Shown here: piece by piece, positions 1 to 64,000 of the stretch | Layout: every line of letters starts with the position of its first letter | Position numbering within the stretch: the stretch's first letter is position 1 | Source of the DNA: Phocaeicola dorei | GTDB taxonomy: Bacteria > Bacteroidota > Bacteroidia > Bacteroidales > Bacteroidaceae | Length of the DNA: 64,000 bases | Assembly: GCF_013009555.1 (NCBI RefSeq) | Contig: NZ_CP046176.1 | Span: 5,301,501 to 5,365,500, forward strand | Direction: 5' to 3' | Program-made: the position numbers and the translations under genes | The notes under the pieces: model-generated | The model's input: the letters and a program-made list of their open reading frames with translations, nothing else | Told to the model about the DNA's origin: nothing | Databases searched by the model: none

Positions 1-1
1 T

Positions 2-349
2 ATTGTACTGGCAGGCTTTCTCTTGAAAGTACCTGATGCCATTTTGCATGATTATCCGAATAAAATAGTAAATATTCATCCGGCCCTCCTTCCCAAGTTC
101 GGTGGTAAAGGTATGTATGGTTCCCGCGTGCACCAAGCTGTAATAGCTTCCCATGAAAAGAAAAGCGGCATCACCATCCATTATATAAATGAACAATATG
201 ATGAAGGAAATACCATTTTCCAAGCCACCTGTCCGGTATTACCCACTGACACGCCAGATACATTGGCAACACGGGTGCACCAGTTGGAATACGAATATTT
301 CCCTCGGGTGATTGAAGCGACTATTTTAGGCAAAAATCTTTCAATCTAA
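2..349 (+). CDS. purN: Phosphoribosylglycinamide formyltransferase, 3' part only
   Basis: This is the C-terminal ~115 residues of a GAR transformylase, the cytoplasmic purine-synthesis enzyme that transfers a formyl group from 10-formyl-THF to GAR. The frame is open from base 2 (residues IVLAGFLLKVP), so the true start lies before the window. The active-site signatures are visible: NIHPALLP (catalytic Asn and His) and, about 35 residues on, YDEG with the catalytic Asp. The C-terminus looks complete. It converges with the ECF sigma gene on the other strand, and the two 3' ends overlap by 29 bases. The family call is secure; only the N-terminus is unseen. Confidence 0.93.
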   Translation: MVLAGFLLKVPDAILHDYPNKIVNIHPALLPKFGGKGMYGSRVHQAVIASHEKKSGITIHYINEQYDEGNTIFQATCPVLPTDTPDTLATRVHQLEYEYFPRVIEATILGKNLSI

Positions 350-866
350 TACGAAAAAACTGAAGAGCTTTGCCTATCCGATAATTGACAGTCTGCACCG
401 ACACCTCCAGCGTGTCAGCAATTTCTTTATGGGTCAGTTGTTTATATCGACTCATAACATATACTTTTTGCTGTTCTTTAGGAAGAGCATGAAGAGCTTC
501 CATATAGGCATTAAACAACTCCGTGCTATAACAAGAATCCAATGCCGGCAGAGATTTTAACTGTTGGCTCTGGTACTCTTCATATACCTGACGGGTAATA
601 TGGGAACGGGTGATTGAATTCAATGCCCTGTTCCTGACACTGGTAAATAAGAAAGATTTCAGCGACAAGTCCTCTACCAGCGACTCACGCTTTTCCCACA
701 CATACATCATCAAATCCTGCACTATTTCTTCAGCCTCTTCAAGAGAAACATACGAGGAACAAAACAAACATAGCGGCTTGTAATAAGAAGCATAAACCAG
801 GGAAAATACTTTTTGATCCCCTGACCTCAAGGTTTTAATAATTAAGCGGTTATCATTAAGGTTCAT
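321..866 (-). CDS. ECF RNA polymerase sigma factor (Bacteroidales sigma-70 family)
   Basis: A 181-residue extracytoplasmic-function sigma factor. Region 2 lies around residues 18-75 (FSLVYASYYKPLCLF ... EEAEEIVQDLMMYVWEKR) and binds core polymerase and the -10 element. Region 4 lies around 125-175 (LPKEQQKVYVMSRYKQL, then a helix-turn-helix HKEIADTLEVSVQTVNYRI) and binds the -35 element. In Bacteroidales such sigmas usually sit beside a FecR-type anti-sigma and a SusC-like receptor carrying an STN domain. Here the neighbouring gene is a divergent SusC without a visible STN domain and no FecR is adjacent, so the control circuit is incomplete or located elsewhere. Its 3' end overlaps purN. Confidence 0.9.
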   Translation of the reverse strand: MNLNDNRLIIKTLRSGDQKVFSLVYASYYKPLCLFCSSYVSLEEAEEIVQDLMMYVWEKRESLVEDLSLKSFLFTSVRNRALNSITRSHITRQVYEEYQSQQLKSLPALDSCYSTELFNAYMEALHALPKEQQKVYVMSRYKQLTHKEIADTLEVSVQTVNYRIGKALQFFRIRLKDFCLK

Positions 867-891
867 AGGTCATTTTTAATTTAAGGTTACA

Positions 892-899
892 CAAACATA
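892..899 (-). promoter_or_regulatory. Candidate -7 box for the ECF sigma gene
   Basis: The minus strand reads TATGTTTG, an exact match to the Bacteroidales -7 consensus TAnnTTTG, 26 bases upstream of the sigma start codon. No TTTG -33 box is seen at the right distance. Confidence 0.35.
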
Positions 900-956
900 A
901 GTATTTATTTCAAAATAAGAAAACAAGAATGAGATAAAATACAAAAAATATAAGTT

Positions 957-985
957 TTTGTTTAGTAACCCGGTTATGATATTTG
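957..985 (+). promoter_or_regulatory. Weak candidate promoter for the first susC/susD operon
   Basis: TTTG at 957-960 is followed 17 bases later by GATATTTG at 978-985, one mismatch from TAnnTTTG with slightly short spacing. If used, the susC leader would be about 190 nt. The 320-bp divergent region (867-1186) otherwise holds AT-rich sequence and three TAACCTTA-like boxes (880-889 inverted, 1052-1061, 1180-1187). Confidence 0.3.
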
Positions 986-1186
986 TATTAATAATGTTGA
1001 CCGACTTAAAGAGAGATTAACAGAAACCTTAATAAATAAACCTTGATAAGTTAACCTTAAACTGAATGCCTATGCGAAAAATTATCAAATCAAACCTATT
1101 GGGTAAACATACCCAATTATCAACAAACCTATTATTTAATCTAAAAACAAAAATCTAATTAAGAACGAACCTCAAAATCTAACCTT

Positions 1187-4100
1187 ATGAGACGAATTTT
1201 TACTTTTTTCCTGACATTCCTATTGGGAATGTTTGTAACAGCATTGTATGCACAAACGCATACAGTCAGCGGTACTGTAATAGATAAAGACGCTAACGAA
1301 CCTCTGATCGGCGCAAACGTATTAATTAAAGGTACAACTATCGGAACAGTGACCGACCTCGACGGAAAGTATACCCTGCAAGCCGGCGACAAAGACATTC
1401 TGGTATTCTCCTATTTAAGTATGAAAACCATCGAGGAACCTGTAAACGGACGTACAGTAATCAACGTAAAAATGACATCGGACACAGAAACACTGGGTGA
1501 AGTCGTAGTGACGGCAATGGGTATTAAACGACAATCCGAGACACTAACCTATTCTGCGCAAACAGTAGGAGGTAAAGACGTTAATGACATCAAGAGCGTC
1601 AATATGATTAACTCCCTGCAAGGTAAAAGTGCCGGTATGATGATTACACCGAACTCAACCGGAGCCGGCGGTTCTTCCAAGATTCTGTTCCGTGGCAATA
1701 AGTCCATCAGCGGTAATAACCAGCCATTAGTAGTAGTAGACGGAGTTCCTGTCATGATGAATATCACCAATTCACAGGTAGACAGCAACTACGGAGGCCA
1801 GCGAGACGGTGGTGACGCCATGTCTACAATCAATCCGGACGACATCGCCCAAATCACCTTGCTGAAAGGTGCATCGGCAGCAGCACTTTATGGTGCGGTA
1901 GCAGCCAATGGCGCCATTATGATTACCACCAAATCAGCACAGTCGGGTAAAGTTTCCGTTAATGTATCCAGCAACACCACAATGGAGAGCCCAATGGTGC
2001 TACCCGAATTCCAGACTACTTATGGGATGAGCGACAACGGTACTTTCAGCTGGGGTGAGAAACTAAGCAGCAAAGCTCCAAACTATGCAAAAAAATTCTT
2101 CCGTACCGGATTTACAACGAATAACTCTATCTCCTTAAGCGGGGGTAATGAAAACATCCAATCTTATTTTTCCTATGCCAATGTCTATTCACAAGGTATC
2201 ACTCCCCAGAATGACTACCGAAGCCACAATTTGAATTCAAAAGTAGGTTTCAATATTCTGAAAGACATTCATATTGATTTCACGGCCAAGTTTACCAACC
2301 AGCACATCACCAATCAGGCAGCTGCCGGCTATTTATGGAATCCGCTGACCGGTGTTTATCTCTTCCCTAGAGGAGAAGACTGGAATGGCTATAAAGAGAA
2401 CTTCGAGGTATATGATCCCGCAAGAGGCTGCTATGTCCAAAACTGGACAAATACACAACAACAGCAATTCGGTAATCCATATTGGATGTTAAACAGACAG
2501 ACCCCGATCACTGACCGTAACCGCTATGAATTTGGCGGAAGCATCAAATGGGACATAACTCCAGATCTGAATATCCAAGGACGTATGCGTTACGAAAGAG
2601 GAGAAGAACACTGGGTACACAATGCTTACGCATCCAGCGTAGGAAACCTTTATCCGATGGGACGCATGAAAGACAACCGCTATTTCAGTGACCAACTTTA
2701 TGGCGATGTCTTGGTAAGCTACAACCATACATTCAATGATTTTTCTCTATCTGCTACCGCAGGTTCCAGTTTTACAAAAACCAAAACCTCTCATGTAGAC
2801 CTATGGGGTGAGGGCTCCCAGTTCTCACAGCCCGGTTCCGGAAACATTTTTTATCCGAACATCTTTACTCCGAACAACTATTATGGCAATATGTCCACCG
2901 TGGGCAAAGATGACAACTGGATGACCCAAAAACGGCTGAACTCAGTATTCGCCACCGCACAACTTGGTTATCGTGAAGGCATATTCCTTGATATATCAGC
3001 ACGTAATGACTGGTCTTCGGCATTAGCTTTCACAGAAAGCTGTTCATTCTTTTATCCCTCTTTTGGCGGTAGTGTCCTGCTGAACAAATTTGTAGATATG
3101 GGTAAGAACATTGATCTGTTCAAATTCCGCGCAAGCTATTCTATCGTAGGTAATGACGTACCTGTATTCATGAGTAATCTGCTCTATTCTCTAGGTTCTC
3201 AAGGTGCTATCACTCCCCCCGACAAAGCTCCGTTCAGAACATTGAAGCCGGAAAAAACTCATTCTTTAGAAATTGGTTTTGACGGTACATTCTTACAGAA
3301 CCGACTGAATATCAATCTGACTTATTATAAGACCAACACCAAGAATCAGTTCTTCTCCGTTGCGGCTCCTTACGAATCAGGCTTGAGAAACCGTTATGTA
3401 AACGCCGGTAATGTAGAAAACAAAGGCTTTGAATTCAACATCGGATGGTATGAGCAGTTCACTGACCACTTCAGTTGGAGTACCAACCTAAACTTCTCTT
3501 ACAATGACAATAAGATTAAAGAATTGGTAGATGACCTTCCCAACGGACTGACATTGACCGATTTCGGAGGTGCAAAAGTGATCTTGAAAGAAGGCGGCCA
3601 CTACGGAGATTTATATGTACGTCACCTGATGCGTGATGAAAACGGCAAGCCCCTGCAAAACGAAAAAGGAGAGCCTATCGTAAGTGGTGATTCTATGGAC
3701 GAACTGGAATACGCAGGCAATATGAATGCCAAAGTAAATATGGGATGGACGAACACATTCCGCTACAAGGACTTCTCACTATCATTCCTGATTGATGCTA
3801 AATTCGGTGGAAAAGTGATCGGTATGACCGAAGCGGCTCTAGACGGTTGGGGCGTGTCCAAACGTTCAGGTGAAGCCCGTGACGCCGGCGGTATTACAGT
3901 AGACGGAGTAAAATTTGATGCCGATAAGTACTATCGCACCACCGGTAACAATAACTTCAACAGTCCATACGCTGTAGAAAACTACGTTTATGATGCAACC
4001 AATATACGCCTTCGCGAAGTAACTTTCGGCTACACCTTCCGTAACCTGTTAGGTGCGGGCAAGAACCTGACCGCAGCCATCATCGGCCGCAACTTGTTCT

Positions 4101-4228
4101 TCTTCCACAAAGACGCCCCGATGGATCCGGACGTATCAGCAGGTACAGGCAATGGTATACAAGGTGTAGATATGTTTGCACTGCCTACCTCACGCAGTTT
4201 TGGTCTTAATTTAAAACTTAACTTCTAA
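1187..4228 (+). CDS. SusC/RagA-family TonB-dependent outer membrane receptor
   Basis: A 1013-residue TonB-linked importer. A signal peptide (about 1-22, ending YAQ) is followed by a carboxypeptidase-regulatory-like domain (about 27-105, with GTVIDKDANEPLIGANV), a TonB-box-like EVVVTAMG, a plug domain (DDIAQITLLKGASAAALYG near residue 225) and a long beta-barrel ending in an aromatic residue (KLNF). No N-terminal STN domain is seen, so it is probably not a sigma/anti-sigma signalling receptor. The following SusD starts within its stop codon (TAATG), so the two are co-transcribed. No glycoside hydrolase is nearby, so the substrate cannot be inferred. Confidence 0.93.
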   Translation: MRRIFTFFLTFLLGMFVTALYAQTHTVSGTVIDKDANEPLIGANVLIKGTTIGTVTDLDGKYTLQAGDKDILVFSYLSMKTIEEPVNGRTVINVKMTSDTETLGEVVVTAMGIKRQSETLTYSAQTVGGKDVNDIKSVNMINSLQGKSAGMMITPNSTGAGGSSKILFRGNKSISGNNQPLVVVDGVPVMMNITNSQVDSNYGGQRDGGDAMSTINPDDIAQITLLKGASAAALYGAVAANGAIMITTKSAQSGKVSVNVSSNTTMESPMVLPEFQTTYGMSDNGTFSWGEKLSSKAPNYAKKFFRTGFTTNNSISLSGGNENIQSYFSYANVYSQGITPQNDYRSHNLNSKVGFNILKDIHIDFTAKFTNQHITNQAAAGYLWNPLTGVYLFPRGEDWNGYKENFEVYDPARGCYVQNWTNTQQQQFGNPYWMLNRQTPITDRNRYEFGGSIKWDITPDLNIQGRMRYERGEEHWVHNAYASSVGNLYPMGRMKDNRYFSDQLYGDVLVSYNHTFNDFSLSATAGSSFTKTKTSHVDLWGEGSQFSQPGSGNIFYPNIFTPNNYYGNMSTVGKDDNWMTQKRLNSVFATAQLGYREGIFLDISARNDWSSALAFTESCSFFYPSFGGSVLLNKFVDMGKNIDLFKFRASYSIVGNDVPVFMSNLLYSLGSQGAITPPDKAPFRTLKPEKTHSLEIGFDGTFLQNRLNINLTYYKTNTKNQFFSVAAPYESGLRNRYVNAGNVENKGFEFNIGWYEQFTDHFSWSTNLNFSYNDNKIKELVDDLPNGLTLTDFGGAKVILKEGGHYGDLYVRHLMRDENGKPLQNEKGEPIVSGDSMDELEYAGNMNAKVNMGWTNTFRYKDFSLSFLIDAKFGGKVIGMTEAALDGWGVSKRSGEARDAGGITVDGVKFDADKYYRTTGNNNFNSPYAVENYVYDATNIRLREVTFGYTFRNLLGAGKNLTAAIIGRNLFFFHKDAPMDPDVSAGTGNGIQGVDMFALPTSRSFGLNLKLNF

Positions 4229-5931
4229 TGCTTGAAACTATGAAACGGAATAAGATATTAACATACGCCTTTTTAATGGCATTCCCAATGACCGTAGGAA
4301 GTATCTTCTCTTCCTGCACAGACGATTTTGAAAAATTGAATACCAGTAACATCCAGGTAAATCCGGCAGATCTTCCTTTTGCCGCACAATGTACCGAACC
4401 GATGACCTACTGTTATCCTCCTCAGCAAAATATGTTCCAGTTTTGGACCAACCTGACCATTGACCTTTATGGAGGTTACTTTATGACTCCCAACGGTAAC
4501 TTCACCAACGGTGATATGGGAGAGAACCGGGGACATAGTGGCGGTATGTATGAGAACTATTATCTCCATATTTTCAACAACACCCGCCGCATCATCGCAC
4601 AATGCGACGCCAGTGGTGAAAGAGGTCTGTCAGGCGTGATGCGTATCGTACAGGCTTACGGAACATTGATGACTACAGATGCCTACGGACCGATACCTTA
4701 CAGTTCCATCCTGTCGGGCGAAAACGAAGTGTATTTCGAGTTCGACAGCCAGAAAGACCTATATAAAGCCATGCTTGAAGATCTGAGTACAGCCATTACT
4801 GACATCAGTGCCATGGGAGCAGATGAAATAGCCAAATTGAAATCCTTTGACTGTTGGTGCAACGGCGACAAAGACCTATGGGTAAAAATAGCCAATACGA
4901 TGAAACTACGCATGGCGTTACGCCTGTCCAAACGGGAAACCGAAGCCAGCAACGCCGGAATGAACCTTAAGGCAATCGCTACCGAGGCTGCCCAAAACAC
5001 CTTGGCAACAGTCAACAAGGATATTCTGATCGATAAAAGTCTTGAGAATGAAATGTGGCTGATGTTCAATTGGGGTGATTGTGGATTCAATGCCAATCTG
5101 GTAACTATTATGAGTGGAACCAAAGATCCGCGCCAACCATTATATATGACCCTGAATACCGGAGATATCAAAAACGAAGCCGGTACTACCACAGTAGCCG
5201 CCAATAGTCAATATCTGGGTATCCGTTTTGCCAGCGGCCTGCCTGCCAAACCAAACAGTTGGGGTAGCTTCTCCGGTTGGATTCAGGGAAACAACGGTTC
5301 CTCTTATTCCATGCCACTGCCTATCATGAAAGCAGCGGAAGCCCATTTCCTATTGGCTGAAGCAAAATTAAGATGGGATATTGGCAGTGAAAGTGTAAAG
5401 AACCTATATGAAAATGGAATCCGTGTTTCCATGACTAATGAATTAGCTTATCGGGGAGCTTATGCCGGAATCAAAGAATATCCGGAAGGAGCAGTAGACG
5501 CCTACATCAATGGAACAAGCACCCAAATAGACTATACAGATCCCATCAAAGCCGAATTAAGTACCCCGGCTGTAAATAAATTAAGTGTAAAATGGGATGA
5601 GAGCGCAAGCAACGAAGAAAAACTGGAAAGAATCATCACCCAAAAATGGCTCGCCCTATTCCCCCTATCCACCGAAGGCTGGGCAGAACAACGCCGCACC
5701 GGCTATCCACGCTTCTTTCCTGCATTCGTCAATGAAAGTAATGGAGCCGTAAACACAGAAGAAGGTGTACGCCGCGTAATTTATAGCAGCCAGGCTTATG
5801 ATGCCAACGCTAAGGGAGTAGAAGGCGGAATCAAACTTCTGGACCAAGAAAATTCCAGCAAATTTGGCATCTCCGGTGACAAAGGCGGAACACATCTTTG
5901 GTGGGACAATGCTGATAAAGGAAACTTTTAA
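4228..5931 (+). CDS. SusD/RagB-like surface nutrient-binding lipoprotein
   Basis: The partner lipoprotein of the preceding SusC, up to 567 residues. It has a lipoprotein signal peptide with a SIFSSC lipobox and the architecture of the SusD-like_2 group (WTNLTIDLYGGYF near the N-terminus, AEAKLRW and a C-terminal WLALFPLSTEGWAEQRRTG motif). It should sit as a lid on the SusC barrel at the cell surface. The first ATG overlaps the susC stop codon; a second in-frame ATG at 4240 (MKRNKIL) gives a more typical signal peptide and may be the real start. A clear terminator follows at 5997. Confidence 0.9.
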   Translation: MLETMKRNKILTYAFLMAFPMTVGSIFSSCTDDFEKLNTSNIQVNPADLPFAAQCTEPMTYCYPPQQNMFQFWTNLTIDLYGGYFMTPNGNFTNGDMGENRGHSGGMYENYYLHIFNNTRRIIAQCDASGERGLSGVMRIVQAYGTLMTTDAYGPIPYSSILSGENEVYFEFDSQKDLYKAMLEDLSTAITDISAMGADEIAKLKSFDCWCNGDKDLWVKIANTMKLRMALRLSKRETEASNAGMNLKAIATEAAQNTLATVNKDILIDKSLENEMWLMFNWGDCGFNANLVTIMSGTKDPRQPLYMTLNTGDIKNEAGTTTVAANSQYLGIRFASGLPAKPNSWGSFSGWIQGNNGSSYSMPLPIMKAAEAHFLLAEAKLRWDIGSESVKNLYENGIRVSMTNELAYRGAYAGIKEYPEGAVDAYINGTSTQIDYTDPIKAELSTPAVNKLSVKWDESASNEEKLERIITQKWLALFPLSTEGWAEQRRTGYPRFFPAFVNESNGAVNTEEGVRRVIYSSQAYDANAKGVEGGIKLLDQENSSKFGISGDKGGTHLWWDNADKGNF

Positions 5932-5996
5932 ATGCAATATTTTAAGGTAAAAACTGTGATTTTTGTTTCAATAGGCATTTCATATTAAAGTTTCGG

Positions 5997-6028
5997 ATAG
6001 GGCAGGCCGTGAGGTTTGCCCTATTTTT
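5997..6028 (+). terminator. Rho-independent terminator after the first susC/susD operon
   Basis: The stem ATAGGGCAGGCC (5997-6008) pairs with GGTTTGCCCTAT (6013-6024) using two G-T wobbles. The loop is GTGA (a GNRA tetraloop), and a T-rich tract follows. It lies 66 bases after the susD stop. Confidence 0.85.
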
Positions 6029-6389
6029 GTTTACAGCATATCACTTATTCTGGATACTTTGGGTTTGCGCCAGTCCTATACCATATCCTTTCGGTTCGTT
6101 CCGGCTTCCCGATACAGGGCAGTTTTTTGGCAATTACTACATTCTTCAAACATATCATCTGTCATCATCAAGCGAAAGCGTAAAAGTGCCCAAGCGGTAT
6201 GAATAATCCGGCTCACCGAGCATAATTCGGGAAACATTCACTAAAAACAATATTTCCGGTTGATTTAATCGCACAAACCTACCAGATGTAAAACCGGTGA
6301 AGTGGAGGGAGTAAGAGTTTACGGCAATTGCCGCATAAGTGTTAATTTAACGCTTAACGAACTATTATCATAAATTAAATTGAATAAAC
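6029..6389. other. Intergenic stretch without a recognised gene
   Basis: This lies between the susD terminator and the pilus promoter. It contains a 65-codon open frame (6009-6206) that begins inside the terminator and resembles no protein family. I see no RNA gene or repeat here. Confidence 0.5.
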
Positions 6390-6422
6390 TTTGCTGATTA
6401 TCAAATTATTATTATAACTTTG
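6390..6422 (+). promoter_or_regulatory. Bacteroidales-type promoter of the pilus operon
   Basis: TTTG at 6390-6393, a 21-base spacer, then TAACTTTG at 6415-6422. Both boxes match the Bacteroides housekeeping consensus (TTTG, then TAnnTTTG) exactly. Transcription would start near 6429, just before the hairpin at 6433. Confidence 0.8.
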
Positions 6423-6432
6423 CGATTATTCT

Positions 6433-6463
6433 AAAAAACGTTTGCCTATTAAGAACGTTTTTT
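6433..6463 (+). promoter_or_regulatory. Perfect leader hairpin ending in six T's ahead of the pilus operon
   Basis: AAAAAACGTT (6433-6442) and AACGTTTTTT (6454-6463) are a perfect 10-bp inverted repeat around an 11-base loop. It sits in the first ~35 nt of the predicted transcript and ends 8 bases before the ATG. As RNA it could act as an attenuator or sequester the start region. The role is inference. Confidence 0.55.
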
Positions 6464-6471
6464 GATTAGGA

Positions 6472-7338
6472 ATGACAAAGTTATTTTATATACTCAGTTT
6501 GCTGATTATTAAAGTAGCAAGCAATTACATTAGTACACATTTATGGTCAGGTGAAAAAAAACTGAAGAAACGCGTATTATTGCAAACTTTGATTCTAACA
6601 GCCTGCTTCCTGCCCACTCATGGACAAGACAGTTTTTTATGTTTCCAAACAAATGTTCAAAAGAGTAATATCAGCATACACGAACAAAGAATGAAACATC
6701 CCGGGCATTCCCAAACCGCGTGTGTTCACTCTAAGCATATCGGCATTGGAAATGAAGATACCGGCAATGACCATGGAGCCGGAAAAACGAAATACAATAA
6801 GTCGGTTCCATTTCTCGCCCTGAAAACAAACATGCTGTTTGACATTGCTTTAATACCAAACATAGAAGTCGAAGTTCCCGTTGGCAAATGTTGGTCGCTC
6901 AACGGCGAATTGATGTTTCCGTGGTGGCTGTTTGATAACGACAAATACTGTATGCAAATATTATCCGGAGGACTGGAAACACGTTACTGGCTAGACAACA
7001 AGAAGAAACGAAATATCCTTACGGGGCACTTCGCCGGGCTGTATGCCGGAGGCGGAAAGTACGATTTGCAATGGAAAGAGAATGGCTATCAAGGAGAATT
7101 CTTCATTGCCGCAGGAATCAGCTACGGATATGCAAAACGCATTTCCCGAAATCTGCATTTGGAATTCAACCTCGGAATAGGAGTGCTGAGAACCTATTAC
7201 AAACATTACCACGCCAACGATAACCATCAGACATTGTTGTGGCAAAACAACGGACGATATACATGGTTTGGTCCCACCAAAGCTAAAATCTCCCTTGCAT
7301 GGATATTAAACCATAAAGTAAAAGGAGGTGTAAAATGA
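6472..7338 (+). CDS. DUF3575 family outer-membrane/pilus-operon protein
   Basis: A 288-residue protein whose C-terminal ~180 residues match the DUF3575 pattern (FLALKTNMLFDIALIPNIEVE, then GGLETRYW, FAGLYAGGGKYDLQ, GISYGYAKRI). This family is predicted to form a small beta-barrel and is commonly the first gene of Bacteroides fimbrillin operons. The N-terminus is odd: two hydrophobic stretches (about 4-14 and 35-48) are separated by a Lys-rich segment, and the second (LLQTLILTACFLPTHGQ) looks more like a signal peptide, so translation may begin further in. No alternative ATG lies between them. It overlaps the next gene by four bases (ATGA), indicating coupling. Confidence 0.8.
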   Translation: MTKLFYILSLLIIKVASNYISTHLWSGEKKLKKRVLLQTLILTACFLPTHGQDSFLCFQTNVQKSNISIHEQRMKHPGHSQTACVHSKHIGIGNEDTGNDHGAGKTKYNKSVPFLALKTNMLFDIALIPNIEVEVPVGKCWSLNGELMFPWWLFDNDKYCMQILSGGLETRYWLDNKKKRNILTGHFAGLYAGGGKYDLQWKENGYQGEFFIAAGISYGYAKRISRNLHLEFNLGIGVLRTYYKHYHANDNHQTLLWQNNGRYTWFGPTKAKISLAWILNHKVKGGVK

Positions 7339-8261
7339 GAATGCGTTTTATCTTGCTTTCCTTTCTGCTTTTCATATCTTGCAATAGGCGCGAACTTACC
7401 TACTATGAAGTTGTGGGAGTCACCCTCATGGCAGACTGGAGCCAAGCCGGACTGGAGGGAGAAGACACCTATGGCGCGACGGCCGTTTTCTATCCCCAAA
7501 ATGGAGGAGTGCCTCAAACCGTACTGATGGGCAACCGTACTCACGCCATCACCCGTTTGCCCAAAGGACATTATAACGTGATCTTATTCAACCGTTCATT
7601 CAGTGATTTCGGCGGCATTGCTTTCCGAGGAGAGAATGCTTTCCACACCTTCGAAGCGTATGCCAAACAAATAGAAAATCGTTCCGCAAGCGAAGTTAGC
7701 GTTACCTCACCCGAAAAGCTGGCAACCTGCGTCATCGAGGGATTTGAAGTGACGGACAACATAGAATGCTCACTGCACTTCACCCCTACCGAGCTGACAA
7801 GCACAGTGAAAGTGCAGATTAGCATAGACGGACTGAACAACATAAAAGATGCTACTTGCCGCCTTGGAGGCATCCACGCCTCCATATTGCTGCACAACGG
7901 CCAATGCGGTGAAAAGATGATTACACAGGAATTTTCCATAGGAAACCCGACCTTCCACGAAGGATCTTTCACCGACGGCACTCTTACAGGCGAAATCTGT
8001 GTTTTCGGATTTGACGAAGAAACCGACCACAGCATGAGCCTGAGTGCCAATCTAGTAGACGGAAAGACTAAGATAGAACAAAACTTCGATAAAGTGAGTA
8101 TCTCAAAAGACACGGATGAAACAGGTGCCATCTACCTACATATAGAAGCAAAAACACCCGGACGAATACCTGATGTAGAACCTGAAAAAGATCCCAACTC
8201 CGGTTTCAATGCAGATGTAAACGACTGGGGGAAAGAAGAAAACACAGAATTGCCTTTGTAA
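7335..8261 (+). CDS. DUF5119 lipoprotein of the pilus operon
   Basis: A 308-residue predicted lipoprotein (LLFISC lipobox) beginning with the typical DUF5119 motif RRELTYYEVVGVTLMADWS. Its plan resembles the Mfa2/FimB anchor group: a signal peptide, then two beta-sandwich-like halves (TAVFYPQNGGVPQTVLMGN..., later a FTPTELTSTVKVQISI segment). In type V pilus loci these proteins are thought to anchor or terminate the pilus at the outer membrane. It is translationally coupled to the DUF3575 gene and precedes the fimbrillins by 30 bases. The C-terminus (NDWGKEENTELPL) resembles the NDWG strand seen in the first fimbrillin here. Confidence 0.8.
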   Translation: MRMRFILLSFLLFISCNRRELTYYEVVGVTLMADWSQAGLEGEDTYGATAVFYPQNGGVPQTVLMGNRTHAITRLPKGHYNVILFNRSFSDFGGIAFRGENAFHTFEAYAKQIENRSASEVSVTSPEKLATCVIEGFEVTDNIECSLHFTPTELTSTVKVQISIDGLNNIKDATCRLGGIHASILLHNGQCGEKMITQEFSIGNPTFHEGSFTDGTLTGEICVFGFDEETDHSMSLSANLVDGKTKIEQNFDKVSISKDTDETGAIYLHIEAKTPGRIPDVEPEKDPNSGFNADVNDWGKEENTELPL

Positions 8262-8291
8262 AACAAAAGTATAATACTAATCAATAAAAAA

Positions 8292-9539
8292 ATGAGAACA
8301 AAACATTTATTAATGGCGATAGCAACGTTGCTGGTGGCAGGTTGTTCGCAGAATGAAATTACGGAGGTCAGAACAGTCGGTAATCCAGCTGTCGGATTCG
8401 ATGTCTACACGGGGGTGGCGACCAGAGGCACAGATGTTTCTACCACAACCATGCAAGGAACATGTGACGAGACCCATTATGGCGGTTTCGGCATTATGGG
8501 ATATTACACAGGGAGTAAAAATTGGGATGAGGCTAAAGGAACCGTAACTCCATCTTTTATGTTCAATCAAAAAGTGACTTATGACACAAATGCAAATGAA
8601 TGGACTTATTCCCCGACAAAGTATTGGCCGAACAACACGACAGACAAAGTGTCTTTCTTTGCCTATGCTCCTTATGAGAGCAATGTATCCGGAGGCCGTG
8701 TAGGAATCGTGACTTCCCAAATTGATGATACCGGCATACCTTCTATTGATTTCACATTGAAAGAAGCAACCAAAATTGATGAAATGGTAGACTTGGTTGT
8801 AGCTGAAGAATTAAACAAAACAGCACAAGATGAGGCCATACAATTCAACTTCAGGCATACACTTTCTAAAATAAATTTTAAAGCCAAATTAGGCGCTGAC
8901 TATAGCGGATTGGACGGAACAAGCAGCTTCATCTATATCACTCACATGTGGATAATAGGCCAAAAGGGAGGGAGCCTGTCTTTTGATCAGACTAATAAAT
9001 TAACCAACGAAAATTCTAAATTTTATACGAAGGCAACATGGAAAGACCTTCATTGGGACTATGAAAATGCTACAATCGCTGAAGGCGATTACAGCATCGA
9101 AAAGATCATGAAAATGGAAGAGAAGGAGATCACGGAAATATGGGCCGATGGTACGGAAAAATCCATTAAAGGCATCATTCTGAAAAAAGGGAACAAAGAA
9201 ACTCCGGTAGATTTATTCAAAAAAGATCAATACCTGTACTTAATTCCAATCAACGATAATGCTGAAGAAGTTGCGGCAGACGGTGCCGGCGGATGTACAA
9301 GTGGCGATATTCAGATTGGCTTCCATTACGATATTGTATCCAAAACGGCAGATAGCAGCGATGACAATCCCAAATACGCAGTAAGCCATTTGGAAACAGC
9401 AGTTTCATTACCTGCCAATCACATGAAAAGAGGTAAATTTTACACATACACTTTCACTATTTCTCTGAAGGAAATAAAAGTAAGTGCGGCTAAAGTGAAC
9501 GACTGGGGTAGCGTTACCGGTAATTTTGATGTAAATTAA
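8292..9539 (+). CDS. Fimbrillin family protein, probable pilus subunit 1
   Basis: A 415-residue lipoprotein precursor (lipobox LLVAGC) of the Mfa-like fimbrillin family. The diagnostic segment YSPTKYWPNNTTDKVSFFAY (about residues 97-116) is shared with the next gene. The C-terminus carries NDWGSVTGNFDVN, the region that serves as a donor strand in this pilus class. Type V subunits are exported as lipoproteins and cut after an arginine by a trypsin-like protease; a candidate is the ATRGTD site near residue 42. It is the first fimbrillin and is followed by a strong intercistronic hairpin, as expected for a more abundant subunit. That abundance is inference. Confidence 0.85.
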   Translation: MRTKHLLMAIATLLVAGCSQNEITEVRTVGNPAVGFDVYTGVATRGTDVSTTTMQGTCDETHYGGFGIMGYYTGSKNWDEAKGTVTPSFMFNQKVTYDTNANEWTYSPTKYWPNNTTDKVSFFAYAPYESNVSGGRVGIVTSQIDDTGIPSIDFTLKEATKIDEMVDLVVAEELNKTAQDEAIQFNFRHTLSKINFKAKLGADYSGLDGTSSFIYITHMWIIGQKGGSLSFDQTNKLTNENSKFYTKATWKDLHWDYENATIAEGDYSIEKIMKMEEKEITEIWADGTEKSIKGIILKKGNKETPVDLFKKDQYLYLIPINDNAEEVAADGAGGCTSGDIQIGFHYDIVSKTADSSDDNPKYAVSHLETAVSLPANHMKRGKFYTYTFTISLKEIKVSAAKVNDWGSVTGNFDVN

Positions 9540-9550
9540 ATATTGCATAA

Positions 9551-9582
9551 GCCCGGATAAGGTTGAATGTCCTTCTCCGGGC
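9551..9582 (+). promoter_or_regulatory. Intercistronic hairpin between fimbrillins 1 and 2
   Basis: GCCCGGA (9551-9557) pairs with TCCGGGC (9576-9582) and AAGG (9559-9562) with CCTT (9571-9574), around an 8-base loop. No T-tract follows. It is therefore more likely an mRNA-stabilising or partial-termination element than a full terminator. Confidence 0.55.
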
Positions 9583-9622
9583 ACACCAACCGACAAATTG
9601 AAATTGACACATAAATAAAACA

Positions 9623-10606
9623 ATGAGAAGATTAAGAAAGATACTCTTTTTTATAATCCTTTCGGCATGGACACTCACGTCTTGCGAAAAGGATACAGGC
9701 ACAGAAACCGTAAATGTTCCCATAGGCTTCTCCAACAATGTAACGACCGCCACAAGGGCCAGCGATATAAACAACGACAATCTTACCTCCATCGGAGTAT
9801 TTGCCAGTCTTACCCACGGCAACTTTGACGCAACAGTTTCCACCCCCAACTTCATGTACAATCAGCTGGTGGAAAAGAAAAACGGCACATGGCAATACAC
9901 TCCCCTGAAGTATTGGCCAAACAATGATTCGGATAAAATCAGTTTCTTTGCCTATGCACCCCACAATGCCACGGGCGTTACGCCGAGCAACGCAATCCAA
10001 AAGGGTTATCCTTCATTCACTTACACTACACCCACAGCAGAAGCCGACCAGGTGGACCTGCTTGCCGCCACCCCCATTATAAACCAAAACGGGGGCAGTG
10101 TGGATTTCAAAATGCAACACGCACTTACCAAGGTGGTTTTCAATGTGAAAAGTAATGACGACATAACGGGAAAGGTAATCACAGCTTTCTCCATTACGGG
10201 AGCAAAAAGCGGGACACTGGCTTTTCATGTGCCGGCAAACGATGACGACAAGGGTTTCGGTTGGACTTATCCGTCAACGGTTACTGCCGAAACATTTACC
10301 GCTACCACAAAATCCCTGTCCGTACCGGATAAAAGTACTCCGGAGGAAGCTATGCTATGTACCTACTTCCTGCTCCCCACAAATATAGGAAACACATTCA
10401 ACATCACCTATACATACATAGGAATCAAAGGAACGCAAACCGTCACGTTGACCAATCAGCCTTTACCCTCACTCGACAAATGGCTGTCGGGGGCTTTCGT
10501 GAGCTACACCATCGGCATAGACAAAAAAGTAGTCACTGCCACAACAGAAAGTCATCCCACATGGGGGAATGGCGGTCAGGGATCTGTGGACGGAACAATT
10601 AATTGA
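9623..10606 (+). CDS. Fimbrillin family protein 2
   Basis: A 327-residue Mfa-like fimbrillin lipoprotein (lipobox LTSC, about residues 18-21). It shares the core motif YTPLKYWPNNDSDKISFFAY with the preceding gene and has a candidate arginine processing site in TTATRASD near residue 45. The middle HALTKVVFNVKSN segment and the closing HPTWGNGGQG strand fit the two-domain transthyretin-like fold of the family. It is 88 residues shorter than fimbrillin 1, mostly through loops in the C-terminal half. It lies in the same operon; the gap from the previous gene contains the hairpin. Confidence 0.83.
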   Translation: MRRLRKILFFIILSAWTLTSCEKDTGTETVNVPIGFSNNVTTATRASDINNDNLTSIGVFASLTHGNFDATVSTPNFMYNQLVEKKNGTWQYTPLKYWPNNDSDKISFFAYAPHNATGVTPSNAIQKGYPSFTYTTPTAEADQVDLLAATPIINQNGGSVDFKMQHALTKVVFNVKSNDDITGKVITAFSITGAKSGTLAFHVPANDDDKGFGWTYPSTVTAETFTATTKSLSVPDKSTPEEAMLCTYFLLPTNIGNTFNITYTYIGIKGTQTVTLTNQPLPSLDKWLSGAFVSYTIGIDKKVVTATTESHPTWGNGGQGSVDGTIN

Positions 10607-10632
10607 ATCTGAAAGAAAAACTATATATACAT

Positions 10633-12342
10633 ATGAAATACTCTTTTATCGTCACGGTATTATGCGGCCTCCTTGTCATAGGTGGCGCATGTACGCACGA
10701 AAACGACCCAGAGGATGGCAAAAGAACTAACCAGACGCCCCTCATCGTGAAAGCCACGGCAAGCAATTTCAATCATCTCTCCATATCCGGCTCCCCCTTT
10801 GCACGTACTCCCTTGGAAGACGGAGCCGAAACGCAGTTTAGTGCAGGAGACGCCATCGGCATTTTCGCCGTTAAAAATAATGCGATAGCAGATGCCGTCA
10901 ACAACATCAAACTGACTTATAAGAAAACAGGCATTGACACAGGTGAGTGGATTCCTCCTGCCGGCACTTCGCTCTATTGGAATGAAGGTATGGACTATAT
11001 CGCGTACTATCCCTACAAGGAAGGTGTCACGATAGATACCGGTAAAACCATAGATGAAATCATGACCTCACTAGTGGACAACGAAAAGCTGAAACCCGGA
11101 GCGGATCAATCCGGTTCCGATGAATATACCGCCTGTGACCTGATGACCGCCGTAGGAAAGGTCAGCGAGGAAACCCTGACTTTTGAATTCGAGCATCGGT
11201 TCGCATTACTGATATTGAAGCCACAAGCGCATTTCAAATATGTTCCACCCGCGGATGCAGTCTTCACCTATCGCAACAATGGAACATTATCAGACCTGAC
11301 TGTCGATGTCACAGCCAAAAACGTGAAACTGAACAATGTCACTCCCTGCAAAATGGACGACGGCAGTTTCCGTGCCATTGTCCTCCCCACCAAGACAGCG
11401 ACAGCCATAGCCGGGAGCTATTCAATAACCGATGTATCAACTTCCGGCACAAGCACAGACAAAACACTGACCTACTCATTCACCCCCTCCACAGCGTTCA
11501 CTGCAGGATGCTGCTACACCTTAGAGGTGAAAAGCCCGTTATCTGCCATAGAGAAAACACGGGAACTCACTCCCGGTGATTTTGTTTTTTTCACGGCAAA
11601 CAATAAAATAGAGATTTTCCCCGGAGATGGAGTCTTTGAGGGCAACACAATCCCCGACTACAAAGATGCTGCAGGGATGGTAATTACTTGCGATCCGGAA
11701 AAAATGACCGATCCGGAATGCAATAAGAAAGGATGGACACATGCCTATGTGATGGGATTGGAAAACATAGGAGTGGCAAAATGGGGAGACAAGGTAGATG
11801 AACCCGATATCCCTAATATGACAACAAACGATTTACTGGAGAATAACATGAATGGCTATTCTGAAACGCAAGTAATATTGAATACTTATGATGATACTCA
11901 ACTTAAGAATACATACAAAGCTTTTTTTAAGATAAAAGATTATCGGACGAAAAATAAAATACCGAATGACGAAAATATATGCAGTCCGTGGTTCATGCCG
12001 AGTATAGGTCAATGGTTCGATCTGCTCATAAATATAGGGGGAAAATCTCCGAGAACATTTGAAAGACAGTCTGCATACAGTTTAGAAACTCTGATATATG
12101 GAACCGAAACAAGAGAAAAAATAAGTAAACAATTAGCCAAAGCCGGAAGTACGTTGGGAGAAATTGTCGGCAACAGAAACATTTTCAGATGCACCACCGA
12201 ATCCAATGTAGCGACAGATGCCTGGATTCTTATTTGGCACTTTGAGATGCTCGATGGCGTTTTTTGGGAAAGAGTAGCTGTCAAAACTTACAGCAAGCTT
12301 TCTGATTCCGGATATAACGTCCGTCCTTTCTTCGCTTTTTAA
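10633..12342 (+). CDS. Large fimbrillin-family lipoprotein, probable pilus tip/adhesin
   Basis: I start at ATG 10633, because the resulting MKYSFIVTVLCGLLVIGGAC is a clean lipoprotein signal; an in-frame TTG upstream (10603) would overlap the previous stop. The product is 569 residues. The N-terminal ~310 are fimbrillin-like (LYWNEGMDYIAYYPY, FEFEHRFALLILKP). The C-terminal ~240 form a second domain with SPWFMPSIGQWFDLL and an SGYNVRPFFAF ending, a pattern seen in DUF1566/FISUMP-like lectin-type domains. A long last subunit with an extra domain suits a tip adhesin; this is inference. Codon use turns AT-rich toward the 3' end. Confidence 0.75.
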   Translation: MKYSFIVTVLCGLLVIGGACTHENDPEDGKRTNQTPLIVKATASNFNHLSISGSPFARTPLEDGAETQFSAGDAIGIFAVKNNAIADAVNNIKLTYKKTGIDTGEWIPPAGTSLYWNEGMDYIAYYPYKEGVTIDTGKTIDEIMTSLVDNEKLKPGADQSGSDEYTACDLMTAVGKVSEETLTFEFEHRFALLILKPQAHFKYVPPADAVFTYRNNGTLSDLTVDVTAKNVKLNNVTPCKMDDGSFRAIVLPTKTATAIAGSYSITDVSTSGTSTDKTLTYSFTPSTAFTAGCCYTLEVKSPLSAIEKTRELTPGDFVFFTANNKIEIFPGDGVFEGNTIPDYKDAAGMVITCDPEKMTDPECNKKGWTHAYVMGLENIGVAKWGDKVDEPDIPNMTTNDLLENNMNGYSETQVILNTYDDTQLKNTYKAFFKIKDYRTKNKIPNDENICSPWFMPSIGQWFDLLINIGGKSPRTFERQSAYSLETLIYGTETREKISKQLAKAGSTLGEIVGNRNIFRCTTESNVATDAWILIWHFEMLDGVFWERVAVKTYSKLSDSGYNVRPFFAF

Positions 12343-12407
12343 CTATCAAAAACGTAACTTCGATATAAGAGTTATCGTATAACTGATTAATAATGAATTA
12401 ATTCACA

Positions 12408-12470
12408 AATGTGCTAATATGCCAATGATCATGCGGAATAGAGCGCAGCCAATTGGCATATTAGCACATT
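12408..12470. repeat. Dispersed intergenic palindrome, copy A
   Basis: Perfect 19-bp arms, AATGTGCTAATATGCCAAT (12408-12426) and its reverse complement (12452-12470), flank a 25-base spacer. Both the arms and the spacer resemble the element at 55627-55721 in the opposite orientation. The 21-base loop core (12430-12450) matches the other copy at 19 of 21 positions, so this is a repeat family rather than a chance hairpin. Confidence 0.85.
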
Positions 12471-12804
12471 GACACATTGGCAAATTATTCAAAACCATTC
12501 TGCAACGAGCGTACCAACGATGCCACCCGTGCATAAGGGGGGGCTTGTACCAGCTATCAGCCCGTCTGGTATTCTATTCCATAACCGCTTTATGCCCTTT
12601 AAGGCTCTGTTAAGGCGGATAGCCTGCCACAGCTTTGACATAAAGCCATGCTTTTAATGTGCCTTTTCTGGAGACTTCTCGGGAGAAAGATCCCATATCC
12701 CTTTTAATCGGTATGCAGATACTAAATTCCGAAGCCGGTACAGTGAACGCTAATCACATTAACTAAAGGCTGTTATCATACAGCCACCCCATTCCATCCA
12801 TTAT

Positions 12805-12892
12805 TCCACCTTAGTGAAAATGCCATTTCACTAAGGTGAACTACTTGCTTCACCCAGGTGAAAGAAGCGCTTCACCAAGGTGATATTTCGGA
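12805..12892. repeat. Four-unit tandem array of 14-bp dyads, exact 22-bp period
   Basis: Units begin at 12805, 12827, 12849 and 12871. The 14-bp cores are TCCACCTTAGTGAA, TTCACTAAGGTGAA, TTCACCCAGGTGAA and TTCACCAAGGTGAT, near-palindromes of TTCACC-NN-GGTGAA. The 8-bp spacers between cores are unrelated. Units 1 and 2 also form a 13-bp inverted repeat with a 6-base loop. The nearest downstream gene is the ECF sigma factor at 13230. Confidence 0.8.
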
Positions 12893-13174
12893 TGCCGCCG
12901 GATAGAAACACAAATCCGCCTATGCTCTTGCCGGAAAACAGCTGCAGAAAAGACACACGCATGAAGAAAACCTGTTTCTGCCGGATGAAAAGCAAGCAGA
13001 AGCAGGACTACAAACCGTTTCAGTGGAATTCGAAAAGTATTCGCACGGCATTATATTGATTTACAACAAGATATGGTGACAGAATAAAATAATATAAAAG
13101 GGAAAAATGTTTTTTGTTCAAGATCGATATCCCTTACACTGACTATGAAATTAAAGACTTTTCACCTCGTATCG

Positions 13175-13205
13175 CTTGACTACCGAAAAAAAAGCCGTAA
13201 GTTTG
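13175..13205 (+). promoter_or_regulatory. Promoter of the ECF/FecR/receptor operon
   Basis: A -33-like CTTG at 13175-13178, a 19-base spacer, and an exact -7 TAAGTTTG at 13198-13205, 24 bases before the sigma ATG. Confidence 0.65.
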
Positions 13206-13229
13206 CCTCTGTTTACATAAAAACGTAAT

Positions 13230-13739
13230 ATGAAACTATCGGCAAAGGAATTTGAATACCAATTTCGCTGTCTTTACCGTCCGCTGAATATGTATGCCCT
13301 GCGCTATACTGAAAATCTGGATGACGCAGAAGACATCGTCCAACAAGCCTTCTCTGATGTATGGGAAAAGCTTGTCGGAGGCACATCTATTCAAAATCTG
13401 AAAGCTTATATGTACCAAACTGTACGTAACCGCTCACTCACACTGGTAACCAACCGGCAAACACACTGTGAAACAACCGAACTGACAGACTTGGAAGATT
13501 TAACAGAAGAAGAACGCATCATCCGGTCAGAACGTGATGCTCGTTTATGGACAGCTATCGACCACCTTCCTACCGAACGGAAAAAGATCTTTCTGCTTTC
13601 CAAACGTGACGGCCTTACTTATCAGGAAATTGCCACCGAGCTGGGTATTTCTATAAAAACAGTCGAACATCAAATCAGTAAGGCACTGAAAACATTACGA
13701 GAAACAGCCATTAAAATATATACTTTTTTCTTCGGATAA
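13230..13739 (+). CDS. ECF sigma factor (FecI-like) of a receptor-regulatory operon
   Basis: A 169-residue ECF sigma. Region 2 spans about 10-75 (FRCLYRPLNMYALRYTENLDDAEDIVQQAFSDVWEK) and region 4 about 115-165 (LPTERKKIFLLSKRDGLTYQEIATELGISIKTVEHQI). It is followed by a FecR anti-sigma and an STN-containing TonB receptor, the classical trans-envelope signalling trio: ligand binding at the receptor is relayed to FecR, which releases the sigma factor to transcribe target genes. It is about 27% shorter in its linker than usual for long ECF groups, but both domains are complete. Confidence 0.93.
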   Translation: MKLSAKEFEYQFRCLYRPLNMYALRYTENLDDAEDIVQQAFSDVWEKLVGGTSIQNLKAYMYQTVRNRSLTLVTNRQTHCETTELTDLEDLTEEERIIRSERDARLWTAIDHLPTERKKIFLLSKRDGLTYQEIATELGISIKTVEHQISKALKTLRETAIKIYTFFFG

Positions 13740-13808
13740 AAAAATCGGCAAGCGAATAGGGGGATTTTGTCTTTTCCCTGTCTTAACAATAAAAAGAAAA
13801 AAGATCGC

Positions 13809-14612
13809 ATGGAGAAAGAAGAAAAAGATATTCGTTTTGTAGCCCGGTTCTATCGGGAAAACAGGCTGGACACGACACAAGCCTGGCAAAAACTAGGTAT
13901 CGGCAAACAGAAAAATAATTCTATCTTATTATATAGACTAATAACTATCGCCGCTGTCACTTTCCTGATAGCCGGATTCAGTTGGTGGTGGATATACGAC
14001 AGGCAAGATTGGATTGTCATTGCCTCATCCGCACACGCTGTCAAAGAAGTCACGCTTCCGGATAACAGCCATATTACGCTGGCAGAGAATTCGGCCTTAC
14101 AGTATGACCGCTTGGCATACGGCAAAAAAAACAGGAACGTCACTTTAAACGGAAAAGCATATTTTTCAGTCACACATCAAGAACAATGTCCCTTCAGGGT
14201 ACAGACCGAACTGGCAAACATACAAGTACTAGGTACGCAATTCCAAGTAACGGCAAATGCAAATCAAACTTCGGCAACCGTAGAGTCTGGAAAAGTCCGT
14301 TTTTATAACAAAGAACAAAAAGAAGCTATCCTGACAAAAGGCATGTATGCTTTCATTAACCAAAAAGGACAAATGCAAATAGAAAAGCAAAGTGATCCCA
14401 ACACTTTTGCATGGAAGACTCACGTGTTTGTTTATAATGAAGCCCCCTTGAAAAAGGTAGTAAAAGAACTAGAAGAAGTCTATAAGGTCCATATCGGCGG
14501 AATTCCACAAAAAGAGTACTATTTGACCACGACCTTTGACAATACTCCGATAGAAGACATAATTGAAATCATAAACCAAACACTAGATACAAAACTAGAC
14601 ATAACCCAATGA
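13809..14612 (+). CDS. FecR-family anti-sigma factor
   Basis: I use ATG 13809 (MEKEEKDIRFVARFYR); an in-frame TTG at 13767 adds 14 unlikely residues. The 267-residue product has a cytoplasmic N-terminal segment that would bind the sigma factor, one transmembrane helix (about 43-60, ITIAAVTFLIAGFSWWWIY), a periplasmic FecR domain (about 75-165, with VTLPDNSHITLAENSALQYD) and a C-terminal DUF4974 domain (about 195-267). The DUF4974 domain is expected to contact the STN domain of the receptor. Its stop overlaps the receptor start by four bases (ATGA), so the two are coupled. Confidence 0.92.
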   Translation: MEKEEKDIRFVARFYRENRLDTTQAWQKLGIGKQKNNSILLYRLITIAAVTFLIAGFSWWWIYDRQDWIVIASSAHAVKEVTLPDNSHITLAENSALQYDRLAYGKKNRNVTLNGKAYFSVTHQEQCPFRVQTELANIQVLGTQFQVTANANQTSATVESGKVRFYNKEQKEAILTKGMYAFINQKGQMQIEKQSDPNTFAWKTHVFVYNEAPLKKVVKELEEVYKVHIGGIPQKEYYLTTTFDNTPIEDIIEIINQTLDTKLDITQ

Positions 14613-17263
14613 TGCAATTCCATTCTAAATTTTCTTTTCTTCTGCTCCTTTGCCTCATGCACATTTGCATTGAGGCAAAAGGAACAGAACATGACGAACC
14701 CCTCGTAACATTAGATATGAAACAAACCCCCATCCGTAAAGTTTTAGCAGAAATCACCCGGCAGACAGGTGTAACCTTTTCGTATGAATCCTCTTTAACA
14801 AAACATCTGTTACCGATAGATATAACAATAACCGCCCAGCCGTTATCCCACTGTTTGCGCATTCTGTTTCAAAAACTGTCCGTAGAATATATACAATCAG
14901 GCAAATACATCATCCTCAAGAAAAAACAGAAAAACATTGTAATCAGCGGCTTCATACGAGACAAATCCTCCTCAGAGTCCCTTATAGGCGCCTCCATCTA
15001 TGATGCTAAAAGCCATCAAGGAACAACCAGCAACGCCGACGGCTTTTTCAGCCTGACCCTGGAAGCCGGAAACGATGTATACCTGAACATCTCCTATGTA
15101 GGTTATGACAGTTTCCACCGTTCATTCATACAATTGGAACAAGACACGCTGCTTCCGGTTCTGCTGAACAGCCACCAGCAATTAGCCGAAGTAGTAGTGA
15201 CCGGAGAATATACCTCTTCTCCATTAGTCCAAACATCCGATATGGGACATACCCGTCTCAACAAAGACCTGATCCAACAAACCCCGGTATTATTCGGAGA
15301 AGCTGATATTATAAAAACCCTACAGACCTTGCCGGGTGTATCGGCAGGCACAGCCGGATTGGCAGGAATGTATGTGCGGGGCGGTAATGGAGACGACAAT
15401 CTTTATATGATAGAAGGGAATCCGTTATACCAGATCAACCATGTGGGCGGTCTGTTTTCCTCCTTCAACGCCGAAGCCGTAAAGGATGTAGAATTCTTTA
15501 AGTCCGCCTTCCCCGCCCGTTACGGAGGAAGACTGTCCAGCGTAGTCGATATCCATACAAAGGATGGCAACATGAAAGAATATCACGGAAGCGCCATGCT
15601 GGGACTGACCTCAGGCAGCCTGAATCTGGAAGGTCCGTTGGTCAAAGACCGGACCTCATTCAACTTTGCATTACGCCGTTCATGGATTGACGCGCTTTCG
15701 GCCCCAACCATCGCCATCTGGAACGCTACCAGAAATAAAGGAGAAACCCAAATAGTGGCACGATACGCTTTTACCGACATGAACTTTAAACTCAACCACC
15801 AGTTCAATGACCGCAGCCGCGGATATGCCGGTCTTTACTGGGGAAACGATTTTTTGAAGGGAGGAGAAAAAAGAGAAGGTGACAACGGATATGAAAGCAG
15901 AAACACCGGCAGACTGCGATGGGGAAACATCATGGCATTTACCGGCTGGTCATACGTATTCAACAACCAACTCTTCGGTAATGTGAATGCCGCCTTTACC
16001 CACTACTCTTCCACCTTGAAAGGAGACTACTACCAAGGAACAGAAGCCAACTACGTATCACAGGAAAGTTCAACCCAGAACCGCATTGACGACCTCAGCA
16101 TACGAGCCAATTTCGATTTCCGCCCCAATGCTTCCCATCAGTTGCATTTCGGCACTCATTATATTTACCACCGTTTTCATCCCGTAGACGAAAAATCGTA
16201 TTTTTCCAATGGTATGACCACCCAGACCAGACAAAACAACGACACTGCCCTACCTGCACATGAATTAGGCATATATATGGAAGAAGACTGGAAAATGAAC
16301 AAAAGAATACGTTTGAACGCCGGGATTCACCTCGGACTATACACCATTGACGGGAAAACGTACACTTCTCTGGAACCCCGTTTTTCCAGTCGTTTCCTGA
16401 TCAATCCGCAACTCAGTCTCAAAGCCTCTTATACCCGGATGAGCCAATATGTACATCAAGTCAATGAAAGCTACATCAACCTGCCCACAGACACATGGAT
16501 ACCGGTCAGCCGCAAGCTGAAACCGATGCAGAGCGACCAACTGGCTGTAGGAGCTTATTACACCACCGGCAACAAAATCTACTCTTTCTCCATAGAAGGA
16601 TATTATAAATGGATGAAACATCTGATGGACTATAAAGACAACTACCAGTTTCTCCCTCCTTCCACCAGCTGGGAAGATAAACTGACTCAAGGAAAAGGAC
16701 GTTCTTACGGCGTAGAACTTATTGCCCGCAAAGAAAAAGGAAAAATAACCGGATGGGCAGGTTATACTCTAAGCTGGAATGACAGACAGTTCACTGAGAT
16801 AAATAAAGGCAAGCGTTTTCCTGCCAAATTCGACAACCGGCATAAATTCAATATAATAGCCAATTGGAAAATCAAGCCCAAACTGGAGTTGACCGGAAGC
16901 TGGACCTACGCAACCGGTAACCGGCTCACGGTTTCTTTCGAAAACTACCAGGCCGTTTCTCCCCAACATCCGTTTCCGGGAGGCAGCCTGGTTCCTCCTT
17001 ATATAGATTCAGGCGGATTAGACTATTATACGGAACGTAATAATTTCCAACTTCCCGCCTATCACAGACTCGACTTGGGCATCAATATTTACCGGCCAAA
17101 GAAAAAGAACCGGATGGGAATATGGAATATCAGCATCTACAATGTCTATTCCTACATGGCACCCGTCAGCATACGCAAAGGATGGTGGTATAATAACGAC
17201 TGCTTCTATACCCTGGGCATAGTTCCCATTATACCATCAGTTTCTTACACTTATAAATTTTAA
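14609..17263 (+). CDS. TonB-dependent receptor with STN signalling domain
   Basis: An 884-residue outer membrane transducer. A signal peptide (about 1-24) precedes an STN/secretin-like domain (about 30-110: LDMKQTPIRKVLAEITRQTGV). A carboxypeptidase-regulatory-like domain follows (about 113-195: SGFIRDKSSSESLIGASIYD), then a plug (TLPGVSAGTAGLAGMYVRGG near 245) and a barrel. The STN domain is the feature that contacts a FecR anti-sigma, matching the gene just upstream. It is shorter than SusC proteins and is followed by a DUF4249 lipoprotein instead of SusD, a recurring Bacteroidota pairing. Substrate unknown. Confidence 0.92.
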   Translation: MMQFHSKFSFLLLLCLMHICIEAKGTEHDEPLVTLDMKQTPIRKVLAEITRQTGVTFSYESSLTKHLLPIDITITAQPLSHCLRILFQKLSVEYIQSGKYIILKKKQKNIVISGFIRDKSSSESLIGASIYDAKSHQGTTSNADGFFSLTLEAGNDVYLNISYVGYDSFHRSFIQLEQDTLLPVLLNSHQQLAEVVVTGEYTSSPLVQTSDMGHTRLNKDLIQQTPVLFGEADIIKTLQTLPGVSAGTAGLAGMYVRGGNGDDNLYMIEGNPLYQINHVGGLFSSFNAEAVKDVEFFKSAFPARYGGRLSSVVDIHTKDGNMKEYHGSAMLGLTSGSLNLEGPLVKDRTSFNFALRRSWIDALSAPTIAIWNATRNKGETQIVARYAFTDMNFKLNHQFNDRSRGYAGLYWGNDFLKGGEKREGDNGYESRNTGRLRWGNIMAFTGWSYVFNNQLFGNVNAAFTHYSSTLKGDYYQGTEANYVSQESSTQNRIDDLSIRANFDFRPNASHQLHFGTHYIYHRFHPVDEKSYFSNGMTTQTRQNNDTALPAHELGIYMEEDWKMNKRIRLNAGIHLGLYTIDGKTYTSLEPRFSSRFLINPQLSLKASYTRMSQYVHQVNESYINLPTDTWIPVSRKLKPMQSDQLAVGAYYTTGNKIYSFSIEGYYKWMKHLMDYKDNYQFLPPSTSWEDKLTQGKGRSYGVELIARKEKGKITGWAGYTLSWNDRQFTEINKGKRFPAKFDNRHKFNIIANWKIKPKLELTGSWTYATGNRLTVSFENYQAVSPQHPFPGGSLVPPYIDSGGLDYYTERNNFQLPAYHRLDLGINIYRPKKKNRMGIWNISIYNVYSYMAPVSIRKGWWYNNDCFYTLGIVPIIPSVSYTYKF

Positions 17264-18235
17264 ATGATTATGAAACATCTGCTATATACATTACTTCTCG
17301 GAGTGTTCCTTACCTCCTGTTATCGAAAAATAGATTTGGACGAATATCGCACTACGCCCAAAATGGTAATAAACAGTGTAGTATCCCCCGACACAGTGGT
17401 AATGGCCTCCATCACCCGGACCTGGTTCTATCCAGACAAGAAGCCTTATGTCAATCTCCCTCACGCCCATGTGGAGCTCTATATCAACAATCAATACATA
17501 GAAACCATGCAATGGAAAACACTGAATAATCCCCGGAACCCAGACCAGCCGGATACCTTATTCCTTTCAAATACAATCCCGGCAGAAGGAGACCGGATAA
17601 AAATTGTTGCATCCACCCCCGAATATGGTACAGTAACGGCAGAAGATATCATACCAAAGAAAGTACCTATAAAAAACGCCAGTCATACAATAAAAAAAGG
17701 TAACGGAGTTTATCAAGGAACAATTTCCGACTATTTTGAAATATACTATGAAGTCACGTTTGATGAATTTCCGGAAAAGAACAATTATTATCTGGCCAAA
17801 ATCACACAAATAAAAACGGGCTATTACGGTTACTACGAAACAAAAATAGATTATATAGATCCTGTATTCAAGGAACAGGATGCCATATTGGACGAAAGTA
17901 TGGCATTCAACGGATTGGAAAAAAGAGGAGGAGCCCTCTTTACCGACCAAAGCATTAACGGACAAACCTATACTTTACAAATAAAAGAGACAACGGCAGA
18001 GTTAGACGAAACAGAACAAAGAATCATTTCCATCTATTCCCTTTCCGAATCCTACTTTTTATACCTGTTGTCCTTACAAAAAATTGCCGGAAGCACGTTA
18101 GAAGGAGGCTTGGGTAACATTGGACTAGCCGAACCTCTACGGGTTTACAGCAATGTGGAGGGAGGAACCGGCATTCTGGGCGGCAACCAACATTCGGAAA
18201 CAACTATAACATTGAATAACCCATCTAAAAAATAA
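17264..18235 (+). CDS. DUF4249 surface lipoprotein
   Basis: A 323-residue lipoprotein with lipobox LLGVFLTSC. It has the DUF4249 opening (MVINSVVSPDTVVMASITRTWF) and the central EIYYEVTFDEFPEKNNYY strand region. Its ATG follows the receptor stop directly, and a second ATG (17270) would also serve. DUF4249 proteins follow STN-type TonB receptors in many Bacteroidota operons and are assumed to be the extracellular lid or binding partner, playing the part SusD plays for SusC. The exact function is unknown. Confidence 0.85.
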   Translation: MIMKHLLYTLLLGVFLTSCYRKIDLDEYRTTPKMVINSVVSPDTVVMASITRTWFYPDKKPYVNLPHAHVELYINNQYIETMQWKTLNNPRNPDQPDTLFLSNTIPAEGDRIKIVASTPEYGTVTAEDIIPKKVPIKNASHTIKKGNGVYQGTISDYFEIYYEVTFDEFPEKNNYYLAKITQIKTGYYGYYETKIDYIDPVFKEQDAILDESMAFNGLEKRGGALFTDQSINGQTYTLQIKETTAELDETEQRIISIYSLSESYFLYLLSLQKIAGSTLEGGLGNIGLAEPLRVYSNVEGGTGILGGNQHSETTITLNNPSKK

Positions 18236-18241
18236 TTGATT

Positions 18242-18361
18242 ATGGATACATTACAACAAGCTCCCGCCTTATGGTATTGGAGCGAACCCGCATCGGGATA
18301 CAGCATTGAAGATTGCGAACAGATTGTAGCAGAAGAGATGCAAACAGCAAAAGCAGACTAA
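18242..18361 (+). CDS. Short ORF, 39 residues, end of the receptor operon
   Basis: ATG 18242 lies 6 bases after the DUF4249 stop. The frame encodes MDTLQQAPALWYWSEPAS and continues to a TAA at 18359-18361. The product is acidic with a WYW aromatic cluster, a single Cys and an amphipathic C-terminal half (DCEQIVAEEMQTAKAD). There is no signal peptide, so it would be cytoplasmic. Close spacing suggests co-transcription with the DUF4249 gene. I recognise no family; it could also be a non-coding tail. Confidence 0.5.
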   Translation: MDTLQQAPALWYWSEPASGYSIEDCEQIVAEEMQTAKAD

Positions 18362-18372
18362 AAGTTCTGGCC

Positions 18373-18406
18373 ACCGTAGGGGTACATTGAAATGTCCCCC
18401 TACGGT
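18373..18406. terminator. Hairpin between the receptor operon and pdxB
   Basis: ACCGTAGGGG (18373-18382) pairs with CCCCTACGGT (18397-18406), extended inside by ACA/TGT after one mismatch. It has no T-tract in either direction and includes the pdxB stop codon. It lies between converging genes, so it may terminate or insulate both transcripts. Confidence 0.5.
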
Positions 18407-19425
18407 AAAAAAGAAATTTCACGCCTCAATGGATAATTCCCCCGCAAATGTTCAAATTCTTCGGGATGCCGTTTCAATGCATCACTGTCACGAGTCGGAT
18501 CATACACCTGTAGAAAAGCCTCTTCCGGATCAGAAGAATAATCCATATACGGCAAAGCGGGCGGTACTATTTTAAAATCAGCCTGTATATGGAAGAAGTT
18601 ACAAAGCTCCTCCAATGCCATCCGTGTAGCATTCGACTTTCCGTCAGCTGAATACCCTGCTATATGAGGGGTTCCCAAAAAAACTTTCTGCAACAAATCC
18701 GGGTGAATATCCGGTTCATTTTCCCACGTATCAATAACCGCATCACGTATCCGGCCTGTCTTCAGCGCATCAAGCAAAGCCAATGTCTCCATTACTTCTC
18801 CACGAGAAGTATTCACAATAAAAGGTTTCCGCTGCAAACCGACAAAGAAATCCGCATCCGCCAGATGGAACGTTTTATATTTCCCATTCCTGTTCAGCGG
18901 AGTATGAAAGGTTATTATATCACATTCCCGTGCCAGCACAGACAAATCCACAAATCCTGTTTCCCCCCGGTCCGCACGTGGAGGATCATTCAGCAAGACC
19001 CGCATCCCCAATGCCTCCGCCATACGTTGGATACGGCTTCCCACATGTCCTACCCCAACAATACCCAGACAGCTTTCTTCCAATCTCACCCCCTTCCGGC
19101 GTTTCAACAATAATAATACCGAATGCAGGTACTGCTCCACACTGCCGGCATTACAACCGGGACAATTTTTCCATACAATTCCCGCCTCATCACAATAGTC
19201 CACATCAATATGATCAAAGCCGATGGTTGCAGTAGCAATGAATTTCACCTTGCTTCCTTCCAGCAGTTCGCGGTTACAACGGGTACGGGTACGGATCACC
19301 AATGCGTCAGCATCCCGTACATCCCCGACGGTAAAACCACTGCCGGGCAAATACACCACTTCATCGGCTATCTGTTCGACAGCTTCATGTATATAAGGTA
19401 TTTTATTATCTACAATTATTTTCAT
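18400..19425 (-). CDS. pdxB: 4-phosphoerythronate dehydrogenase
   Basis: A 341-residue D-2-hydroxyacid dehydrogenase of the PdxB type. It oxidises 4-phospho-D-erythronate, the second step of the DXP-dependent pyridoxal phosphate pathway, in the cytoplasm. The substrate-binding N-terminal part is followed by the NAD fold with GIVGVGHVGSR (about 118-128). The catalytic triad is visible as Arg in NTSRGEV, Glu in ENEP and His in GTPHIAGYS. The C-terminal PdxB-specific dimerisation extension (about 270-341) separates it from phosphoglycerate dehydrogenases. It is divergent from the glycan cluster. Confidence 0.92.
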   Translation of the reverse strand: MKIIVDNKIPYIHEAVEQIADEVVYLPGSGFTVGDVRDADALVIRTRTRCNRELLEGSKVKFIATATIGFDHIDVDYCDEAGIVWKNCPGCNAGSVEQYLHSVLLLLKRRKGVRLEESCLGIVGVGHVGSRIQRMAEALGMRVLLNDPPRADRGETGFVDLSVLARECDIITFHTPLNRNGKYKTFHLADADFFVGLQRKPFIVNTSRGEVMETLALLDALKTGRIRDAVIDTWENEPDIHPDLLQKVFLGTPHIAGYSADGKSNATRMALEELCNFFHIQADFKIVPPALPYMDYSSDPEEAFLQVYDPTRDSDALKRHPEEFEHLRGNYPLRREISFLP

Positions 19426-19447
19426 CTTTCAAAAACTTGCTTGGGAA

Positions 19448-19455
19448 CAAAGGTA
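19448..19455 (-). promoter_or_regulatory. pdxB: -7 box of pdxB
   Basis: The minus strand reads TACCTTTG, an exact TAnnTTTG match 22 bases upstream of the start codon. No clear -33 box is seen. Confidence 0.5.
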
Positions 19456-19475
19456 GACACTTTTACCGAATAATA

Positions 19476-19507
19476 ATTGGCTGATTAGAAAACTTTGCAT
19501 AGATTTG
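19476..19507 (+). promoter_or_regulatory. Promoter of the surface-glycan cluster
   Basis: ATTG at 19476-19479, 20 bases, then an exact -7 TAGATTTG at 19500-19507. It lies 22 bases before the GT9 start codon and is back-to-back with the pdxB promoter. Confidence 0.6.
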
Positions 19508-19529
19508 TACATTCAATAAAACAGCTGTT

Positions 19530-20561
19530 ATGTCCAAGATTCTTGTAATCTGCTTTTCATCCATCAATAATGTGGCAATGGCAATCCCGGTCATTCACTC
19601 ATTGGCTACGCAATATGCCCAGCATCAAATCATGGTGCTGAGCATAGACACATTCTCCCCCTTATTCGAGAATGTGCCGGACAATGTTATTTTCCGTGGA
19701 GCAGATTTCAGAGGAGAACATGCCGGATTAATGGGTTTGGGATGGCTGTACAATGATTTAAAAGAAGAAAAATTTGATGCCGTAGCCGCTTTCCAGCCCA
19801 CATTCCGCAGCCGTTTTCTTTGCTGGCGTTTTCGTCTGGCAGGCATAAAAGCAGCCCACATCAAGCAGAACAGGCGGGAACTGCAAAAACTGATATGGCG
19901 GAAACATAAAATATATACAGAGCAAGACTCCTTTTTTCAGCGCTGTGCCCATACGCTCAATCAGATAGGTTACCCCATCCGGTTAAGTTTCCTCTCCCTT
20001 TTCGGAAAGAATAAAGGCAATATTTCCAGCCTGGCGCCGTTAACCGGTGAGAAGAACCAAGAAACATGGATTGGAATCGCTCCCTTTGCAACACATGTAG
20101 GCAAAATCTATCCGTTGTCAAAGCAAGAGCAGATCCTCAAACATTTATCTGCACGCGACCATACAAAAATCTTCTTATTCGGAGGCGGAAAAAAAGAAAT
20201 CAAAGTATTGGAAGAATGGGCCCAACATTTCCCCAATGTCATCTCAACAGCCGGCAAACTAACCATAAATATGGAATTGGCCCTCATGAGCAATATGGAC
20301 GTCATGCTGGTAATGGATGCCGCCAATATGCACCTTGCATCACTAGTGAACATCCCGGTTGTGTCCATTTGGGGGGCAACGCATCCCTGTGCAGGCTTTG
20401 CAGGATGGAATCAGTCTGCGGCAAACATAATACAGATAGACCTGCCCTGCCGTCCTTGTTCCTTATCCGGAGAAAAGCACTGTTATAGAAAAGATTATGC
20501 CTGTCTGCAAGGCATAACTCCCGAAATGGTAATAGAACACATAAACAAAGTCATCAGTTAA
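19530..20561 (+). CDS. Glycosyltransferase family 9 (heptosyltransferase-like)
   Basis: A 343-residue GT-B enzyme of the heptosyltransferase family. The N-terminal motif VICFSSINNVAMAIPVIHSL corresponds to the GDV/I start of the family. The nucleotide-sugar half shows IGIAPFATHVGKIYPL and the signature MDAANMHLASLVNIPVVSIWGATHP. A cysteine-rich C-terminus (PCRPCSLSGEKHCYRKDYAC) resembles Bacteroidales members. It would add a sugar to the inner LPS core at the cytoplasmic membrane face. It is the first gene of the cluster and abuts the acyltransferase without a gap. The sugar need not be heptose. Confidence 0.88.
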   Translation: MSKILVICFSSINNVAMAIPVIHSLATQYAQHQIMVLSIDTFSPLFENVPDNVIFRGADFRGEHAGLMGLGWLYNDLKEEKFDAVAAFQPTFRSRFLCWRFRLAGIKAAHIKQNRRELQKLIWRKHKIYTEQDSFFQRCAHTLNQIGYPIRLSFLSLFGKNKGNISSLAPLTGEKNQETWIGIAPFATHVGKIYPLSKQEQILKHLSARDHTKIFLFGGGKKEIKVLEEWAQHFPNVISTAGKLTINMELALMSNMDVMLVMDAANMHLASLVNIPVVSIWGATHPCAGFAGWNQSAANIIQIDLPCRPCSLSGEKHCYRKDYACLQGITPEMVIEHINKVIS

Positions 20562-21485
20562 ATGAAACAAATAAATCTCATATATTATTCCGTTTTCTTT
20601 TTGTGGTATTTGCTTTCGCTTCTACCCTTACGATTCTTATATTTCATATCCGATCTTCTTTTTTATCCGCTCTATTATTGCATCCGCTACAGACGTAAAA
20701 TCATACGCAATAATTTATCGAACTCATTCCCCGAAAAAGATTTAAAAGAGATTGTCCAAATCGAGAAACAATTTTACTCTTTCTTTTGCGACTATATAGT
20801 AGAAACGCTCAAGTTATTCTCCATTTCAAAAAAACAACTGATGAGAAGAATGACTTTTGAAGGACTGGACGAGATAGTGGAAAACATGAACAAAAAGAAC
20901 AAAGACTTCTGTTTTATCTATTTAGGGCATTATTGCAACTGGGAATGGATTGCATCCTTGCCTTATTGGATTTCCAAAGACATATCCTGCGGACAAATCT
21001 ATCATCCACTGTACAATCAGGCTTTCGACAAACTATTTCTAAGATTACGCAACCAGTTCGGAGGCGAATGCATCCCCATGAAAACGACTTTGCGCCGCAT
21101 CATTGAATTGAAACGGACAAAGCAAAAGGCAATTATCGGATTTATTTCGGACCAAGCACCCAAGTGGAACAGCATACATCACTGGACTGAATTTCTAAAC
21201 CAAGAAACACCGGTTTTCATCGGTACGGAGAAAATAGGCAAGCAAGTGGACGCCTTGATTTATTATGCTGACATAACACGGGTCAAAAGAGGATACTACC
21301 ACTGCCGGCTCAAACCATTGTGCGATACCCCCCGGCAAGTACCCGATTTTGAATTGACCGATTTGTTTACCCGAGAATTGGAACAAACAATAAAAGCGCA
21401 TCCCCAATATTGGCTCTGGAGCCATAACCGCTGGAAAAGAACTAAAGAAGAGTGGCTGCGCAGACAACAGGAAGAAACTAAGTGA
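20562..21485 (+). CDS. Lipid A-type acyltransferase (LpxL/HtrB family)
   Basis: A 307-residue membrane-anchored lysophospholipid/lipid A acyltransferase. One or two hydrophobic helices (about 8-45) anchor it in the inner membrane. The catalytic HX4(D/E) motif is GHYCNWEW (about residues 124-131). A second conserved block is GFISDQAPKW, and the C-terminus has the usual YWLWSHNRWK. It would add a secondary acyl chain to lipid A. The start codon directly follows the GT9 stop, and its own stop (21483-21485) lies just upstream of glf, so the three genes form one transcript linking acylation and core assembly. Confidence 0.9.
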   Translation: MKQINLIYYSVFFLWYLLSLLPLRFLYFISDLLFYPLYYCIRYRRKIIRNNLSNSFPEKDLKEIVQIEKQFYSFFCDYIVETLKLFSISKKQLMRRMTFEGLDEIVENMNKKNKDFCFIYLGHYCNWEWIASLPYWISKDISCGQIYHPLYNQAFDKLFLRLRNQFGGECIPMKTTLRRIIELKRTKQKAIIGFISDQAPKWNSIHHWTEFLNQETPVFIGTEKIGKQVDALIYYADITRVKRGYYHCRLKPLCDTPRQVPDFELTDLFTRELEQTIKAHPQYWLWSHNRWKRTKEEWLRRQQEETK

Positions 21486-21487
21486 TT

Positions 21488-22594
21488 ATGGAAAAATATG
21501 ATTATTTGATAGTAGGTGCCGGTTTGTTCGGCGCCGTTTTTGCCCACGAGGCAAAACGAGTAGATAAACATTGCCTGGTAATTGACAAGCGCAATCATCG
21601 CGGAGGCAATATCTACTGTGAAGATATAGAGGGCATCCATGTACATAAATATGGTGCACATATCTTCCATACCGACAATAAAGAAGTGTGGGACTATGTA
21701 AACAGCTTTGTCGAATTCAACCGATACACCAACTCCCCTTTGGCTTACTTTGACGGGAAATTATACAATCTTCCCTTCAACATGAACACTTTTTATCAGC
21801 TGTGGGGAGTAAAGACCCCGGCGGAAGCCAAGGCCAAGATAGAAGAGCAACGTAAAGAATTTGACCATATCACCACCCCCGCCAACCTGGAGGAGCAAGC
21901 ATTAAAGCTATGTGGAAAAGACATTTACCATCGCCTTATCAAAGGTTATACAGAGAAACAATGGGGACGTTCCGCCAAAGAATTACCGGCATTCATCATC
22001 AAACGTATTCCTTTCCGTTTCATTTATGACAACAACTATTTCAATGACAGCTACCAAGGAATCCCCAAAGGCGGATACAACGCCCTTATCGATGCGTTAC
22101 TGGAAGGAACCGAGGTTCGTCTCAACACCAATTATTTCAGCAACCGCAATGAACTGGACGCATTGGCAGACAATATCCTGTTCACCGGATGCATAGACCA
22201 GTTCTTCGATTACCAATGCGGACATCTGGAATACAGAAGCCTGCGCTTTGAACATAAACAGCTGGAAACAGAGGATTTCCAAGGCAACGCAGTAGTCAAT
22301 TATACAGAACGTGAGGTACCCTATACCCGAATCATTGAGCACAAGCACTTTGAATTCGGCACACAGCCCACCACTGTAATCACGTATGAATATCCCGATG
22401 ATTTCGCGCCGGGCAAAGAACCTTACTATCCGATAAACGACAAGCGGAACACCGAAATGATGAGCCAATATAAAAAACTGGCCTCTGAGCGGAAAGACGT
22501 TTTATTCGGAGGCCGTCTGGCACAATACGCATACGCCGACATGGACGATACCGTAGCCGCTGCCCTCGCCTTATGCAAAAAGACATTTAAATAA
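21488..22594 (+). CDS. glf: UDP-galactopyranose mutase
   Basis: A 368-residue flavoenzyme that interconverts UDP-galactopyranose and UDP-galactofuranose, supplying Galf for surface glycans. The FAD-binding Rossmann motif GAGLFGAVFAHEA is at residues 10-22, followed by DKRNHRGGNIY. Further family motifs are YGAHIFHT, TEKQWGRSAKELP and the C-terminal FGGRLAQYAYADMD, which ends the FAD site. I start at ATG 21488 rather than an upstream GTG that overlaps the previous stop. Its presence beside a Galf-transferase-like GT2 (24177) strongly suggests galactofuranose in the product. Confidence 0.95.
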   Translation: MEKYDYLIVGAGLFGAVFAHEAKRVDKHCLVIDKRNHRGGNIYCEDIEGIHVHKYGAHIFHTDNKEVWDYVNSFVEFNRYTNSPLAYFDGKLYNLPFNMNTFYQLWGVKTPAEAKAKIEEQRKEFDHITTPANLEEQALKLCGKDIYHRLIKGYTEKQWGRSAKELPAFIIKRIPFRFIYDNNYFNDSYQGIPKGGYNALIDALLEGTEVRLNTNYFSNRNELDALADNILFTGCIDQFFDYQCGHLEYRSLRFEHKQLETEDFQGNAVVNYTEREVPYTRIIEHKHFEFGTQPTTVITYEYPDDFAPGKEPYYPINDKRNTEMMSQYKKLASERKDVLFGGRLAQYAYADMDDTVAAALALCKKTFK

Positions 22595-22596
22595 AA

Positions 22597-22625
22597 GGAA
22601 ATCCTTGGACTCCCCAAGGTTTTCC
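22597..22625 (+). terminator. Terminator-like hairpin after glf
   Basis: GGAAATCCTTGG (22597-22608) pairs with CCAAGGTTTTCC (22614-22625), 11 of 12 positions. It overlaps the next promoter, so it may attenuate rather than fully stop read-through. Confidence 0.6.
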
Positions 22626-22635
22626 GCTAAATTTG
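22604..22635 (+). promoter_or_regulatory. Internal promoter of the glycan cluster
   Basis: CTTG at 22604-22607, a 20-base spacer, then an exact TAAATTTG at 22628-22635. The -33 box lies inside the left arm of the hairpin. The start codon is 42 bases downstream. Confidence 0.55.
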
Positions 22636-22677
22636 CATGATATTCCTAAATTGACAAACAATATAGATAACAAACCA

Positions 22678-23394
22678 ATGAAGTGCCTTCATATCATAAC
22701 ACCCGTAAAAGATTCGATTGACTCCACGCTTGAAACCGTAAAAGCAATCATGGAATCGGATATTTTGGTTCCTTTCACTTACACTGTCTATAACGATTTC
22801 AGCACGGAAGAAAATACCCATCGGCTGGAAGAGGCCGCCCGTCAATGGAATTTTCGTCTGGTCAACTTATCAGACCTGACCGACCACCCCTCTCCCAACT
22901 ATCTACTGGTGTTACAAACAGCACAAAAAGAAGCCATCGAAGCAGATGCAGGATTGCTGATTGTGGAATCGGATGTTATTGTCAAAAAAAACACATTGCA
23001 ATCACTATACAATGGAGCATTGCAACAGAAACAATGCGGAATTGCAGCAGCTGTGACAACCGATGAAAAAGGCATAATCAATTACCCCTACCTACACGCC
23101 AAGGGACACGAGAATCAAGTGTACCCGGAAAAAAAGCATTGCAGCTTCTGCTGTTCACTACTCACCCCCGGACTGCTGAAAGCATTTGACTTTCAGACAT
23201 TAGACCCAAGCAAGAACTGGTATGATGTGACCATCTCGCACGAGTCACTGAAACGAGGTTTCCAAAACTACCTGTTCACCACGTTGCCCGTATGGCACAG
23301 GCCCCATAGCAGCCGTCCGTGGAAACAACTGAAATACAAGAATCCTTTAAAATATTACTGGTTGAAATATACCAAAGGACTAGACAAAATTTAA
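22678..23394 (+). CDS. Glycosyltransferase family 2
   Basis: A 238-residue GT-A enzyme. I use ATG 22678 (MKCLHIITPVKDS); the upstream TTG at 22633 falls inside the predicted -7 box. The fold begins HIITPVKDSIDSTLETVKAI, with a donor-site VYNDFSTEEN and an ESDVIV segment in place of the canonical DxD. The C-terminal part holds the acceptor-side WYDVTISHESLKRGF. It is probably a cytoplasmic transferase building the oligosaccharide on its lipid carrier. Donor and acceptor cannot be read from sequence. Confidence 0.82.
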   Translation: MKCLHIITPVKDSIDSTLETVKAIMESDILVPFTYTVYNDFSTEENTHRLEEAARQWNFRLVNLSDLTDHPSPNYLLVLQTAQKEAIEADAGLLIVESDVIVKKNTLQSLYNGALQQKQCGIAAAVTTDEKGIINYPYLHAKGHENQVYPEKKHCSFCCSLLTPGLLKAFDFQTLDPSKNWYDVTISHESLKRGFQNYLFTTLPVWHRPHSSRPWKQLKYKNPLKYYWLKYTKGLDKI

Positions 23395-23409
23395 CACTAT
23401 TATAATGAT

Positions 23410-24162
23410 ATGAGCAAGACAGAGCGTTTGTTTCATCCCCGCACCTTAGTGATTCACCCTGATTTCAAAAATCTGGAAGAATTTATAGTATCCATTCCCG
23501 AACGTTTCCAAAGGAATGAAGGTACTGTTATTCACCAAGGGCGCAATGAATTGCGGAAAATGGAATACAATGGCAAAGAATATGTTATCAAATCCTTTCA
23601 CAGCCCCCACCTTATCAACCGGTTTGTATATGGCATATTTCGTCCATCCAAGGCAAAACGCTCTTACGACCATGCAGAAATGCTGCTGAAAATAGGTGTA
23701 GGCACCCCGCAACCGGTGGGATATATGAATATACGTTCAGGGCTGCTGTTCGATAAAAGTTATTATATCAGCCTCCTCTCCACCTGCCCCTACATTTACG
23801 ACAACCTGTTCACACAGCAATTTGACTACGCCGAGGAAGTATTCCGCGCCATAGGCAAAGTGACCGCCCGTCTTCACGAACACGGATACGCCCACAAAGA
23901 CTACGGACGTGCCAACATCCTGTTTCAGAAAACTCCCAATGGCATAACAATAGAAATTGTCGATTTGAACCGGATGTACATCGGCCCCATAGATATGAAG
24001 ACCGGCTGCAAAAACTTTGAACGCCTGCCGGCAACTCCACAAATGCACCGATGGATGGCAGAAGAATACGCCAAGACACGGAACTTTGATGTGGAAAAAT
24101 GCTTTGAGCTCATGAGAGCCTATAGAAGCGTACAGCCGGGAAAAATAGATAACCTTTACTAA
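23410..24162 (+). CDS. Lipopolysaccharide kinase (InaA/WaaP/KdkA-like)
   Basis: A 250-residue small eukaryotic-type kinase fold. The ATP-binding beta strands contain GKEYVIKSFHSPH (catalytic Lys about residue 60). The catalytic loop is HEHGYAHKDYGRANILF (HxDxxxxN, about 155-171) and the metal-binding segment is EIVDLNRM in place of DFG. Related proteins phosphorylate Kdo or heptose of the LPS inner core. Here the likely substrate is the Kdo of the lipooligosaccharide, adding negative charge in place of core heptose phosphates; the substrate is inference. It sits 15 bases after one glycosyltransferase and 14 before the next. Confidence 0.88.
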   Translation: MSKTERLFHPRTLVIHPDFKNLEEFIVSIPERFQRNEGTVIHQGRNELRKMEYNGKEYVIKSFHSPHLINRFVYGIFRPSKAKRSYDHAEMLLKIGVGTPQPVGYMNIRSGLLFDKSYYISLLSTCPYIYDNLFTQQFDYAEEVFRAIGKVTARLHEHGYAHKDYGRANILFQKTPNGITIEIVDLNRMYIGPIDMKTGCKNFERLPATPQMHRWMAEEYAKTRNFDVEKCFELMRAYRSVQPGKIDNLY

Positions 24163-24176
24163 AAACTAAATGCATC

Positions 24177-25076
24177 ATGAACATTATAGCCGTAGTTGTA
24201 ACCTACAACCGAATGGAACTTCTGAAAAGAAATATTCGTTGTCTGCAACAAAACAAGCCGATATCTTCCATTGTAATAGTAAATAACGGAAGCACGGACG
24301 GTACAACGGAATGGCTTGCCGCACAGGAAGGGCTGACAGTAATCAATCAGACCAATGTGGGCGGTGCGGGAGGATTCTATACAGGCATACAATACGCTTA
24401 TCAGGCGGGTGCCGACTGGATTTGGTGCATGGATGACGATGTATTTCCGCGGGCCGACTGTCTGGAACAACTCTTGCCGTATACCGACAAGAAAGATATC
24501 GGCATACTGGCCCCTCGCAGGTTGCTCGAAGGAGAAATATTCACCCATGACTTCCAGGCATACAACCTGAGCAATCCTTTTGTATCCATGTACAGCAAGA
24601 AACTGGCAGGACGGCACATCACCTCACCGACAGAAATTACGGGAACAGCTTTCGAAGGTCCGTTCATCCGCCGCGAAGTCGTTGAGAAGATAGGTCTTCC
24701 CAATAAAGACCTTTTCATTTTCTGTGATGATACAGATTACTGTCTCCGCACCATACGGGCAGGGTACAAAATACTCTATATACCTGATGCCCTGATGGAT
24801 AAAGAGAAATTCTTCTCCAACGACACATGGAATGAGCGAAGCAAGAAGAAAAAGTGGAAACGCTTTTATCAGATCCGTAATTCAACTTATTTAAACCATC
24901 ACTACGGACGCAACATAGCAGTGAAATATCTTCGCGGCTTCAACGGAGTAATGGGATATATTTTCATCGCGTTGTTCACCAGTCCGTTTGCAAAAGCCTA
25001 TCAATGGAAAGATATACCCCGATTATGGAAAGCCTATTGCGACGGAATACATGAAAAACTTGGAATTATGAGTTAA
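24177..25076 (+). CDS. Glycosyltransferase family 2, galactofuranosyltransferase-like
   Basis: A 299-residue GT-A enzyme. The N-terminus (NIIAVVVTYNRMELL, then NNGSTDGT) is typical GT2. The next block, NVGGAGGFYTGIQYAY with GADWIWCMDDDVFP, is the pattern of galactofuranosyl- and rhamnosyl-transferases of the GlfT/WbbL group, with the DDD metal site at about residues 85-88. A late FCDDTDYCLRT motif supplies the catalytic base region. With glf in the same cluster, transfer of Galf from UDP-Galf is the best guess. The alternative is a rhamnosyltransferase. Confidence 0.85.
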   Translation: MNIIAVVVTYNRMELLKRNIRCLQQNKPISSIVIVNNGSTDGTTEWLAAQEGLTVINQTNVGGAGGFYTGIQYAYQAGADWIWCMDDDVFPRADCLEQLLPYTDKKDIGILAPRRLLEGEIFTHDFQAYNLSNPFVSMYSKKLAGRHITSPTEITGTAFEGPFIRREVVEKIGLPNKDLFIFCDDTDYCLRTIRAGYKILYIPDALMDKEKFFSNDTWNERSKKKKWKRFYQIRNSTYLNHHYGRNIAVKYLRGFNGVMGYIFIALFTSPFAKAYQWKDIPRLWKAYCDGIHEKLGIMS

Positions 25077-25150
25077 AAAACGGCAACGCTCTTACCAGTT
25101 AATGTTTCATAATAAACTAGCATTTATATACTATATTTACAGAAAAAGAG

Positions 25151-25158
25151 TAAATTTG
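25151..25158 (+). promoter_or_regulatory. Candidate -7 box in the 227-bp gap before the next glycosyltransferase
   Basis: An exact TAAATTTG in an AT-rich gap (25077-25303), with no clear -33 box. A 15-codon frame (25183-25230) follows it and may be nothing. Confidence 0.35.
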
Positions 25159-25303
25159 TTATATAATTAAATATCAGAATATTATGAGAAAACTAAGGAT
25201 TACGTTATCTATTATAATGAGTTCAGAATAAAACAAATTCTTTTGACAATAGTATTAATTATCTCTAATATGACAGGTAGAAATCAATAATCATTGGTTA
25301 TTT

Positions 25304-26215
25304 ATGAGCAATTTATTACTATCCAAAATAGGGCACGTTATATCCGAATTTCCTTTGGCTTTTAAACAAACGAAAGAAGTCAAATTATTCATGACATTGC
25401 TGGTAAAAAACGAAGAAGGGATGCTGGAAGAGAATCTACAGTTCCATAAAGCGATGGGAGTGGACGGGTTTATCATTACTGATAATAACTCCACAGACTC
25501 AACTCCGGACATTATCCGTAAATACAAACAAAAAGGGTGGATTAAAGAAGTGATAGAAGAAAAGGCTACCAACTATGAACAAAAGGACTGGGTAGACCGT
25601 ATGATTTGGAAAGCCAAAACCATTTATAAGGCCGACTGGATTATCAATGCCGATGCCGACGAATTATGGTATGCCCCTACCGGCAATTTGAAAGATGAAT
25701 TATATGCCACCAATGCCAATGTGCTGAATTGTGAAATGAGAAGTGTCTATCCTGAAGAAGAAAAGCCCTTTTGGCAATGGGATAAGACTGTAAAAGCGGT
25801 AACCGAACCTGAAAAATATGACTTGTCACTCTATTCGCTGTTTGAGCGTCAGAACAAAAAAGTCATTCACCGGACTGCCGGTTACCTGCAAATTTCAATG
25901 GGAAACCATAAAGTAACCATGTTCCCACAAAACTCTGCCGACAGCCATATCCATGTATATCATTACAATATACGCGGCAAGCAGCAGTTTATGGAAAAGA
26001 TGATAAATGGCGGCAAGCAACTGGAGCAACACAAGGGCAAACACGGAGGTCGCCACTGGCGCTACTTCTATCAGTTACATAAAGAAGGAAAACTAGAGGC
26101 TGAATATGAACGTGTTATCGGCAGTGCTTATTTTGAAGCACTTCGCAAAGACGGATTCATTATTCCGGATGTAACGATTCCTAATTTCTTTAAAAGATTA
26201 AAACCTGATATATAA
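25304..26215 (+). CDS. Glycosyltransferase of the GT2_4 / GT92-like type
   Basis: A 303-residue protein matching the Glyco_tranf_2_4 family. VKNEEGMLEENLQFHKAMGV is followed by ITDNNSTDSTPDII (about 60-75) and the metal-binding INADADELWY (about 107-116). The C-terminal part has HIHVYHYNIRGKQQF and a histidine-rich HKGKHGGRHWRYF. Members are cytoplasmic sugar transferases of surface-polysaccharide loci; the specificity is unknown. The last base of its stop is shared with the ATG of the next gene (26215), so the pair is coupled. Confidence 0.85.
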   Translation: MSNLLLSKIGHVISEFPLAFKQTKEVKLFMTLLVKNEEGMLEENLQFHKAMGVDGFIITDNNSTDSTPDIIRKYKQKGWIKEVIEEKATNYEQKDWVDRMIWKAKTIYKADWIINADADELWYAPTGNLKDELYATNANVLNCEMRSVYPEEEKPFWQWDKTVKAVTEPEKYDLSLYSLFERQNKKVIHRTAGYLQISMGNHKVTMFPQNSADSHIHVYHYNIRGKQQFMEKMINGGKQLEQHKGKHGGRHWRYFYQLHKEGKLEAEYERVIGSAYFEALRKDGFIIPDVTIPNFFKRLKPDI

Positions 26216-27108
26216 TGAAACATGCATTTCTGATTATCGCCCACAATGAATATCCGGTACTGGAGGTACTACTTTCCATGTTGGACGATGAACGTAATGA
26301 CATTTATTTGCATATTGACAAACGGGCTACAGAACTGTTTCAGCAAATAAAAAAAGTCAAAATGCAGAAAGCCGGCTTTTATTTAATAGAAAATCCCATC
26401 GAAGTATATTGGGGTGATATCAGCCAAGTACAAGTAGAATATCTTCTCTTTGAAACGGCCTTATCACACGGTTCCTATGCTTATTATCATTTATTATCCG
26501 GAACGGATTTGCCCATAAAAAGCCAAGATTACATTCATGCTTTTTTCCAGCAGAATGCCGGTAAAGAATTTGTAGGCTTTTGGCAGGATGCCGCTCATCA
26601 GCGTGATTTGGAGCGCAAAGTATTCCGATACTATTTTTTTACAAAAAGGTTAAAAGATAAGGAACATCTGTTACATGGAATTACAGCATTAATCCGAAAC
26701 CTCATATTAGCAGTACAGAAAATAAGCCATTATCGCAGAAAACAAACTTTTGAATTCAAAAAAGGAGGAAATTGGATAAGTATTACCGAAAACGCAGTCA
26801 AGTATCTATTACAATACAAAGAGATTGTATTAAATCGTATGAAATATACACTTTGCGCAGATGAAATATTCATTCAAACTATTTTATGGAACTCTCCTTT
26901 TCGAGAAAGAATGCATTGTACGAACAATGCCAATACCGGTAGTATGCGGGAAATTGACTGGGAGCATGGCAGCCCCTATATATGGCAGGACCATGATTAT
27001 CAAACGCTTATTAACTCTAATAAAATATTTGCACGGAAATTCAATTCAAACCAGATGGGAATTGTCTACAAGATTCAAAAATTATATTTAAAACAAGTTC
27101 CCAAATGA
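26215..27108 (+). CDS. Beta-1,6-N-acetylglucosaminyltransferase-like (GT14, Branch family)
   Basis: A 297-residue protein of the core-2/I-branching family. Motifs: KHAFLIIAHNEYPVLEVLL at the N-terminus, DIYLHIDKRA, then VYWGDISQVQVEYLLFE and the signature YYHLLSGTDLPIKS (about 91-104). The C-terminal half includes GGNWISITENAVKYLL and a CADEIFIQTI motif. Bacterial members occur in exopolysaccharide and LPS clusters and are expected to add GlcNAc, or sometimes xylose, as a branch. Base composition is more AT-rich than in the genes before it. It overlaps the next gene by 4 bases. Confidence 0.87.
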   Translation: MKHAFLIIAHNEYPVLEVLLSMLDDERNDIYLHIDKRATELFQQIKKVKMQKAGFYLIENPIEVYWGDISQVQVEYLLFETALSHGSYAYYHLLSGTDLPIKSQDYIHAFFQQNAGKEFVGFWQDAAHQRDLERKVFRYYFFTKRLKDKEHLLHGITALIRNLILAVQKISHYRRKQTFEFKKGGNWISITENAVKYLLQYKEIVLNRMKYTLCADEIFIQTILWNSPFRERMHCTNNANTGSMREIDWEHGSPYIWQDHDYQTLINSNKIFARKFNSNQMGIVYKIQKLYLKQVPK

Positions 27109-28283
27109 ATATACTATTTTATACTACCAATGAAGTTGCGCCACAATACGGAGGTGTTGAAAGAGTTACTGCTAATATTGCAAATGCATTAACTACTTTT
27201 TATAATGTGAACTGTTACTCTGCCTATAAATACAACATTGACAAATCCTTTATTAAACAGCAATTCGTTAATACAATTAAAATCAATTCTTATCACAATC
27301 TCAATAATTTAATCCAATTTATAGAACAAAATAAAATTGACGTCATTATTAATCAAGGAGAGCATAAGTTAACTAAGAGTTTAAGACTTGCTTTAAACCA
27401 GTCTCAAAATAAAAAATGCAAGCTAATGTTTGCACTCCACGTAAGTCCTGCCACGGAGATTAATTTCATCACCTTAGATAATCCTAAAAAAGAACTAAAA
27501 GAAGGAAAGAACATTAGGAAAAACATCAGCAAATTTTTATCCTTTCCATATCAAAAGATAAGAAAAATAATAAAACTACCTATTTTATATAGAGAGTCAT
27601 ATCATTTTGCCGATAAGGTTATCTTATTATCCTCTCATTTCAAAAAGCCGTTTCTAGAATACTCTCATTTGAAAGATGATAGTAAAATAAGAATAATCCA
27701 TAATGCTCTTTCATTCCACTCTTTCTATGATTTAGCCAACTATAATCACAAAAAGAAAGAAGTACTTATTGTATCCAGACTGGAAGAAGAACCTAAAAGA
27801 ATTTCTCTGGCTTTAAAGATTTGGAAGGAAATTGAAACAGACCATACTCTATCCGAATGGAAGCTAAAAATAGTAGGACATGGGAAAATGGAAAGCTGGT
27901 ACAAAAGTCTAGTCATACATTATGGCTTACAACGTGTCTTTTTTGAAGGGACAAAAAATCCGGAACCTTATTATAATGAAGCTTCTATTTTTATGATGAC
28001 CTCATCTTTTGAAGGATGGGGGCTGACATTAACCGAGGCACAACAATATGGTTGCGTTCCTTTAGCTTTTCATAGTTTTGCTTCATTGACAGACATAATA
28101 ACAGATAAAGTCAATGGGTTTGCTATCCCCAATGATGATATATCACTATATATTAAACAGATAAAGCTATTGATGACAGATGAAAAGCTACGTAAATCAA
28201 TGTCTGCCAACGCTATTGAAAGTAGCAAGCAATTTTCCATCGAAATTATCATAAAGAAATGGATGGAAGTGATCAATGAATAA
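27105..28283 (+). CDS. Glycosyltransferase family 4
   Basis: A 392-residue GT-B enzyme, last gene of the forward cluster. The N-terminal acceptor domain begins NILFYTTNEVAPQYGGVERV. The C-terminal donor domain carries KKEVLIVSRLEEEPKRI and the retaining-GT EX7E motif in SFEGWGLTLTEAQQYG (about residues 302-317). It is markedly AT-rich with many AAA/ATA/TTA codons compared with glf or pdxB, which suggests it was acquired with the GT14 gene. The donor sugar is unknown. The start overlaps the GT14 stop. Confidence 0.88.
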   Translation: MNILFYTTNEVAPQYGGVERVTANIANALTTFYNVNCYSAYKYNIDKSFIKQQFVNTIKINSYHNLNNLIQFIEQNKIDVIINQGEHKLTKSLRLALNQSQNKKCKLMFALHVSPATEINFITLDNPKKELKEGKNIRKNISKFLSFPYQKIRKIIKLPILYRESYHFADKVILLSSHFKKPFLEYSHLKDDSKIRIIHNALSFHSFYDLANYNHKKKEVLIVSRLEEEPKRISLALKIWKEIETDHTLSEWKLKIVGHGKMESWYKSLVIHYGLQRVFFEGTKNPEPYYNEASIFMMTSSFEGWGLTLTEAQQYGCVPLAFHSFASLTDIITDKVNGFAIPNDDISLYIKQIKLLMTDEKLRKSMSANAIESSKQFSIEIIIKKWMEVINE

Positions 28284-29223
28284 TCACACTTTTATTTTTA
28301 TCATACCAAATCAAAATTCTAATAATTCCATGCTCTCTTATATGCAATTACAAGATAATCAGTGCTATCCAAAATAAAATTTCATACCGTCTTAACATTA
28401 TCCCCCCCTTCAAAAAGTCCTGGCTTCCTTTAGGATTCACCTGAAAAATCAAGGGGAGAACCTTTGTTCTTAAAGTATCATTTTATTCTTTGGATAACAT
28501 CTGAAAGTATTCTTAATATATCAGCTCACTAGAAAGTTCGGAACATTTATACCCTCATGCCCTCACTACATTTTAAAACAGAATTTCGCATAACCTACTT
28601 ACTGTCAGTTATATATTCTTTCCTGTAAGCTGTTCCGACTTGATATAAAGTATGGCATTTTCAGACTTTTTCCTTGCAAAAGTGCAATAAAGAGTGTGTA
28701 CTTTCACAGAATGACGGATAACGAAGGCATGGCAACGGTGAAAAAGATCAAAACGTTTAAAAGAATTCGTTATCTTTCCTTCAAAATAAGACAATCAATA
28801 CAGGCTATCTATAAATTCTTCCAATTGCATAAGCTTTTTCTATCTCCAGATTAAACCTTTTTATATGCATCTATTCTATCTCCATAAGCTTTGGAGTTAT
28901 CTCCCAAGACTATGGAGTTAACTCCAAAGGCTTGCGGAGATAAAACAAACAGGAAGAAAGCCCTTAACCATACAGCAAGAAATGTTTAGGGATGCGGATA
29001 AGATATTTTAAGGATGAATCTGATTTTAAAACCACACAATTCCTTACGGATGAAAAAACTCCCCAATGTCCTTCTTTAAAAAAGTGAAACAATATATGAC
29101 AGGAAGATATACATCTGACTATACATACAGGACAGAAATATGAAGTGAGGGCATATATGCACCCAAACTTTTTATGAAAATACAGGCACTCTTGAGAAAT
29201 CGCAAGCGGCTGCATAAATGAAA
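28284..29223. other. Gene-free stretch holding a tandem dyad array
   Basis: About 940 bases between converging glycosyltransferase genes. Short frames on the minus strand (28609-28794 and 28964-29215) lack any recognisable protein pattern and I do not call them. The only clear structure is the 21-bp-period array at 28877. Confidence 0.5.
28877..28939. repeat. Three-unit tandem dyad array, exact 21-bp period
   Basis: Units start at 28877, 28898 and 28919, beginning TATCTCC, TATCTCC and TAACTCC. Each holds a CTCC-N9/10-GGAG dyad, for example CTCCATAAGCTTTGGAG. GGAGATAA closes the array near 28936-28943. The architecture (short dyad, variable centre, two-helical-turn period, gene-free location) mirrors the 12805 array, but the sequence differs. 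Confidence 0.7.
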
Positions 29224-30156
29224 TTAAGAGAACAACCTAAAATTCCTGAAAAACGTAGTAAAGGCCGCCCTTTTATTAAATCTTCCCAAAGCCATAGATA
29301 CCCCCCACAAACCACATATATTATAATGTTTATGCAATGAAATACGAAGGATGGTATGGATATAGCATTGCAATGCATTAATCAGCTCCGGATCATCCAC
29401 ATAATCGGAAAACATATTCCTCATCCATCTCAAGAAAAGAATAGTAGCGTGCAATTTATCTTTGTCATGACCGGCAGAATTACTGATGTTTGCACCTTCA
29501 ACATTCCTCCAACATACAGGCTGCCCCGGCAAAGAAATAACACCCCCCGCATGACGGGCAAAAGCAGCCCACGTAGCATCATCCGAACACCAAGCCATAG
29601 GAAAATGAACAAAACCACCTGCCGACTGCCATATCTCCCGACTGAACACGTACTCTACGGCAGCCGAATCTATCTTTCCCTGTAACTTATCTAGCAGCAG
29701 CCGGTAACAAGACACACTTCCTTCTTCCAAAGGACGATTGGCACGTATCCGCTTGTTTTCACCATCAATGACAGCTAATGGAAAACGAAAGAAATATCCT
29801 CGCTGATGGTGTGGGCGCGACAAAGCCTCCATGACACGTTCCACACCATCAGCCGGCATCAAATCATCATCCGAGAAAAGCCAGATAAACGGCTCTGCAG
29901 ACAGCCAGATACACCTCTCCCAATGGGCCACCAAATCTTTGCCCCCCATATTTTCGCTAAAGCGATGATACACCAGATTTACCTTATTCTGATAAGATTC
30001 CACAATCTTATCCAATCTTTCAGGACTTGCATCATCACCTATATATAACACGAACTCATCTTTATGGGCCTGAACTGCAATTGAGTCGAGCGTTTCCTTA
30101 AGGAAACGCCCCTTGTAGGCGGGAATAACAATTGCCAATTTCTTTATTTGCTCCAC
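29224..30156 (-). CDS. Glycosyltransferase family 2
   Basis: A 310-residue GT-A enzyme. AIVIPAYKGRFLKETLDSI opens the fold, GDDASPERLDKIV is the nucleotide-binding strand and WLFSDDDLMPADGV carries the metal-binding DDD (about 93-95). A later AWCSDDATWAAFARHAGG fits the acceptor/base region. The start is GTG (30154-30156), one base after the stop of the upstream ABC exporter gene, so it is co-transcribed with it. Substrate unknown. Confidence 0.85.
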   Translation of the reverse strand: MEQIKKLAIVIPAYKGRFLKETLDSIAVQAHKDEFVLYIGDDASPERLDKIVESYQNKVNLVYHRFSENMGGKDLVAHWERCIWLSAEPFIWLFSDDDLMPADGVERVMEALSRPHHQRGYFFRFPLAVIDGENKRIRANRPLEEGSVSCYRLLLDKLQGKIDSAAVEYVFSREIWQSAGGFVHFPMAWCSDDATWAAFARHAGGVISLPGQPVCWRNVEGANISNSAGHDKDKLHATILFLRWMRNMFSDYVDDPELINALQCYIHTILRISLHKHYNICGLWGVSMALGRFNKRAAFTTFFRNFRLFS

Positions 30157-30157
30157 T

Positions 30158-31996
30158 TTACAAAGACTGCATATCGTTCAACTTCTTGTAATATCCATTT
30201 AAGGCTATCAGTTCATCGTGAGTTCCTCTTTCTACAATGTCACCTTCATAAAGTACACAAATTTCATCGGCATTCTTAATGGTACTCAATCTATGCGCGA
30301 TAGCGATAGTAGTACGCGATTTCATCAAACGCTCCAACGCTTCCTGAACCAAACGCTCGGACTCTGTGTCAAGAGCCGAAGTAGCCTCATCTAATATAAG
30401 GATAGGAGGATTTTTCAAAATTGCACGGGCTATACTGACACGCTGACGCTGACCACCGGACAAACGCCCTCCACGATCACCAATCATCGTGTCATATCCT
30501 TTTTCCGTTTCCATAATGAAATCATGTGCATTCGCTATCTTGGCAGCTTCTATTACTTGCTCCATAGTGGCATTCTCTACACCAAAAGTAATATTGTTAT
30601 AGAAGGTGTCATTAAACAGAATAGCTTCCTGATTTACATTACCAATCAGAGAACGTAAACTGTGGATGGATACATCTTTCACATTCTTGCCGTCAATCAG
30701 CAATGCACCCTCCGATACATCGTGATAACGCGGTACCAAGTCCACTAAAGTAGACTTTCCGGAACCGGACTGACCCACCAGCGCAATCGTTTTTCCTTTA
30801 GGAACCGTCAGATTGATATGGTTCAAGACCGGACGTCCTTCTACATAGCTGAAACTTACATTTTTAAACTCTAACTTATCTGTGAAAGCGTCCAATGGCA
30901 AAGGCTGTTCCGGCTCTACGATATGATTTTCCGCTTTCAATATCATATCAATTCGCTCCATACTGGCCAATCCCTGCGGAATATTATAAAATGCTCTTGA
31001 AAATTCTTTCAAAGGATTGATGATACTATAAAGGATAATCAGATAAAATATGAAAGTAGCCGCATCCATCGGAGCATAGTTTGTATTTAAGATTAAAGCA
31101 CCGCCAAACAACAGCACGGTCACAATCACACAAGTACCTAAAAACTCACTCATGGGGTGGGCTGAACTTTGCCGGATAATCATCTCGTTCATTGCATCGC
31201 GGAAGTCATTGTTTGTTTTAGAGAACCGGGCAGACATTTTGCTTTCGGCTATAAACGCTTTGATAACCCTTAAACCTCCTAATGTTTCATCCAATTGGGA
31301 CATAATATCTCCCCATTGCGCCTGTGCTGTAGAGGACTGTCTTTTCAGCTTCCGGCTGACAACCCCCATTATCCAACCTGTCAGAGGTAAAATAAAGATA
31401 ACAAAAAGCGTCATTTGCCAACTTACCGAAAACAGAGTGACAAAACAAACCAAAAGAGCGATAGGATTACGGATAAGCATATCGATGGAACTGGTCAACG
31501 AGTTCTCCACCACCGTAACATCCGCACTCATACGGGCTATGATATCTCCTTTACGTTCTTCTGAGAAAAAACTCAAAGGAAGACTTAACACTTTATTATA
31601 AACCTGAATACGGATATCCCGGACAATACCTGTACGCAAAGGTACCATGACAGCCGCAGAAGCAAAATAACCGGCAGTTTTCAACATAGTCATAAAGATA
31701 AGTATTCCTCCCATCATGGCAAGTGTATAGAACGCACCATTTGTAGCCACAAAATTGCTCACAAAGTAATAGGCATTATTTATGAGTACATCCTTATCCA
31801 AATTATGAATATCCATAGGAATGTACTCATAAGACTTGGTATCAATTTTGAACAGAATGTTCAAAATTGGCACAATCGCCATGAACGAAAACACATTAAG
31901 CCATTGCGACAGAAAGTTCAGTATCAATGCCCATGTCAAATATTTGCGGTATGGAAGAATATACCGCTTCAACAAACTAAAGAACTGTTTCAGCAT
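30158..31996 (-). CDS. MsbA-type ABC exporter (fused permease/ATPase)
   Basis: A 612-residue half-transporter. The N-terminal six-helix domain spans about 1-330. The ATPase domain holds Walker A GQSGSGKST (about 398-406), the signature LSGGQRQRVSIARAI (about 505-519), Walker B ILILDEATSALD and the H-loop IAIAHRLST. I start at ATG 31996 (MLKQFFSLLKRY), since the upstream in-frame TTG is unlikely. MsbA homologues flip lipid A-core or other lipid-linked glycans across the inner membrane, which fits the surrounding glycan genes. Whether it is the essential MsbA or a cluster-specific flippase cannot be decided. Confidence 0.9.
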   Translation of the reverse strand: MLKQFFSLLKRYILPYRKYLTWALILNFLSQWLNVFSFMAIVPILNILFKIDTKSYEYIPMDIHNLDKDVLINNAYYFVSNFVATNGAFYTLAMMGGILIFMTMLKTAGYFASAAVMVPLRTGIVRDIRIQVYNKVLSLPLSFFSEERKGDIIARMSADVTVVENSLTSSIDMLIRNPIALLVCFVTLFSVSWQMTLFVIFILPLTGWIMGVVSRKLKRQSSTAQAQWGDIMSQLDETLGGLRVIKAFIAESKMSARFSKTNNDFRDAMNEMIIRQSSAHPMSEFLGTCVIVTVLLFGGALILNTNYAPMDAATFIFYLIILYSIINPLKEFSRAFYNIPQGLASMERIDMILKAENHIVEPEQPLPLDAFTDKLEFKNVSFSYVEGRPVLNHINLTVPKGKTIALVGQSGSGKSTLVDLVPRYHDVSEGALLIDGKNVKDVSIHSLRSLIGNVNQEAILFNDTFYNNITFGVENATMEQVIEAAKIANAHDFIMETEKGYDTMIGDRGGRLSGGQRQRVSIARAILKNPPILILDEATSALDTESERLVQEALERLMKSRTTIAIAHRLSTIKNADEICVLYEGDIVERGTHDELIALNGYYKKLNDMQSL

Positions 31997-32020
31997 AATT
32001 ATCAATTATATATAATGCCG

Positions 32021-32028
32021 CAAAGGTA
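32021..32028 (-). promoter_or_regulatory. -7 box of the ABC exporter gene
   Basis: The minus strand reads TACCTTTG, 24 bases upstream of ATG 31996, inside the 57-bp gap after the preceding glycosyltransferase. Confidence 0.45.
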
Positions 32029-32053
32029 ACAAAAAAGAAATAATCACCCAAGA

Positions 32054-33370
32054 TTACCCCACTTTATCCCCTAATATTTGTTCATACACGGCAAGCCTTC
32101 TTTCCTGCATCTGTCCGGGGTTATATACTTGCCGCAAACTGTCTTCCGCATGGGTAACCAACTGTCTCTGCAACTGCGGATTACTTGACAAGGCTATGAC
32201 AGCTTCTGCAAATCCGGCAGGGTCATCAACAATCAAGCAATCTTCACCATCCTTAAAATCAATGCCTTCCACACCCTTTGCCGTCGTTACAAAAGGTACT
32301 TTTGACAATACAGCATCTAATATTTTCATACGCATACCACTACCGATACGTATTGGAACAACAGCAACACTGCCTTTTAAAAAAGAGCCCAGATCTTCCA
32401 CATAGCCTACCAGCTTCAGTTCCGGGTATTCGGACTGCAAACGATTGATACACTCTCCACGCCATTTACCAATTACTTGCAATGTAAACGAAAAATGACG
32501 TTTACGCAGATGCGGAATCACTTCGTGACAGAACCATGCCACGGCATCCAGATTGGGAAAATGATCCTCACTTCCCACAAAAGTCAGGCGTCCGCTTTGG
32601 ACCGGAACAAAAGGCTGTTCCAGCCTGTCACCCACTTGCACCACAGCCGGAGAAGTGTAGATATGGTCTTTCCGTCCTATGAAGTCCTCCATAATTTTAC
32701 GGTCTACTTCAGTCAGAACAATAACATCTTTATATTTCAATAATGCACTGCGCTCAAAATCCTTTGCTATATGAAACAACATCCTGTCACCGGCAGTCTG
32801 TTCCCTGAACAAAGTAATCTCCTTTTCATTACGGATGTAGCGGAGTTCATGATGCACAAAAATAGTCTGTACATTTTCAGGCAACAAGAATCCCAATGAC
32901 AACAGTTCATAAAACTCTACTTGAATAATATCAAAACCTGAATGAGCCACCTGAGAAACATACTCCACATACCCCTGGTCTAGCGGCTGGAAACAAGAGC
33001 TGAACAAAGTACTCTTTCCCCGTACTAAATCCACAACTTCGCCCGTTTCATCCGTCCATATCTGTTGCCGGTTCATTTTACGGGTTACAGACGCATGTAT
33101 CTTTTGCAGCCATTTATAATAAAAAGGATGTTTAATTTTGGGTAATCTGACAGTTTTAGTTTTAGGAGTATAAATAAAGAAATCCACATTATCCCAAATT
33201 TTCTTCAATGACTCTACATCTTGCATACGTCTCCCTGTTTCAGGATAAAGCAATACAGATACGGCCATCTTATGACGCAAATACTCCACCATATTAAAGA
33301 AAGCTTGATTACCGCCCGAATCCAGCGGATAAGGAATGTACGGAATAATAAAAAGAATTTTCTTTCTCAT
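32054..33370 (-). CDS. Glycosyltransferase family 4
   Basis: A 438-residue GT-B enzyme. The N-terminus ILFIIPYIPYPLDSGGNQAF is the acceptor-domain opening of the family. The C-terminal domain carries FVGSEDHFPNLDAVAWF and VPIRIGSGMRMKILDAVLSK, the donor-phosphate-binding block with the catalytic Glu-like position replaced by Lys-Ile, followed by VPFVTTAKGVEGI. It resembles GT4 enzymes of exopolysaccharide loci. It heads the minus-strand run into the ABC exporter. Confidence 0.85.
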   Translation of the reverse strand: MRKKILFIIPYIPYPLDSGGNQAFFNMVEYLRHKMAVSVLLYPETGRRMQDVESLKKIWDNVDFFIYTPKTKTVRLPKIKHPFYYKWLQKIHASVTRKMNRQQIWTDETGEVVDLVRGKSTLFSSCFQPLDQGYVEYVSQVAHSGFDIIQVEFYELLSLGFLLPENVQTIFVHHELRYIRNEKEITLFREQTAGDRMLFHIAKDFERSALLKYKDVIVLTEVDRKIMEDFIGRKDHIYTSPAVVQVGDRLEQPFVPVQSGRLTFVGSEDHFPNLDAVAWFCHEVIPHLRKRHFSFTLQVIGKWRGECINRLQSEYPELKLVGYVEDLGSFLKGSVAVVPIRIGSGMRMKILDAVLSKVPFVTTAKGVEGIDFKDGEDCLIVDDPAGFAEAVIALSSNPQLQRQLVTHAEDSLRQVYNPGQMQERRLAVYEQILGDKVG

Positions 33371-33449
33371 ACTAATTGAATTTAAACAATAGTCTAATGT
33401 CTAATTTAATTTTTAGTTTAATACAGCAAATGCTATGTAGTGTATAATG

Positions 33450-33457
33450 CAAAGGTA
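33450..33457 (-). promoter_or_regulatory. -7 box of the minus-strand glycosyltransferase/ABC operon
   Basis: The minus strand reads TACCTTTG, 79 bases upstream of the start codon. A -33 box is not clear. Confidence 0.45.
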
Positions 33458-33548
33458 CAAGAAAGACTGCATACTAAAATGTTAATTATCGTTTCTTTTT
33501 AAAAGTTCAACAAAATTCCTGTTTTTTGAAAAAAAAACAAAGAAGCAA

Positions 33549-33580
33549 CTTGTTTATTTACCTGTATAACATTACATTTG
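33549..33580 (+). promoter_or_regulatory. Promoter of the plus-strand glycosyltransferase
   Basis: CTTG at 33549-33552, a 20-base spacer, then an exact TACATTTG at 33573-33580. The ATG is 35 bases downstream. Confidence 0.6.
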
Positions 33581-33615
33581 TAGAAATAAAACAAGAACTA
33601 ACTTAACAATAGAGC

Positions 33616-34599
33616 ATGAATGCACTTCCCTTGGTCAGTGTAGTGGTACCTAATTATAATTATAAACGATACCTCAATCTACGAATTCAGAGTATTCTGC
33701 AACAGACCTATCAGAATATCGAACTGATTTTACTTGATGATGCCTCAACAGACGGTAGCGAAGAGGTATTATCGGACTATCAAGACCATGCCAAAGTGAG
33801 CCATATTCTATTAAACGAACACAACACCGGAAATCCATTTAAACAATGGTTTAAAGGCATGCAATTAGCCAAAGGAAAATATATATGGATAGCCGAAGCC
33901 GATGACTTGTGTGAGCTTACTTTTTTAGAGAAAGTAGTTCCTTTAATGGAGAAATACCAACAAGCCGCCGTATGCTTTGCCGGTTCCAAGTATATTGATA
34001 AAGACGGTAATGTGCTGAGTTGCGACATGAACAAATGGAAATCTGCCATACCTCCATACGCCGTGTTTAATGGGGAAACTTATGCCGAACATAACCTTTA
34101 CTGGCGTGGTTACATAGCCAATGCAAGCTCGGCCATTTTCAGAAAAAGCATGGTAAATGTCCAAAATATGGAACAATGCCTGCAAATGCGCTACAGCGGC
34201 GACTGGCTGTTCTGGTTTTATATGGCAATGCAAGGAGACATTATAGAAAGATATGAAGTACTGAACTACTTCAGACAACATACCCAGAAAGTTACCGTCA
34301 AAGCTGAAAACAACGGAGGGGGTAAGAGCGAAGATATTGAGATAGTCCGCATTATGGAACAACACCTTACCCACCTGAGCAGATACAAACGATGTATACG
34401 GAGAGGAATGCTTTACAACCGCATTGCCAAATTAAGCACAACAGAGCAAGTAAAACTGCAATTATGGGAACTCCTCCGGCAGAAATTAAACGGAACGCGG
34501 AAAGACGGACGTCTGGAGCGCCTCAACCGGATAGCACGGCTATTCTGTCCTTTTGTTCTGACTATGAAACGAGACCGCCTTACTCCTTCCCGAAAATAG
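33616..34599 (+). CDS. Glycosyltransferase family 2
   Basis: A 327-residue GT-A enzyme. LVSVVVPNYNYKRYLNLRIQ, LLDDASTDGSEEVL and IWIAEADDLCE (metal-binding ADD, about 95-97) are textbook GT2 motifs. The acceptor side shows RYSGDWLFWFYMAMQG and a conserved YFRQHTQKVT, as in many O-antigen and capsule transferases. It is a single gene with its own promoter. The basic C-terminus may help membrane association. Confidence 0.87.
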   Translation: MNALPLVSVVVPNYNYKRYLNLRIQSILQQTYQNIELILLDDASTDGSEEVLSDYQDHAKVSHILLNEHNTGNPFKQWFKGMQLAKGKYIWIAEADDLCELTFLEKVVPLMEKYQQAAVCFAGSKYIDKDGNVLSCDMNKWKSAIPPYAVFNGETYAEHNLYWRGYIANASSAIFRKSMVNVQNMEQCLQMRYSGDWLFWFYMAMQGDIIERYEVLNYFRQHTQKVTVKAENNGGGKSEDIEIVRIMEQHLTHLSRYKRCIRRGMLYNRIAKLSTTEQVKLQLWELLRQKLNGTRKDGRLERLNRIARLFCPFVLTMKRDRLTPSRK

Positions 34600-34701
34600 A
34601 ATAAGAAACGGAAACTGCTTGCCCATATTTTCGGGCGGACTCACATGTTTGCCCCTAAAGTGAACAAATTGGCAGCCAATTTTACTTTTGGCATACCCTC
34701 T

Positions 34702-34732
34702 TTTGATATTTCTAAAATTCTGTTTACCTTTG
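34702..34732 (+). promoter_or_regulatory. Promoter of the first LTA-synthase-like gene
   Basis: TTTG at 34702-34705, a 19-base spacer, then TACCTTTG at 34725-34732. Both boxes match the Bacteroides consensus exactly. The ATG lies 29 bases downstream. Confidence 0.8.
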
Positions 34733-34761
34733 TTGTTAATCATCCGAATTGATTCAAACAA

Positions 34762-36810
34762 ATGCAAACTTTACTAAAACAAATGAAATATCTCCGTTCA
34801 CTCATGCAGCAATTTGTAACAGCATGTAAGAATCAAGCTAAGCTTATCCAACAGTTTACTCTTTCTTTACTTTACTTATTTATCATACATATAGTTGCTT
34901 TACTTTTTTTCTTCCTGTTCCGGCTTGTCCTGTTCACCTCAATAGATTATCAGTTTCCTCCCGATATACAAAACAACTTTCTCATGCAAGCCACTGCATT
35001 TATAAAAGGGCTATGGTTTGACAATGTTATAGCTTGCTACATATTGCTGTTACCATTAGTCATTTTATGGATAACCGCTCCCTGCAACTATCACTCCAAG
35101 TGGGTATTCAGATTTATCTCTATCTTTTTCATTCTATTTTATTCACTGTCGTTCATTATTTCGGCAGCCAACATCCCTTATTTCTCCTATTTTTTTAAAA
35201 CAATCAATTCTTCCATTTACAATTGGTTCGGATATGGAGCCACTACTGCCGGAATGGTATTGGGTGAGACATCATTCTATTTCCCTATTTTTCTAGGACT
35301 GATATCTATTCTTCTGCTGTCAGGAAGTGTACTACGGTTATCTTCTTATTTCTATCATCTCATCAATTCGAAATCTACTTCCATCAGCCCGATAAACCGC
35401 CTATGTATATTCGCCACCGGTGCTGTTTGTATAGGACTTTGTCTATTCGGAATACGGGGACGCATGGGATATAACCCCATCAGAGTAAGTCAAGCATACT
35501 ATTGCACCGATCCATTTCTGAATCAGCTAGGGGTTAATCCTGTCTTTAATCTACTTACCAGCACACTGGATGATAACCGTAAGGAAAACCGCTATCTTCA
35601 CCTGATGCCGGAACAGGAGGCAATAACCAATATGCAAAGTATATTGCAAAGAAAAGGAATAGAAGGCATCTCCCCCATTGCACGTGAAGTGAAATGCGCA
35701 GCCGTCCCTACACAAAAGAATGTTGTTCTTATTTTCATGGAATCGATGTCGGCCAACTTGATGGAGCATTTCGGATCTACCAAAAAACTGACTCCTTTCC
35801 TAGACAGCCTTTATCTGGAATCTCTCAGTTTTGACCATTTTTATTCAGCGGGCATACATACCAACCACGGAATGTATGCCACCCTCTACTCTTTCCCTGC
35901 CATCATGAAACGGAATGCCATGAAAGGAGCAGTGGTACCTGTCTATTCGGGGTTGCCCACCGTATTAAAGGATAATGACTATCGGAACCTATTCTTCATG
36001 ACGCACGAATCACAATACGATAATATGAACGCTTTTCTCCGCACTAACGGATTTGATGAAATATATGCACAAGAAAACTACCCAAAAGATAAAGTCGTTA
36101 ACAGCTTTGGTGTACAAGACGATTTCCTATATCAATATGCCTTGCCCATTCTGAACAAAAGAGCAGAAGAAAGACAACCTTTCTTTACCGTATTGCTTTC
36201 TATCAGCAACCATCCCTCGTATGTGATACCTGACTATTTCAAACCACACAGCACAAAGCTTGAAGATCAGATTGTGGAATACGCGGACTGGGCCATCCGG
36301 CAATTCATGCAAGAAGCACGCAAACAACCCTGGTTTGAAAATACAATCTTTGTTTTGCTGGGTGACCATGGGAAATTGGTAGGAAGTCCGGACTGTGAAA
36401 TACCACAATCCTGCAACCATGTTCCACTAATGATTTACGGAAAAGGCATCAAGCCCGAAATCAGACAAGAGCCGGGCGGCCAGACTGATGTGGCACCGAC
36501 TTTACTCGGACTGCTGAACATGAGTTATACCCAAAACGACTTCGGCATAAATTTGTTAACAGAACAACGCCCGTATGTCTATTTCTCCGCCGATAATTTG
36601 ATAGCAGCTACAAATACAACCCACCTATATATTTATTCTCCACATGACCGGCAGGAATTCAAATATAAGAAGCAAGGAAATGCCTTGCAACTTGTAACAG
36701 GGGAGGACAGTACATTCTACGTGATGAAAAAATACTGTTTCTCCACATTGCAGAGTGCGGAGTATCTGGTAAAAGAGCACAAGACTGTCAATAAAGCTAA
36801 TGGACAATAA
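34762..36810 (+). CDS. LTA synthase-like membrane phosphotransferase (alkaline phosphatase superfamily)
   Basis: A 682-residue protein with about five N-terminal membrane helices (roughly 33-235) and a periplasmic sulfatase/phosphotransferase domain. Catalytic features: VLIFMESMSANLM (metal-binding Glu), HTNHGMYATLYS (Thr nucleophile in the TNHG turn) and LLGDHGKLVG (Asp-His metal ligands). Relatives (LtaS, OpgB, EptA-like enzymes) move phosphoglycerol or phosphoethanolamine from phospholipids to glycans. Bacteroidales have no lipoteichoic acid, so a surface glycan or lipid A is the likely acceptor. A second homologue is at 40094-41920. Confidence 0.87.
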   Translation: MQTLLKQMKYLRSLMQQFVTACKNQAKLIQQFTLSLLYLFIIHIVALLFFFLFRLVLFTSIDYQFPPDIQNNFLMQATAFIKGLWFDNVIACYILLLPLVILWITAPCNYHSKWVFRFISIFFILFYSLSFIISAANIPYFSYFFKTINSSIYNWFGYGATTAGMVLGETSFYFPIFLGLISILLLSGSVLRLSSYFYHLINSKSTSISPINRLCIFATGAVCIGLCLFGIRGRMGYNPIRVSQAYYCTDPFLNQLGVNPVFNLLTSTLDDNRKENRYLHLMPEQEAITNMQSILQRKGIEGISPIAREVKCAAVPTQKNVVLIFMESMSANLMEHFGSTKKLTPFLDSLYLESLSFDHFYSAGIHTNHGMYATLYSFPAIMKRNAMKGAVVPVYSGLPTVLKDNDYRNLFFMTHESQYDNMNAFLRTNGFDEIYAQENYPKDKVVNSFGVQDDFLYQYALPILNKRAEERQPFFTVLLSISNHPSYVIPDYFKPHSTKLEDQIVEYADWAIRQFMQEARKQPWFENTIFVLLGDHGKLVGSPDCEIPQSCNHVPLMIYGKGIKPEIRQEPGGQTDVAPTLLGLLNMSYTQNDFGINLLTEQRPYVYFSADNLIAATNTTHLYIYSPHDRQEFKYKKQGNALQLVTGEDSTFYVMKKYCFSTLQSAEYLVKEHKTVNKANGQ

Positions 36811-36840
36811 GGTGGGACGGGTTTCACCGCCTTGCCTTCC

Positions 36841-37806
36841 TTAACGGTCATACCCCAACTTCTCCTCGTTATAATCAGAGGCTATGTAGGTAGGACGGCC
36901 TTTGGTTTCCTTGAAAATGCGCCCCACGTACTCTCCTATAATTCCCAAAGAGAAAAGCTGGATGCCACCTAAAAAGAGCATGACAATGATCAAAGTGGGG
37001 AAGCCGGCCGTTTCATCACCATAAAGCACGGTCTTTATCAGAAAATAAATGGCATAAATAAAACTGGAGATTGAACAGAGCACTCCGCATACTGTAGCGA
37101 TGCGCAAAGGGGCGATAGAGAAAGAGGTTATTCCCTCGACAGCCAGATTCAACAGCTTGAGAAAGTTCCAAGAGGAATGGCCCATCAGCCTGTCTCCGCG
37201 ATCAAATTCAATGCTTTTCTTCTGATAGCCTATCCAGCAAAACAATCCTTTTGTATAACGCTCGCATTCGCGCAGACGACGCAACGTGAGCACACAACGA
37301 CGGTCCAGAAGCCTGAAATCGCCCACATTGGGCAAAATATCAATACGGCTCATCCGCTGAAGTATACCATAAAAAGCCAGAGAGAACTGACGACGCAACC
37401 AGCTTTCCTCGCCACGGGTACGCCGTTTGGCATAAATGTCATCATATCCTTCTTCCCAATATTCCAGCATCTGGTCTACCAGTTCCGGAGGATCCTGCAA
37501 ATCAGCGTCCATCACAACGCAGCAATCGCCGGTGGCGTAATCAAAACCCGCCAGCATGGCTACCTCTTTACCAAAGTTACGCGAAAGGTTGACATAATTC
37601 ACCCGCTTGTCCTGCTGCCTCAACCGGCGGAGGCATTCCAGCGTAGTGTCGCTGCTGCCATCATTGACAAACAGGATTTCCCACTCATAAACGGCATTGC
37701 GGTTGACAAGCTCTATCAAACGTTGATACAGAGTGGGCAGCATCGCTTCCTCATTATATACCGGAATCAAAAGAGTCACTTTCTTCATATCATTCTTCAC
37801 TATCAT
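36841..37806 (-). CDS. GtrB-like polyprenyl-phosphate glycosyltransferase (GT2, DPM1-type)
   Basis: A 321-residue enzyme. The GT-A domain shows VTLLIPVYNEEAMLPTLY, FVNDGSSDTTLE, NLSRNFGKEVAMLAGFDYA and the catalytic VVMDADLQDPPELV. Two C-terminal transmembrane helices (about 230-255 and 268-290) are typical of GtrB/ArnC/DPM1 enzymes, which load a sugar onto undecaprenyl phosphate. I keep the first ATG (37806) because a strong GAGGAG lies 5 bases upstream, rare in this window. It lies 18 bases after GtrA, and together they form a carrier-loading and flipping pair. Confidence 0.9.
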   Translation of the reverse strand: MIVKNDMKKVTLLIPVYNEEAMLPTLYQRLIELVNRNAVYEWEILFVNDGSSDTTLECLRRLRQQDKRVNYVNLSRNFGKEVAMLAGFDYATGDCCVVMDADLQDPPELVDQMLEYWEEGYDDIYAKRRTRGEESWLRRQFSLAFYGILQRMSRIDILPNVGDFRLLDRRCVLTLRRLRECERYTKGLFCWIGYQKKSIEFDRGDRLMGHSSWNFLKLLNLAVEGITSFSIAPLRIATVCGVLCSISSFIYAIYFLIKTVLYGDETAGFPTLIIVMLFLGGIQLFSLGIIGEYVGRIFKETKGRPTYIASDYNEEKLGYDR

Positions 37807-37811
37807 AAAGA

Positions 37812-37817
37812 CTCCTC
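37812..37817 (-). promoter_or_regulatory. Strong Shine-Dalgarno fixing the GtrB start
   Basis: The minus strand reads GAGGAG, then TCTTT, then ATG at 37806. Most genes in this window lack such a site, so it favours the first ATG over the internal one at 37788. Confidence 0.65.
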
Positions 37818-37824
37818 AAAGATA

Positions 37825-38199
37825 TTACTTTTGTTTGAAAACAAACCTCACTAATAAAAAATTTACCGGAATGGCAATGAGAAACACTGGGATGGGAGCC
37901 AACGGACGGGAAAAACCCAACCGCAGAAAGAGATTCAACAATCCGATATGTATCAGATAATTTGTCAGATGTGCCCCCCCGAAGCCAAAAGCTTTCTTCC
38001 AGGAAGGAGGCTGCCCGAAAGTAAAATAAGCCGTAAGATAAAAGTTGGCAACAAAACTCAGCACATATCCCAAGGTATAGGCTACATTGACCTGAATGAA
38101 TTTTTGCAAGACAAAATAAATGCCATAGTGCAGCCCTGTAGCAAAAAGGCCTACCATTACAAATCGCAGGAACTCGGGTATCTGTTTCAGTTTATTCAT
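37825..38199 (-). CDS. GtrA-family small membrane protein (polyprenyl-phosphate-sugar flippase)
   Basis: A 124-residue protein with four predicted transmembrane helices and the GtrA opening LRFVMVGLFATGLHYGIYFVL. The SFVANFYLTAYFTFG segment is also typical. GtrA proteins are thought to flip undecaprenyl-phosphate-linked sugars made by GtrB. I choose the ATG at 38199, because an upstream ATG (38220) overlaps the predicted -7 box, so that transcription would begin after it. Length then matches the usual ~120-130 residues. Confidence 0.87.
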   Translation of the reverse strand: MNKLKQIPEFLRFVMVGLFATGLHYGIYFVLQKFIQVNVAYTLGYVLSFVANFYLTAYFTFGQPPSWKKAFGFGGAHLTNYLIHIGLLNLFLRLGFSRPLAPIPVFLIAIPVNFLLVRFVFKQK

Positions 38200-38217
38200 T
38201 TTCATTGATTTAAAATG

Positions 38218-38225
38218 CAAAGTTA
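38218..38225 (-). promoter_or_regulatory. -7 box of the gtrA-gtrB pair
   Basis: The minus strand reads TAACTTTG, an exact consensus, 18 bases upstream of the chosen GtrA start. Confidence 0.5.
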
Positions 38226-38247
38226 GGTATTACTAAAGAATTATTCG

Positions 38248-38255
38248 TACTTTTG
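38248..38255 (+). promoter_or_regulatory. -7 box of the GT39-type transferase
   Basis: An exact TACTTTTG, 30 bases before the ATG, back-to-back with the GtrA promoter. No clear -33 box. Confidence 0.5.
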
Positions 38256-38285
38256 CGACAGTAAATATAAAAGACCGAAAAATAT

Positions 38286-40010
38286 ATGTCAGACAAGAAA
38301 AAAGCATTTTGGTTCATAGCCTTACTAAGCACACTTGTAATAATCCCCTTTTTGGGAGAAACTATTTTTTACTCTAAAGGGGAACCGCGCGAAGCAATTG
38401 TGGCATACTCGATGTTGGAAAGCGGCAACTGGATATTGCCTTTGAACTACGGAACAGACATCGCCTATAAACCTCCTTTCCTGTATTGGTCTATTGCAGC
38501 TATTTCCGCCATTTTCGGAGGGGTGAGTGAATTCTCGTCCCGTCTGCCGTCCGCTATCGCTTTTCTAGCTATGCAGTTCGTGTTTTTCGGATTCGTAGCC
38601 CGCTATAAGAATACAAAGACAGCAGTCATTACCTCCCTTTTACTGCTCACTTCATTCGAAGTGCACCGGGCGGCGGTGGCTTGCAGGCTGGATATGCTAC
38701 AGGTTTCCTTCATCGTCATCTCACTTTGCTTACTATTTCGCTGGGACGAAAAAGGCTGCAAGGGAATACCTTGGACGGTTGTCGTGCTGATGGCATGCGG
38801 CACGCTGACCAAAGGACCTGTGGGTTCTATATTCCCCTGTATGTGTATCGGTATTTACCAGCTGATACGGGGACGCTCATTCGGCAAGACTTTCCTTTCC
38901 TTATTCGGAATCGGGCTGCTTTCCCTTATTCCATTGGGAATCTGGTTTTATGCGGCCTGGCTACAGGGAGGACAGCCGTTTATGGACCTGATGCTGGAGG
39001 AAAACACCGGACGCTTTGTCGGCAAAATGTCATACCCGTCGCATCACAATCCTTTATGGTATAACTTCCTGACCATTATATGGGGGTGGATACCTTGGAC
39101 ATTGGTCTTGCTTATTTCACTCTTCGGACTGAAATGGAATGAAATGCACCTGCTGCCCGCAGGAAACTCTTTCACCGGACGCATCAGGAAGGTTTGGGAT
39201 AACATCCGCTCACAATCCCCCATACAGCTGTTTATCTGGATAGTGATTATCGCTATTTTTGTCTTCTATTGTATTCCTAAAAGCAAACGCAGCGTCTATT
39301 TGTTGCCTATCTATCCATTTATGGCTGTACTGATTGCCCAGTATCTGGAGGCGTTAATGCAAAAAGGGGCGAAAGTGTTCAAAATATCGGCTTATATCTT
39401 TGCCTCGCTCTGTTTGTTACTCACCGTGGTGTTTTTTGCTGTACGCTGTCAGATGATACCGGACAGCATATGGGGCAACGGACGTCATGCTGCCGAAAAC
39501 ATAGCGTTTATGCAAGCTTTGGAAAGCACGTCCTTTTCTATTTCCAAATGGCTGATTATAGTATTGCCGGTAGTGGCTGCCATCTGTACATTAAGGCTGG
39601 TTATCAAAAAAAGTAGTACGGGGTCACTCCTCTATGGAATCATCGGTTGTGTTCTTTGCCTGTTTGTCGCTTTAGACGGGGTATATCAGCCAACAATACT
39701 AGCTGTAAAATCCGATAAACATCTGGCAGAAGATATCAGAAAACAGGTGCCTGAAGGAGTCGTTTATTCATATACAGACAGAATGATACGGTTTTATTGT
39801 ACAAATTATTATATGAATAACCAAATGCGGAATTTCACACTGGAAAATCCGCAAGAAGGGTATGTCATACTTTCTGCAAATGCACAAGAGGAGTTTTTAA
39901 AGAATTACAATGCAAAATATCAGCTGGAAGAGGTCTTCCATACAGATTACAGAAGTTGCGACTTACGCAATACGGTAATCATGTACAAGTTCAACGAGAA
40001 ACGGAAATAG
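38286..40010 (+). CDS. ArnT/PMT-like glycosyltransferase (GT39/GT83 family)
   Basis: A 574-residue polytopic membrane protein with about 11-12 helices. The first periplasmic loop has the catalytic-type motif YSKGEPREAIVA with acidic residues, followed by IAYKPPFLYWSI, as in ArnT and Mtr/PMT enzymes. These use polyprenyl-phosphate sugars as donors on the periplasmic side. That is exactly what the divergent GtrB/GtrA pair would supply, so the three genes probably work as one module to decorate lipid A, core or a surface glycan. The specific sugar cannot be read. Confidence 0.87.
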   Translation: MSDKKKAFWFIALLSTLVIIPFLGETIFYSKGEPREAIVAYSMLESGNWILPLNYGTDIAYKPPFLYWSIAAISAIFGGVSEFSSRLPSAIAFLAMQFVFFGFVARYKNTKTAVITSLLLLTSFEVHRAAVACRLDMLQVSFIVISLCLLFRWDEKGCKGIPWTVVVLMACGTLTKGPVGSIFPCMCIGIYQLIRGRSFGKTFLSLFGIGLLSLIPLGIWFYAAWLQGGQPFMDLMLEENTGRFVGKMSYPSHHNPLWYNFLTIIWGWIPWTLVLLISLFGLKWNEMHLLPAGNSFTGRIRKVWDNIRSQSPIQLFIWIVIIAIFVFYCIPKSKRSVYLLPIYPFMAVLIAQYLEALMQKGAKVFKISAYIFASLCLLLTVVFFAVRCQMIPDSIWGNGRHAAENIAFMQALESTSFSISKWLIIVLPVVAAICTLRLVIKKSSTGSLLYGIIGCVLCLFVALDGVYQPTILAVKSDKHLAEDIRKQVPEGVVYSYTDRMIRFYCTNYYMNNQMRNFTLENPQEGYVILSANAQEEFLKNYNAKYQLEEVFHTDYRSCDLRNTVIMYKFNEKRK

Positions 40011-40035
40011 TTATATCTGGCAGATTCTGCACCGA

Positions 40036-40087
40036 TTGGGACGCGGACTATATGAATCAGTATGGAATTCATATAGTCCGCGTCCAA
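40036..40087. terminator. Bidirectional terminator between converging genes
   Basis: A long stem: 40036-40057 pairs with 40067-40087, sharing ACGCGGACTATATGAAT and its complement, with one bulged G. The loop is 9 bases. It fills the gap between the GT39 gene and the second LTA-synthase-like gene. Confidence 0.8.
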
Positions 40088-40093
40088 GTTTTA

Positions 40094-41920
40094 CTATCTG
40101 TTCCCTAAATCATCATAAACGGTTTGCAATATCGCCTTACCCTTATCCAGACGGGACTCGTCAGCTTCAGGCTCATTAAAAAGAATACTGCCGGAATTAT
40201 TATCAAATACCGTCACTCCTGTACTGTCCCGGAATGAGAACCCATTATTGAAACTATAAAAGGCAAAAGGATACTTATAATCACTTCCCAATACATTACG
40301 GCTAAACGTAAATGCAGTATGTTCCAGCCCAAGCTGCCCCAACAAAGTGGCTGCCAAATCGGTCTGATTCATAATCTTGTCCACCTGCATAGGCTGTTTT
40401 ACCGCTCCACCTAACCATAACAAGGGAATATGATAAAAACGAGGCATCGCATTAGACCCCTCACGCGGGTAATAGAAACCATGATCGGGAAGGCAGATAA
40501 CTAAAAGATCTTTCCATGCGGGAGTCTGCTTCAACCGGTCAATAAACTTACCCAGACATTCATCTGTATAAGCAAAGGCATTGGGAATTTTATCTTCCAG
40601 CCGGTGATAAGGAACTTCGAAAGGTTCATGACTGCTAAGTGTCAGAAACGCAGTATGCCAAGGCCCTTCTTCCTTCCGGTTTCTTAACTGATTATATAAA
40701 TATTCAAAAGTAATATCATCATTCACTCCCCAGGCATTACTGGTCTGTTCGGCCAATGAAAAATCTGTATTGGCTATAAGACGCTGATAACCGGTACTCA
40801 GCAGATAACTCTTCATATTGGTAAAGTTGATATCACCTCCATACAGGAAATCTGTTTTATAACCCGCCTTGGACAATCCTTCAGCTATAGCAGGCAGCGT
40901 ACGGCTCTTGGCAGGAATTTTCATTACCGATGCCGTAGGCAATCCAAGGTAACCGCTGAAAGTACAGACTGTTCCACGGTCGGTACGGAAACTATTGGCA
41001 TAACAGTTTGTAAAAAAGATCCCTTCCTTTGACAGACGGTTAAAGTGGGGTGTCACATCAGGAAGACCGCCTAAAGGTTCTACAAAAGCACCTCCAAAAC
41101 CTTCCATCAAAATAATAAGAATATTGGGACGCTTGGTATTCAGGACTTGAATAATACTATCCCCATCTGTTGTAGGATAAAGTCCGTCAAACAATGCAGC
41201 CCGCTTCTCTTCATCAAAGAAATTGAACTCTGATGCAAAATCCTGGGATTTACCCATAGAAGACAACAAACTGAAATCGGGATTGACCGCCGAATGATTC
41301 AAGAAAGGTTCGTTGCTGAAATATACTTGCCCTATATTAGAAGTGGATTCCGTTACACCACCACGTATAATGACGAAAAGCACACCTCCTAATAACAGCA
41401 TTCCCGCAGTTCCCGTTATCCGTTTCCGGGTGGCAGTCAAAACGGAAGGCGTGATTTTCAGCAAGACCCAACTATTCAGAGCTATGAGTAACAAGATGGC
41501 AAGAACCCTCAGCAAGATAAATCCAACGGAAACACTCGCCAAAGCTTCCTTCGGTGAATCGATATAAAGAAAAACAGATACGTCCAGTTTAAATCCCCAA
41601 AATGTATATAATGCCATATCTACCACAAAAATGATAGAAATAAGCGCGGCGGCCAAAATATAATACCCGTAAAGTATTTTTTTCAAAGGGAATTTCCTAA
41701 ACCAAATACTTATCAGTACCAACAAGAATGGAAATGCAGTAAGATATCCCGCCGTAGCGGCATCAAGACTGGCTCCATGAATCATTACCTGCATATAATC
41801 GGCAAACCCGAATCCTTTTTCAATGGAACCATTATAGAGCATGAATAATGGTTTCTGTAGAATAAATATCAGTAAGACCGTAAAAAAGTACAAGCTGATA
41901 TAAGCAATCCTCTTTTTCAT
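40094..41920 (-). CDS. Second LTA synthase-like membrane phosphotransferase
   Basis: A 608-residue protein with five N-terminal membrane helices (about 5-185) and a periplasmic catalytic domain. Key segments are LIILMEGFGGAFVEP (metal-binding Glu), ANSFRTDRGTVCTFSG (Thr nucleophile) and VICLPDHGFYYP (Asp-His ligands). It is the same class as the protein at 34762-36810, but clearly divergent and without the long linker. It probably transfers phosphoglycerol or phosphoethanolamine to an envelope glycan. It is followed upstream by rnhA with a 15-bp gap, so it may share that transcript. Confidence 0.87.
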   Translation of the reverse strand: MKKRIAYISLYFFTVLLIFILQKPLFMLYNGSIEKGFGFADYMQVMIHGASLDAATAGYLTAFPFLLVLISIWFRKFPLKKILYGYYILAAALISIIFVVDMALYTFWGFKLDVSVFLYIDSPKEALASVSVGFILLRVLAILLLIALNSWVLLKITPSVLTATRKRITGTAGMLLLGGVLFVIIRGGVTESTSNIGQVYFSNEPFLNHSAVNPDFSLLSSMGKSQDFASEFNFFDEEKRAALFDGLYPTTDGDSIIQVLNTKRPNILIILMEGFGGAFVEPLGGLPDVTPHFNRLSKEGIFFTNCYANSFRTDRGTVCTFSGYLGLPTASVMKIPAKSRTLPAIAEGLSKAGYKTDFLYGGDINFTNMKSYLLSTGYQRLIANTDFSLAEQTSNAWGVNDDITFEYLYNQLRNRKEEGPWHTAFLTLSSHEPFEVPYHRLEDKIPNAFAYTDECLGKFIDRLKQTPAWKDLLVICLPDHGFYYPREGSNAMPRFYHIPLLWLGGAVKQPMQVDKIMNQTDLAATLLGQLGLEHTAFTFSRNVLGSDYKYPFAFYSFNNGFSFRDSTGVTVFDNNSGSILFNEPEADESRLDKGKAILQTVYDDLGNR

Positions 41921-41935
41921 ATCTTCAGTTCTTTA

Positions 41936-42562
41936 CTATTTCCGTCCGAAATCAGCCGGGACCTCTCCCCATCGGTCGGTTTCCCACTTCAATAAAGGTG
42001 TGGTATATTTATTTTCTTTCAGCCAAATTTCGGCCCGTTCTATCATTTGAAAAAGTTTCTCCGTCTGAGGAGTCCGTTCCAGTTTAGTTTTACATTTCTT
42101 CTGCTTCACCCAACTCAACGCATTACGGCTGTCCGAGTAAACAGGCATATTGATATTTTTCTGCTTCATCAACGCCAAAGCATGGACAATGGCAAGAAAC
42201 TCTCCAATATTATTCGTTCCATAAACAGGACCGAAATGAAAAACCTCCTGTCCGGTAAGCAAATAAACGCCCCGATATTCCATCGGTCCGGGATTTCCAC
42301 TGCAAGCAGCATCCACAGCCAGGCAGTTCATATCAAAGTTCTCGGGAAGTTGTTTAGGAACATCTTCTTTTTTAACAGCATTCTTACCTATATAATGGAA
42401 AGCGGAAGAAGCCAAGGCGTGTTCCGCCTCCTCTTTGGTCTCGAATGACTTGTATTGTGCGCCATCGTAACCTTTTATCTGTAGCTGGCAGTCAGTCCAA
42501 GAGTCATAAACTCCCGGATTGACGCCTTTCCATACTACATAATATTTCTGTTTCTTTACCAT
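41936..42562 (-). CDS. rnhA: Ribonuclease H1 with N-terminal caulimovirus viroplasmin-like (RNA/DNA hybrid-binding) domain
   Basis: A 208-residue enzyme that cuts RNA in RNA-DNA hybrids. The N-terminal hybrid-binding domain (about 3-48: KYYVVWKGVNPGVYDSWTDC ... GAQYKSFETKEEAEHAL) is the eukaryotic RNase H1/viroplasmin type. The catalytic domain begins at about residue 77 with AVDAACSGNPGP (first Asp), then NNIGEFLAIVHAL (Glu) and VYSDSRNALSWV (second Asp). It starts on the base next to the argS stop, so it is co-transcribed with it. Confidence 0.9.
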   Translation of the reverse strand: MVKKQKYYVVWKGVNPGVYDSWTDCQLQIKGYDGAQYKSFETKEEAEHALASSAFHYIGKNAVKKEDVPKQLPENFDMNCLAVDAACSGNPGPMEYRGVYLLTGQEVFHFGPVYGTNNIGEFLAIVHALALMKQKNINMPVYSDSRNALSWVKQKKCKTKLERTPQTEKLFQMIERAEIWLKENKYTTPLLKWETDRWGEVPADFGRK

Positions 42563-44383
42563 TTACATACGTTCAGGCACTTCAATACCCAGTAGGCCCA
42601 TTGCTGTCTTTACAATCTTACCCACATTAGCACTCAATGCCAGACGGAAGACTTTCAACGCTTCATTTTCTTCACGCAGAATACTGAAATCATGATAGAA
42701 CTGGTTGTATTCTTTCACCAAATCGTATGCATAGTTTGCTATAATGGAAGGATTATAGTCTGAGCCTGCCTGCTTGACAACCGATTTAAAATCAGCCAGC
42801 ATCTGAATCAAACCTTCTTCTTTTGCGCTCAGTTCCAAACCTGCTGGAATGATTTCGGGAATAACGATACCTGCTTCAGCCGCTTTGCGTAATACAGACT
42901 GGACACGGGCATACGTATACTGAATGAAAGGTCCTGTATTGCCATTGAAATCTATCGATTCTTTCGGGTTGAAAGTCATATTTTTACGTGCGTCCACCTT
43001 CAGGATAAAATATTTCAAAGCGCCCAAACCAACAATACGGGCAATATTGTCGGCTTCTTCTTGAGTCAGACCGTCCAATTTACCTAATTCAGCAGAAGTT
43101 TCCTTAGCAGTTTCAATCATTGCTTCCATCAAATCATCCGCATCCACTACTGTACCTTCACGACTTTTCATTTTGCCCTCGGGCAGCTCTACCATACCGT
43201 ATGAGAAATGAACCAATCCTTTGCCCCATTCAAAACCCAATTTGTCCAACAAGATAGAAAGTACCTGGAAATGATAGTTTTGTTCATTACCCACTACATA
43301 AATCATCTTGTTGATGGGGTAATCCTGAAAACGTAATTTGGCAGTACCAATATCCTGGGTCATATAAACAGAAGTACCGTCACCGCGAAGAAGCAACTTA
43401 TGGTCCAGTCCTTCGGCAGTCAAATCAGCCCATACAGAGTTATCCTCTTTCCGGTAGAAGAAACCTTTTTCCAATCCTTCCATCACTTTCTCCTTACCTT
43501 CCAGATAGGTATTCGATTCATAATAAATTTTATCGAAACTAACTCCCATCATCTTATACGTTTCATCGAATCCGGCATATACCCAGTCATTCATCTTCCT
43601 CCACAAGGCACGGATCTCAGGGTCATTCGCCTCCCACTTACGGAGCATCTCGCGAGCTTCCAGCATCAGAGGAGAGTTTGCCTCTGCCTTAGCTTTAGCT
43701 TCTTCTTCATTCAAGCCTTCAGCCTGGTACTGAGCTGTCAGTTCCTTTACCTCAGCCTTGTAATGCTTGTCAAAAGCTACATAATAGTCACCAATCAAAT
43801 GGTCCCCCTTCTTGCCCGATGATTCAGGTGTTTCACCGTTACCATATTTCAACCAGGCCAGCATGGACTTACAGATATGGATACCACGGTCATTCACAAT
43901 ATTGGTCTTGACCACCTTATTGCCATTTGCCGCCATGACATTTGCCAAGGCATTTCCCAACAGGTTGTTACGGACGTGACCCAGATGAAGCGGCTTGTTT
44001 GTATTGGGAGAAGAATACTCAATCATCACCAACGGAGAGTTTTCCGTAGCCTTTTCAATACCGTATTCGGGAGCAGCCTGAATAGAATTCAAAAGTTCAA
44101 TCCAACAATCCGAAGCAATTGTCAAATTAAGAAAGCCCTTCACTGCATTGTAGGCTGAAACCAATTCGGGAGCATGCTCTTTCAGGTATCCGCCTATTTC
44201 CTGTGCGGTCTGTTCAGGAGCTTTCTTGGACATTTTCAGAAAAGGGAAAACAACCAAAGTAAGATGTCCTTCAAACTCTTTCTTAGTCTTTTGCAGTTGT
44301 ACCATTTTTCCGGGTACATCCTGTCCGTACAACGTTTTGATAGCGCTGATAATGGACGTGGTGAGTTTTTCTTCTATATTCAT
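42563..44383 (-). CDS. argS: Arginyl-tRNA synthetase
   Basis: A class I aminoacyl-tRNA synthetase of 606 residues, charging tRNA-Arg in the cytoplasm. Features: the N-terminal Arg-tRNA-synthetase domain (Add-1, about 1-100), the ATP-binding HIGH-type motif NKPLHLGHVRNNLLG (about 128-142), a KMSKS-type GKMKSREGTVV and the C-terminal DALR anticodon-binding domain (FIQTYTYARVQSVLRKA onward). I start at ATG 44383 (MNIEEKLTTSI); five extra residues are possible from ATG 44398. Essential housekeeping gene. Confidence 0.95.
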   Translation of the reverse strand: MNIEEKLTTSIISAIKTLYGQDVPGKMVQLQKTKKEFEGHLTLVVFPFLKMSKKAPEQTAQEIGGYLKEHAPELVSAYNAVKGFLNLTIASDCWIELLNSIQAAPEYGIEKATENSPLVMIEYSSPNTNKPLHLGHVRNNLLGNALANVMAANGNKVVKTNIVNDRGIHICKSMLAWLKYGNGETPESSGKKGDHLIGDYYVAFDKHYKAEVKELTAQYQAEGLNEEEAKAKAEANSPLMLEAREMLRKWEANDPEIRALWRKMNDWVYAGFDETYKMMGVSFDKIYYESNTYLEGKEKVMEGLEKGFFYRKEDNSVWADLTAEGLDHKLLLRGDGTSVYMTQDIGTAKLRFQDYPINKMIYVVGNEQNYHFQVLSILLDKLGFEWGKGLVHFSYGMVELPEGKMKSREGTVVDADDLMEAMIETAKETSAELGKLDGLTQEEADNIARIVGLGALKYFILKVDARKNMTFNPKESIDFNGNTGPFIQYTYARVQSVLRKAAEAGIVIPEIIPAGLELSAKEEGLIQMLADFKSVVKQAGSDYNPSIIANYAYDLVKEYNQFYHDFSILREENEALKVFRLALSANVGKIVKTAMGLLGIEVPERM

Positions 44384-44416
44384 AATATGTACGTACACTT
44401 ATTTGTTATTGAGTTG

Positions 44417-44424
44417 CAAAGATA
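44417..44424 (-). promoter_or_regulatory. argS: -7 box of argS
   Basis: The minus strand reads TATCTTTG, an exact consensus, 33 bases upstream of the chosen start. Confidence 0.5.
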
Positions 44425-44875
44425 GACATTTTAGGCGAAATCTTTCCTATCTTACTTTAATTTACTATCTTTCCTCTCCGCAAACTATATCCTTTTAACT
44501 AAAAAAATAAGTATCAAAAAGTCAAAAGTCACTATTTTATCGAATAAGAATAAGAGGACAACTTTCACTAATCAAGAGAATTCCACTTTATAAAAAGCTA
44601 AATTATCTGCATAAACATACAATGACTAATTAAATATGTCCAACAACACATTCCCAGTTCATTAGAAATATAAAAATACATTGACTACAAGAATTAATTC
44701 AACACGAAATTACATAAACACTTGATTGATAAAACAATATTATATATTAAATCCACATTAAAACAAGACAAACACTATTTTGATAAAGTTAAGAAAAACC
44801 GTATATTTTTATCCTAAAGAAAGGACTTCGTAAAAAATATATTAAAATATATTATCCTATTTAAATCAAAATACA

Positions 44876-44883
44876 TATATTTG
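44876..44883 (+). promoter_or_regulatory. Candidate -7 box for the second susC
   Basis: An exact TATATTTG in AT-rich sequence, with no TTTG at the -33 distance. Chance matches are common in this base composition. Confidence 0.3.
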
Positions 44884-45076
44884 CGGTCATTATTAAATAA
44901 TGCAATTATAAGAATGCAAGCAAAAAGAAATCCTAATGCAGTTGAATAGTAATAAAACCACTATGGAAAACGACACAATGATACAAGAAATTGCATTTAC
45001 AATTTAAAAAAGAGAGTTCAATACATAATGCCTGAAATATGGCAATTTATAAACCCCTAATTAAAGCCAAGTTTAT

Positions 45077-48000
45077 ATGAGCAGATTTTCTTCATTATTA
45101 TGTAGCTTGCTATTCTGCATGATTACATATGCACAGGAAATTACAGTAACTGGTAAAGTCACCGCAGGAGGCGAAGAAATGCCTGGTGTCACAGTAGCTG
45201 TAAAAGGACAAACTCGCGGTACCATCACTTCTACCGATGGCAGCTACCAGATTCAGGTTAACGGCAATGAAAGCCTGATCTTCTCTTTTGTAGGTTACGA
45301 AACAGTAACTATACCGATAAACAAACGCAAAGTTATTAACGTAGAATTGAAGGAAACAACCCAAATGGTAGATGAAGTAGTTATAACCGTTCCTTACGGT
45401 ACTGCCAAAAAATCCACATTTACAGGGTCTGCAAGCTATATTGCCGCCGGCACTATTGAAAAAGCACAGGTCAGTAGTGTGTCAAAAGCATTGCAAGGAA
45501 CTGTAGCTGGTTTACAGTCTTTTTCCTCCAGCGGTCAACCCGGATCAGACGCAACTATCCTGATTCGTGGAGTTGGTTCTGTAAACGCTTCAACCAATCC
45601 CCTCTATGTGGTCGATGGTGTTCCTTACGATGGTGCTCTTTCCTCCATAGCATCTTCAGATATTGCGTCAATCACTGTATTAAAAGATGCAGCTTCCGCT
45701 GCATTGTATGGCTCACGTGCAGCAAACGGCGTAATTATGATCACCACCAAACAAGGAAATAAAGATAGCGCACCCACCGTTGAATTATCTGCTAAATATG
45801 GTTTTTCAAGCCGTGCACGCGCAGACTACGACCAGTTGAATACAAACCAATATTATGAATTATATTGGGAAGCCATGCGTAACTATCGTATGGACAACGG
45901 TTACTCTGCCGAAGAAGCTGCAGCATGGGCATCAAGCAATGTTACAGGCAATCTAGGCATCAACCCTTATGGCAGTGCTTACCCTGAGCCAATCGGCCAT
46001 GACGGAAAACTGGTAGCAGGTGCCAAACCATTATGGAACGACAGCTGGGACGACGCCCTTTCACAAGATGCACACTATACAGATTTAAATGTACACGTAA
46101 GTGGTGGTAGCAAAACCTCCAAATATTTTGTTTCAGCAGGTTACATGGATGATCAAGGTGCTTATATCTGCTCTGGTTTCAAACGCTATACTCTCCGCGC
46201 CAACGTGACTTCAGATATCCGCAAATGGTTACAGATCGGATTGAATGTATCAGGAACTCATTCTGTTCAAGACTATCCCAAGCAAGATGACTCAACAATC
46301 TCCAATGTGGTCATGTTTGCCCGTTCATTGCCATCATTCTATCCAGTGTATCAACGTGACTTGGCAACTGGAGCATATTTATTGGACGAAAATGGTAACC
46401 GTATGTTCGATTATGGTGAGTATCGTCCTAACTCGTATGCAAAATATAATCTGCTGGCTTCCATGCCACACGATAAAAGCGAGATAAAACGCGATGCTGC
46501 TTCTTTACGTGGCTTTATCCAAATAACTCCTATCGAAGGACTTTCTTACAAAATGTCTTTGAATATTGACTATAATAACAAAACAAATCATGACTACACC
46601 AATCCTACTTACGGTACAGGTTCTATCAGTGGTGGCAGCGTAAGCAAATACAACTACCGCACTACAGGCATGACTTTTAATAATGTCATTAATTATCAAC
46701 ACACGTTCAATGATGTACATGATATCCGTGTGATGGCCGGTCAGGAGTACTATGAATATAACACTTCCAATTTCGGCGGAAGCCGCAGCAAAGTCATCAT
46801 GGATGGATTCTATGAGCCCGACGCAGCTTCCTCTTTAGGTGATTTTGGCGGAAACAGCGACCAATACAAGCTGTTAAGTTTCTTTGGAAGTGCTGAATAC
46901 TCGTACGATCAAAAATACTTCTTATCGGCTTCTGTCCGTTCTGACGGTTCTTCCCGTTTCCATCCGGATCATCGTTGGGGTACTTTCTGGTCAATAGGCG
47001 CATCTTGGAAAATTATGCAGGAAGAGTTTATGAAGGACACATCAGACTGGCTATCTAATTTATCATTGCGTGCCAGCTACGGAGCGCAAGGTAATGACCA
47101 GGTAGGTTATTATGCGTATCAGGCGCTCTATTCCATACGTAATAACCTCGGTGAATCCGGTTTGCATGCTTATCGTCTGGCAACTCCTAATTTATCATGG
47201 GAAACCAATCTAAATACTAATATCGGCTTGGATTTTGGTTTCTGGAACAATCGCCTAAGTGGTACAATCGAATACTTTGAACGTCGTTCCAAAGATTTAT
47301 TATTCTCTAAAGACTTAGTTCCATCTTCAGGTTTCTCAAGTATGGACGAAAATATTGGTGCCATCAAAAATTATGGATGGGAATTCCAAATCTCAGGATA
47401 TCCTATCATGACTAAAGATTGGAAATGGAAACTTTCTTTTAATGCTACTACCTATAAAAACAAAATAACCTCATTACCTGCCGAAGAAATGTGGAGTGGC
47501 AACAAGAAATGGGTAAAAGGAGGATCGTTATATGACTTCTATTTAGTAGAATGGGCTGGTGTCAATCCTGAAAATGGTAATCCCATGTGGTATCGTTACA
47601 ATACCAACGGAGAAAAAGTAACCACAGAAGACTATTCATCAACCACACCGGACGACAAAGTAAAATGTGGCAATTCACTACCAGACTGGACTGGCGGTCT
47701 TCAATCAGATCTTTCATTCAAAGATTTTACATTATCATTCTTATTCTCTTATTCCATTGGTGGTAAAATCTATAATGGGGATAAAGTTTCATTGATGAGC
47801 CAAGGACCTACAGGTACCAGTTGGAGCGTAGATATGTTAGACCGTTGGACTCCTGAAAATCCCTATACCGATGTACCACGTCTGACTACTTCTCCCAAAA
47901 GCTCATGGACAAACTCTTCAAATCGGTTCTTAGTTGACCGTTCATACTTACGTCTGAAGAATATTACATTCTCTTACAATCTGCCGAAGTCATTGCTGAA

Positions 48001-48163
48001 CACATTGACACTGAAAGATGCAAGCATATTTTTTCAAGCAGAAAATATGCTGACATTAGCCAAACAACAAGGTCTAGACCCAGAGCAAACTTTCGGAGGC
48101 TCTACTTACTATCGTTATCCGGCAATGAAAACTATTTCATTCGGTATCAATGTGAAACTTTAA
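45077..48163 (+). CDS. SusC/RagA-family TonB-dependent receptor (partner SusD is disrupted)
   Basis: A 1028-residue outer membrane importer. A signal peptide (about 1-19, ending TYAQ) precedes a carboxypeptidase-regulatory-like domain (about 23-95: TVTGKVTAGGEEMPGVTV), a TonB-box-like EVVITVPYG, a plug (LQGTVAGLQSFSSSGQPG, NPLYVVDGVPYD, IASITVLKDAASAALYGSRA) and a barrel ending FGINVKL. The frame is intact, unlike the SusD gene 15 bases downstream. It is distinct from the SusC at 1187. Any function needing SusD should be lost while the transposon is present. Confidence 0.93.
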   Translation: MSRFSSLLCSLLFCMITYAQEITVTGKVTAGGEEMPGVTVAVKGQTRGTITSTDGSYQIQVNGNESLIFSFVGYETVTIPINKRKVINVELKETTQMVDEVVITVPYGTAKKSTFTGSASYIAAGTIEKAQVSSVSKALQGTVAGLQSFSSSGQPGSDATILIRGVGSVNASTNPLYVVDGVPYDGALSSIASSDIASITVLKDAASAALYGSRAANGVIMITTKQGNKDSAPTVELSAKYGFSSRARADYDQLNTNQYYELYWEAMRNYRMDNGYSAEEAAAWASSNVTGNLGINPYGSAYPEPIGHDGKLVAGAKPLWNDSWDDALSQDAHYTDLNVHVSGGSKTSKYFVSAGYMDDQGAYICSGFKRYTLRANVTSDIRKWLQIGLNVSGTHSVQDYPKQDDSTISNVVMFARSLPSFYPVYQRDLATGAYLLDENGNRMFDYGEYRPNSYAKYNLLASMPHDKSEIKRDAASLRGFIQITPIEGLSYKMSLNIDYNNKTNHDYTNPTYGTGSISGGSVSKYNYRTTGMTFNNVINYQHTFNDVHDIRVMAGQEYYEYNTSNFGGSRSKVIMDGFYEPDAASSLGDFGGNSDQYKLLSFFGSAEYSYDQKYFLSASVRSDGSSRFHPDHRWGTFWSIGASWKIMQEEFMKDTSDWLSNLSLRASYGAQGNDQVGYYAYQALYSIRNNLGESGLHAYRLATPNLSWETNLNTNIGLDFGFWNNRLSGTIEYFERRSKDLLFSKDLVPSSGFSSMDENIGAIKNYGWEFQISGYPIMTKDWKWKLSFNATTYKNKITSLPAEEMWSGNKKWVKGGSLYDFYLVEWAGVNPENGNPMWYRYNTNGEKVTTEDYSSTTPDDKVKCGNSLPDWTGGLQSDLSFKDFTLSFLFSYSIGGKIYNGDKVSLMSQGPTGTSWSVDMLDRWTPENPYTDVPRLTTSPKSSWTNSSNRFLVDRSYLRLKNITFSYNLPKSLLNTLTLKDASIFFQAENMLTLAKQQGLDPEQTFGGSTYYRYPAMKTISFGINVKL

Positions 48164-48178
48164 TACAGAAAGAAGAAT

Positions 48179-48476
48179 ATGAAAACTATTTTTAAATATA
48201 TATTTTCAGTCGCACTGGGAAGTATAATGCTCACTTCCTGCGATTTGGATACAATTCCTACAACTTATGTAGATGCCGGTTCTGTTTTCGGTAAAACAGG
48301 AGATGCCGAAAAAGTACTTAATGGTGGTTGGAACTACCTGATGGAAACTTTCAATTCTTACGCCAACCCTGGCTATGGAGCAATGTTACGTGCAAATGAT
48401 GCAATGGGTTCTGACGTAGTACTAAACACCAAATATGGTTTTAGAGCACACAATGAATTTACCGCTATTTATGGAA
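48179..48476 (+). pseudogene. SusD-like lipoprotein, 5' fragment (split by transposon)
   Basis: The first 99 codons of a SusD/RagB-family lipoprotein: signal peptide with LTSC lipobox (about 18-21), then a typical SusD start (DLDTIPTTYVDAGSVFG, GGWNYLMETF). The last 8 bases (48469-48476) are the target duplication. Reading on into the element meets a TAA at 48482-48484, giving a 101-residue dead product. The remainder is at 51827-53079; joining the two pieces gives 1551 bases, a continuous 517-codon frame including stop. The lost start-to-middle part includes helices that contact SusC. Confidence 0.93.
48469..48476 (+). repeat. Left 8-bp target-site duplication
   Basis: TTATGGAA, identical to 51819-51826. 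Eight bases is the usual duplication length for IS1595-family elements. Confidence 0.95.
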
Positions 48477-48529
48477 GGTATTAAGGAACAAGTGAACACC
48501 ATTGCAAATCGTTATAACAAATGGTTATA
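48477..48529 (+). repeat. Left end of the transposon (TIR plus subterminal block)
   Basis: The outer 24 bases begin GGTATTAAGG. The inner block at 48511-48529 reads GTTATAACAAATGGTTATA and matches the right end at the same offset. Confidence 0.85.
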
Positions 48530-48552
48530 CTTGTTACATAATATATTATTTG

Positions 48553-49095
48553 CTACTTGTTACCGCAACAATGTTTATATTTCTTTCCACTTCCACATGG
48601 GCATGGATCATTTCTTCCGGGTATCTTATCTTTTACAACGTTTACTCCCTCTTTCATACCTCGTACAAAATCAATTGTTTGAATAGATGGGGTACGGAAT
48701 GACATTGTAGTATGTTTATTATAATTTGTAATGCTAAAATCCCCTGTAGTAATAATATCCATTCCTATAAGCATTCCAATATCTTTATTAGAAGATAATT
48801 CTTCACATTCTGTTACTACTACGTCTAAAGTTATATTGTTATTATTAAGAGTTATGTTTATAAAATATGAATTTACCTCTTTTGCTCCATGAACACCATT
48901 TACAATTGTTCTTCCAGTAGGTACTAATCCTAACTGGCAAGCTGATGATCTTGTGATAACAGAATTTGTTGCACCTGTATCCCATATTCCGTTAGTTTTA
49001 ATATATTTACCATCAAATGTGTTTTTTAAAGTAACAGGAGTGACAATAGCATTCAATAAACTTTTTGCTTTAATTGTAAGTGCATTAATTTTCAT
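48553..49095 (-). CDS. Retropepsin-like aspartic protease with C-terminal SEC-C zinc motif (transposon cargo)
   Basis: A 180-residue protein. The N-terminal part matches bacterial retropepsin-like proteases: [14 protein letters not shown] has the catalytic DTGA at about 37-40, followed by a flap-like [18 protein letters not shown] and the later [17 protein letters not shown] segment that closes the fold. The last ~25 residues are a SEC-C motif ([20 protein letters not shown]), the zinc-binding peptide known from SecA and from nucleic-acid- or ribosome-associated proteins. I start at ATG 49095, because an upstream in-frame TTG overlaps the preceding stop. It is one base after the DUF5678-like gene, so the two form a cassette. 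No signal peptide: cytoplasmic. Confidence 0.85.
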
Positions 49096-49096
49096 T

Positions 49097-49342
49097 TTAG
49101 GCAAATATTACTCGTGAATGAAAAGTTTGTGTATATCCGCTTTCTCCTTCTGAACATAATTGTATTATAAATGTTCCTAATTCAAGACCACCATCCAAAG
49201 CCTTACTCAAAGCATCTTTAAAAGAATCTCCACAAAATAGTACATTCCGATCTTTTATGACAATATACTTATTAAAATATTCTTTTAATAGCACATCGTG
49301 ATTTTCTCGAAAGAATTTGAAATCATCGCTTTGCATAATCAT
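49097..49342 (-). CDS. DUF5678-like small protein, partner of the protease
   Basis: About 81 residues from ATG 49342 (an in-frame TTG at 49375 and an ATG at 49336 are alternatives). The pattern [20 protein letters not shown] ... [20 protein letters not shown] matches DUF5678, small bacterial proteins of unknown biochemistry that often precede retropepsin-like protease genes. The next gene is exactly such a protease, starting one base after this stop (TAA-A-ATG). A toxin-antitoxin-like or protease-substrate relationship is possible, but nothing in the sequence proves it. Confidence 0.7.
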
Positions 49343-49437
49343 ATTATTTTTAATTGGTATTTTCTTATACTGCAAAATAACAAAATAATCTCGACAATTA
49401 TTAAAGTCATTAACATTGTTTATCCATTTTGTTTCCG

Positions 49438-49445
49438 CAAATATA
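49438..49445 (-). promoter_or_regulatory. Candidate -7 box of the protease cassette
   Basis: The minus strand reads TATATTTG, an exact TAnnTTTG, about 95 bases upstream of the DUF5678-like start. AT-rich context weakens it. Confidence 0.35.
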
Positions 49446-49530
49446 AAAATATAAATTTACATATCAATGATTAGTAGTTAATATTATATAAATATAACTT
49501 AGATTGAGTATGCTTGGAGTTTATTATTTA

Positions 49531-49538
49531 TATTTTTG
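49531..49538 (+). promoter_or_regulatory. Candidate -7 box of the cargo lipoprotein gene
   Basis: An exact TATTTTTG, 26 bases before the ATG; no well-spaced -33 box. Confidence 0.4.
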
Positions 49539-49564
49539 TTGCAAAATTATAAATCTATTAAATT

Positions 49565-49984
49565 ATGAAGTGGTTATTGTGGATGTCAGTTCTATTTTTT
49601 TTATCATGTGGTAAATCATTTGAAAAAGAAGCGGAGCAACATTTGGATAAAATAATTGAAGATACAGCAATTGACCCAGGTTCTATTAAGCTTAGTGATT
49701 ACGAAGTTATACGTTCCGATGATTCTATTTATTTAACTTCATTTACAATGGAAGGGAAAAATAATATGGGCATGTATAGTTCTAGTGAATTTGGATATAT
49801 ATATGTAAGAAGTGGACAAGAAAGATATTTTTTGTTAGATAAAGCACAAAAAGTGACTCGAATTGTAGATAGTGCCACCAAAATATTTAATGCGGCTAAA
49901 AAGGATAGTAGTTTCATTGGAAATTGGAGCATGATATTCATATTTCAAGTGGAATTGTATGGAAGAAAAATTGAACAGGAATAG
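49565..49984 (+). CDS. Small predicted lipoprotein of unknown function (transposon cargo)
   Basis: A 139-residue protein with a short lipoprotein signal peptide (MKWLLWMSVLFFLSCGK, Cys about 15). The mature part begins with a charged helix (FEKEAEQHLDKIIEDTA), followed by strand-rich sequence (SIKLSDYEVIRSDDSIYLTSF, YGYIY-like FGYIYVRSG). I recognise no family. It could be an envelope immunity or sensing protein. It is followed 18 bases later by a membrane protein, suggesting a two-gene unit. Base composition is very AT-rich. Confidence 0.75.
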   Translation: MKWLLWMSVLFFLSCGKSFEKEAEQHLDKIIEDTAIDPGSIKLSDYEVIRSDDSIYLTSFTMEGKNNMGMYSSSEFGYIYVRSGQERYFLLDKAQKVTRIVDSATKIFNAAKKDSSFIGNWSMIFIFQVELYGRKIEQE

Positions 49985-50002
49985 AAAATAAATAACTAAA
50001 CA

Positions 50003-50455
50003 ATGGAATTAATTATAATATTAATAATTTTTGTAACTGCATTTATAATAGCAGTTAACACTAGAAAAAAACATGTAAGTATGGAAAACAACGTATCACC
50101 TAACAACATCCCATCAGAAGATGGACAGTTTAAACACGAAAACAGATTATCAATGATATCTGGGGTTATATTATTCATTAATATCTTAGGATCTATAGCA
50201 CTTCTCATTACAGGAATTGTAGAATTAAATTCATACAGATCTAATGGATATGGATGGATTTATATAGTTTCATCTATTGCGGTGCTGTTGTCTTCATTTT
50301 TACTTCACTCGTTTTTCATTGTTGTTAAAGAAATATCCATCAATATTAAAAAGAACAACATTTCCCTTACACCCAAAATAAACAATGAAAAGACACACCC
50401 TACTCAATCTAATGTGAAAAGCGATCATCCAGATTGCTTAAGCCAGTGGAAATAA
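50003..50455 (+). CDS. Predicted membrane protein of unknown function (transposon cargo)
   Basis: A 150-residue protein with three predicted transmembrane helices: about 2-18 (ELIIILIIFVTAFIIAV), 50-75 (MISGVILFINILGSIALLIT) and 84-108 (WIYIVSSIAVLLSSFLLHSF). A charged linker separates helices 1 and 2, and a hydrophilic tail of about 35 residues ends the protein. No enzymatic motif is seen. It lies close behind the lipoprotein gene and is followed by a strong terminator, so the pair is a self-contained unit inside the element. Confidence 0.72.
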   Translation: MELIIILIIFVTAFIIAVNTRKKHVSMENNVSPNNIPSEDGQFKHENRLSMISGVILFINILGSIALLITGIVELNSYRSNGYGWIYIVSSIAVLLSSFLLHSFFIVVKEISINIKKNNISLTPKINNEKTHPTQSNVKSDHPDCLSQWK

Positions 50456-50467
50456 AAAGAACGATAT

Positions 50468-50500
50468 AGGCACTGAAATTTCAGTGCCTTTTTTATTTTA
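50468..50500 (+). terminator. Terminator after the cargo membrane-protein gene
   Basis: A perfect 22-bp palindrome (50468-50489): AGGCACTG and CAGTGCCT around AAATTT, followed by TTTTTATTTTA. It ends the lipoprotein/membrane-protein unit before the converging transposase genes. Confidence 0.85.
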
Positions 50501-50556
50501 CCTAAAAACTTTAGGACATATTCTATATTACTACAATATTCTTTTAGAAAAGGTAT

Positions 50557-50712
50557 TCATTTTTTCTTTTCCCCCTTATTCATTGCTTCCAGAATCTTTA
50601 TCCATGATTCAGGAACTTCCACATCCATGATGTTCCCATCTCCATCTTTTACGATGTATTTATTCTTCTTTTTCTTTTCGTCCTTTGGCTTTTCTTTCTT
50701 ATTATCCTGCAT
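50557..50712 (-). CDS. Lysine-rich 51-residue protein overlapping the transposase 3' end
   Basis: Starts at ATG 50710-50712, 11 bases inside the transposase gene, and stops at 50557-50559. The first 18 residues are almost all Lys/Asp/Glu/Gln/Asn (MQDNKKEKPKDEKKKKNK), followed by a compact YIVKDGDGNIMDVEVPESW segment and a helical KILEAMNKGEKKK tail. The overlap implies translation coupled to the transposase. It may be a DNA- or transposase-binding accessory protein of this IS group. I know no named family. Confidence 0.6.
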   Translation of the reverse strand: MQDNKKEKPKDEKKKKNKYIVKDGDGNIMDVEVPESWIKILEAMNKGEKKK

Positions 50713-51625
50713 ATCTGTAATCTCCTATATCTAAGTATTGCAAAAGTAATCTAAATCTGTCAGAATCGCTAAGTTTTCTAGTATTAAATCTAAAGACAAA
50801 TTCATCTACATAGCGTTGCATATATTTTTTGCTTATATGATAATACGTGGCGTATATCCTCTTGAAAACAGACCAAGCGTTTTCTATCGTATTGGTAGTA
50901 ATCATCACCGTTTCTTTATTCTCATTGTAATAAGTAATACCATAATACTTGTGCCCGTGGTCTACAGATATCTGGTTGTACATTTCGGATACTTCGCCAT
51001 AGTCCCATCCATCAGTATATATTGTACTTCCTTCTTCAACATATTTTCTTATAATTGGAAGCAGCTTGGATGGACCTGTTCCGCTTACTACTTTGGCAAC
51101 CAAATCCCCATTTCTGCCTATTAGTCCAAAAACAGGAACTTTGTCTTTAAAACTTCTCCCCTGGCATCTCTCCACTTTTTTATCCTTGTGTCGGTTTGCA
51201 TTCTTTCCACCTGCAAATGATTCATCAATCTCAACTTCTCCTTCAAGATGGTAATCGTTTTCTCCTGTCATAGCCTTACGAATCTTATGCAACATACGCC
51301 ATGCGGTCTTTTGAGAAACATCAATATCTCTAGATACCTGATAGGAAGATATGCCTCTTTTCCCTTGAGCAAATAACCACATAACATAGAACCATTTAGT
51401 GAAAGGGACCTTACTGTTTGCAAAGCACGTTCCTGTTTTTACTGTGAAATACCTGTTTGTGTTCTTGCATTTATACTTATGATTCTTGCATTTATAAACC
51501 TTGGAGGTAGGATCAAATGGAGAAACAACTTTGTCACCCCATTTCCATTGTTCGTACAGGTCATAACAAGCATTTTCATCCTTTACAATCTGTATAAACT
51601 CTAGAAAATTCATTGACTTTTTCAT
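50702..51625 (-). CDS. IS1595-family (ISXO2-like) transposase
   Basis: A 307-residue transposase. The N-terminal Cys-rich segment (YKCKNHKYKCKNTNRYF, TGTCF) is the zinc-ribbon domain, followed by a helix-turn-helix-like SYQVSRDIDVSQKTAWRMLHKI. The ISXO2-like DDE domain holds EIDESFAGGKN (first Asp), IYTDGWDYGEV (second Asp) and TNTIENAWSVFKR (third acidic position). ATG 51625 is chosen because AAAGGAGG lies 4 bases upstream. All three catalytic positions are present, so it may still be active. Confidence 0.93.
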   Translation of the reverse strand: MKKSMNFLEFIQIVKDENACYDLYEQWKWGDKVVSPFDPTSKVYKCKNHKYKCKNTNRYFTVKTGTCFANSKVPFTKWFYVMWLFAQGKRGISSYQVSRDIDVSQKTAWRMLHKIRKAMTGENDYHLEGEVEIDESFAGGKNANRHKDKKVERCQGRSFKDKVPVFGLIGRNGDLVAKVVSGTGPSKLLPIIRKYVEEGSTIYTDGWDYGEVSEMYNQISVDHGHKYYGITYYNENKETVMITTNTIENAWSVFKRIYATYYHISKKYMQRYVDEFVFRFNTRKLSDSDRFRLLLQYLDIGDYRYAG

Positions 51626-51629
51626 ACAG

Positions 51630-51637
51630 CCTCCTTT
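51630..51637 (-). promoter_or_regulatory. Strong Shine-Dalgarno of the transposase gene
   Basis: The minus strand reads AAAGGAGG, then CTGT, then ATG (51625). It is unlike the weak sites of host genes here, which suggests adaptation to other hosts. Confidence 0.7.
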
Positions 51638-51765
51638 TCTTTGATTCTTTTGCAATATAACGATAAAAAGTTAAATATGCAAATAAATATAAAGAAAAGA
51701 TAGACTGTAATATTATGTTATATAAATTTATAAGTTTAAGTTGACACAAGTAGAAAATATATAAT

Positions 51766-51818
51766 TATAACATTTTGTTATAGCTTATTTATCAAGTGTC
51801 CATTTATTCCTTAATGCC
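51766..51818 (-). repeat. Right end of the transposon (TIR plus subterminal block)
   Basis: Read on the minus strand, the end is GGCATTAAGGAATAAATG. The subterminal block is at 51766-51784. Both mirror the left end. Confidence 0.85.
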
Positions 51819-51826
51819 TTATGGAA
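51819..51826 (+). repeat. Right 8-bp target-site duplication
   Basis: TTATGGAA, the second copy of the duplication at 48469-48476. Confidence 0.95.
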
Positions 51827-53079
51827 AAGGGGGCACAAATACCCTAAGCTGGCTTTTAGCATACCGTGTTATTAATGACTGCAATGGTGTATTAGATAAT
51901 ATTGATGCTGCCGAAGGCACACAAATTGACAGAAATCGAATCAAGGGACAAGCGTTAGCCTTACGTGGTTTTCTATATTTACATCTAGCTTCTTGTTATT
52001 CTTTTGCCATTGATAAAGATCCAGAAGCTGTATGTGCACCTATCTATACACAATCAACAGATGAAACAATTGCAGCTGAAGGAAAACCTGCATCAAGTGT
52101 CAGTGAAGTATATGCGCAATCTATCAATGATTTAGAAGAAGCATTAGAACTTATTCCCGAAACTTATGTACGTGACGCCAAACACAAAATTGATAATGAA
52201 GTTGTCCTAGGTATTCTCTCACGTGCCTGTCTTTATGCTCGTCAATGGGAAAAAGCTAAAACTTACTCAGACAAATTGTTAGCTAAAAACAATTATCTAA
52301 TGACTGAAAGTGAATATAAAGCTGGATTCAATTCTGTAGACAATAAAGAATGGATTTGGGGGCATGCTCAAACCAACGATCAAAGTAATGCCAGTTATCA
52401 GTTTCATTATTTAGATACTACAACTAAAGGATCATACTATTATAGCTTCAATGCAGACCCTTACTTCCGTGATTTGTTCGAAGATGGTGATTATCGTAAA
52501 GATATGCTGTTCTGGGCTACAGATCCAGGAGCTGACGTTGAATCAGCAGCCTATGTATGGATGCGTAACTCTAAATTCAGATTCCGCGATATCGAAAACC
52601 AACTTGGTGATATCGTATTGATGCGCGTTGCTGAAATTTATTTGATAAATGCAGAGGCAAAAGCACATCTGAATGACCCAGATGCAATTAACAAATTAAA
52701 TGATTTAAAAACAGCCAGAGGAGCAAAAACTATTAATACAAATCTTTCACAACAGGATCTATTGGAAACAATTTGGTTAGAACGCCGCAAAGAATTATGG
52801 GGTGAAGGATTCAGTTTGATAGACATTATCCGTAACCAACAGGCTGTAGTCCGCAAAGCATATCCCGAAGGTCCCATTGACTATATTTACACTGATGAAA
52901 ACGGACAAACTCACACACTTAAGAAAAAAACTCAAGGACATCGCTTCTTCAATTTTCCCGATAAAAGTGCGTTCTGTCCAAATAGTAAATATTATTTATA
53001 CAGAATTACAGATGCAGAAGAACTAGCGAATAAGAACCTTTACAAAGATCATCCTAAGCTCTCAATTTATACAGAATAA
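51827..53079 (+). pseudogene. SusD-like lipoprotein, 3' fragment
   Basis: The remaining ~417 codons of the split SusD. It includes the SusD helices (LALRGFLYLHLASCYSFAID near its start, the family's hallmark), then RVAEIYLINAEAKAHL and the C-terminal TIWLERRKELWGEGFSLIDIIR. The open frame can be extended into the element end to GTG 51796, but that product would lack the signal peptide and could not reach the surface. A terminator follows at 53101. Confidence 0.93.
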
Positions 53080-53100
53080 CAGCAAACTCTAACAAAGTGA

Positions 53101-53140
53101 AAAACCGTAGCAAATGAATTGTTACGGTTTTTTTATTTTT
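53101..53140 (+). terminator. Terminator of the second susC/susD operon
   Basis: AAAACCGTAGCAA (53101-53113) pairs with TTGTTACGGTTTT (53119-53131) with one wobble, then a long T-tract. Confidence 0.85.
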
Positions 53141-53229
53141 TCCCGGACAGATTAAGGAAAGACATACCTAAACAATCCTATAGAAGAAATTCCTAATCAC
53201 GTTTTTAATATGACCGGGAGTTTCCTGTT

Positions 53230-54492
53230 TTATTTCTTTTTCAAATCCTCAGGAGAAACCAATTTATAAAGCTTGTCACTAGGACGTACCTTATCGGGGA
53301 CTTTAAAGGATACATGTTGACCTTTTCTTACCACATCCACCGGTTTCAAATCCACACGCGCCTCATCCAACGTCAGAAATACCGCTCCTGTAGTAGGTCC
53401 TGTAATCAGAAGTTTATCCCCTACTTTCATCTCAGCAGCTTCCACCAGAAACTCTGCAACACCAATATTAGAAAAGTACTTGATTCCCTTACCCACATAC
53501 ACTTTACGCTCAGTAGCCTCCGAACCATAGTTCTTACTCCATTCACCCAAACGCTGTCCTAAATAATACCCATTCCAAAATCCCCGATTGAATACAGTCT
53601 TCAGCCGCTCATCCCAAGCCTGCTTCTTCTCCTCGGTAAAAGTACCCTCCAGATAAGAACAAATAGCTTCTTTGTAACATTCCACCACAGTGCGTACATA
53701 CTCAGGTCCACGGGCACGCCCTTCGATCTTGAAGACACGCACACCAGCCTCTATCATTTCATCCATAAAATGAATAGTTTTCAAATCTTTAGGAGACATG
53801 ATGTATTTATTGTCCACCTCCAGCTCAATATCACTCTCTTTATCCTTCACATCGTATGCACGGCGACATATCTGCATACAAGCCCCCCGGTTAGCAGAAG
53901 CATTCATCTCATGCAAACTGAGATAACACTTGCCCGACACTGCCATACAGAGCGCCCCGTGACAGAACATCTCAATGCGGACCAATTCTCCATTCGGACC
54001 TTTAATTTGTTCCTTCTGGATAGTATCATAAATCACTCGCACCTGCTTTAAATTCAATTCACGTGCCAATACCACTACATCAGCAAAGCGAGCATAAAAT
54101 TTCAATGCTCCGGCATTACTGATATTTAATTGGGTGGAAAGGTGTACTTCCTGCCCCACCTCGCAACAATAAGCCATTACCGCCACATCCGCAGCAATCA
54201 CGGCACTGATGCCTGCCTCCTTAGCCGCATCGACAATGGTACGCATCAAAGCAATATCTTCATCATAAATAATGGTATTGATTGTAAGGTAGCTCTTGAT
54301 ACCATGTTTATCACAGATCTGTGCTATCTCACGTAAATCATTGACAGTAAATGTACTGGCAGAACGTGCACGCATATTCAGACTCTCAATTCCGAAGTAA
54401 ATAGAATCCGCACCTGCCTGTATAGCTGCCGCCAGCGACTCACGTGAACCTACAGGAGCCATTATTTCAAAGTCTTTTATAGAAGCTTTCAT
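53230..54492 (-). CDS. Peptidase U32 family protein (tRNA/rRNA hydroxylation type)
   Basis: A 420-residue protein of the U32 family. The N-terminal TIM-barrel begins EIMAPVGSRESLAAAIQAGADSIYFG. The family signature is visible as EMFCHGALCMAVSGKCYLS (about 173-191), and further conserved Cys lie in GACMQICRR. The C-terminal ~85 residues form a U32 C domain. Characterised relatives (TrhP, RlhA) use prephenate-derived chemistry to hydroxylate uridine or cytidine in tRNA or rRNA; others were described as proteases. Here an RNA-modifying role is the better guess, and the neighbouring dusB also modifies tRNA. Confidence 0.87.
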   Translation of the reverse strand: MKASIKDFEIMAPVGSRESLAAAIQAGADSIYFGIESLNMRARSASTFTVNDLREIAQICDKHGIKSYLTINTIIYDEDIALMRTIVDAAKEAGISAVIAADVAVMAYCCEVGQEVHLSTQLNISNAGALKFYARFADVVVLARELNLKQVRVIYDTIQKEQIKGPNGELVRIEMFCHGALCMAVSGKCYLSLHEMNASANRGACMQICRRAYDVKDKESDIELEVDNKYIMSPKDLKTIHFMDEMIEAGVRVFKIEGRARGPEYVRTVVECYKEAICSYLEGTFTEEKKQAWDERLKTVFNRGFWNGYYLGQRLGEWSKNYGSEATERKVYVGKGIKYFSNIGVAEFLVEAAEMKVGDKLLITGPTTGAVFLTLDEARVDLKPVDVVRKGQHVSFKVPDKVRPSDKLYKLVSPEDLKKK

Positions 54493-54515
54493 TATTCTTT
54501 TGATTAATATGTGTG

Positions 54516-54523
54516 CAAAGGTA
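54516..54523 (-). promoter_or_regulatory. -7 box of the U32 gene
   Basis: The minus strand reads TACCTTTG, 23 bases upstream of the start codon. Confidence 0.5.
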
Positions 54524-54535
54524 GGCTTTTTTCCG

Positions 54536-54543
54536 TATTTTTG
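54536..54543 (+). promoter_or_regulatory. dusB: -7 box of dusB
   Basis: An exact TATTTTTG, 99 bases before the ATG, back-to-back with the U32 promoter. The leader contains a CACAGATT triplication (54558-54584). Confidence 0.45.
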
Positions 54544-54557
54544 CAGCCTGATTTCAC

Positions 54558-54584
54558 CACAGATTACACAGATTCACACAGATT
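54558..54584. repeat. CACAGATT-type dispersed repeat
   Basis: CACAGATT occurs at 54558-54565, 54567-54574 and 54577-54584. A related, more diverged copy lies at 63232-63254 on the other strand. Confidence 0.6.
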
Positions 54585-54642
54585 ATAAATTAATACTCAA
54601 ATGAATCTGATTTTTCTGTAACCCAAAGATAAACATACAACA

Positions 54643-55632
54643 ATGAAGATTAGAAATATAGACCTGGACAAATACCCAATTTTCCTAGCCCCGATGGAAG
54701 ATGTAACGGACCCCGCTTTTCGCCTGATGTGCAAGAAGTTCGGTGCTGATATGGTATATACCGAATTTGTATCAGCAGATGCACTGATACGCTCGGTAGG
54801 TAAAACTATGCAGAAGCTGAATATCAACGATGAGGAACGCCCTGTAGCCGTCCAGATTTATGGCAGAGACACGGAAACAATGGTAGAAGCGGCGAAAATA
54901 GTGGAAGAGGCGCATCCGGACATCCTGGATATTAATTTTGGCTGTCCTGTAAAACGCGTTGCCGGTAAAGGAGCCGGTGCAGGTATGCTGCAAAATATCC
55001 CGCTGATGTTGGAGATTACCCGTGCTGTTGTGGATGCTGTAAAAATTCCCGTTACTGTAAAAACACGTCTAGGTTGGGACAATGAGCATAAAATTATAGT
55101 AGATTTGGCAGAACAATTACAAGATTGCGGTATTGAAGCACTGACCATTCATGGACGTACCCGTGCACAAATGTACACTGGTGAAGCGGATTGGAGTTTA
55201 ATAGGTGAAGTAAAAAAGAATCCCCGTATGCATATACCTATCATTGGAAACGGAGATATAACTACGCCACAACGTGCCAAAGAGTGTTTTGACCTGTATG
55301 GAGTGGACGCTATTATGATTGGCCGAGCCAGTTTTGGACGCCCGTGGATATTCAAGGAAATAAAACATTATATAGAAACCGGTAAGGAACTCCCTGCCCT
55401 TTCTTTTGAGTGGCGGCTGAATGTACTCCGCCAGGAAGTGTTGGACAGTGTGAATCTGCTTGACGAGCGCCGTGGGATTCTTCATGTACGCCGCCATCTG
55501 GCTGCTTCTCCTTTATTTAAAGGCATTCCCAACTTTAAAGAGACACGTATCGCCATGCTCCGTGCCGAAACAGTGAAAGAGCTTTTCAGTATTTTGGATT
55601 ATATCAGGGGAAATTACGGAATGAATTGTTAA
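54643..55632 (+). CDS. dusB: tRNA-dihydrouridine synthase (DusB/NifR3 type)
   Basis: A 329-residue FMN enzyme that reduces uridine to dihydrouridine in the tRNA D-loop. Motifs: PIFLAPMEDVTDPAFRLMC (FMN phosphate side), then VQIYGRDTETM, DINFGCPVKRVAGKGAGAGM with the catalytic Cys at about residue 103, TVKTRLGW, LTIHGRTRAQMYTGEADW and IPIIGNGDI. The C-terminal helical RNA-binding domain starts at about 245. Its stop codon (55630-55632) lies inside the palindromic repeat at 55627. Confidence 0.93.
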   Translation: MKIRNIDLDKYPIFLAPMEDVTDPAFRLMCKKFGADMVYTEFVSADALIRSVGKTMQKLNINDEERPVAVQIYGRDTETMVEAAKIVEEAHPDILDINFGCPVKRVAGKGAGAGMLQNIPLMLEITRAVVDAVKIPVTVKTRLGWDNEHKIIVDLAEQLQDCGIEALTIHGRTRAQMYTGEADWSLIGEVKKNPRMHIPIIGNGDITTPQRAKECFDLYGVDAIMIGRASFGRPWIFKEIKHYIETGKELPALSFEWRLNVLRQEVLDSVNLLDERRGILHVRRHLAASPLFKGIPNFKETRIAMLRAETVKELFSILDYIRGNYGMNC

Positions 55633-55721
55633 TGCTACAATATATTAATGTGCCAATTGGCTGTGCTGTATTCCGCATGGCAATTGGCACATTAACATAT
55701 TGGCACATTGTAGCATTAACA
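55627..55721. repeat. Dispersed intergenic palindrome, copy B
   Basis: A 95-bp element that fills the gap between converging dusB and the DUF2807 gene. Inner arms ATTAATGTGCCAATTG (55644-55659) and CAATTGGCACATTAA (55681-55695) are extended by TGTTAATGCTACAAT and its complement at the outer ends. The left arm lacks about 8-10 bases that the right arm has. The loop (55659-55679) is homologous, on the reverse strand, to the loop of copy A. It may also terminate transcription in both directions. Confidence 0.85.
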
Positions 55722-55727
55722 CATTAT

Positions 55728-56579
55728 TTATTCTATTTTACGCAAACCTCTTTTAGGAGAGAAATCAATGTTTTTAGGATTGCCCTTATAAGCCACCTCA
55801 CCACTACTGGATGCTTTCGCAGTCAGCGAACCGGTCACATAACATTCCACATCACCAGAGGAACTGGCACTAGCAGTTACATTTACCGCCTTCATACCTT
55901 TTGCCTTTACATCCCCACTACTACTGGCTCTATAAGAAGCGTTCTCACAAATACCTGCCAAAATTACATCTCCGGAAGAGCTGGCATCAGCAGATACATT
56001 AGCAGCGTTCAGATTCTTGACAGATACATCACCAGAACTACTGGCATCAGCAGAGAAATTTGTACAAGATACCTTTTCCAGAATCACATCACCCGAACTA
56101 TTAGCGGTAGCCGCAAAATCATCACAAGAAATAATGCTTCCTGTTACATCACCGCTACTGCTAGCCTTAACAGTAACTTTCCCACTCGTTTTCAGTCCAT
56201 TCTTTATAATAATGTCACCAGAGCTGGAAGCTTTCAAGCTGTTCACAGCCGGAGCAGAAACTCTTACTTCCTTTTTATGTTTTCCGTTTATTGAAAAATT
56301 GTTTCTTGGCGATTTAAAACCAACCTTAAGTACTCCACCCTCTACACGGACATCAATATAGTCCACCAAATTGTCCGGAGCATATATTTCCACATCCTGT
56401 CCACCGGAACTTTGAGTATAGATTACATCCACCGAAGAACTGGTAGAGATAGCATTAAAACTACCCACATTCACTTTTTTGGTAACATAGTTCTTGCTAG
56501 GAGTTATTCTCTCTGCACATGCTGTTACCGACACTAACATAAGGGTTACCGTCATTAAAGTTGATACTAATTTTCTCAT
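55728..56579 (-). CDS. Head-GIN domain (DUF2807) lipoprotein with eight SSG[DE] repeats
   Basis: A 283-residue exported protein with a signal peptide ending SVTAC, a probable lipobox. The body is a DUF2807/head-GIN domain: GSFNAISTSSSVDVIYTQS, then VEIYAPDNLVDYIDVRVEGG. From about residue 115 the motif ASSSGD[IV] recurs every ~17-21 residues, seven times plus a final ASSSGEV, as expected for a right-handed beta-helix with identical turns. Such proteins are common in Bacteroidota and are called putative adhesins; the true role is unknown. A perfect palindrome sits 39 bases upstream. Confidence 0.88.
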   Translation of the reverse strand: MRKLVSTLMTVTLMLVSVTACAERITPSKNYVTKKVNVGSFNAISTSSSVDVIYTQSSGGQDVEIYAPDNLVDYIDVRVEGGVLKVGFKSPRNNFSINGKHKKEVRVSAPAVNSLKASSSGDIIIKNGLKTSGKVTVKASSSGDVTGSIISCDDFAATANSSGDVILEKVSCTNFSADASSSGDVSVKNLNAANVSADASSSGDVILAGICENASYRASSSGDVKAKGMKAVNVTASASSSGDVECYVTGSLTAKASSSGEVAYKGNPKNIDFSPKRGLRKIE

Positions 56580-56617
56580 ATTACTTTTGTTTTATTTATT
56601 AGACGTTATTTCTATGC

Positions 56618-56635
56618 CAAACGTTGCAACGTTTG
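56618..56635. promoter_or_regulatory. Perfect 18-bp palindrome upstream of the DUF2807 gene
   Basis: CAAACGTTGCAACGTTTG is fully self-complementary with 9-bp half-sites. Each half contains AACGTTTG, one mismatch from the -7 consensus, so a dimeric regulator could cover a promoter here. It lies 39 bases upstream of the start codon at 56579. Confidence 0.5.
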
Positions 56636-56705
56636 ACCATTATTTTTAAAGCAAGATTCATGCCAGCAACATTTATCACTGATAATCAACAAGGTATAAA
56701 CAAAG

Positions 56706-56731
56706 CAGGGTGTCCGAAAATGGACACCCTG
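56706..56731 (-). terminator. Terminator after the PAP2 gene
   Basis: CAGGGTGTCC (56706-56715) and GGACACCCTG (56722-56731), a perfect 10-bp stem with a 6-base loop. It is followed on the minus strand by CTTTGTTTAT. It ends 25 bases after the PAP2 stop. Confidence 0.75.
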
Positions 56732-56755
56732 TACGCTTTTATATGCTTTTTAAAA

Positions 56756-57733
56756 CTATTTCAGTACAAGTTGGAAGACTACAGAAGCAAACCAACGCTT
56801 ATACATATAAGTAGCCGTAATATAAATACATACCGCCGAAATCCATCCGGCAATAACATCAATCAAATAATGCGCCTGAATATAGACCGTAGCACAACAT
56901 AGAAGTACATAGAACGGTGCCAAGAAATAACATAGTTTCTTATTAACACGATAGGCCATAATCATCACAATGGTAGATATACCGACATGTGAGCTAGGAA
57001 AAGCAGCAGTAGGCCGTTCCCCCACTTCCTGTGAGGCTTCCACCAAATTAAAGAAGAAACCATGATCAAAACCGGGACCAGGCAACAGAATATCATTATT
57101 ATTAAAATAATCACCGATAGCAGGGAAATGCTGCGCCATCACATTATCCATTCCGATAGCAGGGAAATAAAATTGCGGACCGGCAACCGGAACCAATATA
57201 TAAATAAGATAATAGATAAAAAACGAAGTGACCAACACAAAAGAAACCTTTTCAAACCACTCAAAACGAAACAAGAAATAATAAATAGTCACAATCCCAA
57301 TCATTGGATAATAAGCAAAATACCCCATATTAAATGGTTCACTGAACCACATGGAAGGAAAATGTTCACTAAATTCTACCGAAGGCTGGCAACGGAACAA
57401 AAACTGCTCCGCCGAAGCGAAGAAATTATCCAGATTGGGAAAAAGACGATTAAATTCAAAGGTATCGGGATACCAATACGCTAAAAATGCCATCTGCACA
57501 GCCATTCGTATAAATGCCGTAAGTTTACACGGATACTTACGATACAAATATATTAATGCAAACGTAATGGCCACAATGCCTGCACGCTCCGAAAGCATAA
57601 TTACAGGGTGATCCATACGAGGAAATAATATTAAAACCATTATGGTCGTGAGGGCATTATATATCAGACTAATGCTCTCGACGGCAAACAATCCTTTCAC
57701 ACTGTCTACCCGTTTGAATAAATTTAAAGCCAT
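56756..57733 (-). CDS. PAP2-superfamily membrane phosphatase
   Basis: A 325-residue polytopic protein with about seven helices. The acid-phosphatase motifs are near the C-terminus: ERPTAAFPSSHVG (PSSH, about residues 240-252) and HYLIDVIAGW (catalytic His plus Asp, about 287-296); an upstream conserved Arg/Lys motif is not obvious. Members dephosphorylate lipid phosphates such as undecaprenyl pyrophosphate or phosphatidate, or transfer inositol phosphate. The start overlaps the epimerase stop by 10 bases, so they are co-expressed. The substrate is not decidable. Confidence 0.85.
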   Translation of the reverse strand: MALNLFKRVDSVKGLFAVESISLIYNALTTIMVLILFPRMDHPVIMLSERAGIVAITFALIYLYRKYPCKLTAFIRMAVQMAFLAYWYPDTFEFNRLFPNLDNFFASAEQFLFRCQPSVEFSEHFPSMWFSEPFNMGYFAYYPMIGIVTIYYFLFRFEWFEKVSFVLVTSFFIYYLIYILVPVAGPQFYFPAIGMDNVMAQHFPAIGDYFNNNDILLPGPGFDHGFFFNLVEASQEVGERPTAAFPSSHVGISTIVMIMAYRVNKKLCYFLAPFYVLLCCATVYIQAHYLIDVIAGWISAVCIYITATYMYKRWFASVVFQLVLK

Positions 57734-58770
57734 CCTTCTTTCTTATACCATGCAATGATTTCCTTTACTCCCTTGTCTAAAGGGTACTCAGGACGATATC
57801 CCAGTTCTTCCACCAAGGGTGAAATATCGCATTGCCAATTACGTTGTTTCATTATTTTATATTTGTCAGCATTCAGCGTACTTACCTTTCCCAGGCAACG
57901 CGCTGAAAATTCAGCGAGCAAAGATACAACTTTTAAAATAAATAATGGGCATTTAATGTGTATAACCCACGGATTACCAAGTTCTTTTTGTATCAAATCA
58001 GAAAAAGTACGGCTGAAATAGACATTTCCGTCACTAACAAAATAGGCGCGCTGCCGCACTCCATGTTCTATTGCCAAAAAAACAGCTTGTACCAAATCTC
58101 TCACATAAATAAAGGTAAGATCCTGCCTTTTAAAACCAGGAGCAAAGTCTATATGCTGCTTGATAGACTTCACCATCAGAAAATAATCGCGTTCGCGAGG
58201 TCCATAAACTCCAGTAGGACGGAAAATCACTGTCGGAAAATCATTCAATGATTGCAGGTAATGTTCCGACTTTAGCTTACTGACCCCATATGCCGTATTG
58301 GGCATTGCCGTATCACGTTCACTAATAGGTGCATAATTATCTTCATGAATAGGACCGAAAATACTAAGTGAACTGATATAAACAAATTGCCGGGGAACCA
58401 TATCCAAGGTCCTCAAAGCTTCTACAAAATTACGGGTATAAACATAATTACCTTTGTCGAATTCGTCTTTATGACGGCATTTAGTAACACCGGCACAATG
58501 AATGATATAATCCCATCCCTGATGCAATTGTTTATGAACAGCCAATTGCTCCGTCAACCTTCCGGGATGAGCAAAATCCAATTCGGCAAATTGAATGCGA
58601 GGATCTTTCAAATAGGCACGACTACTGCTTTTACGTACACCAGCCCATACCTGCATATCTCTCTCCAATCCTCCTTCCACCAGGAAACTGCCAATAAATC
58701 CGCTTGCTCCGGTTACCAATACTTTCTTTAATCGGCAAGTATTCTTCTGTGCAAATTCTTCGTTATTCAT
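57724..58770 (-). CDS. NAD-dependent epimerase/dehydratase (extended SDR)
   Basis: A 348-residue extended short-chain dehydrogenase. The nucleotide-binding motif VLVTGASGFIGSFLVEGG (about residues 18-35) is GxxGxxG. The catalytic YGVSKLKSEHY (YxxxK, about 154-158) follows a SSLSIFGP serine region. FRPTGVYGPRERDYF is the substrate-side motif. Related proteins act on nucleotide sugars or on steroid/dihydroflavonol-like substrates. Coupling to a PAP2 phosphatase suggests a lipid or polyprenyl substrate; this is inference. Confidence 0.85.
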   Translation of the reverse strand: MNNEEFAQKNTCRLKKVLVTGASGFIGSFLVEGGLERDMQVWAGVRKSSSRAYLKDPRIQFAELDFAHPGRLTEQLAVHKQLHQGWDYIIHCAGVTKCRHKDEFDKGNYVYTRNFVEALRTLDMVPRQFVYISSLSIFGPIHEDNYAPISERDTAMPNTAYGVSKLKSEHYLQSLNDFPTVIFRPTGVYGPRERDYFLMVKSIKQHIDFAPGFKRQDLTFIYVRDLVQAVFLAIEHGVRQRAYFVSDGNVYFSRTFSDLIQKELGNPWVIHIKCPLFILKVVSLLAEFSARCLGKVSTLNADKYKIMKQRNWQCDISPLVEELGYRPEYPLDKGVKEIIAWYKKEGWL

Positions 58771-58780
58771 TCTTCGTATT

Positions 58781-59683
58781 TTATTTCACCGGTTCCACAT
58801 GAATACCCACATGAGTATCCTCTCCAAATTTTTCTTTTAATCTATGTTCAATACCTGTTGCTGTTTCGTGCGCTTTATGCAGAGAAATGTTCCCATCCAT
58901 GCGTATATGAATCTCTATAGCATAATTGTTCCCAATGCGTCGCGTGCGTAAATGATGCGGCTCGCTCACTCCATCAAAAGATAACACAATCCCCTCTATC
59001 TCACGTTCCACGCTATCCGGCAAAGACTTTTCCAGCAATTCATCCAAGCAAGGAATCAGCAACTTAATGGAAACCCGCATAATAAAGAAACTGACTGTCA
59101 CAGCGGCAATAGGATCAAGTACCGCCCAATGAGGACCAAGTAAAATCGCTCCGCCAATACCGACAGTCGTACCAATGGATGATAATGCATCACTCCTATG
59201 ATGCCATGCATTCGCCACAACAGCCTGTGAATCGCATCTTTTCCCCACTCTGACTGTATATTGATAAAGTATTTCCTTCAACAAAATAGAAATAATGGCA
59301 GCAACCAATGCCAACATTCCCGGTTGACGAAGCTCCCCACCTCGTAGAAAAACCAATATTTCTGTTGCTCCATTCCACAATATTCCAAATCCTATCCCCA
59401 ATAATGCCATACCAATGAAAGCAGTAGCCAATGTTTCATATTTCCCATGACCATAATCATGGCTCTTGTCCACTGGTTTATTGGATATACGTACAAAAAG
59501 AATCACTACTACGTCCGTAACGAAGTCAGATAGAGAATGAACTGCATCTGCCAACATAGCGGCACTATGCCCTGCGATTCCGGCAAGAAATTTAAAAATA
59601 ACCAGCAAGAAATTAACAAAACTCCCCACTAGTGTAACTTTATAAATTTCTTTTTCCCTGATTTTCTTATCAAGTTCAGTCAT
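58781..59683 (-). CDS. Cation diffusion facilitator (CDF) metal transporter
   Basis: A 300-residue proton-coupled divalent-cation exporter. Six helices fill about residues 20-210. The metal-binding motifs are ADAVHSLSDFVTD on helix 2 (HxxxD) and NAWHHRSDALSSIG on helix 5 (HxxxD), the HD-HD pattern linked to Zn or Fe/Mn specificity. A cytoplasmic C-terminal domain (about 215-300) ends HVGIHVEPVK. I start at ATG 59683 (MTELDKKIREKEIYK), since the longer frame from 59722 covers the -7 box. Confidence 0.9.
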   Translation of the reverse strand: MTELDKKIREKEIYKVTLVGSFVNFLLVIFKFLAGIAGHSAAMLADAVHSLSDFVTDVVVILFVRISNKPVDKSHDYGHGKYETLATAFIGMALLGIGFGILWNGATEILVFLRGGELRQPGMLALVAAIISILLKEILYQYTVRVGKRCDSQAVVANAWHHRSDALSSIGTTVGIGGAILLGPHWAVLDPIAAVTVSFFIMRVSIKLLIPCLDELLEKSLPDSVEREIEGIVLSFDGVSEPHHLRTRRIGNNYAIEIHIRMDGNISLHKAHETATGIEHRLKEKFGEDTHVGIHVEPVK

Positions 59684-59703
59684 AACAGTTGTTTTAGAAC
59701 GGA

Positions 59704-59711
59704 CAAAGATA
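59704..59711 (-). promoter_or_regulatory. -7 box of the CDF gene
   Basis: The minus strand reads TATCTTTG, 20 bases upstream of ATG 59683. It excludes the longer reading frame as the translated one. Confidence 0.5.
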
Positions 59712-59813
59712 GCACGTTTCATTTAGATTCAACCAAATTTAATGTATCTATTGAACCGCTATTCCAATTATTTTGTTTACTTTGTAGCACATAATACATT
59801 AATATATCCCCTT

Positions 59814-61961
59814 ATGGCTAAAAAGAAAGAAAAAAAAGCAGGGAAACGTATGAAAAAAAGCGAAATGTCTGAACGACTGATAAGCTTATTCCACACCAAA
59901 CCAAACGAAACATTCAGTCTGAAACAATTATCAAGCAGTCTGAACCTCACTACACATCCGCTTAAAATGCTTTGTGCCGACATCATTACTGAAATGATTG
60001 AGGATGATTTTCTGCAAGAAGTAGAAAAAGGACACTACAAACTAAACGACCACGGCCTGATTATGACTGGCGTCTTTCAGCGTAAAAGCAACGGCAAGAA
60101 CTCCTTCATCCCCGATGATGGTGGAGAAACTATTTTCATAGCCGAACGTAATTCGGCACATGCCATGAATAATGACAAAGTAAAAATAGCCCTCTTTGCC
60201 AAACGTAAGAATCGGAATCCGGAAGGTGAAGTGATAGAAATTCTGGAACGTGCCAATGATACTTTTGTCGGTACACTGAAAGTAGAGAAATTCTACGCCT
60301 TCCTGCTGACCGAGAACCGCACCCTGGCAAATGATATTTTTATCCCGAAAGATAAGCTGAAAGGTGGAAAGAATGGGGACAAAGCGGTTGTGAAAATTGT
60401 AGAATGGCCCGAAGAGGCAAAAAATCCGATAGGACAAGTCATTGATATCTTGGGAAAAGCAGGAGAAAACACAACTGAGATGCATGCCATTTTGGCCGAA
60501 TTCGGTTTACCTTACGTATATCCTAAGAATGTAGAAACCGCTGCCGAAAAGATTCCGGCAGAGATTTCCGAAGCGGACTATGCAGAACGTGAAGATTTCC
60601 GCAATGTAACAACTTTCACCATTGACCCCAAAGATGCAAAGGACTTTGATGACGCGCTCTCCATCCGTCTCATCAAACCGGGACTATGGGAAGTAGGCGT
60701 GCACATTGCCGATGTTACTCATTACGTAAAAGAAGGAAGCGTTATCGACAAAGAAGCTGAAAAGCGCGCTACTTCCGTTTATCTGGTAGACCGTACCATC
60801 CCCATGTTGCCCGAACGGCTGTGTAACTTCATCTGTTCCCTCCGCCCCGACGAAGAGAAACTGGCATTCTCCGTCATTTTCAATATGAATGAAAAGGGAG
60901 AGGTGAAAGACTCGCGCATCGTGCACACCATTATAAAGAGCGACCGCCGTTTCACCTATGAGGAGGCGCAAAAAGTGATTGAAACGGGTGAAGGCGACTA
61001 CAAAGAAGAAATTCTGGAGCTGAACAAACTGGCACAAATCCTGCGTAAACAAAGATTGGCTGCCGGTGCTATTGACTTTGACCGCATAGAAGTGAAATTT
61101 GAGATAGACGAAACCGGCAAACCACTCAGTGTCTACTTCAAAGAATCCAAAGAAGCCAATAAGTTGATAGAAGAATTTATGTTGTTGGCCAACCGCACGG
61201 TTGCCGAAAGAATCGGTAAAGTACCTAAAAACAAGAAAGCCAAAGTATTCCCTTATCGTATCCACGACCTTCCGGACCCCGATAAACTGGAGAACTTGAA
61301 TTGGTTTATCAATCGCTTCGGATATAAGATACGTACATCGGGTAGCAAAACAGAGATATCCAAATCCATCAATCGTTTACTGGACGACATAAAGAATAAG
61401 AAAGAACAAAATCTGGTGGAAACCGTATCCTTGCGTGCCATGCAAAAGGCCCGTTATTCCACTCATAATATTGGCCACTATGGTCTGGCATTTGACTATT
61501 ATACTCACTTTACCTCACCTATCCGCCGTTTTCCGGATATGATGGTTCATCGTCTGCTCACCCGCTATCTGGCAGGAGGACGTACGGTACAGGAAACGAA
61601 ATACGAAGAGTTGTGCGACCATAGTTCTGAAATGGAACAAATCGCCGCCAATGCAGAACGTGCTTCTGTAAAATACAAACAAGTAGAGTTTATGGGTGAA
61701 CGTTTGGGCATGGAGTTCGATGGAGTCATTTCCGGAGTTACCGAATGGGGACTTTATGTGGAATTGAACGAAAACAAGTGCGAAGGTATGGTTCCCATGC
61801 GTGACCTTGGTGATGATTATTATGATTTCGATGAAAAGAACTATTGTCTGACGGGGCGCCGGCATCACAAAAAATTCAGTTTGGGAGATCCGGTTACCAT
61901 TAAAGTGGCCCGCGCCAATCTGGAGAAAAAGCAACTTGATTTCGCTTTGATCGAGAAATAA
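59814..61961 (+). CDS. rnr: Ribonuclease R
   Basis: A 715-residue processive 3'-5' exoribonuclease that degrades structured RNA. From the chosen ATG 59814 (MAKKKEKKAGKRMKK) the order is: a basic tail, a winged-helix domain (about 20-70), cold-shock-like OB domains (about 80-220), the RNB catalytic domain with TIDPKDAKDFDDALSI (about 277-292, four catalytic Asp) and PMLPERLCNF, then a C-terminal S1 domain (GVISGVTEWGLYVELNEN). An upstream in-frame ATG at 59742 adds 24 residues and is less likely. Confidence 0.93.
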   Translation: MAKKKEKKAGKRMKKSEMSERLISLFHTKPNETFSLKQLSSSLNLTTHPLKMLCADIITEMIEDDFLQEVEKGHYKLNDHGLIMTGVFQRKSNGKNSFIPDDGGETIFIAERNSAHAMNNDKVKIALFAKRKNRNPEGEVIEILERANDTFVGTLKVEKFYAFLLTENRTLANDIFIPKDKLKGGKNGDKAVVKIVEWPEEAKNPIGQVIDILGKAGENTTEMHAILAEFGLPYVYPKNVETAAEKIPAEISEADYAEREDFRNVTTFTIDPKDAKDFDDALSIRLIKPGLWEVGVHIADVTHYVKEGSVIDKEAEKRATSVYLVDRTIPMLPERLCNFICSLRPDEEKLAFSVIFNMNEKGEVKDSRIVHTIIKSDRRFTYEEAQKVIETGEGDYKEEILELNKLAQILRKQRLAAGAIDFDRIEVKFEIDETGKPLSVYFKESKEANKLIEEFMLLANRTVAERIGKVPKNKKAKVFPYRIHDLPDPDKLENLNWFINRFGYKIRTSGSKTEISKSINRLLDDIKNKKEQNLVETVSLRAMQKARYSTHNIGHYGLAFDYYTHFTSPIRRFPDMMVHRLLTRYLAGGRTVQETKYEELCDHSSEMEQIAANAERASVKYKQVEFMGERLGMEFDGVISGVTEWGLYVELNENKCEGMVPMRDLGDDYYDFDEKNYCLTGRRHHKKFSLGDPVTIKVARANLEKKQLDFALIEK

Positions 61962-61973
61962 AGATTAACATCC

Positions 61974-62008
61974 TGTTGTAGGGGCAGACTGGATCTTTCC
62001 CTACAACA
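61974..62008. terminator. Bidirectional hairpin between rnr and the small basic gene
   Basis: TGTTGTAGGG (61974-61983) and CCCTACAACA (61999-62008), a perfect 10-bp stem, with a further AGA/TCT pairing in the loop. No long T-tract. Confidence 0.65.
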
Positions 62009-62023
62009 AGACAATAGTTTCAT

Positions 62024-62152
62024 TTACCTCACTCTTCTATTCAACTGATTATTCGCTTTATCCGGCTTGGATTTACCGATCCGTTTGCCACCGGACTTCT
62101 TTTTAGTTTCCTGTTTCACCTTAAAAGCAAATGGATTTTTCTTATTTACCAT
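62024..62152 (-). CDS. Very small basic protein, 42 residues
   Basis: From ATG 62152 the product is 42 residues with about 17 Lys/Arg and no acidic cluster (MVNKKNPFAFKVKQETKKK, then KRIGKSKPDKANNQLNRRVR). A frame extending to 62215 adds 21 hydrophobic residues that seem unlikely. Such short basic proteins in Bacteroidales may associate with ribosomes or nucleic acid. The family is not recognised and the gene itself is uncertain. Confidence 0.5.
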   Translation of the reverse strand: MVNKKNPFAFKVKQETKKKSGGKRIGKSKPDKANNQLNRRVR

Positions 62153-62231
62153 AAATATTCCCTTTTTCTGCAAAAATAAAGGATTAAAATCAATATTCAT
62201 TCTATTTATTGGCAATAATATAGAATTTACT

Positions 62232-62239
62232 TACTTTTG
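62232..62239 (+). promoter_or_regulatory. cysE: -7 box of cysE
   Basis: An exact TACTTTTG, 21 bases before ATG 62261. It overlaps a longer in-frame start (62237), which is therefore rejected. Confidence 0.5.
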
Positions 62240-62260
62240 TCCTTCCAAAACATTCAATTC

Positions 62261-63169
62261 ATGACTACATTCAATTACACGAACATATTAACGCAGGCAG
62301 TAGATGAATTATCTGAAAGCCAGTCCTATAAAGGATTATTCCATCAACACAAAGATGGAGATCCTTTACCATCTGCCAAATCCCTATACAAGATAGTAGA
62401 ATTGGCACGCGCCATTATCTTCCCTGGTTACTTTGGTAATTCCACCGTTAACAGCCATACCATCAACTACCATATCGGTGTAAATGTAGAAACCCTGTTC
62501 GGCCTGCTGACTGAACAAATTCTGGCAGGACTTTGCTTCGGACAAGAAAACAGTAAAAATGCAACCGATGACAATGAACCGTGCAGAGAAACAGCCTCTT
62601 TGCTGGCAGCTCGTTTCATCAATAAATTGCCCGAACTCCGCCGCATTCTGGCTACCGATGTAGAAGCCGCATATTATGGTGATCCCGCCGCCACATGCTT
62701 TGGTGAAATCATCAGTTGCTATCCAGCTATCCGAGCTATCAGCAATTACCGCATCGCACATGAGCTGTTAATACTGGGTGTACCTTTAATCCCACGCTTC
62801 ATTACAGAAATGGCACATTCGGAAACCGGTATCGATATTCATCCGGGGGCACAAATAGGACATCATTTCACTATTGACCACGGTACAGGTGTAGTAATCG
62901 GAGCAACCAGCATCATCGGAAATAATGTGAAGCTCTATCAAGGGGTAACATTAGGAGCTAAAAGCTTTCCGCTAGACAATAATGGAAATCCCATTAAAGG
63001 CATTCCACGTCATCCTATTTTGGAAGACGATGTCATTGTATATTCCAATGCAACAATCTTAGGGCGTGTTACTATTGGCAAGGGGGCTACCGTAGGAGGT
63101 AATATTTGGGTAACAGAAAATGTACCTGCCGGATCACGTATCGTACAACGAAAAAACAAAGACGAATAA
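62261..63169 (+). CDS. cysE: Serine O-acetyltransferase
   Basis: A 302-residue enzyme that makes O-acetylserine for cysteine synthesis. The helical N-terminal SAT domain (about 1-165) contains ILATDVEAAYYGDPAAT. The left-handed beta-helix follows: GIDIHPGAQIGHHFTIDHGTGVVIGATSIIGNNV, with the catalytic His in IDHGTG and hexapeptide repeats up to ILGRVTIGKGATVGGNIWV. It belongs to the longer CysE type of Bacteroidota. It is monocistronic and followed by a decayed sensor-kinase gene. Confidence 0.92.
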   Translation: MTTFNYTNILTQAVDELSESQSYKGLFHQHKDGDPLPSAKSLYKIVELARAIIFPGYFGNSTVNSHTINYHIGVNVETLFGLLTEQILAGLCFGQENSKNATDDNEPCRETASLLAARFINKLPELRRILATDVEAAYYGDPAATCFGEIISCYPAIRAISNYRIAHELLILGVPLIPRFITEMAHSETGIDIHPGAQIGHHFTIDHGTGVVIGATSIIGNNVKLYQGVTLGAKSFPLDNNGNPIKGIPRHPILEDDVIVYSNATILGRVTIGKGATVGGNIWVTENVPAGSRIVQRKNKDE

Positions 63170-63181
63170 AGACCTTTTGTC

Positions 63182-63254
63182 ATCATAGATTAGTTTGGAT
63201 TACATTCATAATTTATCAAGTTTTAAATATGTGTAAATCCATGTAATCTATGAT
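63182..63254. repeat. Imperfect inverted repeat of the CACAGATT family
   Basis: ATCATAGATTA (63182-63192) and TAATCTATGAT (63244-63254) are perfect inverted arms. Inner TGGATTACA and TGTAAATCCA also pair with one insertion. Read on the minus strand, the right arm aligns with the triplication at 54558. It may terminate cysE. Confidence 0.6.
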
Positions 63255-63727
63255 CAGAAACTTCTTTATGCACCCACGGAAGTCTCAGCACAAAGCAGCA
63301 TCTCTGTGTATAATCGGCATCAATCACAAGAGAACCTCCAAATTTCTCAGCCAGCAACCGGCAGATAGGAAGCCCTAATCCTGTCCCTCGCATAAAATCA
63401 TCTAATTGGGTAAAACGTTCAAATACAAAATCATGCTTGTCTTTAAGAATTCCTTTCCCTGTATCAATAATAAGTAATAAGTCTGCCGCCCCATGCAAAA
63501 TAGTAATATTTTAAATTATCCAGCCTCAAACATACTTTCTTCACCTCATCCGTCTGTTTCAATATATTCTCTTCATCATTCTTATAATAAAAATAATCCA
63601 GCTTAATACAATAAGAAATAATTTGCATATGCTTATCGCCCGATTCCTCACTTCTTTGCAGAAGAGTATCACACATACTTAAAACAAGAGGGGAATCCAT
63701 AATTTGAAGAAAAACATAAATTGACAA
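63223..63727 (-). pseudogene. Collapsed TPR-sensor histidine kinase remnant
   Basis: Two frames of one former sensor kinase survive. The 5' frame (to 63464) encodes a TPR-like start with DTLLQRSEESGDKHMQIISY and YYYFAWGGRLITYY. The 3' frame (63498 to 63223) encodes the HATPase C-terminal part: IIDTGKGI, then FERFTQLDD, GTGLGLPICRLLAEKFGG. They meet, in different frames, at a short AT-rich repeat (near 63470-63490, TTATTACTTATTATT). The dimerisation domain and most of the protein are missing, and the 5' end lacks a signal peptide. It is surely inactive. Confidence 0.8.
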
Positions 63728-63730
63728 ATA

Positions 63731-63769
63731 AAAACAGAAAAAGGAGCACCGACACTCTGATACTCCTTT
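63731..63769 (-). terminator. Terminator after dps
   Basis: On the minus strand AAAGGAGTATC (63759-63769) pairs with GGTGCTCCTTT (63740-63750), with two wobbles, then TTCTGTTTTTA. It lies 26 bases after the dps stop. Confidence 0.8.
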
Positions 63770-63794
63770 CTCCTAAACTAAAGCAAACCAACGG

Positions 63795-64000
63795 TTACTT
63801 TGAAGCATATGCGCACAACATCCACACCATTTTTTCCTGTTCCTTCAAATAGTCACTCATCACCGCTACAGTAGCCTCATCACCGGCTTGTGAAGCGACA
63901 GCCAAAAGTTTACGCTCTTCCACGATGAAATGACTGTAAGTTTCCAAAATGTTGTTCAATGCTTCGTCACCGTTTGTAACACCCTCTACCTCTTTTATAT
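63795..64000 (-). CDS. dps: DNA-protecting ferritin-like Dps protein, 3' part only
   Basis: The C-terminal ~67 residues (the 5' end is outside the window): EVEGVTNGDEALNNILETYS, then HFIVEERKLLAVASQAGDEA, and the ending DYLKEQEKMVWMLCAYASK. The last block is the helix that ends Dps proteins. These 12-mers oxidise and store iron and protect DNA under oxidative stress and starvation, in the cytoplasm. The ferroxidase residues of the N-terminal half are not in view. Confidence 0.88.
   Translation of the reverse strand, partial: IKEVEGVTNGDEALNNILETYSHFIVEERKLLAVASQAGDEATVAVMSDYLKEQEKMVWMLCAYASK

Follow-up and report, generated by a model that had tools for sequence, protein, structure and literature searches.

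Transporter insertion sequences (tIS) carry passenger genes unrelated to transposition within one pair of insertion sequence ends, according to the passages of two reports that define them (PMC3129680, PMC9330008). Within the IS1595 family, MTnSag1 (tISSag10) and tISCpe8 are presented in excerpts of a third report as Firmicutes tIS of 1.7–2.0 kb that carry one lincosamide-resistance gene, have terminal inverted repeats of ~25 bp and 8-bp duplications, prefer AT-rich sites and are mobilizable by Tn916 (PMC5704250). A plain relative, ISApl4, is an IS1595/IS1016-type element of 712 bp with 14-bp repeats and 8-bp A/T-rich duplications in the text available from PMC12561309, which also gives DES...YTD...GIEN.W...K as the catalytic pattern of IS1016 elements. 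The window analysed here is a 64,000 nt stretch of Phocaeicola dorei (GCF_013009555.1, contig NZ_CP046176.1, positions 5,301,501–5,365,500, forward strand). A sequence-only reading of the window had proposed a cargo-carrying IS1595 element whose combination with this gene set was perhaps undescribed. As cargo-bearing IS1595 elements are in print (MTnSag1, tISCpe8), the general kind is already known.

The locus is very probably a tIS of the IS1595 family inserted in susD, a gene for nutrient uptake in this gut bacterium (Table 1). Passengers unrelated to transposition lie inside one pair of ends, and the element combines an IS1595 transposase domain, a DDE triad with a downstream K, ends starting with GG and an 8-bp duplication. 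GG-starting terminal inverted repeats are typical of the IS1595 family. The two 24-bp ends, GGTATTAAGGAACAAGTGAACACC and GGCATTAAGGAATAAATGGACACT, both start with GG and are identical at 19 of 24 positions, and a second matching block of 20 nt lies at equal offset from both ends. The octamer TTATGGAA found on both sides is by itself weak evidence, because the window contains 13 copies of it where 5.2 are expected. Combined with the inverted ends, the subterminal blocks and the control scan described below, it constitutes strong evidence for the element edges, which are thus placed to the base as the sequence-only reading had placed them. The same reading held that two thirds of the element is not transposition machinery. 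Most of it indeed is not, at a fraction nearer 60% (~2.0 of 3.34 kb), since the module shared with Phocaeicola vulgatus spans 1277 bp in addition to a 64-bp left end.

Table 1. Features of the element and its surroundings (positions within the window).
Feature	Position	Strand	Remarks
Whole element	48477..51818		3342 bp; ends and duplication; single copy in genome
Left copy of 8-bp target duplication, TTATGGAA	48469..48476	+	One copy in P. vulgatus empty site
Right copy of 8-bp target duplication, TTATGGAA	51819..51826	+	One copy in P. vulgatus empty site
Left terminal inverted repeat	48477..48500	+	19/24 vs right end; same end in P. vulgatus
Right terminal inverted repeat	51795..51818	-	19/24 vs left end
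Left subterminal block, possible transposase-binding site	48513..48532	+	20 nt, 85% complementary to 51763-51782
Right subterminal block	51763..51782	-	20 nt, 85% complementary to 48513-48532
64-bp left end shared with P. vulgatus element	48477..48540	+	94%
Cargo block of four genes, arranged as two divergent pairs	48541..50541		Differs from P. vulgatus except ~90 bp, 77%
Retropepsin-like aspartic protease, C-terminal SEC-C motif	48553..49095	-	180 aa; PF13650, PF02810
DUF5678-like partner	49097..49342	-	81 aa from ATG; 92 aa from TTG at 49375
Putative lipoprotein	49565..49984	+	139 aa; 19 homologues, each with ≥83% identity; phrog_2320, E 1e-5
Membrane protein	50003..50455	+	150 aa; 67 homologues, each with ≥68% identity; weak SLATT-type matches
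Terminator-like hairpin between cargo and module	50468..50489	+	3 found in region vs 1.4 expected
Transposition module shared with P. vulgatus	50542..51818	-	1236 identities / 1277 aligned positions
ORF2	50557..50712	-	51 aa; overlaps transposase stop; putative accessory role
IS1595-family transposase	50702..51625	-	307 aa from ATG; 317 aa from TTG at 51655
Interrupted susD, 5' part	48179..48476	+	Reading frame
Interrupted susD, 3' part	51819..53079	+	Reading frame

Insertion inside a susD gene, as had been claimed, was borne out by rejoining the flanks with one copy of the octamer, which restored a single open SusD frame of 516 aa. In the sister species P. vulgatus (ATCC 8482) the susD orthologue is intact and aligns without gaps over the junction. 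An uninterrupted susD homologue lacking the octamer had been named as evidence that would count against the proposed element; this empty site carries one TTATGGAA.

Assignment of the transposase to the IS1595 family follows from matches above cut-off to both PF12762 (144.7 bits, cut-off 27) and NF033547 (195.3 bits, cut-off 75). The catalytic residues D134, D205, E248 and K255 are invariant in all nine aligned transposases, the one in the window included, and the N-terminal zinc ribbon PF12760 scored 15.9 bits, below its cut-off of 25.4. A search of the PDB with the transposase profile returned no chain at E≤0.01. IMG/VR contained neither a relative of the transposase nor a copy of the end pattern, and matches in two phage records (one of them the locus L125) and 365 plasmid records were each below 60% identity at their best place. 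Close relatives of the transposase were thus not found in phages or plasmids. The genome holds one IS1595 transposase. As similar ends flank the cargo, a composite transposon, or an end made by two insertion sequence copies around captured host DNA, was considered; with this one transposase, no long flanking repeats and ends that are single short repeats instead of insertion sequence copies, that origin is given practically no weight.

In the tIS reading, the DDE(K) transposase and the overlapping ORF2 are read inward from the right end. The transposase would act on both ends that start with GG, and probably on the subterminal blocks as well, and the unit would insert into AT-rich targets with a stagger of 8 bp, having in this way entered and broken susD. 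Judged from its intact-looking frame the transposase may be active, and ORF2 may aid or regulate it. ORF2 was absent from the gene list of the sequence-only reading. It is 98% identical in the P. vulgatus element, where it is the only cargo-side ORF common to both elements, and a short ORF occupies the same slot at 15 of the 69 loci of the first survey described below. Two subsets of ORF2-like proteins had no significant match to each other. A short gene coupled to the transposase is less expected for an IS1595 cargo element.

The frequency of such elements was obtained from loci with related transposases. The first survey comprised 69 loci, with exact duplications at 40 and 39 elements kept; a second pass added the remaining 36 matches and gave the full count of 104 distinct loci. 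Duplicates were left out (L003, the same as L052; L008, the same as L063; L007, the same as L059), and L125 stands outside the survey counts. Ends with an exact 8-bp duplication were found at 57 of the 104 loci, as compared to none of the 104 in a control scan in which the far end was reversed without complementing, and chance ends were rejected on this account. Contig ends and truncated transposases are among the 47 loci that gave no result. A preference for palindromic targets found no support. Out of the 57 delimited relatives 49 are longer than 2 kb, meaning that cargo is common in this lineage. The cargo was scanned for known families with 123 mechanically called ORFs (70 aa or longer) from the 39 first-survey elements, omitting L110, where the L109 element occurs a second time. 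Two ORFs listed for L104, antisense to its transposase, are probably spurious, and P0139, in which the start of the lipoprotein is fused to an end resembling RhuM, is possibly an artefact of assembly. The results suggest that small IS-like transposons of Bacteroidota commonly carry passengers, most of them without a known family.

The closest relative is a 4641-bp element in P. vulgatus ATCC 8482 (L042), at a separate locus and with a different duplication, AAAATTTA. It has the same ends, a transposase 98% identical in amino acids and a module 97% identical in sequence, together with five cargo ORFs that differ from those of the P. dorei element. The cargo DNA of the two differs except for ~90 bp at 49475-49567 that match at 77%, and the cargo blocks are therefore not wholly unrelated. 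The sequence-only reading had looked for the same boundaries at other loci with other duplications and the same or swapped cargo: L042 provides the swapped cargo. No second locus was seen to carry the whole element with identical cargo, only the module with other cargo. A second copy in P. sartorii is suggested by a contig with a match to the membrane protein that is also listed for a protease match of 98%. In the converse case, L125, the transposase is 58% identical and the cargo pair is homologous to that of the P. vulgatus element. Of 11 pairs formed by other elements whose transposases share 80% identity or more, 6 retain much of their cargo. Recent transfer was dropped as a reading of the identity to P. 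vulgatus, as the module (96.8%) is no more alike than the host susC (96.7%); susD is 93.4% identical.

The conserved module and left end around a differing middle, and the plain elements of 1235–1237 bp in the genomes of two relatives, could also be accommodated by a plain IS1595 insertion sequence that was later entered by an unrelated mobile piece, the cargo being an accident of this locus. A repeat search, however, found neither a second pair of ends nor a duplication at the cargo boundaries, the great majority of delimited relatives exceed 2 kb, and the same cargo pair lies within differently-ended elements (L042, L125). Such nesting is therefore regarded as very improbable. For the tIS we infer instead that elements swap their cargo blocks by recombining at the module and left end that they share. 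With a 97% identical module and cargo genes that differ, the two Phocaeicola elements make up a clean pair for the direct study of cargo exchange.

The gene labels given to the cargo by the sequence-only reading were broadly right: retropepsin with SEC-C, DUF5678-like protein, putative lipoprotein and membrane protein. Rfam gave nothing at gathering scores in 48000-52500. The protease motif WDTGAT is invariant in 10 of 10 aligned sequences, and the alignment profile matches PDB entry 2jys (E 1e-4) and the SecA tail 1sx0 (E 9e-7). Many genomes, plasmids and Listeria records gave DNA matches to query 84-142, which were set aside as they cover the SEC-C region only. The partner is labelled DUF5678-like because it scores 19.7 bits against PF18929, below the gathering score of 23.2; 35 of 66 aligned relatives match the same family at E≤0.01. 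A reading of the membrane protein as a SLATT effector was not adopted, given the weakness of the matches.

The DUF5678-like gene lies upstream of the protease at all five other genome loci and at no fewer than 62 of 80 viral loci, the SEC-C pattern being present at 32 of the 80. A pair that is adjacent so often in viral contigs is also a less expected cargo for an IS1595 element. In cellular genomes the protease is rare: it was found in the window genome only among 201 genomes of the family (E≤1e-25) and in 5 of 295 genomes of the order, the window genome included (1e-15). At two of the five genome loci (L118 and L120) it adjoins DNA methyltransferases, as read from translations. Alternatively, the pair may do housekeeping in phages or hosts, such as protein maturation or turnover, and be carried as a neutral passenger. 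Portal, terminase, HTH regulators, antirepressors and methyltransferases occur among the neighbours annotated for a hand-chosen sample of 127 ORFs from 21 of the 80 viral loci, and the window protease has weak PADLOC matches; both points agree with housekeeping. The rarity in cellular genomes and the adjoining methyltransferases fit an accessory role instead, without proving conflict. The housekeeping explanation is given a probability somewhat short of even.

A putative role of the cargo in conflict between mobile elements is favoured here, and then only tentatively. In such a role the conserved but little-structured C-terminal tail of the DUF5678-like protein would serve to hold or feed the retropepsin, which would itself be docked on a ribosome or a SecB-type site through its SEC-C tail, an idea drawn from SecA biology. 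The divergent lipoprotein and membrane protein would be a separate surface trait. A broader reading joins two propositions: that IS1595 relatives in Bacteroidota are modular cargo shuttles, with a fixed cassette of transposase and ORF2, two short ends and swapped blocks, and that the DUF5678-like protein and the SEC-C retropepsin form an undescribed two-gene protease system that phages also possess and that serves in conflict between mobile elements. Taken together these are possible and rather doubtful. The swapped blocks in question comprise methyltransferases, Panacea, RhuM and KilA-N genes, and secreted and membrane proteins. The analysis also draws attention to a protease-partner gene pair, widespread and uncharacterised, that is common to phage contigs and a transposon.

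By its profile matches the P. dorei protease resembles retroviral-type proteases of clan AA and the zinc tail of SecA. It differs from both in being a fusion that is accompanied by a DUF5678-like partner, and for neither the fusion nor the partner did an NCBIfam equivalog score above its cut-off. As far as the excerpts of PMC12561309 describe ISApl4, the P. dorei transposase shares its catalytic pattern and the element its 8-bp A/T-rich duplications, whereas ISApl4 has 14-bp repeats and is without cargo inside its ends. Compared to MTnSag1 and tISCpe8, as portrayed in the excerpted account, the P. dorei element likewise joins an IS1595 DDE transposase and passengers within repeats of ~25 bp, with 8-bp duplications at AT-rich sites; unlike them it is 3.3 kb long, carries four non-resistance genes and has a short gene that overlaps the transposase.

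The 3342-bp unit in susD is flanked on both sides by TTATGGAA, its ends GGTATTAAGGAACAAGTGAACACC and (as reverse complement) GGCATTAAGGAATAAATGGACACT are identical at 19 of 24 positions, and a subterminal block, TATAACAAATGGTTATACTT, has its partner at equal offset from the other end (20 nt, 85%). As TTATGGAA occurs 13 times in the window against 5.2 expected, the octamer by itself is weak proof. The joint pattern of ends and exact 8-bp duplication is not a product of chance: among 104 loci with related transposases it was recovered at 57, and at none of the 104 when the same kind of scan was run with the far end reversed and uncomplemented; in 47 loci the scan did not find the end pair. An intact susC frame lies upstream of the split susD, and joining the flanks with a single octamer copy gives an open SusD frame of 516 aa. 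The sequence-only reading had named an element-free susD homologue lacking the octamer as a finding that would speak against it. The uninterrupted orthologue of P. vulgatus ATCC 8482, a member of the host's own genus, is 93.4% identical and instead carries one TTATGGAA precisely at the junction in a gapless alignment. The element is an insertion. It is present in single copy, and no other IS1595-family transposase was found in the genome.

Features of the element in window coordinates
Feature	Position	Strand	Remark
IS1595-family element	48477-51818		inside susD
DUF5678-like gene and retropepsin-like protease with SEC-C tail	48553-49342	minus	left of 49343-49564
Region from which the two gene pairs diverge	49343-49564		
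Stretch shared with P. vulgatus cargo	49475-49567		upstream of lipoprotein gene
Putative lipoprotein and membrane protein		plus	right of 49343-49564
Terminator-like hairpin	50468-50489		after membrane protein gene
ORF2 (51 aa)	50557-50712	minus	overlaps transposase stop
Transposase	50702-51625	minus	PF12762, 145 bits; NF033547, 195 bits (cut-off 75)

A second element with the same ends, 4641 bp long and duplicating AAAATTTA, was found in P. vulgatus ATCC 8482 (L042). The two are identical at 1236 of 1277 positions counted from the right end and have 64 bp in common at the left, the homology ending 15 bp beyond the stop codon of ORF2. Between these shared parts lie the four cargo genes of the window element and, in P. 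vulgatus, five ORFs (242, 197, 147, 180 and 74 aa), and apart from the 51-aa ORF no match between the cargo proteins was obtained at E<=1e-4. The single DNA stretch common to both cargo blocks, of about 90 bp and 77% identity, is probably promoter sequence. The flanks of the P. vulgatus element had no match in the genome of the window except a 43-base hit elsewhere. The converse case, on a human faecal scaffold labelled phage (L125, MT838557.1), was an element of 2941 bp with duplication AATACGAA and 24-bp ends that match perfectly. Its transposase and the P. vulgatus one are 58% identical, and its cargo pair is homologous to two P. vulgatus ORFs (45% and 54%).

The extent of cargo exchange was evaluated among the first-survey elements, in which 11 pairs had transposases at least 80% identical. 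Four pairs had no full cargo gene in common, namely the window element and L042 (transposase 98%; the 51-aa ORF only), L107/L108 (88%; a 58-aa ORF only), L076/L080 (89%; a 27-residue match only) and L004/L005 (82%; nothing). L084/L085 (94%) had a 220-aa gene in common but not their second gene, while six pairs, among L053/L054/L087 and the Chryseobacterium trio L009-L011, retained much of their cargo. Exchange is therefore frequent but not universal. Its simplest explanation would be that elements residing in one cell recombine at the module they share, which runs from ORF2 and the transposase to the right end, and at the left end; we infer this step rather than having observed an event.

The elements L053, L054 and L087 are near-identical, with transposases at 96-98% and neighbouring cargo at 93-100%, but in their long cargo protein L054 (3136-3657) is just 42-44% identical to L053 (9089-9823) and L087 (5044-5568) over 109 residues; three cargo ORFs matching BACON were read as these long proteins. 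Otherwise unlike cargo proteins of L070, L073, L076, L077 and L080 have matches of 25-53 residues in common, which by eye are N-terminal, of the form (I/V)(R/K)LTE..L..(I/V)I.ES...(I/V)L, with variable bodies behind a conserved leader.

The 57 elements delimited to the base spanned 1235-7803 bp (median 3001), and 49 exceeded 2 kb, the share of long elements having been 36 of 39 before the survey was widened from 69 to 104 loci. The boundary scan carries no selection against short elements. Of the eight short ones, one measures 1738 bp, and the remaining seven represent repeated copies of two plain elements from two genomes. These plain relatives of 1235-1237 bp are multicopy (L109, L110, L221 and L222 in G842; L234-L236 in G814), unlike the cargo-bearing ones, mostly found once per genome. 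In 47 of 57 elements the transposase match starts at most 520 bp from the upstream end. Pfam at E<=1e-3 recognised 20 families in 123 cargo ORFs of first-survey elements, including DNA methylases, HNH, RhuM, SocA/Panacea, KilA-N, BACON and the SEC-C protease; PADLOC matched 144 models to cargo ORFs, and the 25 matches listed were all methyltransferases. On a Bacteroides faecis plasmid typed as conjugative, a related IS1595 transposase, 48% identical (L122; CP103229.1, 39646-40572 of the record) is followed directly by a 423-aa hypothetical protein; element ends were not found there.

Residues D134, D205, E248 and K255 were invariant in nine of nine aligned transposases, matching the DDE-plus-K pattern given for IS1016-type members (PMC12561309); the N-terminal zinc ribbon scored under its cut-off. 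This DDE enzyme would cleave at the GG ends and transfer these to AT-rich target DNA, the strand joints being staggered by 8 bp; target duplications of the delimited elements are 88% A/T. Because circular intermediates are reported for ISApl4 and MTnSag1 (PMC12561309, PMC5704250), the element may by analogy form them as well.

Directly 3' of the transposase, often over its stop, a short charged protein of 49-67 aa was encoded in 15 of 69 loci (the window, L042, L004-L006, L052, L055-L058, L060, L064, L066, L088 and L098). These proteins have a loose common core around (I/V)P..(F/W)....A(M/L), and profile comparison of two subsets was not significant (probability 3.6%). Other occupants of the slot, labelled from their translations, were RhuM (L061, L062), KilA-N (L063), small HTH proteins (L101, L106) and DNA methyltransferases (L100, L102, L107). 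Since ORF2 is kept in the swapped-cargo twin, it may be accessory to transposition.

Searches detecting only relatives with exact words in common gave 19 homologues of the putative lipoprotein, each at least 83% identical, and 67 of the membrane protein, each at least 68% identical; the respective phrog_2320 and SLATT-type matches were weak. The database protein P0139 joins the lipoprotein's first 30 residues to a different C-terminus and bears the RhuM Pfam accession as its label; it is either a further combination of cargo or an artefact of assembly.

The protease is a member of a large family (5449 hits), yet it was found at E<=1e-25 in one of 201 genomes of the taxonomic family, the window's own, and at 1e-15 in five of 295 genomes of the order, again counting the window's. 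WDTGAT was invariant in ten of ten proteases, and PDB matches of the profile comprised retroviral proteases as well as the zinc tail of SecA. At each of the five further genome loci inspected (L117-L121), the small partner gene lies immediately 5' of the protease. An IMG/VR scan yielded 88 relatives, and 80 loci were retained (L126-L205), with the partner immediately upstream in at least 62 by a distance rule, a lower bound as a few further loci also have it just upstream; SEC-C was present in 32. Neighbours in 21 sampled loci included portal, terminase, HTH regulators, antirepressors and methyltransferases, and at least some of the loci are thus phages or prophages. The pair looks like an uncharacterised two-gene phage module. 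The partner is predicted to form a small alpha/beta domain (mean pLDDT 79, pTM 0.66) whose confidence drops over residues 61-81 (block means 67, 49 and 42), a tail conserved despite this (e.g. T71 in 49 and S76 in 50 of 66). As proteases of this kind bind extended peptides and the adjoining partner has a conserved floppy tail, the tail may be the protease's substrate or plug. SEC-C may serve in docking and the pair in conflict between mobile elements.

In a literature search judged by titles and abstract starts, which reached few subscription journals and did not extend to ISfinder, no publication was recognised on the element, on a lineage of cargo-bearing IS1595 elements in Bacteroidota or on the pairing of DUF5678 with a retropepsin. 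Passenger-carrying IS1595 elements have been published as transporter ISs (PMC3129680, PMC5704250, PMC8496243, PMC9330008), and the interest of this element, otherwise of a known kind, lies in its cargo-swap twin and the unexplained protease pair.
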